Assembly: GCA_944392865.1 (NCBI GenBank)
Contig: CALXYD010000014.1
Coordinates: 1 to 32,849 of the forward strand
Direction of reading: 5' to 3'
DNA: 32,849 bases
From: an uncultured Alphaproteobacteria bacterium
GTDB lineage: Bacteria; Pseudomonadota; Alphaproteobacteria; RF32; CAG-239
In this document: one piece after another, positions 1 to 32,849 of the stretch
How positions within the stretch are numbered: the first letter of the stretch is position 1
How the letters are laid out: the number at the start of each line of letters is the position of its first letter
The notes under the pieces: generated by a model
Told to the model about the DNA's origin: nothing
The model's input: only the letters and a program-made list of their open reading frames with translations
Databases searched by the model: none
Translations under genes and position numbers: made by a program

Positions 1-4
1 ACAC

Positions 5-77
5 AATCGGACTCTTTGCAAGGCTTGAAATACATACAAGAAAAGCACCTCAAAAGGTGCATTATCAAAAATGGTGC
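5..77. repeat. Direct repeat copy 1 (tRNA-Thr 3'-flank-like)
   Basis: This 73-nt block matches 993-1065 without gaps. The 3' half is nearly identical: the terminator-like hairpin (GCACCT at 45-50, AGGTGC at 55-60) and the following bases up to TGGTGC differ at one position. The 5' half is only about 70 percent alike, but both copies begin with AATCGGACT. In copy 2 the final TGGTGC is the complement of the tRNA-Thr 3' end including CCA; in copy 1 no intact tRNA follows, although another ATCGGACT word, the T-arm word of tRNA-Thr, occurs at 94-101. It is either a decayed tRNA-plus-terminator duplication or an attachment-site-like duplication. Confidence 0.7.
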
Positions 78-289
78 GAGATACTATGCAATTATCGGAC
101 TAATTTCTATGATGATTTTAAGCTTTTGAGTAGAAAATTACGAGACATTCACAGATGCTAATTTTGCCTTATTAAATATCTCAGCAAAATAAGTTCATAA
201 TACATACAAAAATACCTATCTGCACAATCGTTCATAAGATACTTCTTTGTAAAAAACAAGTTTAACTAAAAATTCGGAAAATTTTTCTA

Positions 290-318
290 TTGACTCGTGT
301 TTGAAAATATGATATATA
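290..318 (+). promoter_or_regulatory. Probable sigma70 promoter for the RNA at 325-821
   Basis: TTGACT at 290-295 and TATATA at 313-318 are 17 bp apart; an overlapping TATAAT lies at 317-322. An A/T palindrome (GGAAAATTTTTC, 276-287) lies immediately upstream and could act as an UP element or operator. Transcription would begin near 325. No protein gene follows on this strand before a terminator at 797-821, so the product should be an RNA. Confidence 0.55.
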
Positions 319-324
319 TAATAC

Positions 325-821
325 TGTTATTTTATTATTTAACGACAAGGAGTGACAAAAAACTGATTCTTTTTATGTAAGGCATTAACATCATCACGCA
401 ACACCATGTGAGAAAAGTGACTGTGATGGTCGGATGTTAATTTTAAGGTAATTACTCTGATGAGGAGTAGTTGATTTTTATAGGTTAAACTAAGTATTTA
501 GATATTAGACTAGACTAAAAGTTTAGATATTGCTAAAGAAAGGGTTTAAGTATAAAGGTCGGGCTGCTTTATTATAGAATGAATATAAGCTTTGTCATGA
601 ATAGGATACGCAGCAATCAATCAGGAGGAGACTAGAAATGGGGTGCTTGCCAGTTTTAGTTTTTGATTGAAATAAGCGGAGAAATTATTATGCCAGGCAC
701 TGCCTCGTAACTGGTTCTGCAAACTTCTAGTTCTGGTGTTGGAATTAGAACCTAGTAGGACAAAAGAGCGAGAGAGAGAAATTCTTTATGAATTTTAGCT
801 CCCTTCGGGGAGCTTTTTTTT
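325..821 (+). ncRNA. Candidate structured non-coding RNA, about 500 nt, family not recognised
   Basis: The interval has a promoter at its start, an intrinsic terminator at its end and no convincing reading frame. Local helices visible by eye are 384-392 with 433-441, extended by 392-397 with 423-428; 450-457 with 465-472; GCTGC 563-567 with GCAGC 610-614; TCAATCA 617-623 with TGATTGA 664-670, enclosing 631-636 with 655-660; 713-716 with 749-752, enclosing 727-733 with 742-748; and 779-784 with 790-795. A TTTAGATATT word occurs twice near 500-535. I looked for tmRNA, RNase P, SRP and 6S hallmarks (T-loop, tag reading frame, GAAAGTCC core, SRP tetraloop core) and found none. The nearest downstream plus-strand gene has its own promoter, so this is probably a standalone RNA and not a leader. 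Exact ends are estimates. Confidence 0.5.
797..821 (+). terminator. Intrinsic terminator with UUCG tetraloop
   Basis: AGCTCCC (797-803) pairs with GGGAGCT (808-814) around a C(TTCG)G loop, followed by a run of eight T. This is a textbook rho-independent terminator and fixes the 3' end of the upstream RNA. Confidence 0.9.
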
Positions 822-823
822 GT

Positions 824-992
824 TTAACTTTTATTGTATCTAAGTGCGGATGATTTTTTTAATTCTTCAACATTACTGATTCCAATTATTTTCATTTTTA
901 TAGAATCCATACATTTTAGACTTAGAATATAAATATCTTGTGATTAAAAAGTCCGATAATTCTTTTAAAACCTTCAAATTAAAAACATCTAA
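824..992. other. AT-rich spacer without a recognised gene
   Basis: No start codon with a good SD and no long frame is present. On the minus strand two overlapping frames stay open for about 40 codons and end at roughly 832 and 880. They read like ordinary AT-rich sequence; a decayed gene end cannot be excluded. AGTCCGATAATT at 949-960 is the inverted counterpart of AATTATCGGACT at 90-101, another copy of the word family that marks the repeats here. Confidence 0.4.
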
Positions 993-1065
993 AATCGGAC
1001 TAATCGAAAGCCTTGGAATATATACAAAAAAAGCACCTCAAAAGGTGCATTATCAGAAATGGTGC
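993..1065. repeat. Direct repeat copy 2, overlapping the tRNA-Thr 3' end
   Basis: This is the ungapped partner of 5-77. It contains the minus-strand terminator of tRNA-Thr and its last six bases are the complement of the mature tRNA 3' end with CCA. The T-arm word AATCGGACT recurs at 993-1001 and, inside the intact tRNA, at 1076-1084, so the copy looks like part of a tRNA-plus-terminator unit. About 915 bp, containing only the candidate RNA, separate the two copies. Confidence 0.7.
1026..1048 (-). terminator. Terminator of tRNA-Thr
   Basis: On the minus strand GCACCT and AGGTGC (plus 1033-1038 and 1043-1048) form a six-pair stem with a four-base loop, followed by seven T. It lies about 12 nt past the CCA end of the tRNA. 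Confidence 0.75.
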
Positions 1066-1134
1066 CGCTAGTAAGAATCGGACTTACGACCCCGTCATTA
1101 CCAATGACGTGCTCTACCACTGAGCTATAGCGGC
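1060..1134 (-). tRNA. tRNA-Thr (anticodon GGT)
   Basis: The minus strand reads as a full cloverleaf: acceptor GCCGCTA/TAGCGGC, D-arm GCTC-loop-GAGC, anticodon stem CGTCA/TGACG with loop TTGGTAA (anticodon GGT, reading ACC and ACU threonine codons), variable loop GGGTC, and T-arm GTAAG-TCCGATT-CTTAC. The discriminator is A and CCA is encoded. A promoter at 1164-1191 and a terminator at 1026-1048 make it a single-gene transcript. Its T-arm and 3' flank are the source of the repeat words upstream. Confidence 0.97.
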
Positions 1135-1163
1135 GGTGTGCGCTTTCCTACGCAGTGGTTGTT

Positions 1164-1191
1164 AGCATAACCAAACTTTTTAGAAAATCAA
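1164..1191 (-). promoter_or_regulatory. Promoter of tRNA-Thr
   Basis: On the minus strand TTGATT (plus 1186-1191) and TATGCT (plus 1164-1169) are separated by 16 bp. The predicted start lies about 20 nt before the mature 5' end. Confidence 0.55.
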
Positions 1192-1272
1192 TAAAAATTT
1201 TTAAAAATATGTAATTTTTCACATTCCGACTGTTAGATGACTGAAATCCGGCTGGAGAAATGAATAATTTAT

Positions 1273-1301
1273 TTGAAAAAAATATCATTATCCGATATAA
1301 A
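1273..1301 (+). promoter_or_regulatory. Promoter of the coiled-coil gene-dusB-trkA operon
   Basis: TTGAAA (1273-1278) and TATAAA (1296-1301) have a 17-bp spacer. The start site would be near 1308, giving a leader of about 23 nt with AGGGGA as SD before the ATG at 1331. Confidence 0.6.
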
Positions 1302-1330
1302 GCATATTGTTGTGATTCAGGGGATTTTTT

Positions 1331-3406
1331 ATGACTGACAGCAGAAACACACATAAATATCAACGTCAAACAAGACCGGCGGAAAAGAACTTGCACTCTT
1401 TTTCTTTGCACCGTTTTTTGTGGCTTAGAAAAAATTTTATTTACTGCTTAGGAATAACCGCGCTCTTATGGATAGTCGGACTCGGCTATTATATTGAAAA
1501 TTTTATCGGCTGGCAAAGCGTTTTGGCTATTGCCCCCGGAGATTTCGGTGTTTTTGTTATATCTGTAACGACTCCGCTGTTTTTGCTTTGGTTTTTGTTG
1601 GCCTACATTGAACGCTCCGGCAGTTTAGATGCAAATGCCGACTTATTCCGGCAGTATATTGACAGCCTTCTGTATCCGGACGACGATGCTTCCAAACAGG
1701 CTAAAGCTCTGGCAAAGACTCTGCAAGAACAGGTACAATTATTGCAAAAAGAAAATAAAGCAGTTATAGAACAATCCGGCAAAATTAAAGATGATTTAAA
1801 CATGAGGCTGGAAGAACTAAGCAATATTTTGCAGTTGTTGGATAACTATTCCGCTTCCACTTTAACGGAGTTAAATGATGGTGTTAAAACTCTGGCGGAT
1901 AAATGCACCTATATTACCGATAAAACTACGGATTCGGTCAGCATGATGCGCACTTGTTCGGCCGATATTGCCGAGAATGCCTCTATGTTTTTAAGCCGGA
2001 TAAATCCTCTTTTAGATGAAATATCTGCGGTATCAGCCAAAGTTAAAAACAATATTTCCGATAACCAACAGAATCTGGCAGAGGTAAAAAAACAACTAGA
2101 ACAAAGCTCCGATATAAGCCAAAAGCATATTGAAAATATGCTGGCGAAGACTGCGGAAAACACTTTAAGAATCGAGCAGTCTTTTTATAAGACGGCAGAA
2201 GAATATGATGTTTTATACAAACGTTTGGATACAAGCATTTCCAGCCTTGAAGGACGCGTTGAAGAGCAAAAAAGGCTTATCGGGACACAGACAAAAGTTA
2301 TAGACCATAATTCCGATTTGCTTGCCAACAAACTATCCCGTTACGGCAAGGATATTTCTCAGGAAATTGATAAATTAGTCAAGAACTCCGTTGAGCTTGA
2401 AAAAATGACTAAAAAACAAATAAGCGCCTTAAAGACCGTCAATTCTGAGACAGGACGAGCCTTGCAGGGAATCGGTGATACCTTTGATGAAAAACGCGCC
2501 GATTTGGAACGTCGTTGCGAATATGCCGTCAACAGTATGCAAAATGTTGTTATAGCGCTTAACAAAGAAACGGATAAGCTTATTTCATTTACAAATTTGA
2601 CACAGGCGAAGAATTTTGATTTGCAAAACATAGCCGAAACACTTGTTGACAAGGTTACGGATATTAGCGGTAAATTAGCCTTAAAAACCGATGCTCTTAA
2701 GGATAAGGCGGTTGATGTTATTGATAAATTTACCGAGGCCAATGAGCTTATTAACCGTAGCACAGATAAAATAAATGCCTCTTCTTCCGTGCTGGTTTCC
2801 AACAGCAAAGAGGGCGTCAAACTCTTGGAAGAGCAAAGCATTTATATTAACAATGCGATGGCAAATATGGATAAGGTCAAGCAGAAACTTGATGTGTTGC
2901 GACTCGATGTAAAAAAATCCGCAGAAGAAATTACGGCCGCTTTAGCTGATTATGAAAAGCAGATGGAACAATACCAAAAAAGCCAGGTTTTGGCGCAAAC
3001 TCCGCTTACAGCTCCGCGTAAGGCAAATCAAGAACAACTACTTACCGCAGCAAAGAACATTAACGAATCCCTTTATATTTCAGGCATTAATGTTGAAAAA
3101 CTTTATGCCGGGGCAGATGTTTTTGATTTGTGGGAAGAATACCTCAATGGTAATACGGCGGCTTTTATCAACGTATTGTCTCAAAGATTGACGAAACGGC
3201 AAATTGCAACAATTCGTAAAGCTTTTGACGATAATGCGCCGTTTCACAACGCGGTTATCAATTATTTGTTCCTTATGGATGTATTGATAAAAGAAATCGC
3301 TGCGGCCGAAGGGCTGTCCCATAACGAATTGATTAACTTTGCCGTCAATGCTTCGTTGGATAAAATCTATTTTGTATTGATAAAAACACTAAATAATGCG
3401 GAATAA
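1331..3406 (+). CDS. Two-pass membrane protein with a long coiled coil, function unknown
   Basis: The product is 691 residues. A basic, polar N-terminus (1-33) is followed by two hydrophobic segments at about 36-54 and 72-93. From about 125 to 560 it is almost entirely charged heptad-like sequence rich in K, E, D, L and S, as expected of a coiled coil or helical-bundle rod. A linker with several Q and P near 550-585 precedes a more globular helical C-terminus (about 595-691). The topology suggests an inner-membrane anchor with a large soluble rod, probably cytoplasmic. Tape-measure, methyl-accepting and RmuC-like proteins share this look, but I see no signalling motif or nuclease motif. It is first in the transcript and its end abuts dusB (stop at 3404-3406, dusB start at 3408), so it is likely co-translated with dusB and trkA. 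I do not recognise the family. Confidence 0.85.
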   Translation: MTDSRNTHKYQRQTRPAEKNLHSFSLHRFLWLRKNFIYCLGITALLWIVGLGYYIENFIGWQSVLAIAPGDFGVFVISVTTPLFLLWFLLAYIERSGSLDANADLFRQYIDSLLYPDDDASKQAKALAKTLQEQVQLLQKENKAVIEQSGKIKDDLNMRLEELSNILQLLDNYSASTLTELNDGVKTLADKCTYITDKTTDSVSMMRTCSADIAENASMFLSRINPLLDEISAVSAKVKNNISDNQQNLAEVKKQLEQSSDISQKHIENMLAKTAENTLRIEQSFYKTAEEYDVLYKRLDTSISSLEGRVEEQKRLIGTQTKVIDHNSDLLANKLSRYGKDISQEIDKLVKNSVELEKMTKKQISALKTVNSETGRALQGIGDTFDEKRADLERRCEYAVNSMQNVVIALNKETDKLISFTNLTQAKNFDLQNIAETLVDKVTDISGKLALKTDALKDKAVDVIDKFTEANELINRSTDKINASSSVLVSNSKEGVKLLEEQSIYINNAMANMDKVKQKLDVLRLDVKKSAEEITAALADYEKQMEQYQKSQVLAQTPLTAPRKANQEQLLTAAKNINESLYISGINVEKLYAGADVFDLWEEYLNGNTAAFINVLSQRLTKRQIATIRKAFDDNAPFHNAVINYLFLMDVLIKEIAAAEGLSHNELINFAVNASLDKIYFVLIKTLNNAE

Positions 3407-3407
3407 A

Positions 3408-4376
3408 ATGACGAAAATTATCGGATTAAACAGCAATGTTTTTTTAGCGCCCATGGCCGGAATTACCGACTATCCGTTCCGAAAAGCCGTTGCAAATAAC
3501 AGAAATGTAAATCTATTTTCGGAAATGGTTGCAGTTAATGCAATTAACCGTAAGAATCCTAAGACCTACCGTATAGCTGATGTGCGCAATGAACCATATC
3601 CGGTTATTGTGCAATTAGTCGGAAACGACCCGTATTTATTTTCTGAGGCGGCAAAACTTGTTGCCGATTTAGGTGCCTATTCAATAGATATAAATATGGG
3701 ATGCCCGGTCAAAAAAATTGTTGCAAATAACTCCGGTTCCGCGTTGATGAAAGATTTATGCCTTGCGGGTAGAATTATTGAAAGCACGGTTCGTGCGACT
3801 CCGTTAAAAGTTTCGGTTAAATTTCGTAAAGGATGGGATAACGAATCGGTTAATGCACCTCAGTTTGCGCAAATGTGCGAAGCAAGCGGAGCGTCTTTTG
3901 TTACTGTTCACGGGAGAACACGGGCGCAAGGTTATTCGGGACAAGCGGATTGGGATATTATCGGAAAAGTTAAGGATGCCGTTAAAATTCCGGTTGTCGG
4001 AAACGGAGATGTTTCCTCTCCGCCTTTTGCCAAACAGGCTATGGAAAAGACAAAGGTTGATGCGGTTATGGTCGGGCGGGCGGCTTTGGGTAACCCATAT
4101 CTCCCGGGACAAATTGCCGATTATCTTGCTTCCGGAATACAATCAGCCCCCGTTTCTGCCGTGCAGGTAAAAGAAACTTTATTGCAGCAGTTAGCCGATA
4201 TGGCCGACTACTATGGAGAAAATATGGCCGTTGCGATTTCTCGCAAACACGTTTGTTGGTATTCAAAAAATTTTCGCGATGCTAAAAGATTTCGCGAGAC
4301 ATATACCAAAATATCTGATTATCCAACAGCCGTTCAAGCTATTAACGATTATTTTTCAGTTCAGGAAAGGGGCTAA
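3408..4376 (+). CDS. dusB: tRNA-dihydrouridine synthase, DusB/NifR3 family
   Basis: This flavoprotein reduces uridine to dihydrouridine in tRNA D-loops, using FMN and NAD(P)H. The family signature is intact: an FMN-binding LAPMAGITDYPFR near the N-terminus, the substrate-side segment DINMGCPVKKI with the catalytic cysteine in MGCP, VTVHGRTRAQGYSG, and the phosphate-binding VVGNGDV and DAVMVGRAALGNPY. The length, 322 residues, is normal. I start at 3408 and not at the in-frame ATG at 3396, because that one would overlap the upstream stop and adds residues beyond the usual N-terminus; neither has a strong SD, which suggests translational coupling. In many alphaproteobacteria nifR3 heads the ntrBC-ntrYX-trkA cluster. 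Here trkA follows after 4 nt and the ntr genes are missing. Confidence 0.95.
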   Translation: MTKIIGLNSNVFLAPMAGITDYPFRKAVANNRNVNLFSEMVAVNAINRKNPKTYRIADVRNEPYPVIVQLVGNDPYLFSEAAKLVADLGAYSIDINMGCPVKKIVANNSGSALMKDLCLAGRIIESTVRATPLKVSVKFRKGWDNESVNAPQFAQMCEASGASFVTVHGRTRAQGYSGQADWDIIGKVKDAVKIPVVGNGDVSSPPFAKQAMEKTKVDAVMVGRAALGNPYLPGQIADYLASGIQSAPVSAVQVKETLLQQLADMADYYGENMAVAISRKHVCWYSKNFRDAKRFRETYTKISDYPTAVQAINDYFSVQERG

Positions 4377-4380
4377 CATT

Positions 4381-5733
4381 ATGAGAATTTTGGTGGGCGG
4401 TGCAGGCAATGTCGGAAAAAGCATCGTGGATTATTTATCACAGGCAAATAATGATATTGTTGTTGCCGATATAAATAAAGACCAGCTCGATGAGCTGGCG
4501 AAAGAATTTGATGTCCAAACCATACAAGGCTCTATTTCCCATCCTGATATTATGGAAAAAATGGGCGCGAAGGGTGCGGATATTTTAATTGCCGTTACCG
4601 ATAATGATGAAGTCAACCTGATAGCCTGCCAGGTGGCACATACACTCTTTCAAATTCCCAAAAAAATTGCCCGCGTTGATTCTGAATATTTTTTAAATCC
4701 GCTTTGGAACACGCTGTATAGTGACAGAAATCTTCCGGTTGATTTGGTTATTTCTCCGGATGTTGAAATTGCAAAAGCTATATTGAATCTCATTGAAATT
4801 CCCGGAACCACCGCGGTTTTCCCTCTGGTTGACGATAAACTCTATTTATTATCGTTTAAATGCGCCCCAAACTGTCCGCTTATCAATACTGAAATCAGCG
4901 AAATAAAAAAATACTATAACAGTCCGGTTATTCATATCATACGGGAGCATAAAAGTTTCTTTGCCAAGTTGAATGAAACAATCCGCGCCGGAGATGAAAT
5001 ATTTATTCTGGTTGAACAGGATAAAGTCTTTGATACGCTCCATGATTTTGGGGTAATGATAAAACAAAACGAAAAAATACTTATTTTCGGCGGGAATGCC
5101 ATTTCTTATTATATTGCCGATGTTTTGGAAAAGGATGATGGGGTTGCCTCATGTAAAATTATTGAGGACAACAGCAAAATCGCGCGCAATTTAGCGGAAA
5201 ACCTTAATAATACCCAGATTATTAAAGGCGAAATGATGAGTGATGTTATTTTGGAGGAAGCCGATATTAAAAATGCGGATACGTCAATAGCGGTTACCGA
5301 ATATGATAAAGATAACCTTTTAGCCTCGCTTATTGCAAAAAAATATGGGGTGCCGCACACTTTATCTCTGGTCAACTCCAGGGCTTTTGACAGCTTAATT
5401 GATAGCGAACAAGACAACGTCATTGTTGACCGTTCGTTAATCACCACTTCGGCCATGTTACAAGATTTGCGTAAAGCAAAAATAAACAATGCCTATTGCT
5501 TAAAACGAGGAATGGGCGAAGTGTGGGAAGTCCGAATCGATAGTGACAGCCTTAACAGTGGCAAACGGATTGAAGAAATCAACTTGCCCGAAAAATGTAA
5601 AATCGGCGCAATTTATCGCAATGAGGAAATTATTTACCCCAAGTCGGACGATACCATTGAGGAAAACGATATTCTAATTGTTTTTGTTTCCCCCACGGCA
5701 ATGCGAAAAGCTGAAGAAATTTTCCGTTATTGA
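4381..5733 (+). CDS. trkA: Trk potassium uptake regulatory NAD-binding protein TrkA
   Basis: TrkA is the cytoplasmic gating subunit of the TrkH/TrkG potassium transporter. The 450-residue product shows the usual two tandem RCK units. The first has a clear Rossmann loop GGAGNVG at about 6-12 and the nucleotide-binding acidic residue D30 (VVADINKDQ), then a TrkA-C domain around 130-225. The second begins at about 227 with a degenerate loop (FGGNAISYYIA), then its own TrkA-C domain ending at PTAMRKAEEIF. The frame is open upstream to 4213, but AGGGG eight bases before ATG 4381 and the homologous N-terminus fix the start. It lies 4 nt after dusB. No trkH is visible in the window. The gene converges on the next one with a 4-nt gap and no obvious terminator. 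Confidence 0.95.
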   Translation: MRILVGGAGNVGKSIVDYLSQANNDIVVADINKDQLDELAKEFDVQTIQGSISHPDIMEKMGAKGADILIAVTDNDEVNLIACQVAHTLFQIPKKIARVDSEYFLNPLWNTLYSDRNLPVDLVISPDVEIAKAILNLIEIPGTTAVFPLVDDKLYLLSFKCAPNCPLINTEISEIKKYYNSPVIHIIREHKSFFAKLNETIRAGDEIFILVEQDKVFDTLHDFGVMIKQNEKILIFGGNAISYYIADVLEKDDGVASCKIIEDNSKIARNLAENLNNTQIIKGEMMSDVILEEADIKNADTSIAVTEYDKDNLLASLIAKKYGVPHTLSLVNSRAFDSLIDSEQDNVIVDRSLITTSAMLQDLRKAKINNAYCLKRGMGEVWEVRIDSDSLNSGKRIEEINLPEKCKIGAIYRNEEIIYPKSDDTIEENDILIVFVSPTAMRKAEEIFRY

Positions 5734-5737
5734 TATT

Positions 5738-6268
5738 TTAACGTCCCCGTCTATCCAAAATGATTCTGCCTATGCCGCGAATTATATCTCTGGTCGCTGC
5801 CCGCCTATTATATTCTCCATCTCTCATCTGTTCCCGACGAATCTCTCTATCGCCAGAACGATCATACGGTCCGGTCTGAAATCTGCGCATTTCCATACAG
5901 CTTCTTACTGTTGATACATAATTTTCGTCATAACGGCTGACGGCTTTGAATATAACTTTTCCTGTATCCCAATTGACATAGGCTCCTTCATACTTAACGC
6001 TAGCCCCTCTGGAGAGTTTTCTGTCATATACGTATTGTTCTTCATCATAGTTTCCATACTGCTCGGCTGCGGCAACCATAAAATCGGCACTTGCCTCCGT
6101 TTCCATATTTTCAGCCGGAGCATTATATATTTCTATTTTAGGTTCGGGGCTTTCCATTTCCTTTGCTTCACTTTTCTGCCCCATACCGGCTAACACCGTA
6201 ATTCCAGCAGCCAGCAATTCTCTTTTTAATAAAGGGTTACGGCGCGTTTTTTTAACTTTCTCAGACAT
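5738..6268 (-). CDS. Small probably exported protein, unknown function
   Basis: The 176-residue product starts at an ATG preceded by AAGGAG with seven bases between. A basic head (KKTRRNPLLKR) is followed by a short hydrophobic run (LLAAGITVLAGM, about 18-29) and a small-residue stretch, which resembles a signal peptide with a cleavage site near residues 33-35. The middle is acidic and rich in E, A and M; a central part (about 85-120) has GASVKYEGAYVNWDTGK and VIFKAVSRYDENYV, which could be a small beta domain; the tail is extremely arginine-rich (about 130-176: RREQMRDGEYNRRAATRD and onward). Only two cysteine/methionine-type features stand out, a single Cys near 123 being one. I know no family for it. 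It has its own likely promoter at 6304-6332 and converges on trkA. Confidence 0.75.
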   Translation of the reverse strand: MSEKVKKTRRNPLLKRELLAAGITVLAGMGQKSEAKEMESPEPKIEIYNAPAENMETEASADFMVAAAEQYGNYDEEQYVYDRKLSRGASVKYEGAYVNWDTGKVIFKAVSRYDENYVSTVRSCMEMRRFQTGPYDRSGDREIRREQMRDGEYNRRAATRDIIRGIGRIILDRRGR

Positions 6269-6303
6269 TAGTCTTCTCCTTTTCCTAACATTATCATAGA
6301 TTT

Positions 6304-6332
6304 ATAGTATCATATTTTTTACGTTCCGTAAA
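6304..6332 (-). promoter_or_regulatory. Possible promoter of the exported-protein gene
   Basis: On the minus strand TTTACG (plus 6327-6332) and TACTAT (plus 6304-6309) are 17 bp apart, about 35 nt before the ATG at 6268. The -35 match is only moderate. Confidence 0.4.
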
Positions 6333-6400
6333 GTATTTTTTGCGCCGTCTTTTATTGCTGCTGAGTGCTATGTGGAATAAAAAACGATTTTACTGATTAT

Positions 6401-6435
6401 AAAAAAAGAAAAAGCCTTGTAAAAACAAGGCTTTT
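6401..6435 (-). terminator. Terminator of tRNA-Gly
   Basis: AAAGCCTTGT (6411-6420) pairs with ACAAGGCTTT (6425-6434) around AAAA. On the minus strand the stem is followed by a U-rich tract (plus 6401-6413). It starts about 5 nt beyond the tRNA CCA end. Confidence 0.8.
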
Positions 6436-6439
6436 GAAT

Positions 6440-6514
6440 TGGAGCGGGCAATGGGATTCGGACCCACGACATCAACCTTGGCAAGGTTGCGCTCTACCCC
6501 TGAGCTATACCCGC
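6440..6514 (-). tRNA. tRNA-Gly (anticodon GCC)
   Basis: The minus strand gives acceptor GCGGGTA/TGCCCGC, D-arm GCTC/GAGC, anticodon stem CAACC/GGTTG with loop TTGCCAA (anticodon GCC, reading GGC and GGU), and T-arm GTGGG-TCCGAAT-CCCAT. The discriminator is T and CCA is encoded. A reading frame on the plus strand through this interval is only the antisense of the tRNA. Confidence 0.97.
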
Positions 6515-6689
6515 ATCGTTTTGCTTGGTTATTTCTAACATACTTATTTTTTATTGCAAGCAAAAAAACAACATTTTTAGCAAATTACATCTATCTTATT
6601 GTTTTTTCTTATGTATTTTTATATTTCCGTCCTTAATAAATTATATATAATTGCGTTTTATAATTTGTATAGTAAATTTTGGAGGAAAT

Positions 6690-6854
6690 ATGAAAAAAAA
6701 TATTGCTATTACATCAACGAAAGAAAGGCGCTTTGAAAAAGAAGCAAAGGCCTTGAAAAAAAATTTGGAAAAACGAAAAAAACAACAGGCAGAACTGGAA
6801 AATCTTAAAATAAACGCACAACAACCAAGGACTAAAAACAATGGACAAGATTAA
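6690..6854 (+). CDS. Small basic helical protein preceding murA, function unknown
   Basis: The 54-residue product begins at ATG 6690, preceded by GGAGG; the frame is open upstream only from a TTG without SD. It is lysine-rich and almost wholly predicted helix: ERRFEKEAKALKKNLEKRKK looks like a short amphipathic or coiled-coil segment, followed by a polar tail. It overlaps murA by 14 bases, with the murA ATG inside its last codons, so the two should be translationally coupled. Short genes of this kind with an L-x-x-N-L-x-x-R-K pattern occur near murA in other alphaproteobacteria as far as I recall, but no function is known to me. The upstream region has TATAAT-like boxes at 6646-6651 and 6659-6664 without a good -35. 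Confidence 0.7.
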   Translation: MKKNIAITSTKERRFEKEAKALKKNLEKRKKQQAELENLKINAQQPRTKNNGQD

Positions 6855-8133
6855 AATTATCGGTGGAAATCAACTCAACGGAAAAATTTATATCAGCGGC
6901 GCAAAAAATGCAGCACTGCCTCTGATATGTTCTTCACTTTTAACCGAAGATAAAGTTATTTTAAAAAATGTCCCCCAATTATCCGATATTACATTTTTAA
7001 ACAGTTTACTGGAGAATCTCGGATTAAAGGTTATTGAAGAAGATACTTTATTGGAGTCTCATACAACAAAAAAGTATACTTATCAGGCCGATGATATTAA
7101 AGAGCTGGTAGCCCCTTATGATTTTGTGCGGAAAATGCGTGCGTCTTATTATGTTTTGGGACCATTGCTTTCACGTTTCAGACACGTGGAGCTTTCCTTG
7201 CCGGGCGGATGTGCAATCGGTGCACGCCCGATAGACATCCATCTCTCATCTTTGGAACAGATGGGAGCGGAAATAGAAATTAAAAACGGATATGTTATCG
7301 CAAACGCACGGGACGGACTGCATGGCGCACACGTTATTTTCCATAAAGCGTCCGTTGGAGCGACTTGCAATATTTTAATGGCGGCGACTTTAGCCAAAGG
7401 AATTACCAAAATAGAAAACGCCGCAAAAGAACCGGAAATAGCCAACCTTATTGACTTATTAAACAGTATGGGCGCTCGCATTGAGGGTAAAAACACCTCT
7501 ATTTTAACGATAGAAGGCGTTGAAAAACTACACGGTGCTACGTCTACGGTTGTTGCGGATAGAATCGAGGCCGGTTCATACGCTATTGCTGCCGCTATTA
7601 CCCACGGAAAAATTGAACTAATTAACGCAAATGCAGAACATTTGCAGCAGCCTTTGCGCGTTTTGGAAAGAATGGGGATAGAAGTTATTGAAAAACCCCA
7701 TTCCATAATCATCAACGGTATTGATAAACATATTATCGGCGAAGATATTTATACGGATTATTATCCGGGTTTTCCGACGGACTTGCAAGCACAATTTATG
7801 GCATTAATGACGATTGCCGACGGTGCCTCACTTGTTACCGAAAGTATTTGGGAAAATCGTTTTATGCACGTCCCTGAACTTTGCCGAATGGGCGCAAATA
7901 TAAACATTCACGGACACGCTTCAGCGATTGTTCGGGGCGTAAAGAAACTTTCCGGCGCTCCGGTTATGGCAACCGATTTACGCGCATCATTTGCCTTGGT
8001 TTTAGCTGGGTTAGCGGCAGAAGGCGAAACAATTGTCAACAGAGTTTATCATTTAGACCGGGGATATGAGAAGCTCGAGGAAAAGCTTAAGGGAGTCGGG
8101 GCGAATATCACAAGGATAAAAGAAACAGATTAA
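6841..8133 (+). CDS. murA: UDP-N-acetylglucosamine 1-carboxyvinyltransferase MurA
   Basis: MurA transfers enolpyruvate from PEP to UDP-GlcNAc, the first committed step of peptidoglycan synthesis in the cytoplasm. The 430-residue product has the expected length and landmarks: K22-N23 in GAKNAALP, the catalytic-loop cysteine C124 in LPGGCAIGARPID (the fosfomycin target equivalent to E. coli Cys115), the general-base aspartate in FPTDLQAQFMALM, and the substrate arginine in ATDLRASFALVLAGLAAEG. The cysteine, and not aspartate, at the loop predicts fosfomycin sensitivity of this enzyme. It is translated after a 14-base overlap with the small upstream gene and converges on the GT2 gene with 13 nt between. 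Confidence 0.98.
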   Translation: MDKIKIIGGNQLNGKIYISGAKNAALPLICSSLLTEDKVILKNVPQLSDITFLNSLLENLGLKVIEEDTLLESHTTKKYTYQADDIKELVAPYDFVRKMRASYYVLGPLLSRFRHVELSLPGGCAIGARPIDIHLSSLEQMGAEIEIKNGYVIANARDGLHGAHVIFHKASVGATCNILMAATLAKGITKIENAAKEPEIANLIDLLNSMGARIEGKNTSILTIEGVEKLHGATSTVVADRIEAGSYAIAAAITHGKIELINANAEHLQQPLRVLERMGIEVIEKPHSIIINGIDKHIIGEDIYTDYYPGFPTDLQAQFMALMTIADGASLVTESIWENRFMHVPELCRMGANINIHGHASAIVRGVKKLSGAPVMATDLRASFALVLAGLAAEGETIVNRVYHLDRGYEKLEEKLKGVGANITRIKETD

Positions 8134-8146
8134 ACGCCTGATTCTT

Positions 8147-9211
8147 TTATTGATGATGAGCGTAATTACGCAAAAGGTTTTGTAGTACCTTTAAATTACG
8201 ACAAACACTTTGTTCTTGTTTGTTGTATATTGAAAACGTATTGTATGCCTTTTGAGCTATGGCTATTCCTTCACTCAAAGGTTCACCGTGGCGAATAAGG
8301 TTATTTATGCCAAGAATTGTTTGTGCCAACCAGCTATCCATCATATACATTTGCACGCGGCGCGGTGCTTTTTTATATTCTGCTGTTTGCTGCAAGATTT
8401 CAAGCGTTTTGCGGCTATCGGTTATAACGCTTTTAGCTTTGCTTATGCTGTCAATCCGATTGCGGTAGTCGTAAATCGGAGCAGGCAAAATAGAAATCAA
8501 CGGATTATGCATAAATGCACGATAAACAAAAACATCGTCTTCTACGCACTTTGCTTTTATCGGGAAAGACAGATTATTATTTTTAATAAAACTATTTTTG
8601 AAGAACTGCCCTCTCACACCTGTTCCGACATAAAATAAATCGCTATACGCGTTTTGCGCCCGAAAAGGGGAAAACAGAGCTAATTTATCTAACTTCCTGG
8701 TCGGAAATTTTGCAATTCCTTTTACTTCATCAGCGGCCTGTTCTCCTCTGGTTTGGCGCACCCACTCTTTATCATAAACATCATAAAATCCTGTCAGCAA
8801 CACATCCGGCCTATCTTGGCTTAAAATTTGAAATGCCTGCGAAAAGGCATCCGGTTCCAACCAATCATCGCTGTCAACAAACGTTATATAGCGATTTTGA
8901 GCAATTTTAATTCCGGCATTACGGGCGGCGGAAACACCTTGATTTGTTTGCGAAATGACTTTTATGTTTTTATATTTATCCGCGTACTCTTTTATTATTT
9001 TCGCCGAATTATCGGTTGACCCGTCATTTACAATGATTATTTCAAAATCGCCATCCTGTTTCACTATGCTGTCCAGACAGTCGGATAAATATTTTTCTGC
9101 ATTGTAGACCGGAACAATAACGCTTACGGTTATTTTTTGTTTTTGCCAGCCCCAAAAGCAAAGTAATACCAGCATAAGAGCAATGAATCCGGCTAATTTA
9201 TATTTTCCCAT
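8147..9211 (-). CDS. Membrane-anchored family 2 glycosyltransferase
   Basis: The 354-residue product combines an N-terminal transmembrane helix (about 6-22, LAGFIALMLVLLCFWGW) with a GT2 catalytic domain that starts immediately after it: VSVIVPVYNAEKYLSDCLDSI, the nucleotide-binding VNDGSTDNS (about 61-69), GVSAARNAG (92-100) and the metal-binding DSDDW (113-117). The C-terminal 100 residues are helical and lack the transmembrane helices of polyprenyl-phosphate glycosyltransferases. A GT-A domain placed right behind a single anchor would keep the enzyme at the cytoplasmic membrane face. The acceptor is unknown; capsule, lipopolysaccharide or exopolysaccharide building is likely. AAGGA lies seven bases before the ATG. 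It follows moxR and the DUF58 gene on the same strand. Confidence 0.9.
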   Translation of the reverse strand: MGKYKLAGFIALMLVLLCFWGWQKQKITVSVIVPVYNAEKYLSDCLDSIVKQDGDFEIIIVNDGSTDNSAKIIKEYADKYKNIKVISQTNQGVSAARNAGIKIAQNRYITFVDSDDWLEPDAFSQAFQILSQDRPDVLLTGFYDVYDKEWVRQTRGEQAADEVKGIAKFPTRKLDKLALFSPFRAQNAYSDLFYVGTGVRGQFFKNSFIKNNNLSFPIKAKCVEDDVFVYRAFMHNPLISILPAPIYDYRNRIDSISKAKSVITDSRKTLEILQQTAEYKKAPRRVQMYMMDSWLAQTILGINNLIRHGEPLSEGIAIAQKAYNTFSIYNKQEQSVCRNLKVLQNLLRNYAHHQ

Positions 9212-9221
9212 TTAACAGTCC

Positions 9222-9234
9222 TTTAAATACAGTG
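9222..9234 (-). repeat. Copy of the CGGTGTATTTAAA motif (imperfect)
   Basis: The minus strand reads CACTGTATTTAAA, differing from the consensus at two positions. It lies 10 bases before the glycosyltransferase ATG; its last bases merge with the SD. Confidence 0.4.
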
Positions 9235-9236
9235 TT

Positions 9237-10175
9237 TCAGAGAATTTTCAGTTGATTATACAAAGGGCGGTCTGTTCGTATGTTTATATAATGACAACCT
9301 AATCTCCGGCAAAAATCTTCCATATTTTTTCTTTTTTCCGCAAAATATTCGGCATACGCTTTTTTAAAATCAGGAGAAAATGTATTAAAAATCAGCTTCT
9401 GCCCCTCATATTCCGCGGAATATTCCCCATCTTCCGGCGCCGTTTCTTCCAGCAAATCATACACGTTGACACAATATACGCGACAGCGCCTATTTAAGGC
9501 AACTACTGTTTTTTTTGTATCATCGCTGATGTGGTTATAGTTGCTAATGATAAATATCTGCGCTTTACTTTTCAGATTGTATTGCAAAAATTGCAGCGGC
9601 ACCGATAAATCAGAAATATTATCTTCTCCGGTTTCTGTCGGTTCTTGCAAAGTCGCCATGCTCGCATCTGCGATGGCTTTAAAAATTGCCATCAGGTTTC
9701 GCTGATTATTTTGCGGTTTAAAGAATCTTGAATTTTTACCATCAAATAAAATTAAACCAAAGCGGTCTTTGTTTAATAAACTTTGCCATCCGAGCAATGC
9801 GGCCAATTTTGCCGCGGAAACGGATTTCAACTCTTTTTTTGTGCCGAAAACCATATACGGCGATAAATCAAGAACAGCGTATACTTCCCTGTCTTTTTCT
9901 TCAGCGAAAACTTTTGTATAAACATCGCCTTTACGAGCCGTTACACGCCAGTCAATATCCCGAACATCGTCGCCGTAACCATACGCACGGACTTCTTCCA
10001 ACTCCATTCCGCGCCCTTTAAACGCCGAACGAATATCACCGGCCTGATAAGATGTTATATTGTTATGGCGGCGGCGAATATACGGCAAATATTTCTTTAA
10101 GGACACCAGCTCATCCATTCTGACGCATAGTCCTTTCAGCTTATCTTCCGTTTTTAATTTTCGCTTAAAAAACAT
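9237..10175 (-). CDS. DUF58 domain protein, partner of MoxR
   Basis: The 312-residue product is a DUF58 protein with a von Willebrand-A-like second half. Diagnostic stretches are YQAGDIRSAFKGRGMELEEV and YGDDVRDIDWRVTARKGDVY (about 40-90), then EVYAVLDLSPYMVFG, which is the start of the VWA-like fold and holds D-x-S in MIDAS-like position, and IFIISNYNHISDD later. DUF58 genes are classically next to a MoxR AAA+ ATPase, as here (29-bp gap), and are thought to help assemble or activate membrane or metal-containing complexes; the substrate is not known. The usual followers, batA/batB-type VWA membrane genes and BatD, are missing; the next gene is a glycosyltransferase. The SD is weak. Confidence 0.93.
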   Translation of the reverse strand: MFFKRKLKTEDKLKGLCVRMDELVSLKKYLPYIRRRHNNITSYQAGDIRSAFKGRGMELEEVRAYGYGDDVRDIDWRVTARKGDVYTKVFAEEKDREVYAVLDLSPYMVFGTKKELKSVSAAKLAALLGWQSLLNKDRFGLILFDGKNSRFFKPQNNQRNLMAIFKAIADASMATLQEPTETGEDNISDLSVPLQFLQYNLKSKAQIFIISNYNHISDDTKKTVVALNRRCRVYCVNVYDLLEETAPEDGEYSAEYEGQKLIFNTFSPDFKKAYAEYFAEKRKNMEDFCRRLGCHYINIRTDRPLYNQLKIL

Positions 10176-10186
10176 CTGTTACACCA

Positions 10187-10199
10187 TTTAAATACACCG
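10187..10199 (-). repeat. Copy of the CGGTGTATTTAAA motif
   Basis: An exact 13-base copy lies in the 29-bp gap between moxR and the DUF58 gene, 11 bases before the DUF58 start. It is identical to one half of the tandem pair at 14293-14318. Confidence 0.5.
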
Positions 10200-10204
10200 T
10201 ATTA

Positions 10205-11194
10205 TTAAGGCAACGGAACAAATTTCAGCAACATTCCTATTATATCATCCGAAGTCAGTCCATCGGCTTGCGCTTCAAAACTCAAAATAATGCGATGACG
10301 AAGAACATCATAAACAACCGCATGAACATCCTCCGGCGTTACAAAATTTCTCCCTTCAAGCCACGCATTTATTTTAGCGCATTTATCCAAAGCGATGGTC
10401 GCTCGCGGGCTGGCGCCGTAGAGGATTTTTTCTTTTAACGAGATATCATATTTTTCAGGATGACGTGTGGCGACTATCAGTTGCACCAAATACTCTTCCA
10501 ATCCTTCGCTGACATGAGTTGACAGGACTTCATGGCGTGCCGCCAAAACATCTTCTATGGAAATTTTGCCCACTTTATTGATAAATTCGTTCCATGCTTC
10601 ATTCTGAGCTTTTTCGCCCAATTGTTCCGCCCTTACCAACTTTAAGATTTTTCGCTCCGTTTCAATATCCGGCTGGTCAATTTTAATATACATCAAAAAT
10701 CTATCCAATTGCGCTTCCGGCAGATTATACGTTCCCTCCTGCTCTATCGGGTTTTGGGTTGCCAAAACCATAAACAAATCAGGCAATCTATATTGTTTTC
10801 CGCCTACGCTGACCTGCCTTTCTGCCATAGCCTCCAGCAAAGCAGATTGCACTTTTGCCGGCGCACGGTTAATTTCATCTGCCAAAACAAGATTTGCAAA
10901 AATCGGTCCCTGCCGAAACTCAAAATCGCCACGCTCGGCAATATAGATGTCGCTGCCGGTAATATCCGACGGCAGCAAGTCAGGTGTAAATTGTATACGG
11001 TTATAATTGGCGCGAATACATTCGGAAAGCGTTTTAATTGCCTTGGTCTTTGCCAATCCCGGAGCTCCCTCCAACAGCGCGTGCCCATCTGCCAACAGGG
11101 TAATAATCAATTTTTTTACCAACTCTTTCTGCCCGACAATCCGGCTGTCCAAATATTTTTGCAATGCGCCGATTTTTTCCTTAACTTCGCTCAT
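10205..11194 (-). CDS. MoxR-family AAA+ ATPase
   Basis: The 329-residue product is a MoxR-type AAA_3 ATPase, a chaperone-like enzyme acting with VWA/DUF58 proteins. Walker A is GAPGLAKT (43-50); Walker B and the following helix are LVLADEINRAPAKVQSALLEAM-like near 105-125; sensor 1 lies in MVLATQNPIEQEGTYNLPEAQ and the arginine finger region in LDRFLMYI; the C-terminal lid has YGASPRATIALDKCAK. Translation starts at ATG 11194 behind GGGGGG. It is the first gene of a minus-strand set with DUF58 and GT2 and is divergent from uvrD. A TATAAT on the minus strand at 11270-11275 is the best promoter candidate, though its -35 is poor. Confidence 0.95.
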   Translation of the reverse strand: MSEVKEKIGALQKYLDSRIVGQKELVKKLIITLLADGHALLEGAPGLAKTKAIKTLSECIRANYNRIQFTPDLLPSDITGSDIYIAERGDFEFRQGPIFANLVLADEINRAPAKVQSALLEAMAERQVSVGGKQYRLPDLFMVLATQNPIEQEGTYNLPEAQLDRFLMYIKIDQPDIETERKILKLVRAEQLGEKAQNEAWNEFINKVGKISIEDVLAARHEVLSTHVSEGLEEYLVQLIVATRHPEKYDISLKEKILYGASPRATIALDKCAKINAWLEGRNFVTPEDVHAVVYDVLRHRIILSFEAQADGLTSDDIIGMLLKFVPLP

Positions 11195-11313
11195 TATCCC
11201 CCCAATGTTTTATTTCTGTTCTAAAAAAGCACAAAAAACTTTTATTTAAAATATTATCCTTTATAAAGCATTATATATGGGTTTGGGAAACAAAAAACAA
11301 GAAATTTTATGCG

Positions 11314-13716
11314 ATGAGTAACATTTTTGACTTTAATGACAATGATGACGCTTTAAATGTGCCGGTTTATGATAACATAAGCGCGTTAAAGCCTGCGCCT
11401 TCTTTTTTAAATGGTCTTAATCCGGAACAGAAAGAAGCTGTTTTGAAAACGGAAGGCCCTTTGCTGGTTCTGGCAGGTGCAGGGACTGGCAAGACGAAGG
11501 TTTTGACGACACGGCTGGCGTATATTTTACACAATAATAATGCACGTCCCTGGAATTGTCTGGTTGTAACCTTCACTAATCGCGCGGCAAACGAGATGAA
11601 AGAAAGGGTGCGACAATTTATCGGCGATACCGTTAATATGGTGTGGCTCGGGACATTTCACAGCATTTGCGTTAAAATACTCAGAAAATACCCCGAACTC
11701 GCAGGACTTAAGCCGAATTTTACGATTCTCGGCGAAGATGACCAGAAACGGGTTATCAAGAAAATCCTGCAAGACCATAATATTGATGAGAAACAGTATT
11801 CGGCGCAGGCTTTTTTGGAGAAAATATCCCGCTTTAAGGATAAAGGACTCACAATTGATAAAGTTACAGCGGACTACAAAACGAATATTACCGCTTTTGT
11901 TTATCAGGAATATCAAAAAAGACTGATTGAGCTAAACTGCGTGGATTTTGGCGATATCCTTCTGTATGTTTTGGATATTTTAAGAAAAAATGAGGATGTG
12001 CTAAATGAATATCAGGAGCGTTTCAAATATATTATGGTTGACGAGTATCAGGATACCAATGTTACACAATATTTGTTACTGCGACTATTATCACAAAAAC
12101 ATCGCAATCTTTGCTGTGTAGGCGATGATGACCAATCCATTTATTCCTGGCGCGGCGCGGAGATTGAAAATATTTTAAAATTTACGGAAGATTTCCCCGA
12201 AGCGGTTACAATCCGGTTGGAACGCAATTATCGTTCGGTTGCCAATATCCTGAAAGCCGCCTCGGCAGTTATCAGCCATAACACCAAGCGACTCGGAAAG
12301 ATATTAAAGGTTGCCGAACATAGCCCGGTATCTGAATGTGAAAACGAAAAAATAAAAGTTGTCAGTACTTATAGCGGCGATGACGAGGCTAAATATATTT
12401 CACAACAAATCCAGCGCCTCAAATACGACGGATACAATTATGACCAGACGGCAGTTTTAGTCCGGACGGCCTCACAGACCAGAGCTTTTGAAGAGAGTTT
12501 TATTAAAGACGGTATCCCTTATAAAGTTATCGGCGGGTTAAAATTTTATGAGCGCGCAGAAATACGCGATATGTTAGCTTATTTTCGTTTAATCTTGCAA
12601 CCCAGCGATGATTTGGCTTTTGAAAGAATTATCAACAAACCTGCCAGAGGAATCGGAGAAAAAACGGTTGAAAAATTTCGTAATTTTGCTCAAGCGGAAA
12701 GAATCCCCTTGTATCAAGCGATGTTTCAGATGGTTGAAAACGATGCTTTCAGCGGTAAAACCAAACACGCTCTGGAGAATTTCATACAGCTCATGACAGA
12801 GTGGCGGAAAGCTCTTCCTGCGGTTTCGCTTGGAGAATTGGCGGAACAGGTTATTGAAGAATCCGGCTATATGACAATGTTGGAACAAGACAAGTCTGTT
12901 GAAGCACCGGGAAGAATTGAAAACATCAAAGAGCTTATCAGCGTTATGAGCGATAAAGACAATTATCCGGCACTTGCCGACTTTTTAGAGCACGTCAGCC
13001 TGGTTATTGATAATGAATATAATGACAACGCCAATAAAGTCATCGTTTCAACCTTACATGCCGCTAAAGGTTTGGAATTTGACGCCGTCTTTCTCCCCGG
13101 TTGGGAGGAAGGATTGTTTCCACATCAAAAATGTCTGGACGGCGACGGAAGTATTGAAGAAGAGCGACGACTCGCTTATGTTGCCATAACACGGGCGAGA
13201 AAGCTTTTATATATAACGATGGCTTTCAACCGTAAATTATACGGACAGTGGCAAAGCAATATGCCGTCCCGTTTTTTAAACGAGCTGCCTCCGGATTGTA
13301 TTGAACTTATAAACAATACGGGATATGCTCCTGTTTCCGCAAAATCTGAGCAATATGGTTCATACCACCATAGCGATGACGGCTATCAAAATAGCAGAGA
13401 CTCTCGCAGTTATCGTTCTTATAACAATTACGGCAGTCGTTATGGCGATAAATCTAGAAACAAAAATCGCAACGGCTTTTTTGACAGTTATGAAAGCGTT
13501 GCATACGATGTTTATGATGATGAAGACGCTTATTCCCGCCCGAAAAACGATTATTTCTACCAAACAAAGAAAATTTCGCCGCTGGTCGGGAAGAAGGTCT
13601 ACCACACCACTTTCGGTTATGGCAAAATAACACAGGTGGACGGCGACAAATACGAGGTCTTTTTTGACAGTTGCGGCAAAAAGAAAATTATGAAAAGTTT
13701 TTTGGAGATTTGCTAG
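11314..13716 (+). CDS. uvrD: UvrD/PcrA-type superfamily 1 DNA helicase
   Basis: This 3'-5' ATP-dependent helicase of nucleotide excision and mismatch repair is 800 residues long. All SF1A motifs can be read: Q motif LNPEQKEAVL (35-44), Walker A GAGTGKT (55-61), Ia VVTFTNRAANEM, Walker B VDEYQDTN, III GDDDQSIYSWRGAE, IV RLERNYRS, V STLHAAKGLEFDAVFLPGWE and VI EERRLAYVAITRAR. After the helicase core comes a low-complexity linker rich in Y, S, N, R and D (about 670-740), then a compact C-terminal Tudor-like domain (VGKKVYHTTFGYGKITQVDG) like the one that in PcrA and UvrD contacts RNA polymerase. The start ATG has a weak SD. PcrA and UvrD names are interchangeable here. Confidence 0.96.
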   Translation: MSNIFDFNDNDDALNVPVYDNISALKPAPSFLNGLNPEQKEAVLKTEGPLLVLAGAGTGKTKVLTTRLAYILHNNNARPWNCLVVTFTNRAANEMKERVRQFIGDTVNMVWLGTFHSICVKILRKYPELAGLKPNFTILGEDDQKRVIKKILQDHNIDEKQYSAQAFLEKISRFKDKGLTIDKVTADYKTNITAFVYQEYQKRLIELNCVDFGDILLYVLDILRKNEDVLNEYQERFKYIMVDEYQDTNVTQYLLLRLLSQKHRNLCCVGDDDQSIYSWRGAEIENILKFTEDFPEAVTIRLERNYRSVANILKAASAVISHNTKRLGKILKVAEHSPVSECENEKIKVVSTYSGDDEAKYISQQIQRLKYDGYNYDQTAVLVRTASQTRAFEESFIKDGIPYKVIGGLKFYERAEIRDMLAYFRLILQPSDDLAFERIINKPARGIGEKTVEKFRNFAQAERIPLYQAMFQMVENDAFSGKTKHALENFIQLMTEWRKALPAVSLGELAEQVIEESGYMTMLEQDKSVEAPGRIENIKELISVMSDKDNYPALADFLEHVSLVIDNEYNDNANKVIVSTLHAAKGLEFDAVFLPGWEEGLFPHQKCLDGDGSIEEERRLAYVAITRARKLLYITMAFNRKLYGQWQSNMPSRFLNELPPDCIELINNTGYAPVSAKSEQYGSYHHSDDGYQNSRDSRSYRSYNNYGSRYGDKSRNKNRNGFFDSYESVAYDVYDDEDAYSRPKNDYFYQTKKISPLVGKKVYHTTFGYGKITQVDGDKYEVFFDSCGKKKIMKSFLEIC

Positions 13717-13736
13717 TTTTTACTATTGCCGAGGCA

Positions 13737-14198
13737 TTATTTACGGAATGAGAAATATTTGTGCGTAAAAAAGGTCAGGATTGTAACGATAACGACACAG
13801 CAAATTTGAGCAACAGCTTTGTTTAAGTTTGGAACATCAAGCAAGAAGCTGTCCGGCGATAATTGTTGCTCTATGTGAATTACCCTCACAAAGAAAGCCA
13901 ATAACCCGATATTCATAAAATACAAAACCACATACGAAGAAAAGGCTTTAGTATATTCGCGCCAAAACTTCCCCTCACTTTGAAAGACATAGTAACGCAT
14001 TGTTATAATTGAAATATTGATGTTTATTAAATTCATCAACAGCAACGACAACTGTTCGCGCCCATTGGTTACATACAAAAAAGCATAATAGATAAGAAAG
14101 GAAGTCAGCGTATTAAAACCGCCAACAAGAATAAATCTGATTTTTTGATTAAGTTTAAACCAGATATTCTCCACATATTTATACGCACGAACAATCAT
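13737..14198 (-). CDS. GtrA-family polytopic membrane protein
   Basis: The 153-residue product has the GtrA hallmark FILVGGFNTLTSFLIYYAFL and four transmembrane helices, ending in TFFTHKYFSFRK. GtrA proteins are thought to move or position polyprenyl-linked sugars for cell-surface glycosylation and usually work with a GT2 enzyme; the GT2 gene at 8147-9211 is a possible but unproven partner. The frame opens at ATG 14246, but GAGGG seven bases before ATG 14198 and the position of the first helix favour the shorter form. The two 13-base motifs at 14293-14318 lie upstream. It converges on uvrD with 20 bp between and no visible terminator. Confidence 0.88.
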   Translation of the reverse strand: MIVRAYKYVENIWFKLNQKIRFILVGGFNTLTSFLIYYAFLYVTNGREQLSLLLMNLININISIITMRYYVFQSEGKFWREYTKAFSSYVVLYFMNIGLLAFFVRVIHIEQQLSPDSFLLDVPNLNKAVAQICCVVIVTILTFFTHKYFSFRK

Positions 14199-14292
14199 TT
14201 TTACACCCTCTGGTTTTAGAATATTTCCTTTTTTATTTTTTTCCATCTTTATTTTGGGTTAATTAACTTTATTTTGTTTCACCGCCGCCTTC

Positions 14293-14318
14293 TTTAAATA
14301 CACCGTTTAAATACATCG
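14293..14318 (-). repeat. Tandem pair of the CGGTGTATTTAAA motif
   Basis: Two 13-base units lie head to tail with no gap. Plus-strand TTTAAATACACCG (14293-14305) is followed by TTTAAATACATCG (14306-14318). They lie about 95 bases upstream of the gtrA start used here. The same unit is at 10187-10199. Confidence 0.55.
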
Positions 14319-14365
14319 TTTTTATAATTTATTTTTTCAGACAGGTTATCAGATTAAATTTAAAC

Positions 14366-14393
14366 TTGCAAAAGAAGCAAAATATGGTATTAG
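14366..14393 (+). promoter_or_regulatory. Promoter of gatCAB
   Basis: TTGCAA (14366-14371) and TATTAG (14388-14393) are separated by 16 bp. The start would be near 14400, leaving a short leader with AGGAG seven bases before the gatC ATG. Confidence 0.5.
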
Positions 14394-14420
14394 GTTAGGA
14401 AATTTTTTAGGAGATTACAG

Positions 14421-14708
14421 ATGGCTGTTGATAATGAAACGGTAAGGAAAGTCGCATTTTTATCCCGCCTGAGGGTTGAGCCGGAAAAGCTTGAAGAAAC
14501 AAAGCAAGAATTCAATAAAATTTTGAGTTGGGTTGAGGAATTAAATGAAGTGGATACGGATAACGTTAAGCCGCTTGTTTCCGTTAATGACGAATCACTG
14601 ACAATGAGAGAAGATGTCGTAAATGCCGGACAGATGAGCGAAGCCATCTTGCAAAATGCACCGGCACAGGAATTTGGATATTTTGTTGTTCCCAAGGTTG
14701 TGGAGTAA
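14421..14708 (+). CDS. gatC: Aspartyl/glutamyl-tRNA amidotransferase subunit C
   Basis: GatC is the small subunit that clamps GatA to GatB in the GatCAB enzyme. The 95 residues show the family pattern: an N-terminal V-x-K-V-A-x-L-S-R-L helix ([19 protein letters not shown]), a second helix around [19 protein letters not shown], then PLVSV and the conserved LREDVV-like stretch ([10 protein letters not shown]), with the C-terminal A-Q-E[11 protein letters not shown]. It is first in the operon, with gatA starting 4 nt after its stop. Confidence 0.96.
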
Positions 14709-14712
14709 AGAG

Positions 14713-16167
14713 ATGACAGATTTAACCGATTTAACCGTATGTTCCGCATTAAAAAAACTAAAAGCTAAAGAAATTTCGCCGGTTGAGCTGACAAATGCTT
14801 ATATTGAAAAAGCGACCACCGGTCAAAAATATAATGCGTATGTTTATATAGATGAAAAACAGGCTTTGGAAAAAGCCAGAGAATCCGAAAATCATTATTT
14901 AAACGGGACAAACAGGGCTTTAGAGGGTATTCCGCTCGGGATTAAGGATTTGTTCTGCACAAAAGGAATGCAGACGACGGCGTGTTCGCGTATTTTGGGT
15001 AAATTTACGCCGCCTTACGAATCTACAGTCACGCAAAATTTGTTGAATAGCGGCGCTTTATTCTTAGGAAAATTAAACATGGACGAATTTGCCATGGGGG
15101 GGAGCAACGAAACCAGTTGTTTCGGCACCGTTGTCAATCCGTGGAGCAAGGCAATTCCTCTTGTGGCCGGTGGTTCTTCCGGCGGTTCGGCAGCAGCCGT
15201 AGCGGCAAAAATGTGCGCCGCGGCAACAGGAACGGACACTGGCGGCTCTATTCGCGAACCGTCGGCTTTTTGCGGCGTGACCGGAATTAAGCCAACCTAC
15301 GGACGCTGTTCACGTTATGGAATTATTGCTTTTGCTTCATCTTTAGACCAGGCCGGACCGATATGCAAAGATGTCGCCGACTGCGCACTTTTGCTCAACA
15401 ATATGGCGGGTTACGATGCAAAAGACTCCACTTCATCAAAAAAAGAGGTGCCGGATTTCTGTTCTTTTATCGGACAGGACATTAAAGGGCTGAAGGTCGG
15501 CATTCCCAATGAATATCGTTCGGACGGATTGAATACCGAAGTTGCCAAATATTGGGATACAGCGGCAGAAATGCTAAAATCTGCCGGCGCTGATATAGTT
15601 AACATCAGTCTGCCGCATACTAAATATGCGTTGCCGGCTTATTATGTTATCGCTCCGGCAGAGGCGTCCTCCAATTTGGCGCGTTATGATGGGGTTCGCT
15701 ACGGTGTTCGCGTTGACGGGAATGGCTTGGATGAACTCTATATCAATACCCGGACTGCCGGATTTGGCAAAGAAGTCAAACGGCGTATTCTTATCGGGAC
15801 ATACGTTTTGTCTGCCGGGTATTATGACGCCTATTATCTTAAAGCGCAAAAAGTTCGCAGATTGATAAAAAATGACTTTGATGAAGCTTTTAAGCAATGC
15901 GATATTATATTGACCCCAACGAGCCCGATAGAACCTTTTGCCATCGGCGATAAGAAAATGGCAGAGAATCCGATAAATATGTATTTGAACGATATATTTA
16001 CGGTATCGGTTAATTTGGCCGGACTGCCCGCAATGAGTCTGCCCATCGGCTTGTCGTCAAACGGGTTGCCGCTCGGGATGCAGCTTATCGGCAGAGCTTT
16101 TGACGAAGGGACAATATTTAAGACGGCTTATCAGCTTGAACAGTGTGCAAAATTTGTCAGGATGTAA
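14713..16167 (+). CDS. gatA: Aspartyl/glutamyl-tRNA amidotransferase subunit A
   Basis: GatA is the glutaminase subunit that frees ammonia for converting Glu-tRNA(Gln) and/or Asp-tRNA(Asn). The 484-residue product carries the amidase-signature triad: Lys78 in [10 protein letters not shown], cis-Ser155 in [14 protein letters not shown] and the nucleophile Ser179 in [11 protein letters not shown]. The start at 14713 is set by GGAG seven bases upstream and by homology; the frame is open to 14656 inside gatC. The stop is 4 nt before gatB. Confidence 0.98.
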
Positions 16168-16171
16168 AAAA

Positions 16172-17632
16172 ATGGCTGAGTATATCATTGAAACACCGAA
16201 AGGGAAATGGGAAGTTATCTGCGGATTGGAAATTCACTGTCAGATTATTTCCAAGTCAAAAATTTTCAGCGGCGCTTCCACCGAGTTTGGCGACGATGTT
16301 AACGAAAATGTATCGTTCGTTGATGCCGGAATGCCCGGAATGTTACCAACGCTTAATATGGAATGTGTCCATCAGGCAATTAAAACCGGTTTGGGATTGA
16401 ATGCAATTATCAATAAATATTCCGAATTTTCGCGCAAAAATTATTTTTACGCCGATTTGCCGCAAGGCTATCAGATTACACAATTTCAATATCCGATTGT
16501 CGGAGAAGGTTTTATTGATATAGATTTGGAAGACGGCTCCAGCAAACGTATCCGTATAGAACGGATGCACATTGAGCAAGATGCCGGGAAATCAATACAT
16601 GACCTAGACCCGCATAAAAGTTTCATTGACTTGAATCGTGCCGGTGTCGGGTTAATGGAAATTGTTACCAAGCCGGATTTCAGGTCACCGGAAGAAGCAG
16701 GCGCCTTTTTGCGCAAGTTGCGTTCTATTGTTCGTTATCTCGGAACCTGCGACGGCAATATGGACGAGGGTGCTATGCGTTGCGATGTCAATGTTTCTGT
16801 TCGCCCATACGGTTCCGATGAATTACGCACTCGTTGTGAAATGAAAAATGTCAACAGCGTTAAGTTTGTTATGCAAGCTATTGAGGCTGAGACACGCAGA
16901 CACATTGAAACATACGAATCGGGCGGCGAAATCTGCCAGGAAACACGCCAGTTTGATCCGCTGACATCGTCAACAAAGGCTATGCGCAAAAAGGAATTTG
17001 CACAAGATTATCGCTATTTTCCCGAGCCGGATTTGCCGCCTTTGGTGTTAGACGATGCATTTATCAATAAAATCAAAGAAGAGATGATTGAACTTCCCGA
17101 TGCGAAGAAATCTCGTTTTATCAATAAACTTGGCTTAACGTCCTATGATGCCATGGTTATTTGTGAGAATAAAGAAGTGGCTGATTTCTTTGAAAAAGCT
17201 GCGGAAGGACATGATGCCAAAAAGATTGCGAACTGGCTAATGGGCGATTTTTTCGCGATGCTTAACCGGAAAAATCTGACTATCGCGGACTCGCCGGTTA
17301 GTGCGGAAAATTTAGGCAAATTAGTTGAACTCATCAGCAAAGATGTTATTTCCGGCAAAATTGCCAAAGATGTTTTTGAAATTATGGCTGATACGTCGGA
17401 AGACCCGGAGAAGATTGTTGAAGAAAGGGGTCTGAAACAAGTTACCGACACGTCCGCTATTGAAAGCATTATTGATACGGTTTTGACTGCGAATCCGGAT
17501 AATGTTGCCAGTTACAAAGCAGGCAAAGGCAACCTTATCGGCTGGTTTGTCGGGCAAGTTATGAAGCAATCACAAGGAAAAGCGAATCCGGGATTGGTCA
17601 ATAAGTTGCTTAAAGAAAAGCTTGATCAATAG
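16172..17632 (+). CDS. gatB: Aspartyl/glutamyl-tRNA amidotransferase subunit B
   Basis: GatB phosphorylates the tRNA-bound Glu or Asp and transfers ammonia delivered from GatA. The 486-residue product has the GatB opening [18 protein letters not shown], the metal and tunnel-region signatures [14 protein letters not shown] and [14 protein letters not shown], the [10 protein letters not shown] motif, and the C-terminal YqeY-like helical domain ending [11 protein letters not shown]. The start at 16172 begins [14 protein letters not shown]; the upstream open frame overlaps gatA and has no SD. Presence of GatCAB usually means that Gln-tRNA (and often Asn-tRNA) is made indirectly. A weak CCTAA/TTAGG hairpin at 17642-17654 may terminate the operon. 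Confidence 0.98.
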
Positions 17633-17729
17633 AAAAATTTTCCTAAACTTTAGGTTTGTTTTGAGGCTGTCCAGCAAAAATAATGCTTTGTAAACATAGA
17701 CCTTAGTTTTATGGCTCTTTATTTTATCT

Positions 17730-17769
17730 AAACTCCTTTTATATTTACATCAGTAATTGAAAGGAGTTT
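17730..17769 (+). promoter_or_regulatory. Inverted repeat masking the SD of the gene at 17774
   Basis: AAACTCCTTT (17730-17739) is the perfect reverse complement of AAAGGAGTTT (17760-17769), with a 20-nt loop. The right arm contains the whole SD (AAGGAG, 17761-17766) of the gene at 17774. If transcription starts upstream (TTGTAA-16-TATGGC is a possible promoter ending near 17715), the mRNA can close its own ribosome-binding site. Such elements can act as thermosensors or as binding targets; that role is inferred. Confidence 0.6.
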
Positions 17770-17773
17770 TGCC

Positions 17774-17968
17774 ATGCATAAAGTAAATATTGCCAATTAC
17801 GTCGTTTTTGACATTGCGAATCGCTTTAACCTTGATGAGAATCGCGATATGGATGCCGAATTAGTTGAAATGGTCGCCAATGCCTGGCATAAAAAACATT
17901 TTGTTTCAGGCGCCAAAGAACCCGAATATTTTCGTTCCGATACCATAAAGCCGAGTTTTTGGATTTAG
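17774..17968 (+). CDS. Small protein of unknown function (64 aa)
   Basis: ATG 17774 has a strong SD, AAAGGAG, seven bases upstream. The product is soluble and mixed in charge, with an acidic middle (DENRDMDAELVEMV) and an aromatic C-terminus (EYFRSDTIKPSFWI). No signal peptide, membrane helix or cysteine is seen. Helix is likely at about 6-18 and 26-40. I know no family. It follows gatB by 141 bp with its own leader and stands in tandem with the similar-sized gene at 18075; the two share leader architecture but not obvious protein similarity. Confidence 0.65.
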   Translation: MHKVNIANYVVFDIANRFNLDENRDMDAELVEMVANAWHKKHFVSGAKEPEYFRSDTIKPSFWI

Positions 17969-18030
17969 AATCGAGAAAAATTTTCTTGTCAAGATAGCTT
18001 TATTTTGAGCTTTAAAATAATTCTGCAATT

Positions 18031-18071
18031 CATACCTAGATACCGTTGTTTCATTATTTTAGCGAGGTATG
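18031..18071 (+). promoter_or_regulatory. Inverted repeat masking the SD of the gene at 18075
   Basis: CATACCT (18031-18037) is the perfect reverse complement of AGGTATG (18065-18071), with a 27-nt loop. The right arm covers the AGG of the SD GAGG (18064-18067) of the gene starting at 18075. The layout repeats that of 17730-17769. Confidence 0.45.
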
Positions 18072-18074
18072 ACA

Positions 18075-18329
18075 ATGGTAAAACGAAACAGAGATATGCT
18101 AAAGGAGAATTTGGTATTTGTCGGCACAATTTATGACAGCTTTGAAGCTCTGGAAGAAACACTTGGCAAATTAAAACTTGAACGTCCGCTGTTTATTACA
18201 CATATCGCCAAAATGGCCTTTGCTGAGGAAGTATTTAAGCGAGTTGAAGGCACTCCCGAATTTTGCAAATTTATCTCAAAACCATCCCCCGTAAATAAGC
18301 ATACCAATATTTCACATATATATCATTAG
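18075..18329 (+). CDS. Small protein of unknown function (84 aa)
   Basis: I use ATG 18075, seven bases after GAGG; the in-frame ATG at 18069 is too close to the SD. The protein is basic at the N-terminus (VKRNRDMLKEN), then LVFVGTIYDSFEALEETLGKL and a helical region KMAFAEEVFKRVEG, and ends in a polar tail rich in H, N and S. There is no signal peptide or transmembrane helix. I know no family. A bidirectional terminator follows at 18372-18404. Confidence 0.65.
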   Translation: MVKRNRDMLKENLVFVGTIYDSFEALEETLGKLKLERPLFITHIAKMAFAEEVFKRVEGTPEFCKFISKPSPVNKHTNISHIYH

Positions 18330-18371
18330 TATATTTGTTAGTATATTTGTTTAGTTTGTCATTTACAAAAA

Positions 18372-18404
18372 AAATAAACTCCCGCAAAGGGAGTTTATTT
18401 TTGA
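18372..18404. terminator. Bidirectional intrinsic terminator
   Basis: AAATAAACTCCC (18372-18383) pairs with GGGAGTTTATTT (18389-18400) around GCAAA, with a T run to the right and an A run to the left. It can end both the small-gene transcript from the left and the secDF transcript from the right. Confidence 0.9.
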
Positions 18405-18416
18405 GATTTTTTACCT

Positions 18417-19352
18417 CTAGCCGATTGTGCCAAAGTAATTTTCTTCGTCTTTATGATTTACTGCCCTTAAATCAAACAGATTTAAGATAGAAGCAGAAAC
18501 ATAAATTGAAGAATATGTCCCGATTAGCAAACCGGCTAAAATCGTAAAGGAAAAGCTTTCCAGCGCATCACCGCCCCACAGATACAGGGGGATAACTGCC
18601 ATCAATGTTGTTACACCAGTTAACAACGTGCGGGAAAATATATCATTGATACTCTTATTTATAAGCTCTTCCTGAGGCATTTTCCGATATTTTTTGAGAT
18701 TTTCTCTGATACGGTCATAAGTTACAACTTTGTCGTTTACGGAATAACCGACCAGAGTCAAAATCGCAGCAACCGTTGTTAAACTGAAATCAAAACCGAA
18801 CATTGATAATAAACCGACGGTTATTACCGTATCGTGGAACAGTCCTAACAGCGCGCCGATTGCAAACTGCCATTCAAAACGCACCCAGATATAAATCGCA
18901 ATCGCGGCAATAGCTAATACCGATGCAATGATACCGGCCATTTTTAACTCATCGCCGACTTGCGGACCGACTGTTTCAACCCGACGGTATTCATATTCAT
19001 TTCCCAGAATATTTCTGATTTCGGCAACTGCTTCGCGCTGGGCTACTTCATCTTTGTCTTTAGCCAAAGCGCGAATCATTAACTCGTCGCCCTCAAGGCC
19101 GATTGTCTGCAAATTAAGTTCACCCAAATCTACCGAACTCAATTTGTTGCGGATTTCTTCCACATTTATCGGTTTTTCCGATTTTATTTCAATTAAAACG
19201 CCACCGGAAAAGTCAATACCAAAATTAAACCCTTTCAGATACATACTGGCAAATGATGCAATTACCAGAATCGAAGACAAGATGTAAGTAAAGCGTCTGG
19301 CCTTCATAAAATTGATGTTTGTATCTTTCGTTATCCATTTTAATATAGTCAT
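18417..19352 (-). CDS. secF: Protein translocase subunit SecF
   Basis: SecF joins SecD to pull exported proteins across the inner membrane using the proton gradient. The 311-residue product has TM1 at about 20-38, the GIDFSGGVLIEI motif just after it, a periplasmic P4 domain up to about 130, then the RND-type five-helix block with DTVITVGLLSMFGFDFSLTTVAAILTLVGYSVND and TYDRIREN and, later, SRTLLTGVTTLMAVIPLYLWGG. The start has GAGG eight bases upstream. It lies 17 bp after secD. Confidence 0.97.
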   Translation of the reverse strand: MTILKWITKDTNINFMKARRFTYILSSILVIASFASMYLKGFNFGIDFSGGVLIEIKSEKPINVEEIRNKLSSVDLGELNLQTIGLEGDELMIRALAKDKDEVAQREAVAEIRNILGNEYEYRRVETVGPQVGDELKMAGIIASVLAIAAIAIYIWVRFEWQFAIGALLGLFHDTVITVGLLSMFGFDFSLTTVAAILTLVGYSVNDKVVTYDRIRENLKKYRKMPQEELINKSINDIFSRTLLTGVTTLMAVIPLYLWGGDALESFSFTILAGLLIGTYSSIYVSASILNLFDLRAVNHKDEENYFGTIG

Positions 19353-19369
19353 TTTATTATCCTCATCTT

Positions 19370-20917
19370 TCAGATTGGCAGAGCTTTGGGTTTGTAGCGG
19401 TTAAACCACGCGGCAATAATCAGACGCGTTACCGTTACGGACGTAAACATTGATGTTACAATACCGATTGCCAATGTTACGGCAAAACCTCTTACCGGAC
19501 CACTGCCGAAGTAGAACAAAACGGCAGCAGCTATCAATGTTGTCAGGTTTGAATCGATAATCGTTCCCCAAGCAATCGAGAATCCGCTTTCAATTGCATC
19601 TTTGATAGATCTGCCGTTTTTAACTTCTTCACGCATACGCTCAAAAATCAACACATTCGCATCAACGGCCATACCAATTGTCAAGATAATACCTGCGATA
19701 CCCGGAAGCGTTAAGGTTGCATTGATTAAGCTCAAAGCGCCCAGCATTAAAAACAGGTTCAGGAATACCGTAATTGTCGTAAACACGCCAAACAGGCCAT
19801 ACGCCAAAACGAGGAACACAACCACGCCGATAAAACCGATAATGGAGGCAAAGATACCGGCCTCAATAGAATCGGCTCCCAGACCGGCACCAACCGTTCT
19901 TTCTTCCAAAATATTGAGCGGTGCGGGCAAAGCACCTGAACGAAGCAACAAAGCCAATTCCTGTGCGCTTTCAGATGTATAGTTGCCTGTAATTACACCG
20001 GAACCGCCGGTAATTGCCGACTGAATTGTCGGGGCTGAAATAACTTCATTATCCAAAACGATTGCCAGTTGTTCGCCGACGTTGTTTTTGGTAACTTCAC
20101 CGAACTTTTTGGCGCCGAGGTTATTAAACTTAAAGCTTACCGCAGGCGCTCCATCCTGGAAAGAAACGCTCGCATCCGTTAATGTTTCACCGCCGACAGC
20201 CGGTTTGCGGACAATAACATACTGTTCACCTTCAATTCCACGGATAATCCGTGAAGAACTTTTTAATTTTCCGCGTTTTGCCTCGGTTACGGTAGTTGAA
20301 CTGTCTACCAGGTGGAACGTCATTTTTGCCGTTTTACCAAGTAAGACCTTGACATCTTCCGGATTTTGGATACCGGGAAGTTGCACTAATATTCGTCCAT
20401 AACCCTGGCTTTGAATAATCGGCTCATTGGTGCCATATTCATCTATACGTTTACGGACAATCTCAATTGATTGATCAACAAGCTTTCTTTTAATTTCATT
20501 TAATGCCGGCTCATCATACGTTATCAAAAGCGTATCGTTTCCCTCGTCCGTTACCTTCAGGCCGTCATCCATTTTTCTTAGAGGAATAATCGCCTTTGAA
20601 CGAGAATTGGCATTTTCAATCCGGACTTTCAGCCCTTCTTCATTTGAAGTTATTTTTTGGTAACGGATTCTGGAATCCCTTAAGGCTGCTCTGGCAGAAT
20701 CCTCCAAAGCTTGCATTCTGTCTTTTAATGCGGCGTTTATATCCACTTCCAACAATAAACTTGAACCGCCCTGCAAATCCAACCCCAAATTAACGGGTTG
20801 CCACCAAGACGGCAAAGTGTTTTTTGCGTCTTTGACGAAGTTCGGAACAGCATAAAATATGCCTATCAAACATATCGCCAAAATCATAATTACTCTTTGC
20901 AATGACAATTTGTACAT
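19370..20917 (-). CDS. secD: Protein translocase subunit SecD
   Basis: SecD is the partner of SecF in the Sec-associated export motor. The 515-residue product has an N-terminal TM helix (about 9-25), the DLQGGSSLLLEVD motif, the P1 periplasmic domain with its base and head parts up to about 335, and the C-terminal block with ADSIEAGIFASIIGFIGV, GIILTIGMAVDANVLIFERMREE and GFAVTLAIGIVTSMFTSV. The MAVDANVLIFER motif carries the proton-path aspartate. The length fits the shorter SecD forms of alphaproteobacteria. Confidence 0.97.
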   Translation of the reverse strand: MYKLSLQRVIMILAICLIGIFYAVPNFVKDAKNTLPSWWQPVNLGLDLQGGSSLLLEVDINAALKDRMQALEDSARAALRDSRIRYQKITSNEEGLKVRIENANSRSKAIIPLRKMDDGLKVTDEGNDTLLITYDEPALNEIKRKLVDQSIEIVRKRIDEYGTNEPIIQSQGYGRILVQLPGIQNPEDVKVLLGKTAKMTFHLVDSSTTVTEAKRGKLKSSSRIIRGIEGEQYVIVRKPAVGGETLTDASVSFQDGAPAVSFKFNNLGAKKFGEVTKNNVGEQLAIVLDNEVISAPTIQSAITGGSGVITGNYTSESAQELALLLRSGALPAPLNILEERTVGAGLGADSIEAGIFASIIGFIGVVVFLVLAYGLFGVFTTITVFLNLFLMLGALSLINATLTLPGIAGIILTIGMAVDANVLIFERMREEVKNGRSIKDAIESGFSIAWGTIIDSNLTTLIAAAVLFYFGSGPVRGFAVTLAIGIVTSMFTSVTVTRLIIAAWFNRYKPKALPI

Positions 20918-20935
20918 TATTTTTCTCTCTTTTAA

Positions 20936-21256
20936 TTACTTGTTCCCAGAAACTTTTTCTCTTACGCTGGAGCGGGATATTTTTACCTCAACCCCATCGG
21001 CGATTTTTACGGTCAGCACGGCTTCGTCCGCATTGATAACCGTTGCATAAATTCCGCCACCTGTAACAATTTCATCATTCGGCTTAATTGAGTTCAGCAT
21101 ATCCTCATGTTCTTTCATCTTTTTTTGCTGAGGACGAATCAGCAAAAAGTAAAAGATGGCAAAAACAAGTATCAACTGAAGAATAAAACCGGCCATAGGG
21201 CTTGGCTCTACCGCCGCAGCCGTTTCTGCCGCAGCCATTGCTTCTGTTATGAACAT
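20936..21256 (-). CDS. yajC: Preprotein translocase subunit YajC
   Basis: YajC is the small single-span subunit of the SecDF-YajC complex. The protein has one TM helix (PMAGFILQLILVFAIFYFLL) followed by the family signature IRPQQKKMKEHEDMLNSIKPNDEIVTGGGIY-like and a short beta domain. I place the start at 21256 (106 residues), because GGAG lies six bases before this ATG; an ATG at 21268 is upstream of that SD. It is followed at 18 bp by secD. Confidence 0.95.
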   Translation of the reverse strand: MFITEAMAAAETAAAVEPSPMAGFILQLILVFAIFYFLLIRPQQKKMKEHEDMLNSIKPNDEIVTGGGIYATVINADEAVLTVKIADGVEVKISRSSVREKVSGNK

Positions 21257-21378
21257 TATTTTCTCCATATTAAAGTTAACTTTCGTGGGTTGAGTTTAAG
21301 CACAAAAAATAAGCCAGACAACCTAAAACGAAAAGATTTACCACGAAAATTTATTTTTTGAGATGTTTGTTTTTAATT

Positions 21379-22371
21379 TTACGGCAAATATTTGCGCGGA
21401 TTAACCGCTTTTTTGCCGGCGCGAACTTCAAAATGCAATTGGGGAGAATTTACGCTTCCCGTGCTACCGACCGTTGCAATTTTTTCACCCCGTAAAACTC
21501 TTTGCCCTTTTTTTACAAACAGTTGCTGGTTATGTGCATATGCGGTTATATAGCCGTCGCTATGTTTTATCAGAATAAGATTGCCAAAGCCTTTTAGCTC
21601 ATTTCCGGCGTAAGCGACGATTCCCTTATCTGCCGCTTTGACATTCGTGCCGATTGCCGCTTTTATATTTATTCCGTCATTACGACGCCCCTTGCCGACA
21701 ATACCAAAATTAGAAACAACCTTTCCATTTACCGGCCATATAAATTTGCTTTTGCGATAAGAAGAAACTTTTTTGCGCGGCGTGCTTTTGGCTATATATT
21801 TTTTCTGCGCCTTGGAAGTTGATACTTTTTTGACCGTGGTTTGTTTTGATGCTGATGTTGTTTTCTTCTTTACGACCATTTTAGGAGCGGTTTTATTTTT
21901 TGAATAGCTGTAACTTGATGTTCCGCCGTGAGTTGCGGATGCTATCTGATAAGACGAGCTGCTTCCAACTGCAAGGCTGCCCGGCAAGGCCAAAACCTGG
22001 CCGACACTTAATGTATACGGAGCCTCCAAACCGTTTAAGCGGCTTAATGATGTTAAATCCACATTATATTTTTTAGAGATACTGTAAAGCGTATCTCCTT
22101 TGGCCACAATATGCGTCTGACGCTTGGGCAGGCGCAAAGTCTGCCCGATGCTTAGCGCATAGGGCGCGGACAAGCTGTTTTCCTCAATCATCCCGCGAAG
22201 CGGCACCTGATATTTACGCGAGAGGCTGTATAGTGTATCTCCTTTTTGGACAACTACGCTATTCGGCGTGTAGTTATAGCCATAACTGTTAAATAGCGGA
22301 ATCCCTCCGCTGCGCGCATAGCAGCCGGCAAGCAACGGCAATACCAGTAATGTTATCCATATTTTTTTCAT
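21379..22371 (-). CDS. NlpD-like LysM/M23 lipoprotein with degenerate metallopeptidase site
   Basis: The 330-residue product has a lipoprotein signal (LPLLAGC, lipobox Cys17), two LysM peptidoglycan-binding repeats (about 37-83 and 89-132), a basic low-complexity linker rich in K, S and T (about 150-215), and a C-terminal M23 domain. In the active M23 motif H-x-G-x-D the sequence here is NDGINIKAAIG, so the histidine and aspartate are both replaced, while AYAHN and LHFEVRAG remain. That matches NlpD, which activates amidases instead of cutting peptidoglycan. I infer the same for this protein. It stands upstream of yajC on the same strand, a linkage common in alphaproteobacteria. The start is preceded by a weak SD (GGGAAAAACA). 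Confidence 0.9.
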   Translation of the reverse strand: MKKIWITLLVLPLLAGCYARSGGIPLFNSYGYNYTPNSVVVQKGDTLYSLSRKYQVPLRGMIEENSLSAPYALSIGQTLRLPKRQTHIVAKGDTLYSISKKYNVDLTSLSRLNGLEAPYTLSVGQVLALPGSLAVGSSSSYQIASATHGGTSSYSYSKNKTAPKMVVKKKTTSASKQTTVKKVSTSKAQKKYIAKSTPRKKVSSYRKSKFIWPVNGKVVSNFGIVGKGRRNDGINIKAAIGTNVKAADKGIVAYAGNELKGFGNLILIKHSDGYITAYAHNQQLFVKKGQRVLRGEKIATVGSTGSVNSPQLHFEVRAGKKAVNPRKYLP

Positions 22372-22447
22372 TGTTTTTCCCTGGGTATTATTTTTTGTTT
22401 TATACGCAAAATGCTAAATATTCGTTAAACCGTTTTGGAAACATATC

Positions 22448-22476
22448 TTGATTTTTGCGTAACCTTGGCTTATACA
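22448..22476 (+). promoter_or_regulatory. Promoter of sufB
   Basis: TTGATT (22448-22453) and TATACA (22471-22476) have a 17-bp spacer; the start would be near 22483. The leader of about 43 nt holds AAGGAAT about 10 bases before the ATG. I could not identify an IscR or RirA operator. Confidence 0.6.
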
Positions 22477-22525
22477 ATGAAAATATCAAATAATTATTCA
22501 CAACACGGTAAAGGAATATCTAAAA

Positions 22526-23971
22526 ATGAACAATCAGCCGAACATTGTTGACGAGAGCGGCGATAAATATAAATTCGGCTTTGTAACCGATATTGAAGCG
22601 GATATCGCGCCCAAAGGGCTTAATGAAGATATTATCCGACTTATTTCCCATAAAAAAAATGAGCCGGATTGGCTACTGGAGGCGCGCCTTAAGGCCTACC
22701 GAAAATGGTTAACCATGACAGAACCGACCTGGGCTAAACTTTCATACGAACCGGTTGATTATCAGGATTTATACTATTATTCAGCCCCCAAACAAGCTGC
22801 TAAGCCCAAAAGCCTTGATGAAGTTGACCCAAAATTGCTTGAAACATATAACAAACTAGGTATTCCGTTGGAAGAACAAAAAGTTTTAGCCGGCGTGGTG
22901 GCTGTTGATGCCGTGTTTGACAGTGTTTCGGTAGCAACAACCTACAAAGCGCAACTAAAAAAACAAGGCATTATTTTTTGCTCCATATCCGAAGCGGTAC
23001 AAGAATATCCCGAACTTGTGCAAAAATATCTCGGTTCGGTTGTCCCTTATACGGATAATTTTTTTGCGGCGCTTAATTCCGCCGTTTTTACGGACGGTTC
23101 TTTTGTTTATATTCCAAAGGGCGTTCGTTGTCCGATGGAGCTTTCAACATATTTCCGCATTAACGCAAAAAATACCGGGCAGTTTGAACGAACCCTTATT
23201 GTCGCCGATGAGGGAAGCTATGTTTCTTATCTGGAAGGATGTACTGCCCCGCAACGTGACGAAAACCAATTACACGCCGCCATTGTTGAGATTGTCGTGC
23301 ATAAAGATGCGGAAGTGAAATATTCAACCGTGCAAAACTGGTATCCCGGCGACAAAGACGGAAAAGGCGGCGTTTATAATTTTGTTACGAAACGCGCTTT
23401 ATGCGATGGTGAAAATGCCAAAGTATCCTGGACACAGGTTGAAACCGGATCGGCAATTACCTGGAAATATCCTTCCTGTATTTTGAAGGGAGACAACTCC
23501 CAAGGGGAATTTTATTCCGTAGCACTTACCAATAACCGGCAACAGGCGGATACCGGCACAAAAATGATTCATTTGGGCAAAAATACAACCTCTAAAATTA
23601 TTTCCAAAGGGATTTCCGCCGGTTTTTCCAATCAAACTTACCGAGGATTGGTCAAAATCGGGAAAAATGCCGATAATGCGCGCAACTATTCACAATGCGA
23701 CAGCCTGCTAATCGGGCAAACCTGCGGTTCGCACACGGTTCCATATATTGAAAACAGCAATAAATCCGCTATTTTGGAACACGAGGCGACTACTTCAAAA
23801 ATCAGCGATGAGCAATTGTTTTATTGCAAGCAGCGTGGATTGTCCGAAGAAGACGCCGTCAGCCTGATTGTCAGCGGCTTTTGCAAAGAAGTTATGCAAA
23901 AGCTGCCGATGGAATTTGCAATAGAAGCGGCAAAACTTATAGATATTTCGCTTGAAGGAAGCGTCGGGTAA
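22526..23971 (+). CDS. sufB: Fe-S cluster assembly scaffold protein SufB
   Basis: SufB forms the SufBC2D scaffold on which iron-sulfur clusters are built. The 481-residue product matches the family across its length: a helical N-terminal region with [16 protein letters not shown], the beta-helix core with [50 protein letters not shown] and [14 protein letters not shown], and the C-terminal [19 protein letters not shown] and [18 protein letters not shown]. Conserved cysteines are present. It has its own promoter and stands alone: sufC, sufD and sufS, which normally follow, are absent, and the next gene converges 11 bp away. Those partners must be elsewhere in the genome if the system works. 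Confidence 0.98.
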
Positions 23972-23982
23972 TTGTTTTGCAT

Positions 23983-25521
23983 TTAAAACCTGTAAACTAC
24001 TCCTATTGATATTTCCGTTTCATTATTATTGTGCTTATATTTGTTTATTTCTGCATAAACTTCGTTGTTATGTGAAATTTTGTATCCGGTATATAGTTTA
24101 TACTTTCTGTTGTAGTTCATATTTTTTCTTTGATTGGCATAGATTGCTTCAAACGATGTTGATATTTTTATTTTATCCGAAAAATTAATTATACCTCCGA
24201 TCTCTGGGGATATGTATAAATTTTCTCCTTTATTATGTCTATACCCAAGTTTTATTAACGTATAGAATGTTATGCCCATGCGTTCTGAACCTATACCTCG
24301 CCCTATTTCTATGGTTGGTTTAAGATTTGAAGTATATTCGTGCAAATTATTTTCAAATGCTAATTTAAAATATTGTGAGTAATCTTGTTCAATAAAATAA
24401 TCTAATATTGATTTTGTTTTTATAATATTTATGCTTTGAATAAATGCTTTTTTGCCAGTATAACCTAACTCAATTTCTCCCAACTTGCTCTCCATCTCAT
24501 CATAATATGAATTATTTTTATCATTTATGTCCTGATAGACCGGGCTTAATTTTAAGTTTATATGATTTTTGTTTGTGTTATGGTAGCTTATTTCAATACG
24601 ACTAGGGTTATTTGTTGTTAAAATATCTTTTACTCCATGTCGGGATATTTTTGATTGCGCATATTTTGTCGGAATAAGCGTAATTTTTTTGATTTTTTTC
24701 TTCTTTTTTAGATACTTGATATATTCTATGGGCGTTATAAACGGTTTAGATTTCTTTATATCAAAATCTTGATTTGCTATTTTTAATATATTTATAATTG
24801 CAGAGGAGCAATTATTTGAAATCAGAGAATATTTAATATTCTTTCCTCTCAATTCCCAAATATGTTGTTTTATTAAATCTATTTCTTCCGGTGTTAATGT
24901 TATAGTAAATTCCCAAATTGACCTTTTTTCCTTACCTAGATAAGTTTGCATCTTATCTCTATATGGAGATAAAGAGTAAACTCCATTTAATTCTGCCATA
25001 ATCATTTTAATGTATTTGTCTGGTTTATTGTCCAATATGGCTGAATAGCTTAATGCGTGCTCTATTTCTTTGTTTTGTACCTTTCCCGTCAATTTTAAGA
25101 ATGTGTGTCCCATTACGGAAGATGGGTAAAGATTATTTTCTGCGGCAAAAACAATAGATACCTGATCAATTGGAACTTTTGACCAATATTCTTTATACTC
25201 TTTACAAATGGAAGTGTCATACTTTCTTTTTTCTGATTTTATTATATAATTATATCTTGCTGGATAATTGCAAACAGTTTGTTTTTGTTTATTACCTTGA
25301 AACAGCGCATTTAATGTTGCCACGTATTCGGCTTTTGGATTTCTATAACCTTGTGTTGACAAGAAAAAATTACTGTCTGCATTTATGGTACTCTTTTCAC
25401 CTACGTAATGAAGTAAATTTTTCCATTCTTCGGAGTTATATGGTTCTATATTAACTCTAGCATTTGCCGAAGTTCCTATTAACCATACAACTCCACAAAA
25501 TATTTTTATAAATAATTTCAT
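23983..25521 (-). CDS. DUF4105 (Lnb N-terminal periplasmic domain) protein with beta-barrel-like C-terminus
   Basis: The 512-residue product has a signal peptide (about 1-21, ending SANA), a DUF4105 domain with the marker motifs CNYPARY (84-90), SSVMGHTFLK (134-143) and NNCSS (236-240), and a C-terminal third (about 335-512) of alternating polar and aromatic strands ending in F, typical of outer-membrane strands. Conserved His139 and Cys238 could form a Cys-His hydrolase pair; that is inferred from the motifs, and the substrate is unknown. The first ATG overlaps the lipoprotein stop (TAATG), so the two are translationally coupled. Its sequence is visibly AT-richer than sufB and topA on either side, which suits later acquisition or relaxed selection. 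Confidence 0.85.
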   Translation of the reverse strand: MKLFIKIFCGVVWLIGTSANARVNIEPYNSEEWKNLLHYVGEKSTINADSNFFLSTQGYRNPKAEYVATLNALFQGNKQKQTVCNYPARYNYIIKSEKRKYDTSICKEYKEYWSKVPIDQVSIVFAAENNLYPSSVMGHTFLKLTGKVQNKEIEHALSYSAILDNKPDKYIKMIMAELNGVYSLSPYRDKMQTYLGKEKRSIWEFTITLTPEEIDLIKQHIWELRGKNIKYSLISNNCSSAIINILKIANQDFDIKKSKPFITPIEYIKYLKKKKKIKKITLIPTKYAQSKISRHGVKDILTTNNPSRIEISYHNTNKNHINLKLSPVYQDINDKNNSYYDEMESKLGEIELGYTGKKAFIQSINIIKTKSILDYFIEQDYSQYFKLAFENNLHEYTSNLKPTIEIGRGIGSERMGITFYTLIKLGYRHNKGENLYISPEIGGIINFSDKIKISTSFEAIYANQRKNMNYNRKYKLYTGYKISHNNEVYAEINKYKHNNNETEISIGVVYRF

Positions 25522-25928
25522 TACCTTATATATTGATCTTGATAATATGGATATCTTTCCGGCTCATTAACTTGCACAATTACATTATCATCATATTCCC
25601 ACATAGCTCCTGATGCCGAATCTGTTGTAGAACCGAAAAAGCCTCCCAATATGATATTTCCCCAAAACCAATTGTTCATTTTAGACGGTACTGTGGTTGT
25701 TTCCGTATTGTATCTATTATTCACTTTTACTATGATATCTCGTTTACTTTTTTGTACATTTATTGTTTGGGGTATTTGTGTTTGTCTAACACCATTTGCC
25801 GTATATATAGTGGCATTTGTTCTTCTACCATTGCTTGTTGTCAAATTAACATTCTGACTAGTCCCATCCATAATTGTAGCACATCCAACTAAAGGAGCAA
25901 CTACAAATATCAACATAAGTTTTTTCAT
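25521..25928 (-). CDS. Small lipoprotein of the GTSQ/WGNI-type family
   Basis: I start at ATG 25928, ten bases after AGGAG; the frame extends to 25955, but that ATG precedes the SD. The 135-residue product has a lipobox signal (APLVGC, Cys16), then CATIMDGTSQNVNLTTSNG, a beta-rich middle with PQTINVQKSKRDIIVKVN, and a glycine-rich stretch WFWGNIILGGFFGSTTDSASGAMWEYDDNVIVQV before a tyrosine-rich tail. This layout (C-A-T-I-x-x-GT-S/T-Q, then W-G-N-I-x-x-G-G) is that of a widespread group of envelope lipoproteins with no assigned function. It is the first gene behind the terminator of the RNA at 25958-26222, with no room for its own promoter, and is followed by the DUF4105 gene. Confidence 0.85.
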   Translation of the reverse strand: MKKLMLIFVVAPLVGCATIMDGTSQNVNLTTSNGRRTNATIYTANGVRQTQIPQTINVQKSKRDIIVKVNNRYNTETTTVPSKMNNWFWGNIILGGFFGSTTDSASGAMWEYDDNVIVQVNEPERYPYYQDQYIR

Positions 25929-25957
25929 AACTTTCATTCTCCTGTTTTTGTTCATGT

Positions 25958-25984
25958 AAAAAAAATCGCCTAAATTGAGGCGAT
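25958..25984 (-). terminator. Intrinsic terminator directly before the lipoprotein SD
   Basis: On the minus strand ATCGCCT and AGGCGAT (plus 25965-25971 and 25978-25984) form a seven-pair stem with a six-base loop, followed by eight U (plus 25958-25965). The lipoprotein SD AGGAG follows about 15 bases later, so read-through of this terminator must decide expression unless an internal promoter exists. Confidence 0.88.
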
Positions 25985-26222
25985 CGGAGAGTTAGAAAAT
26001 CATGTTTACTGAAATGACCGTTTTAGCCTTTAAAGCCAACAGAGCTTCTGAACATACGCTAGAACCTCCCCGACCATTTGACAGTCGGGGATATATTTAT
26101 TGTTTCCGCATTTTGCAGATAACAATATGACGATACTATATCCAGCACCGCAGTAAACAACAGAGTTTTCTAAGACTCCGAGCTGCCTCCAGCTCTAACA
26201 CAATTAAAACTTTAACTGTGCT
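25958..26222 (-). ncRNA. Strongly folded ~265-nt leader RNA, riboswitch/attenuator-like, family not recognised
   Basis: The transcript runs leftward from about 26222. A 5' hairpin (plus 26199-26220) and a second hairpin GAGCTG-GAGG-CAGCTC (26180-26195) precede a long-range closing helix built of three blocks: CGGAG (26176-26180 with 25985-25989), TTAGAAAA (26166-26173 with 25992-25999) and GTTTACTG (26151-26158 with 26004-26011). Inside it lie a branch closed by GGATATA/TATATCC (26137-26143 with 26089-26095), which contains TATTGTT/AACAATA (26121-26127 with 26098-26104) and a CTGC/GCGG cap, and a C-rich hairpin CCCCGAC/GTCGGGG (26084-26090 with 26068-26074). The cap needs a G-U pair that exists only in the minus-strand RNA, which supports the strand. 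A terminator ends it directly before the lipoprotein SD. No tmRNA, RNase P, SRP or known riboswitch core was recognised. Confidence 0.7.
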
Positions 26223-26228
26223 TTTTTC

Positions 26229-26256
26229 AGGATAGCAAAATCGTCTGATTAGTCAA
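26229..26256 (-). promoter_or_regulatory. Promoter of the leader RNA and lipoprotein-DUF4105 operon
   Basis: On the minus strand TTGACT (plus 26251-26256) and TATCCT (plus 26229-26234) are 16 bp apart, placing the start near 26222, at the foot of the first hairpin. Confidence 0.6.
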
Positions 26257-26274
26257 GAAGATTATTTTCATTAT

Positions 26275-26304
26275 AAAAAAGGACGCTTTAAGGCGTCCTT
26301 TTTG
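26275..26304. terminator. Terminator of topA (bidirectional)
   Basis: GGACGC (26281-26286) pairs with GCGTCC (26293-26298), flanked by an A run on the left and a T run on the right. On the minus strand it ends the plsY-dprA-topA transcript, between topA and the leader RNA promoter. Confidence 0.85.
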
Positions 26305-26321
26305 TATGAGTTTTTAAGAAT

Positions 26322-28775
26322 CTATTTTGCGCTATCAATGATTTTTTGTGCGTCTTCAAATGTCAAATCTTTGCCTCGCAATGCATTAGGTATCCGATAA
26401 TTATTTTTGCCGCATTTAACATACGGACCATAACGCCCAACTGCCAGCAAAATATTCTCTTTTAATTTCGGGTGAACACCCAAGACTTTCGCTTCCGGCT
26501 TTTCCACCGCGTTTTGCAAAAGTTCTTCTGCCCGCTCTTTGGTAATATTAAAAATATTATCATTACCGGTTAAAGATTTGGATTTTAGCCCTTGTTTGAT
26601 GTATTGGCCGAATTTGCCGATATTAACGGTTATGCCCTCGCCTAAATCTTTGGGCAGGCTTACCAGAGTTTCCGCCTGTTCAAAAGTCAGCGTTTCCGGC
26701 GTGACGAATCGGGGAAGAGCAATACGTTTCGGTTTTTCGGTTATCGCTGTTGCATCTTCGCCAAGTTGGACATAGAATCCATACGGCCCCTTTTTCAGAT
26801 AGACATTCAGCCCGTTGTGGCTGCCCAAAAGCTTATCTTCCGGATTGGGTTTCCTTTCCTGCCCCTGTTCCTCTTCATCCTTTGTATCCGTCAAAGGTTT
26901 TGTATATTTACATTCCGGATAGTTGGAACACCCTAAAAACGCGCCGAATTTTCCTAATTTTATGCTCAGATGTCCTTTGTGACATTCCGGACATAAGCGG
27001 GAATCCGAGCCGTCTTCTTTGGGCGGAAAGAGATGATAGGACAAGACTTCATCAATTTTGTTGATTACTTCGCTGACTTGTAACGGCTGGACGGCCTGAA
27101 TATTTTTATAAAACTTGTGCCAGAATCCGGTCAGCAATTTTTTCCATTCCATCTCGCCGGCGGATACGTCATCCAAAAATTCTTCCATTTGTGCCGTGAA
27201 ATCATATTCCACATACTTTTTGAAGAAATTTTCAAGGAATATGGTTACGATACGCCCGCGATCTTCGGGTATAAAGCGCATTTTTTCAACTTTAACATAT
27301 TTGCGCTCCTGCAAGACGGCAATAATCGTTGCATACGTGGACGGGCGTCCTATTCCCAGTTCTTCCAGTTTCTTTACCAAACTTGCCTCGGTAAAACGCG
27401 GCGGCGGCGTGGTATAATGTTGTTCGGGCTTTATAGCCTTTTTGGCGACGGCTTCATCTACTTCAACATTCGGCAGTAAACGATTTTCATCGTCTTCATT
27501 TTCATCATCGCGGCTTTCCTGATATAATTTCAGAAAACCGTCAAAAGCGATGACCTGACCGTTGGCGCGTAACAAAATCTTTCCGTCTTGCGAAAGCGAA
27601 TCGATCACAACTTTATCTAAAACGGCCGGTTCCATCTGGCAGGCAATCGTCCTTTTCCATATCAATTCGTAAAGTTTATATGAATCCGCATCCAGCTTGC
27701 CCTCCATTTTTTTGGGCGTATTCATTACGTCTGCCGGACGAATCGCCTCGTGCGCCTCTTGGGCGTTTTTTGACTTGGTTTTATATTCTTTCGGGCTTTT
27801 CGGAAGATAATTTTCACCAAAATATTTTAAAATCGCCTCACGGCAGGCAGAAATTGCCTCAACGGAAAGGTTCACGGCGTCTGTTCTCATATAGGTAATA
27901 TAGCCGTTTTCATACAAGCTTTGGGCAACCTGCATTGTTTTTTTGGCTGGAAAACGCAATTTTCTTGCCGCTTCCTGTTGCAATGTGGAAGTTGTAAACG
28001 GCGGCGCAGGATAACGGTTAGCCTTTTTGCGCTCAATTTTGGATATTTTAAAATCCTGTGCTTCTATCTTGGCTTTTGCTTCTTCGGCCTTTTCTTTGGT
28101 GTTGATGTCAAATTTCTCCAGTTTCTTCCCGTCCAGATTTACCAGGTGGGAGGGAATCAGCGCTTTTTCCGCCGTTTCCAAGTCAACATCAATCGTCCAA
28201 TATTCTTCGGGCTTAAATTTTTCAATTTCCATCTCGCGGTCGCAAATCAACCGTAAAGCCACCGATTGGACACGTCCGGCAGACTTAGAGCCGGGAAGTT
28301 TGCGCCACAATACCGGAGAAAGCGTAAAACCTACAAGATAGTCAAGCGCACGGCGCGCCATATATGCAGACACAAGATTATCGTCTATCTGGCGCGGATT
28401 TTGAATAGCCTCGGTTACGGCGTGCTTGGTAATTTCATGAAAAACAACACGCTCAATTTTTTTATCTTTCAGTTTCTTTTTGGCTTTTAATTCTTCCAAC
28501 AAATGCCAGGCGATGGCCTCTCCTTCTCTATCCGGGTCGGAGGCGAGGATCAGTGTGTCGCAACCTTTTAAGGCCTCAATAATATCATTCAGACGTTTTT
28601 TTCCGCCAGAACTCAATTCCCAAACCATACTGAAGTCCTTATCCGGATCAACAGAGCCATCTTTGCTCGGCAAATCACGAATATGACCGTAGCTGGCAAG
28701 AACTTTATAGTCTTTGCCTAAATATTTATTTATCGTTTTTGCTTTTGCCGGAGATTCAACAACAACCAATTTCAT
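26322..28775 (-). CDS. topA: DNA topoisomerase I (type IA)
   Basis: TopA relaxes negative supercoils through a 5'-phosphotyrosine intermediate. The 817-residue product has the TOPRIM domain with catalytic E7 (VVVESPAKA) and the D-x-D-x-E signature at D80-D82-E84 (ASDPDREGE), the domain with the active tyrosine Y295 in GYITYMRTDAV, and GRPSTYATIIAVLQERKY. The C-terminus has one four-cysteine zinc ribbon (CPECHKGHLSIKLGKFGAFLGC then PEC) and two or three topoisomerase C-terminal repeats of the GPYVK type (for example KKGPYGFYVQLG, KFGQYIKQG and RYGPYVKCG). The protein is typical of alphaproteobacteria in length. It is the last gene of plsY-dprA-topA. Confidence 0.98.
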   Translation of the reverse strand: MKLVVVESPAKAKTINKYLGKDYKVLASYGHIRDLPSKDGSVDPDKDFSMVWELSSGGKKRLNDIIEALKGCDTLILASDPDREGEAIAWHLLEELKAKKKLKDKKIERVVFHEITKHAVTEAIQNPRQIDDNLVSAYMARRALDYLVGFTLSPVLWRKLPGSKSAGRVQSVALRLICDREMEIEKFKPEEYWTIDVDLETAEKALIPSHLVNLDGKKLEKFDINTKEKAEEAKAKIEAQDFKISKIERKKANRYPAPPFTTSTLQQEAARKLRFPAKKTMQVAQSLYENGYITYMRTDAVNLSVEAISACREAILKYFGENYLPKSPKEYKTKSKNAQEAHEAIRPADVMNTPKKMEGKLDADSYKLYELIWKRTIACQMEPAVLDKVVIDSLSQDGKILLRANGQVIAFDGFLKLYQESRDDENEDDENRLLPNVEVDEAVAKKAIKPEQHYTTPPPRFTEASLVKKLEELGIGRPSTYATIIAVLQERKYVKVEKMRFIPEDRGRIVTIFLENFFKKYVEYDFTAQMEEFLDDVSAGEMEWKKLLTGFWHKFYKNIQAVQPLQVSEVINKIDEVLSYHLFPPKEDGSDSRLCPECHKGHLSIKLGKFGAFLGCSNYPECKYTKPLTDTKDEEEQGQERKPNPEDKLLGSHNGLNVYLKKGPYGFYVQLGEDATAITEKPKRIALPRFVTPETLTFEQAETLVSLPKDLGEGITVNIGKFGQYIKQGLKSKSLTGNDNIFNITKERAEELLQNAVEKPEAKVLGVHPKLKENILLAVGRYGPYVKCGKNNYRIPNALRGKDLTFEDAQKIIDSAK

Positions 28776-28787
28776 CTGAAAAATCCT

Positions 28788-29897
28788 TTAAATCTTCCCT
28801 ACTCTGTTGCCCGGAAGGCGTGTAATTTTATCATCCAACTCCAATTCGACAATCATTGTCAGAACTTTCTCGGTCGGAAGATCCATCGTTCTTATCAGTT
28901 CATCAATATCTTCTCCGCTAGAAGATATTAACGAAAGCAACTTATCATATTCGTTATTTTGTTTCGGACTATCGGAATTATTTTCCGGCTTGTCAAGCGA
29001 ATATTCAAATAAATCATCCGTTTCGGAAACTTTTTCCAGTATGCGCGGTGTGAAAGTTACTTCTGAAAAATTAAAATTCTCAACAATATCATCGGCGCCA
29101 TCCACCAATGTCGCGCCATCTTTTAGCAATTTGTTGCAACCGTCCGAACGCCCGTCATACGGCGCACCGGGAACAGCATAAACATCGCGCCCCTGTTCAA
29201 GCGCCTGATGTGCCGTTATCAATGAGCCCGAGCGTAACCCTGCCTCTATAACCAGAACACCCTTGCTTAATCCGGAAACAATACGGTTGCGACGCGGAAA
29301 ATTCGTTGCTTGCGGACGGGTGCGAAACGGATATTCCGTTAAAATCAGCCCATCTTCGGATAATTCTTTATACAAATTTTCGTTTTCACTCGGATATACA
29401 ACGTCTATTCCCGTTCCCAGCACGGCAATTGTCTGCCCGCCGGCCTTGAGAGCGCCGCTATGTGCGGCCGCGTCTATTCCGCGAGCCATTCCGGAAACTA
29501 TGGTTATCCCTCTCCGGGAAACATCTCCGGCGATTGTTTCCGCCATTTTTAACGCGCTTAAAGATGCGCTTCTTGAACCTACAACCGCAAGCATATTACA
29601 ATTTTGCAATAACTCCAATCTTCCTTTCGCATAGAGAATCGGCGGTGCATCTTCAATTTGCTTTAAGTTATAAGGATATATTTCATCGCTTGAGGTTATT
29701 ATTTCAACACCTTTGATTTCCGCCTGCATAATTTCCTCTTCGGCTTTATTGCGCGGAAACAGTTTTTTCTTCAGCGACACAGCCTCCAATGCTTTATCAA
29801 CATCACCAAACCGGCTCAGTAATTTTTTAAATCCTATCGGGCCGATACCTGTCGTATTTATCAGTTGGATATATGATGTAAGTTTTTTCCTATCCAC
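28788..29897 (-). CDS. dprA: DNA-processing protein DprA
   Basis: DprA loads RecA on incoming single-stranded DNA during natural transformation; many non-competent bacteria also keep it. The 369-residue product shows the N-terminal SAM-like region (GIGPIGFKKLLSRFG), the Rossmann core with VVGSRSASLSALKMAE, IVSGMARGIDAAAHSGAL, GTGIDVVYPSENENLY, NFPRRNRIVSGLS and EAGLRSGSLITA, and a C-terminal winged-helix segment (about 305-369) that ends RLPGNRVGKI. The start is GTG (29897). It follows plsY by 20 bp and precedes topA by 12 bp, a linkage usual for alphaproteobacteria. Confidence 0.97.
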   Translation of the reverse strand: MDRKKLTSYIQLINTTGIGPIGFKKLLSRFGDVDKALEAVSLKKKLFPRNKAEEEIMQAEIKGVEIITSSDEIYPYNLKQIEDAPPILYAKGRLELLQNCNMLAVVGSRSASLSALKMAETIAGDVSRRGITIVSGMARGIDAAAHSGALKAGGQTIAVLGTGIDVVYPSENENLYKELSEDGLILTEYPFRTRPQATNFPRRNRIVSGLSKGVLVIEAGLRSGSLITAHQALEQGRDVYAVPGAPYDGRSDGCNKLLKDGATLVDGADDIVENFNFSEVTFTPRILEKVSETDDLFEYSLDKPENNSDSPKQNNEYDKLLSLISSSGEDIDELIRTMDLPTEKVLTMIVELELDDKITRLPGNRVGKI

Positions 29898-29917
29898 GGT
29901 TATTCTTTCTTACTTAA

Positions 29918-30532
29918 TTATTGTTGTTTTTTGAGGTGAATTTTGCTTTCTTCCCCTTTTATAAGCCGTTTAATATTAGCGTGGTGCCGCACAATTACCA
30001 AAAGGACAATCAGGGTATAGAATATCGTATATTCCGAGGTCGGCGCCAGAAAAAATGAGGCAACGGGAACGACAACCGCTGCTGTCAAAGCAGCAAGAGA
30101 AGAATAGCGAAAAGCAAATGCCATTGCCAACCAGACCAGCAAAGCAGCAAGAGCAACCGGCCAACAGGTTACCAAAAAGAAGCCAAAGCTGGAAGCGACT
30201 CCTTTTCCGCCTTTAAATTTCAACCATACCGGAAAATTATGCCCCAATACACCGCACGCACCGGCTATCAACGATGCCGTGACTCCATACTCTCCTCCGA
30301 CAACAGCTCCGGCAATTATAGCCGCAACACCCGCTTTGAACGCATCGCACAGAACCGTTAGCAGGGCTAATGTTTTATTTCCGGTACGCAGGACATTTGT
30401 CGCCCCGATATTGCCGGAACCTATTTTTCGGATATCTCCATATCCGGCCATTTTAGTCAACACCAAACCAAAAGGAATTGACCCGACGATGTAACCCAAA
30501 ACCGCACTTAAAGCATAACTCAGCACCGGCAT
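29918..30532 (-). CDS. plsY: Glycerol-3-phosphate acyltransferase PlsY
   Basis: PlsY is an inner-membrane enzyme that acylates glycerol-3-phosphate from acyl-phosphate, the first step of phospholipid synthesis. The 204-residue product has five hydrophobic segments, the family motifs GSIPFGL, GSGNIGATNVLRTG and KFKGGKGVASS, and a C-terminal RHHANIKRLIKGEE. I start at ATG 30532, eight bases after AGGAG; the frame could begin at a TTG at 30553 that lies upstream of that SD. It is first of plsY-dprA-topA and diverges from pyrH. Confidence 0.97.
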   Translation of the reverse strand: MPVLSYALSAVLGYIVGSIPFGLVLTKMAGYGDIRKIGSGNIGATNVLRTGNKTLALLTVLCDAFKAGVAAIIAGAVVGGEYGVTASLIAGACGVLGHNFPVWLKFKGGKGVASSFGFFLVTCWPVALAALLVWLAMAFAFRYSSLAALTAAVVVPVASFFLAPTSEYTIFYTLIVLLVIVRHHANIKRLIKGEESKIHLKKQQ

Positions 30533-30649
30533 TATCTTTTCTCCTAAAAACAAATTCGGCTTTATATTAGGGATACCGATTAAAATTTCAACTTAAATTT
30601 ACATCGACATGTGCATTTTATCTTTCTGTATATTAGGCAGAAAAAAATA

Positions 30650-30677
30650 ATGACAAAGCGATTTAATTGTTTAATAT
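30650..30677 (+). promoter_or_regulatory. Probable promoter of pyrH-frr-uppS-cdsA
   Basis: ATGACA (30650-30655) and TAATAT (30672-30677) are separated by 16 bp, giving a start near 30684. It lies in the region between the divergent plsY and pyrH. Confidence 0.45.
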
Positions 30678-30706
30678 AGAGGAAAATATCTGAGATGAGG
30701 AATTTC

Positions 30707-31417
30707 ATGAAAAATAAATTCAAACGAATTTTATTAAAGCTTTCCGGCGAAGGGCTTTTAGGAAATAAGCCGTTTGGAATTGATGAGGCCATATTGGACA
30801 TGGTCGGTGAGAGTATAAAAAAAGCCAAAGCAGAGGGAGTTGAGATATGTATCGTTATCGGCGGCGGAAATTTTTACAGAGGCGTCAGCAACACCAATAA
30901 AGCCGTCAGCCGCCCAATCGCAGACCAGGCCGGTATGCTGGCCACGGTTATTAACGCTTTATTTTTGAAAAGCACCTTAAACAGCAAAGGTATTGAAGCG
31001 GAAATACTATCGGGGCTTTCCGTTCCCCAAATAGCCGAAACATATTCTTACCGCACAGCACAGGATATGCTGGCGCGCGGAGTTGTGGTCATATTTGCCG
31101 GCGGAACGGGAAATCCTTATTTTACAACAGATACGGGCGCAACGCTCAGAGCTTTAGAAGCGAATTGCGATGCTTTGTTTAAGGCAACTCAAGTTGACGG
31201 CGTATATGATTGCGACCCTAAAAAGAACTCGGATGCCGTTCGCTACACCTCCGTTTCATACGATGAAGTTATCGCAAAAGAATTAAAGGTTATGGATATG
31301 ACGGCAATTTCCATGGCGCGCGAAAATAAACTTCCAATTATTGTTTTTAAGCAAGAAAATCAAGATTCCCTGTTGCAAGCTCTGCGACGTAAGGGAAATT
31401 ACACCATTATAGAATAA
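30707..31417 (+). CDS. pyrH: UMP kinase
   Basis: PyrH phosphorylates UMP to UDP for nucleotide and cell-wall synthesis. The product (236 residues from ATG 30707) has RILLKLSGEGLLG, the GGGNFYRG motif, DQAGMLATVINALFL, and the ATP-site segment TTDTGATLRALEANCDALFKATQVDGVYDCDP. I prefer ATG 30707 over 30695 because GAGG lies six bases upstream of it. It heads pyrH-frr-uppS-cdsA. The rpsB and tsf genes that commonly precede it are not here; plsY stands there instead. Confidence 0.97.
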   Translation: MKNKFKRILLKLSGEGLLGNKPFGIDEAILDMVGESIKKAKAEGVEICIVIGGGNFYRGVSNTNKAVSRPIADQAGMLATVINALFLKSTLNSKGIEAEILSGLSVPQIAETYSYRTAQDMLARGVVVIFAGGTGNPYFTTDTGATLRALEANCDALFKATQVDGVYDCDPKKNSDAVRYTSVSYDEVIAKELKVMDMTAISMARENKLPIIVFKQENQDSLLQALRRKGNYTIIE

Positions 31418-31436
31418 TTTTCAAAAGAGAGGAAAA

Positions 31437-32000
31437 ATGACAGATTTTGAAACAATCAAAACAGATACAACAGAACGTATGAATAAAACGCTGGAATCCC
31501 TGAGCGGCGAATTTGGCGGGTTGCGTGCCGGGCGGGCACACGCCAGTTTGCTGGATAATATCATGGTTGAGGCTTACGGGAGCCCTACACCGATAGCCCA
31601 GGTAGGCACTATCAGCGTTCCGGACGCCAGAACATTGTCGGTCAGCGTATGGGACAGAGGTTTGGCAAAAGCCGTTGAAAAAGCTTTGAGAGAATCCGAT
31701 TTAGGCCTGAATCCGGTTTCTGACGGGCAGCTTATCCGTATTCCAATTCCCCCGCTATCGGAAGAAAGAAGAAAAGAGCTGGTTAAAATTGCCGGAAAAT
31801 ATGCCGAACAGAACAAAGTTGCCATCCGCAATATTCGTCGGGATGCGCTTGACGAAGTAAAAAAACTGAAAAAGGATAATCTTATTTCTGAAGATGAAGA
31901 AAAAAGATACGGCAATGAGATTCAGAAATTAACAGATGATTCCATAAAGAAAATTGATGAGATGTTGAGCAAAAAAGAAAAAGATATTTTACAAGTATAA
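31437..32000 (+). CDS. frr: Ribosome recycling factor
   Basis: RRF frees ribosomes after termination together with EF-G. The 187-residue product shows the three-helix bundle and signature stretches: MNKTLESLSGEFGGLRAGRA, an inserted beta domain with TPIAQVGTISVPDARTLSV and RIPIPPLSEERRKELVKIA, and the C-terminal helix from AIRNIRRDALDEVKKLKKD. GAGAGGAAAA precedes the ATG. It follows pyrH after 19 bp. Confidence 0.98.
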   Translation: MTDFETIKTDTTERMNKTLESLSGEFGGLRAGRAHASLLDNIMVEAYGSPTPIAQVGTISVPDARTLSVSVWDRGLAKAVEKALRESDLGLNPVSDGQLIRIPIPPLSEERRKELVKIAGKYAEQNKVAIRNIRRDALDEVKKLKKDNLISEDEEKRYGNEIQKLTDDSIKKIDEMLSKKEKDILQV

Positions 32001-32009
32001 TAGAAGACG

Positions 32010-32717
32010 ATGACTACTGAAAATTCATGCCAGCACGTTGCGATTATTATGGACGGCAACGGACGTTGGGCGAAAAAAAGAGGTATGCCCCGAACATACG
32101 GACACAAAAAAGGAGCTGAAAACGTTGTAAAAATTACCCGGTCGATGAAAGAATCCGGGATAAAATTTTTAACGCTCTACGCCTTTTCTACCGAGAACTG
32201 GCAGCGTTCAAAAGATGAGGTTGACGCCTTGATGCAACTCCTTAACGAATACCTGGATAAAGAATTAAAGGAGATTATGGAAAACAATGTCCGAATCCGC
32301 TTTATCGGTGAGCGATATATGCTTTCCCCCTCTATTCAAGAAAAGATGTTGCATCTGGAGAAAGAATCCGCAGAAAATACGGATTTAACTCTTTGTATCG
32401 CCCTTTCCTACGGCAGCAGGCAGGAGATTTTGGCTGCTACCCAAAAGATTGCTCAAAAGGTTGCTAGCGGAAAGATGGATGTTTCGCAAATTACGCAAGA
32501 AGCATTTTCAAATGAACTTTACACAAGAGATATACCTGACCCGGATATTTTAATCCGTACCAGCGGCGAACAGCGAATCAGCAATTATTTATTGTGGCAG
32601 TTAGCTTATACCGAGTTGTTTTTTACGGATACGCTGTGGCCGGATTTTGATAAGAATGAATTATGCGATATAATACAAAGTTTTAACAAAAGGGAGAGAA
32701 GATATGGGAAAAACTGA
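32010..32717 (+). CDS. uppS: Undecaprenyl diphosphate synthase (cis-prenyltransferase)
   Basis: UppS condenses isopentenyl units to C55-PP, the lipid carrier for peptidoglycan and O-antigen sugars. The 235-residue product has IIMDGNGRWAKKRGMPRTYGH with the catalytic D15, TLYAFSTENWQRSKDEVDALM, and the C-terminal DPDILIRTSGEQRISNYLLW and ELFFTDTLWPDF motifs, all intact. It overlaps cdsA by 14 bases, so the two are probably coupled. Confidence 0.98.
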   Translation: MTTENSCQHVAIIMDGNGRWAKKRGMPRTYGHKKGAENVVKITRSMKESGIKFLTLYAFSTENWQRSKDEVDALMQLLNEYLDKELKEIMENNVRIRFIGERYMLSPSIQEKMLHLEKESAENTDLTLCIALSYGSRQEILAATQKIAQKVASGKMDVSQITQEAFSNELYTRDIPDPDILIRTSGEQRISNYLLWQLAYTELFFTDTLWPDFDKNELCDIIQSFNKRERRYGKN

Positions 32718-32849
32718 GCTTTCATCGTTGCAAAAGCGGGTGCTTTCTTCACTGGTTATGGTGCCTGTCGCCATTTCCGCGTTAGTTGTAGGGCATCCGT
32801 ATGTTGATATTCTTATTTTTGCAGTCGGCGCGATGCTTTCATGGGAATG
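32704..32849 (+). CDS. cdsA: Phosphatidate cytidylyltransferase, N-terminal part (cut by window end)
   Basis: CdsA makes CDP-diacylglycerol from phosphatidic acid in the inner membrane. Only the first 48 codons are present. They read MGKTELSSLQKRVLSSLVMV and continue into a hydrophobic run (VPVAISALVVG, then DILIFAVGAMLSWE), which matches the start of CdsA in the same operon position after uppS in related genomes. The ATG lies inside the uppS end, after GGGAGA. Confidence 0.85.
   Translation, partial: MGKTELSSLQKRVLSSLVMVPVAISALVVGHPYVDILIFAVGAMLSWE

Follow-up and report, generated by a model that had tools for sequence, protein, structure and literature searches.

A mobile tRNA-Thr cassette with a predicted orphan RNA product in an uncultured alphaproteobacterium

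The window, as the whole 32,849-nt stretch of DNA analysed here is called, is contig C14 of a MAG of 1.58 Mb in 87 contigs (G000, the window's own genome), assigned to an uncultured alphaproteobacterium; it starts at a contig end, inside a repeat. The related genomes with which it was compared likewise carry the label Alphaproteobacteria in their record titles in the genome collection. Near the contig end lies a cassette of about 0.87 kb (about 90-960), placed directly at the 3' end of a tRNA-Thr gene, and the features of this region are as follows.

5 to 77, minus strand: distal copy of a 73-nt direct repeat, from repeat comparison and an att model match at 3-77; it runs into the contig end.
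70 to 101, minus strand: distal cassette end, P-arm-like, reading AGTCCGATAATTGCATAGTATCTC then GCACCATTT, from comparison with relatives and a P-arm model.
90 to 962, no strand assigned: cassette body, with inverted ends ATTATCGGACT (91-101) and AGTCCGATAAT (950-960); the same ends occur in relatives.
290 to 318, plus strand: promoter-like site TTGACT-17-TATATA, a motif read off the sequence.
317 to 322, plus strand: TATAAT, an alternative -10 to TATATA.
326 to 820, plus strand: candidate structured RNA, a predicted transcript judged by its fold and by the lack of an ORF or Rfam match; the start site is inferred.
353 to 597, plus strand: domain I, outer helix (353-358/592-597, 366-383/566-584), from base-pair probabilities, as are the next four rows.
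Within domain I, plus strand: inner helices 385-392/433-440, 451-458/464-471 and 473-491/543-560.
609 to 678, plus strand: domain II (617-623/664-670, 628-643/648-663).
700 to 776, plus strand: domain III (700-708/768-776, 714-720/755-761, 725-734/741-750).
778 to 796, plus strand: hairpin preceding the terminator.
797 to 820, plus strand: intrinsic terminator with UUCG loop and T-run, from a terminator scan and base-pair probabilities.
947 to 1065, minus strand: tRNA-proximal attachment repeat, from alignment with relatives and model matches; it doubles as the tRNA's terminator.
1060 to 1134, minus strand: tRNA-Thr (GGT), the integration anchor, from tRNA calls.

The first-pass annotation had proposed a large RNA gene at 290-821 and had missed the direct repeat pair that encloses it, 5-77 and 993-1065, which is 73 nt long and 88% identical. 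The copy at 993-1065 serves tRNA-Thr as 3' flank and terminator. Each 73-nt copy belongs to a longer attachment repeat of about 118 bp, of which the contig end truncates the distal one. The layout of the tRNA-proximal repeat is GCACCA, terminator, AGTCCGATTTT and ATTATCGGACTTT, and a full spacer in the tRNA direction reads from AGTCCGATAATYGCA to GCACCATTT, followed by the terminator, AGTCCGATTTT, about 35 bases and ATTATCGGACTTT, with the piece from GCACCA to the end measuring 116-119 bases in most copies scanned. In relatives the repeat recurs beside tRNA-Thr at steps of about 0.7-3 kb, and a sequence model of it matches 131 of 152 family genomes (E<=1e-4). A search of the species genome collection with an exact pattern for the other half of the spacer gave 53 stretches; every one lies in a MAG titled as proteobacterial or as an unnamed bacterium, most carry the label Alphaproteobacteria, and viral contigs contain none. 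Among 125 model-start sites in the loci examined, 28 directly adjoin tRNA-Thr(GGT), one tRNA-Gly(CCC) and one tRNA-Leu(TAA). Folding of four strands of the inter-cassette repeat gave no consistent sign of an attC-like hairpin, the z scores being mixed (+0.1, -0.6, -2.5 and -2.9). With attachment repeats on both sides and no recombinase or transfer genes of its own, the cassette has the make-up of a cis-mobilizable element (CIME). The interval 90-960 is almost certainly an inserted member of a family of mobile cassettes.

Several related structures lie elsewhere. The window's own genome has a second attachment repeat directly behind tRNA-Gly(CCC), followed by an 823-aa ORF (C15:27676-27794; L066:5677-5795), so the cassettes are not limited to tRNA-Thr. 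The distal end of another cassette lies at the end of contig C60 (L067:7870-8005), and C60 and C14 may flank a missing part of one array. Separate from these, an island in a relative (G008:C38; L071:5710-6873) encodes a tyrosine integrase (Phage_integrase, Arm-DNA-bind_3) and also uses tRNA-Thr, a 46-nt part of which is copied at its far end.

What such cassettes usually carry was assessed in array loci picked, non-randomly, from the listed matches of the repeat searches, first 57 loci plus the window and then 40 more. In the first sample, 75 segments with a length of 300-6000 bp lay between sites, and all but that of the window (74 of 75) held an ORF of at least 90 aa; after the 40 loci had been added, the segment of the window was the only one of 84 two-site segments without an ORF of 60 aa. 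Inclusion of distal ends gave 126 segments in 73 loci (a few of which overlap), and just two of these had no 50-aa ORF, namely that of the window and a 285-bp remnant (L269:3137-3421), which is a short degraded piece. Five further segments that first seemed to be ORF-less (L059:9077, L063:5742, L141, L149 and L154) are in fact coding across the repeat. The units are mostly one-gene, the middle 90% spanning about 0.6-2.4 kb, and gene orientation is mixed, with 51 of 99 pointing with the tRNA. A scan of 94 of the 99 listed cassette proteins yielded 61 Pfam families, the commonest among the 25 families listed being Bro-N (4), then Fic, GNAT and Imp-YgjV (3 each), and PADLOC matches among the 94 include PDC-S04 (7), PDC-S13 (4), UzuA (2) and restriction-modification. 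Because this cargo includes restriction, candidate phage defence, GNAT and Fic proteins, the array resembles a reservoir of accessory and defence genes. The cassettes also travel: 55 of the 126 segments have a relative in another genus (45 pairs; blastn matches over at least 60% of the shorter segment), the best at 99.3%. Genera g1 and g8 share one restriction-modification cassette with 98.7% identity over 2362 bases, and the same phosphatase cassette occupies position one in G011 and position two in G009. Single-gene cassettes are thus exchanged between genomes at one kind of site, as in integrons.

A candidate for the enzyme responsible is found in a relative (G017), where a gene for a 514-aa large serine recombinase with Pfam Resolvase, Recombinase and Zn ribbon domains (C45; L064:11126-12670) overlaps, by its own 3' end, the 3' end of tRNA-Thr. 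Homologues are present at E<=1e-20 in 71 of 152 genomes. Among the 30 loci listed, 12 encode proteins 81-100% identical to that of G017, and these close relatives have tRNA-Thr(GGT) at the gene's 3' end in 11 of 12 cases and an attachment-model match in 10 of 12. The other 18, at 33-49% identity, have neither tRNA-Thr nor an attachment-model match (0/18), and tRNA-Pro, -His or -Asp accompanies 5 of them. That a large serine recombinase moves the cassette is plausible, and mobilisation by the enzyme of a related element is suggested by this association in relatives. In the window's own genome, a MAG in 87 contigs, there is no homologue at E<=1e-20, for which an unassembled contig, a lost motor or the use of another recombinase could each account. 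Four tyrosine-recombinase matches were found in the same genome, two on C1 and one each on C4 and C10, with none on C14. An island on C1 with integrase matches was considered and rejected; it contains a single AGTCCGAT, and ARAGORN calls no tRNA in it. A Cas9-like protein (Pfam Cas9_a) is encoded near the two integrase-domain matches on C1 (L222:12460-14001), possibly within a broken island.

On the plus strand 326-820 has an MFE of -133.2 kcal/mol and a z score of -5.51, with none of 100 dinucleotide shuffles equally stable; the minus strand gives -82.4 and -1.60, and a shorter cut, 340-822, gives a z score of -3.87. The difference between strands, 48 kcal/mol, was matched by none of 700 GC-matched 460-nt segments of related DNA, although 59 of the 1400 strands of those segments are as stable as the RNA. 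Among random 460-nt segments, 4 of 45 from the window and 4 of 45 from cassettes reach a z score of -3 or lower, so a low z alone is only moderately rare. With 23% G and 12% C, the plus strand is rich in G and poor in C; part of the strand asymmetry follows from this, because such a composition favours G-U pairing. The RNA has a GC content of 35%, compared with 24% and 21% for the flanking cassette DNA on its two sides. The predicted fold comprises three domains and two 3' hairpins. The observation of a structured interval, made from the sequence alone, is confirmed. All three of the helices named for it recur: 384-397/423-441 as 385-392/433-440 (P 0.93), 617-623/664-670 as drawn (P 0.97), and 727-733/742-748 as 725-734/741-750 (P 0.77).

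The ends of the unit are of unequal strength. The UUCG terminator is strong, its stem at 797-814 being followed by a T-run, and terminator-like sites number 3 in 1-1400 vs 0.7 expected. At the other end the reported promoter can be read, as TTGACT-17-TATATA, but a generic scan finds no excess of promoter-like sites (7 vs 5.7 expected), so the element at 290-318 is only suggestive of a promoter; the same region is 78-80% similar over about 60 nt to sequence upstream of genes in L079 and L132. The strand-specific stable fold and the intrinsic terminator are together those expected of a stand-alone RNA transcription unit.

The longest open plus-strand frame in 290-830 has 40 codons, vs a mean of 45.5 in shuffles, which is normal for the length and composition and agrees with the earlier view that the interval has no usable frame. 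With stops read through, the six frames of 102-948 yield neither a Pfam nor a PHROG family at E<=1, and among 5183 open frames of the loci examined none matches inside 150-930 at E<=10. Two tiny frames lie within the RNA, one with AGGAGG then ATG at 638 (MGCLPVLVFD, within 623-670) and one with GGAG then ATG at 690 (MPGTAS, within 678-710). At Rfam thresholds only the two tRNAs pass, and cmscan with all 4227 Rfam families found no credible match at E<=10 in 1-1330 or 300-830. The assertion that the RNA belongs to no recognised family, and shows no tmRNA, RNase P, SRP or 6S hallmark, thus held, and the match to tmRNA, RNase P or an intron that was to overturn it did not appear. Neither tmRNA nor alpha_tmRNA (RF01849) gave a covariance-model match in those two intervals, and the genome's own alpha tmRNA sits at C9:42658-43003. 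Rfam contains families for RNase P, 6S, SRP, group I and II introns, ROOL, GOLLD, OLE and HEARO, and all of these are absent from the cmscan output at E<=10. An idea that the RNA is a CsrA sponge was dropped after a by-eye count of GGA motifs.

Searches for relatives of the RNA were made at the DNA level in 57 relatives, 152 family genomes and 153 order genomes, sets that overlap, and returned only short, weak matches of 20-60 nt. Those that were opened are due to chance, to promoter-like sequence or to the terminator: they are unrelated coding genes by eye (L018, L019, L078, L082 and L084), promoter-like stretches upstream of other genes (L079, L080 and L132), a stretch immediately before another gene (L077), or the bare terminator alone (L002, L003 and L007). 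Plasmids gave no match, phages matched nothing but the tRNA, and three exact 19-22-base pieces of the RNA were absent from viral contigs; two single-sequence covariance models, one for each half, had no match in the 152 genomes other than the window itself. Conservation in relatives, on which the first-pass annotation had staked its proposal, is therefore lacking in the related genomes searched. Because the RNA travels in a mobile cassette, this neither proves nor kills the RNA reading. What stands of the large RNA gene is a single structured non-coding unit of about 495 nt with no known family; its placement in an undescribed class is unproven, because with no relatives there is neither a class nor covariation.

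These data support a mobile, orphan RNA cassette and not a fixed chromosomal gene of recognisable class. The cassette of about 870 bp occupies the tRNA-Thr slot that in relatives holds arrays of protein-gene cassettes exchanged between genera. A serine recombinase of the kind found at tRNA-Thr in relatives would insert and remove such cassettes in trans at the GCACCA core, and transcription from a sigma-70-type promoter near 290-318 to the terminator at 797-820 would yield a three-domain RNA of about 495 nt. A plus-strand RNA is the probable product of the cassette. Its neighbours (restriction, candidate phage defence, Fic, GNAT) suggest that the RNA has an accessory role, with phage defence or gene regulation most likely; as a guess from context this is tentative, and it is the weakest step of the proposal. 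Taken whole, a mobile gene cassette with an RNA product, a serine recombinase acting in trans and an accessory role is the account we favour on balance. Against it stand the lack of an RNA relative anywhere searched, the 59 of 1400 matched strands of equal stability, a promoter not above chance in the generic scan, and a genome without a recombinase homologue at E<=1e-20. A bolder version, in which a tRNA-Thr-anchored, serine-recombinase-driven and defence-stocked exchange works like an integron and one of its cassettes specifies no protein but a folded, new-class RNA of about 495 nt that itself carries out defence or regulation, is rather unlikely.

One alternative is that the gene of a former protein cassette was lost by mutation, leaving a fold that is residual or due to chance. 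Nearly all other cassettes are coding, and the promoter together with an AAGGAG near 347 that has no start codon would fit a lost gene, but no protein family or relative appears in any frame, the fold is strand-specific and the terminator is intact, so that decay seems distinctly improbable. Less probable still is a small-protein or dual-function cassette whose product comes from short frames preceded by good ribosome sites, with the fold serving as their leader. The frames at 638 (AGGAGG-ATG) and 690 (GGAG-ATG) invite this reading, as do the rarity of such sites (5 of 2000 shuffles reach the 3 GGAG-to-ATG pairs seen here, in which one ATG counts twice, and 50 of 2000 do so for AGGAGG alone) and a 28-aa frame on the minus strand at 824-910; yet the two plus-strand frames are just 10 and 6 codons long, the ATG at 638 sits within a predicted helix, and there are no relatives showing that the frames are kept. 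That the cassette is passenger DNA moved by its ends, with nothing useful inside, would accord with the missing conservation and with the ORF-less cassettes of incompletely understood role described in part of an integron source (PMC6557892), and is nonetheless very improbable, given a terminator, a raised GC content and a strand-specific fold that are unexpected in filler.

The cassette links an orphan large RNA to a site-specific cassette exchange that is present in most genomes of an uncultured gut family. If the RNA works, structured RNAs would be tradeable in the same way as single genes. The array is in addition a defined place in which to seek more structured RNAs as well as defence genes that are new, while the recombinase offers a testable tool for integration at tRNA-Thr. 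Literature searches on tRNA-anchored arrays, on serine recombinases with arrays and on mobile cassettes at tRNA-Thr, which stopped short of full texts, returned no description of the system.

Three known systems invite comparison. ROOL and GOLLD are, in the portion of their description drawn on here, bacterial RNAs of large size and marked structure, with no known function, and are often found near tRNAs on mobile DNA (PMC12286853); the candidate RNA is similarly large, predicted to be structured, and close to a tRNA on mobile DNA. They form many-member classes in phages and prophages (PMC12286853), whereas the RNA of the window is without known relative.

Integrons resemble the present arrays in having small, mostly one-gene cassettes with related repeats and inverted ends, at least in the excerpted account (PMC6557892). 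The same excerpts describe ORF-less cassettes, such as that of sRNA-Xcc1, and 13 of 63 oral cassettes without an ORF, so that a cassette carrying only RNA, here a predicted one, has counterparts among them (PMC6557892). Unlike integrons, the arrays are anchored at a tRNA 3' end, hold genes in both orientations and are likely served by a serine recombinase; C14 has no tyrosine recombinase, although the contig starts inside the array and an unassembled neighbour is possible. The attC core boxes of integrons are RYYYAAC/GTTRRRY, in place of which the conserved repeat ends AGTCCGAT/ATCGGACT are found here.

The ssrA islands of Dehalococcoides, as far as the sections of the source used here describe them, involve the serine recombinase DsiB and cis-mobilizable elements (PMC3146451). 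As in the tRNA-Thr arrays, units accumulate in tandem behind an RNA gene, a gene for a serine recombinase lies next to the attachment repeat, and some units have no recombinase at all (PMC3146451). They differ in their tmRNA target, 20-bp repeat and multi-gene cargo, in contrast to the repeats of about 118 bp and the mostly one-gene cassettes at tRNA-Thr (PMC3146451).

Follow-up and report, generated by a model that had tools for sequence, protein, structure and literature searches.

What does the long structured RNA do that separates a promoter from a lipoprotein gene, with a terminator standing between the two? In the window (the whole stretch of 32,849 nt of DNA analysed here), a first-pass annotation had placed a promoter at 26229-26256, and TTGACT-16-TATCCT is present there on the minus strand. 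The elements that frame the RNA are as follows.

26229-26256, minus strand: sigma-70-type promoter with an extended -10 (TG before the -10 box).
25958-25985, minus strand: intrinsic terminator GATCGCCT-CAATTT-AGGCGATT with T-run (stem at 25985-25964, T-run ending at 25958).
25939-25943, minus strand: Shine-Dalgarno (SD) sequence AGGAG, from the sequence.
25521-25928, minus strand: lipoprotein gene (MKKLMLIFVVAPLVGCA...), an ORF with its start codon at 25928 and without Pfam match.
23983-25521, minus strand: DUF4105-type gene next after the lipoprotein gene, from matches to the Lnb_N, DUF7843 and DUF7840 domains.

The start codon at 25928 is the first with a proper SD past the terminator. Since the SD sequence and this start codon adjoin the terminator, there is no room for a second promoter 3' of it, as the first-pass annotation had argued. 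The RNA from 26226 to 25958 was predicted to fold with a minimum free energy (MFE) of -102.7 kcal/mol compared with -61.2±4.5 kcal/mol for 200 shuffled sequences (z = -9.27), none of which folded as well. The earlier statement that no known riboswitch core is recognizable was borne out, since no Rfam 15 family matched the window or the relatives of the leader at threshold and none of the Rfam 15 riboswitch classes was matched by the leader or by the cores of its relatives. Searches with Rfam and ARAGORN likewise returned no match of the leader to T-box, c-di-GMP, 6S, SRP, tmRNA or RNase P RNAs.

BLAST found three copies of the RNA in the genome of origin and copies in 15 of the 18 genomes of the genus. 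Twenty-four copies were aligned (alignment A1) with a structure written by hand, and a covariance model, R1, was built from this alignment. R1 also identified three copies in the genome of origin, and matches in 16/18 genus genomes, 107/126 sampled genomes of the family (14/16 genera) and 128/153 genomes of the order sample, the sampling by taxon being approximate and the searches over 40 genomes run with stricter filters by which weak matches are lost. The highest copy numbers in single genomes of 1.2-1.6 Mb were 88 (in a 1.6-Mb genome), 73, 61 and 54. Matches were found in 22 of 289 genomes of the class sample, four of these 22 from the same family, and in the phylum sample the matches were alphaproteobacterial except for a single weak and partial one from outside the class. 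A DNA pattern derived from the core matched more than 119 contigs, and R1 matched every one of the 80 that were fetched, in one case only weakly (13.9 bits). Pattern-matched contigs were from Rhizobium, Mesorhizobium, Methylobacterium, Sphingomonads, Roseovarius and Acidocella, and from Acidobacteria, for example Granulicella and Terriglobus. Degraded copies also occur, one with the 3' half of the core only (L017) and one with the 5' part only (L027). The RNA comprises the following parts.

26197-26222, minus strand: 5' hairpin 1 of the MFE fold, in some copies only.
26180-26195, minus strand: hairpin P0, GAGCTG-GAGG-CAGCTC, the second hairpin of the first-pass annotation; the hairpin is kept and its loop varies.
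25986-26179, minus strand: conserved core as matched by R1 (205 bits, E 9e-68; this sequence was in the training set).
26163-26178, minus strand: hairpin P1b, GAGT (26178-26175) with ACTC (26166-26163), from covariation; its loop pairs 3' in PK1.
26166-26173, minus strand: 5' strand of PK1, TTAGAAAA, pairing with TTTTCTAA at 25999-25992.
25992-25999, minus strand: 3' strand of PK1, TTTTCTAA, from covariation.
26151-26158, minus strand: 5' strand of P2, GTTTACTG, pairing with CAGTAAAC at 26011-26004.
26004-26011, minus strand: 3' strand of P2, CAGTAAAC, from covariation, inside the loop of the small hairpin P8.
26000-26017, minus strand: hairpin P8, TCAT (26017-26014) with ATGA (26003-26000).
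26131-26150, minus strand: hairpin P3, which covaries.
26099-26126, minus strand: hairpin P4 (ATTGTT..TCTG with CGGA..AACAAT), from covariation; absent from compact relatives.
26068-26090, minus strand: hairpin P5, CCCCGAC (26090-26084) with GTCGGGG (26074-26068), which competes with Pa.
26066-26075, minus strand: 5' strand of Pa, GGTCGGGGAG, from complementarity and covariation, pairing with CTCTCCGATC at 25991-25982.
25982-25991, minus strand: 3' strand of Pa, CTCTCCGATC, the last 4 nt of which are the terminator foot.
26020-26065, minus strand: hairpin P6/P7 with internal loop CGTATGTTCAG / TTTAAAG and two-sided changes at all P6 and P7 pairs.

The leader RNA is a genuine conserved structured RNA with clear homologues. 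Among the 24 copies of A1, 92.3% of the pair cells were standard pairs compared with 77.9% in shuffled alignments, slid controls not exceeding about 50%, and two-sided changes numbered 195 cells compared with 65.5 in the shuffles, falling on 36 of the 55 pairs. Copies within a genus share descent, so that shuffles overstate significance, and the better evidence is a wide set of 101 sequences, all but one of which were outside the training set, mostly from non-gut Alphaproteobacteria and also from Acidobacteria. In this set 94.1% of cells were paired (71.3% shuffled, at most 49% slid) with 1051 two-sided change cells (295 shuffled); the alignment had been fitted to the structure and is biased towards it, but slid controls and shuffles were still far below. 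P1b was paired in 97% of cells with two-sided changes at three of its four pairs, PK1 had two-sided changes at all seven pairs (alignment A4), and P2, which is also found in members of the RF02221 type considered below, was 94% paired with two-sided changes at all eight pairs. The strands of P1b, PK1 and P2 differ among copies inside one genome, with compensation. A further possible contact joins GGATAT in the loop of P3 (26143-26138) to ATATCC (26094-26089); it is 99% paired but nearly invariant. The long-range closing helix in three blocks, which the first-pass annotation had drawn from the single sequence, is thus present in all its blocks and covaries strongly across homologues, with strong compensatory change at 26173-26166/25999-25992 and 26158-26151/26011-26004.

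Two of the contacts considered were rejected. The outer helix GGAG/CTCC (26179-26176/25989-25986) is present in the window and covaries a little, but as a sole closing helix it is contested by P1b and Pa, which use the same strands. The antitermination contact proposed earlier between the GAGG loop of P0 and GCCTC of the terminator was abandoned, since the P0 loop varies freely among homologues and its complementarity to the terminator (30 of 102) was within the range of shuffled sequences (mean 23.4, maximum 33). The P6-P7 internal loop, TATGTYCA / AAAGG, is nearly invariant (A1 columns 144-154 and 183-188; approximately 26055-26045 and 26032-26027 in the window) and is a candidate ligand or tertiary site.

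The position of the copies was evaluated with a rule-based, uncurated criterion requiring a start codon, an SD-like site and at least 50 codons at a distance of 25-140 nt. Same-strand SD-like sites and ORF starts were found in this interval for 162 of 193 copies, in 151 of them at 40-79 nt, while the divergent control gave an SD and ORF start for only 24 of 191. A terminator-like hairpin followed by a T-rich tail was present in 89/104 copies of the gut family, in nearly every case directly 3' of the core, and promoter-like sites (at least 9 of 12) were found upstream of 62/103 copies compared with 28.9 in shuffled upstream sequence. Judged by this arrangement, the copies are leaders of the genes behind them. 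The order promoter, RNA, terminator, SD and ORF is kept in homologues and the structure is kept by compensation, results in agreement with the first-pass reading of an attenuator- or riboswitch-like leader acting in cis. Copy numbers of 54-88 in some genomes, a patchy distribution and an association with plasmids and integrative elements are also what would be seen of a dispersed MITE-like repeat that multiplies by copying without any regulatory function; this explanation is very improbable given that the copies mostly keep one orientation and one distance to an ORF, and that helices differ among copies of one genome yet stay paired, indicative of selection on the RNA at each site. Among compact and distant relatives a T-run terminator was found in only 17 of 100. 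Many GC-rich compact relatives (for example L091, L209 and L216) have a conserved 3' hairpin, GCGGGGGCGYACCGC, between the core and the SD, the loop of which covaries with the P0 loop (ACGC with GGCG in 63/63, ACGT with GACG in 4/4), likely reflecting a loop-loop contact.

A cis-acting regulatory leader of the attenuator or riboswitch kind is the explanation that we favour with reasonable though not high confidence. The copies begin just after the promoter, the core ends exactly where the terminator starts, and the ORF follows about 40-80 nt downstream. Of the two long-range pairings of the core, PK1 joins the P1b loop to the strand that precedes the terminator, and P2 is the other. As in riboswitches, a conserved structured core lies in the 5' leader together with an expression platform; as in transcription attenuators, a terminator separates leader and gene and an alternative helix, with a short overlap, shares a strand with it. 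This helix is Pa, the 5' strand of which is also the 3' strand of P5 and the 3' strand of which ends in the terminator foot. The first-pass annotation missed Pa, a better-supported competing helix, as well as the fact that two of the helices form pseudoknots and that the RNA belongs to a large multi-copy family. In a wider set, which includes nine manually entered type B and Ti sequences, 98.9% of Pa cells were paired compared with 93.7% in shuffles (maximum 95.1%), with 31 two-sided cells compared with 1.7; Pa hardly varies within the gut family, where the 97.1% of cells paired exceed the shuffles only slightly (96.3%, maximum 96.95%). The terminator stem is in register with the end of the core, and the overlap with Pa is 3 nt in 76 of 89 gut copies. 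It reaches about five bases in L339 and L345, where the three strands covary at these shared positions. The sharing of strands among P5, Pa and the terminator foot has the layout of a switch, by which the leader probably turns the gene behind it on and off.

With GGTCGGGGAG paired backwards in P5, the terminator would be left whole and the gene off. With the same strand paired forwards to CTCTCCGATC in Pa, the core would be closed and the terminator foot taken, which would permit read-through; the Pa/PK1/P2 fold would be stabilised by a ligand or, possibly, by a protein or a co-transcriptional cue. Pseudoknot-free folding of the window leader gave -102.4 kcal/mol with P5 and the terminator and -79.7 kcal/mol with Pa enforced, a gap of about 23 kcal/mol in a comparison that ignores PK1, P2 and any ligand. 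Since folding prefers P5 with the terminator, off is suggested as the resting state, and the large gap may also mean that Pa is rarely formed. Since Pa and the terminator overlap in most copies by no more than 3-4 nt, their mutual exclusion may be incomplete. Where GC-rich relatives lack a T-run, a different 3' hairpin preceding the ribosome site would be the target of this core. Transcription-attenuating riboswitches with a closing helix that overlaps the terminator exist, for example the pbuE adenine riboswitch, in which the final core strand likewise doubles as the foot of the terminator stem. The leader differs from the pbuE type in having no Rfam 15 riboswitch match, a larger fold with two pseudoknots and an overlap of only 3-4 nt. 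Against the switch model stands the diversity of the genes served, which suggests no obvious ligand.

That diversity is what would be expected of a general element, and the large conserved fold, placed shortly after a promoter and immediately ahead of a terminator, recalls processive antitermination or protein-binding elements that modify RNA polymerase, such as put of HK022 and EAR of Bacillus, which are also leader RNAs before terminators near promoters. Such an element is rather improbable here: antitermination alone would be insufficient in the GC-rich relatives with so few T-run terminators, and the strand sharing of P5, Pa and terminator foot looks like a conformational switch. Furthermore, the leader has no Rfam match to epsC (EAR), and the taxa and genes differ from those of EAR and put.

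The relation to RF02221 (sRNA-Xcc1), the nearest Rfam relative, bears on whether the RNA acts in cis. RF02221 gave no match at E<=5 in window positions 25800-26500, its gathering score of 53 bits not being reached. In sensitive mode the relatives L095 and L094 matched RF02221 over the 3' half with 37.2 and 27.2 bits (threshold 53). Intermediates were scored by both models (R1 and RF02221, in bits: L340/L095, 53.3 and 37.2; L345, 41.4 and 40.6; L339, 36.1 and 40.6), and R1 run without filters recovered the RF02221-found loci L345, L339 and L343 at the same place with E values of 1e-12 to 1e-8. These scores indicate homology of the leader RNA to RF02221 through the intermediates. The RF02221 outer stem corresponds to Pa, is present in the window and encloses the P6 and P8 hairpins, so that Pa, P6/P7 and P8 all have counterparts; the leader is longer, with P3/P4 extensions and with P5 competing for the Pa strand, whereas RF02221, which is described as trans-acting, models 87 nt confined to the 3' half. 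Thus, the databases know only a fragment of the family, filed as a small trans-acting RNA.

RF02221 was found in 47 of 249 genomes of the phylum sample, and the unmodelled 5' half was examined in 30 of its best members (L336 and L346-L375 among the loci). In these, the loop of a P1b-like hairpin pairs with the strand before Pa as in PK1, the longest match averaging 7.57 nt compared with 5.64 for shuffled partners (maximum 5.87). For P2 the values were 6.8 and 4.4; the 27 sequences compared, which were chosen for having P1b, had 24 different P2 strands. The upstream P1b, PK1 and P2 pairings therefore exist in RF02221 members and covary there. An ORF start followed within 140 nt in 25 of the 30, and the ORFs, read by eye, are presumably Bro-N-, KilA-N-, Rha- and SymE-like. 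The P6-P7 loop is replaced in RF02221 members by another conserved loop (AATACAA.. / GGGGAATA). Two RF02221-like members below threshold occur in the genome of origin, at G000:C8:40143-40226 and at G000:C10:349-431 (L342), the latter with the full 5' half. The radC motif (RF01754), considered from PMC2864571, had no match in relatives.

The first-pass annotation had left open an independent small RNA, that is, trans-acting sRNA genes with their own terminators that stand before ORFs by chance. The relative sRNA-Xcc1 is described in this way: it was cloned as cDNA, an 88-nt RNA by its RACE ends and about 100 nt on a Northern blot (PMC2996969), and is called trans-acting in literature cited by PMC12444791. 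A promoter of its own precedes each copy, and a strong terminator follows most of those in the gut family. This alternative is nonetheless unlikely given the constant distance to a same-strand SD and ORF, both in the R1 copies and in the RF02221 members, and the RNA has no conserved unpaired seed, its variable parts being engaged in internal pairs. An attenuated leader would yield the same short RNA, and in Xanthomonas integrons symE lies downstream of sRNA-Xcc1 according to PMC12444791 itself. Both the 88-nt RNA and this location would be accounted for by a leader that is processed or attenuated. A search of the literature outside subscription papers found no cis-regulatory description of RF02221.

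In the gut family the genes behind the cis-acting leader encode BspA-type leucine-rich repeat proteins (11/75), type IV pilins (11), outer-membrane barrels (5), glycosyltransferases (3), nuclease-like proteins (3) and many lipoproteins without Pfam family; porins are also among the products. In other taxa they encode HTH regulators (9/52), DUF2285-type proteins, now RovC_DNA-bd (6), TraM (5, two of them from plasmid traM genes that were deliberately included) and DUF5818 (3). The leaders carried by mobile elements serve TraM of Ti plasmids, DUF2285 regulators and HTH proteins. We take PF10074 to be the former DUF2285 and QseM-type antiactivators to belong there. Among plasmids, 385 records matched one such leader, 218 of them from Agrobacterium, and on pTiSule1 (L332, 5990-6240) and pAtK84b the RNA lies directly before traM, the gene for a quorum-sensing antiactivator; the Ti plasmid copy scored 18.2 bits with R1 (E 1e-4). 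No mapped traM transcription start was found in agrobacterial transcriptome papers.

The Ti traM leader, the DUF2285 leaders on integrative elements, integron sRNA-Xcc1 and the gut surface-protein leaders are joined in one superfamily with a defined fold, which suggests that what has been regarded as a trans-acting virulence sRNA is part of a cis-acting switch. We tentatively propose, as a possibility somewhat short of probable, that the family is a new riboswitch or RNA-sensor class, among the most widespread orphan leaders in Proteobacteria and misfiled as its 3' fragment sRNA-Xcc1, which controls regulators of mobile elements (TraM, DUF2285/QseM-like, Bro-N and SymE) and which, through amplification in one alphaproteobacterial family of the gut, makes up a regulon of as many as about 90 surface-protein operons under a single signal. 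A signal shared by conjugation control and surface proteins would be directly testable. Two other RNAs were detected near copies of the leader. The Rhizobiales sRNA Atu_Ti1 (RF02506) lies at 4351-4442 of L332 on the minus strand, antisense inside the conjugal transfer gene traB, and a cobalamin riboswitch (117 bits; L102, 2800-3014) is a separate element less than 1 kb downstream of a distant copy.
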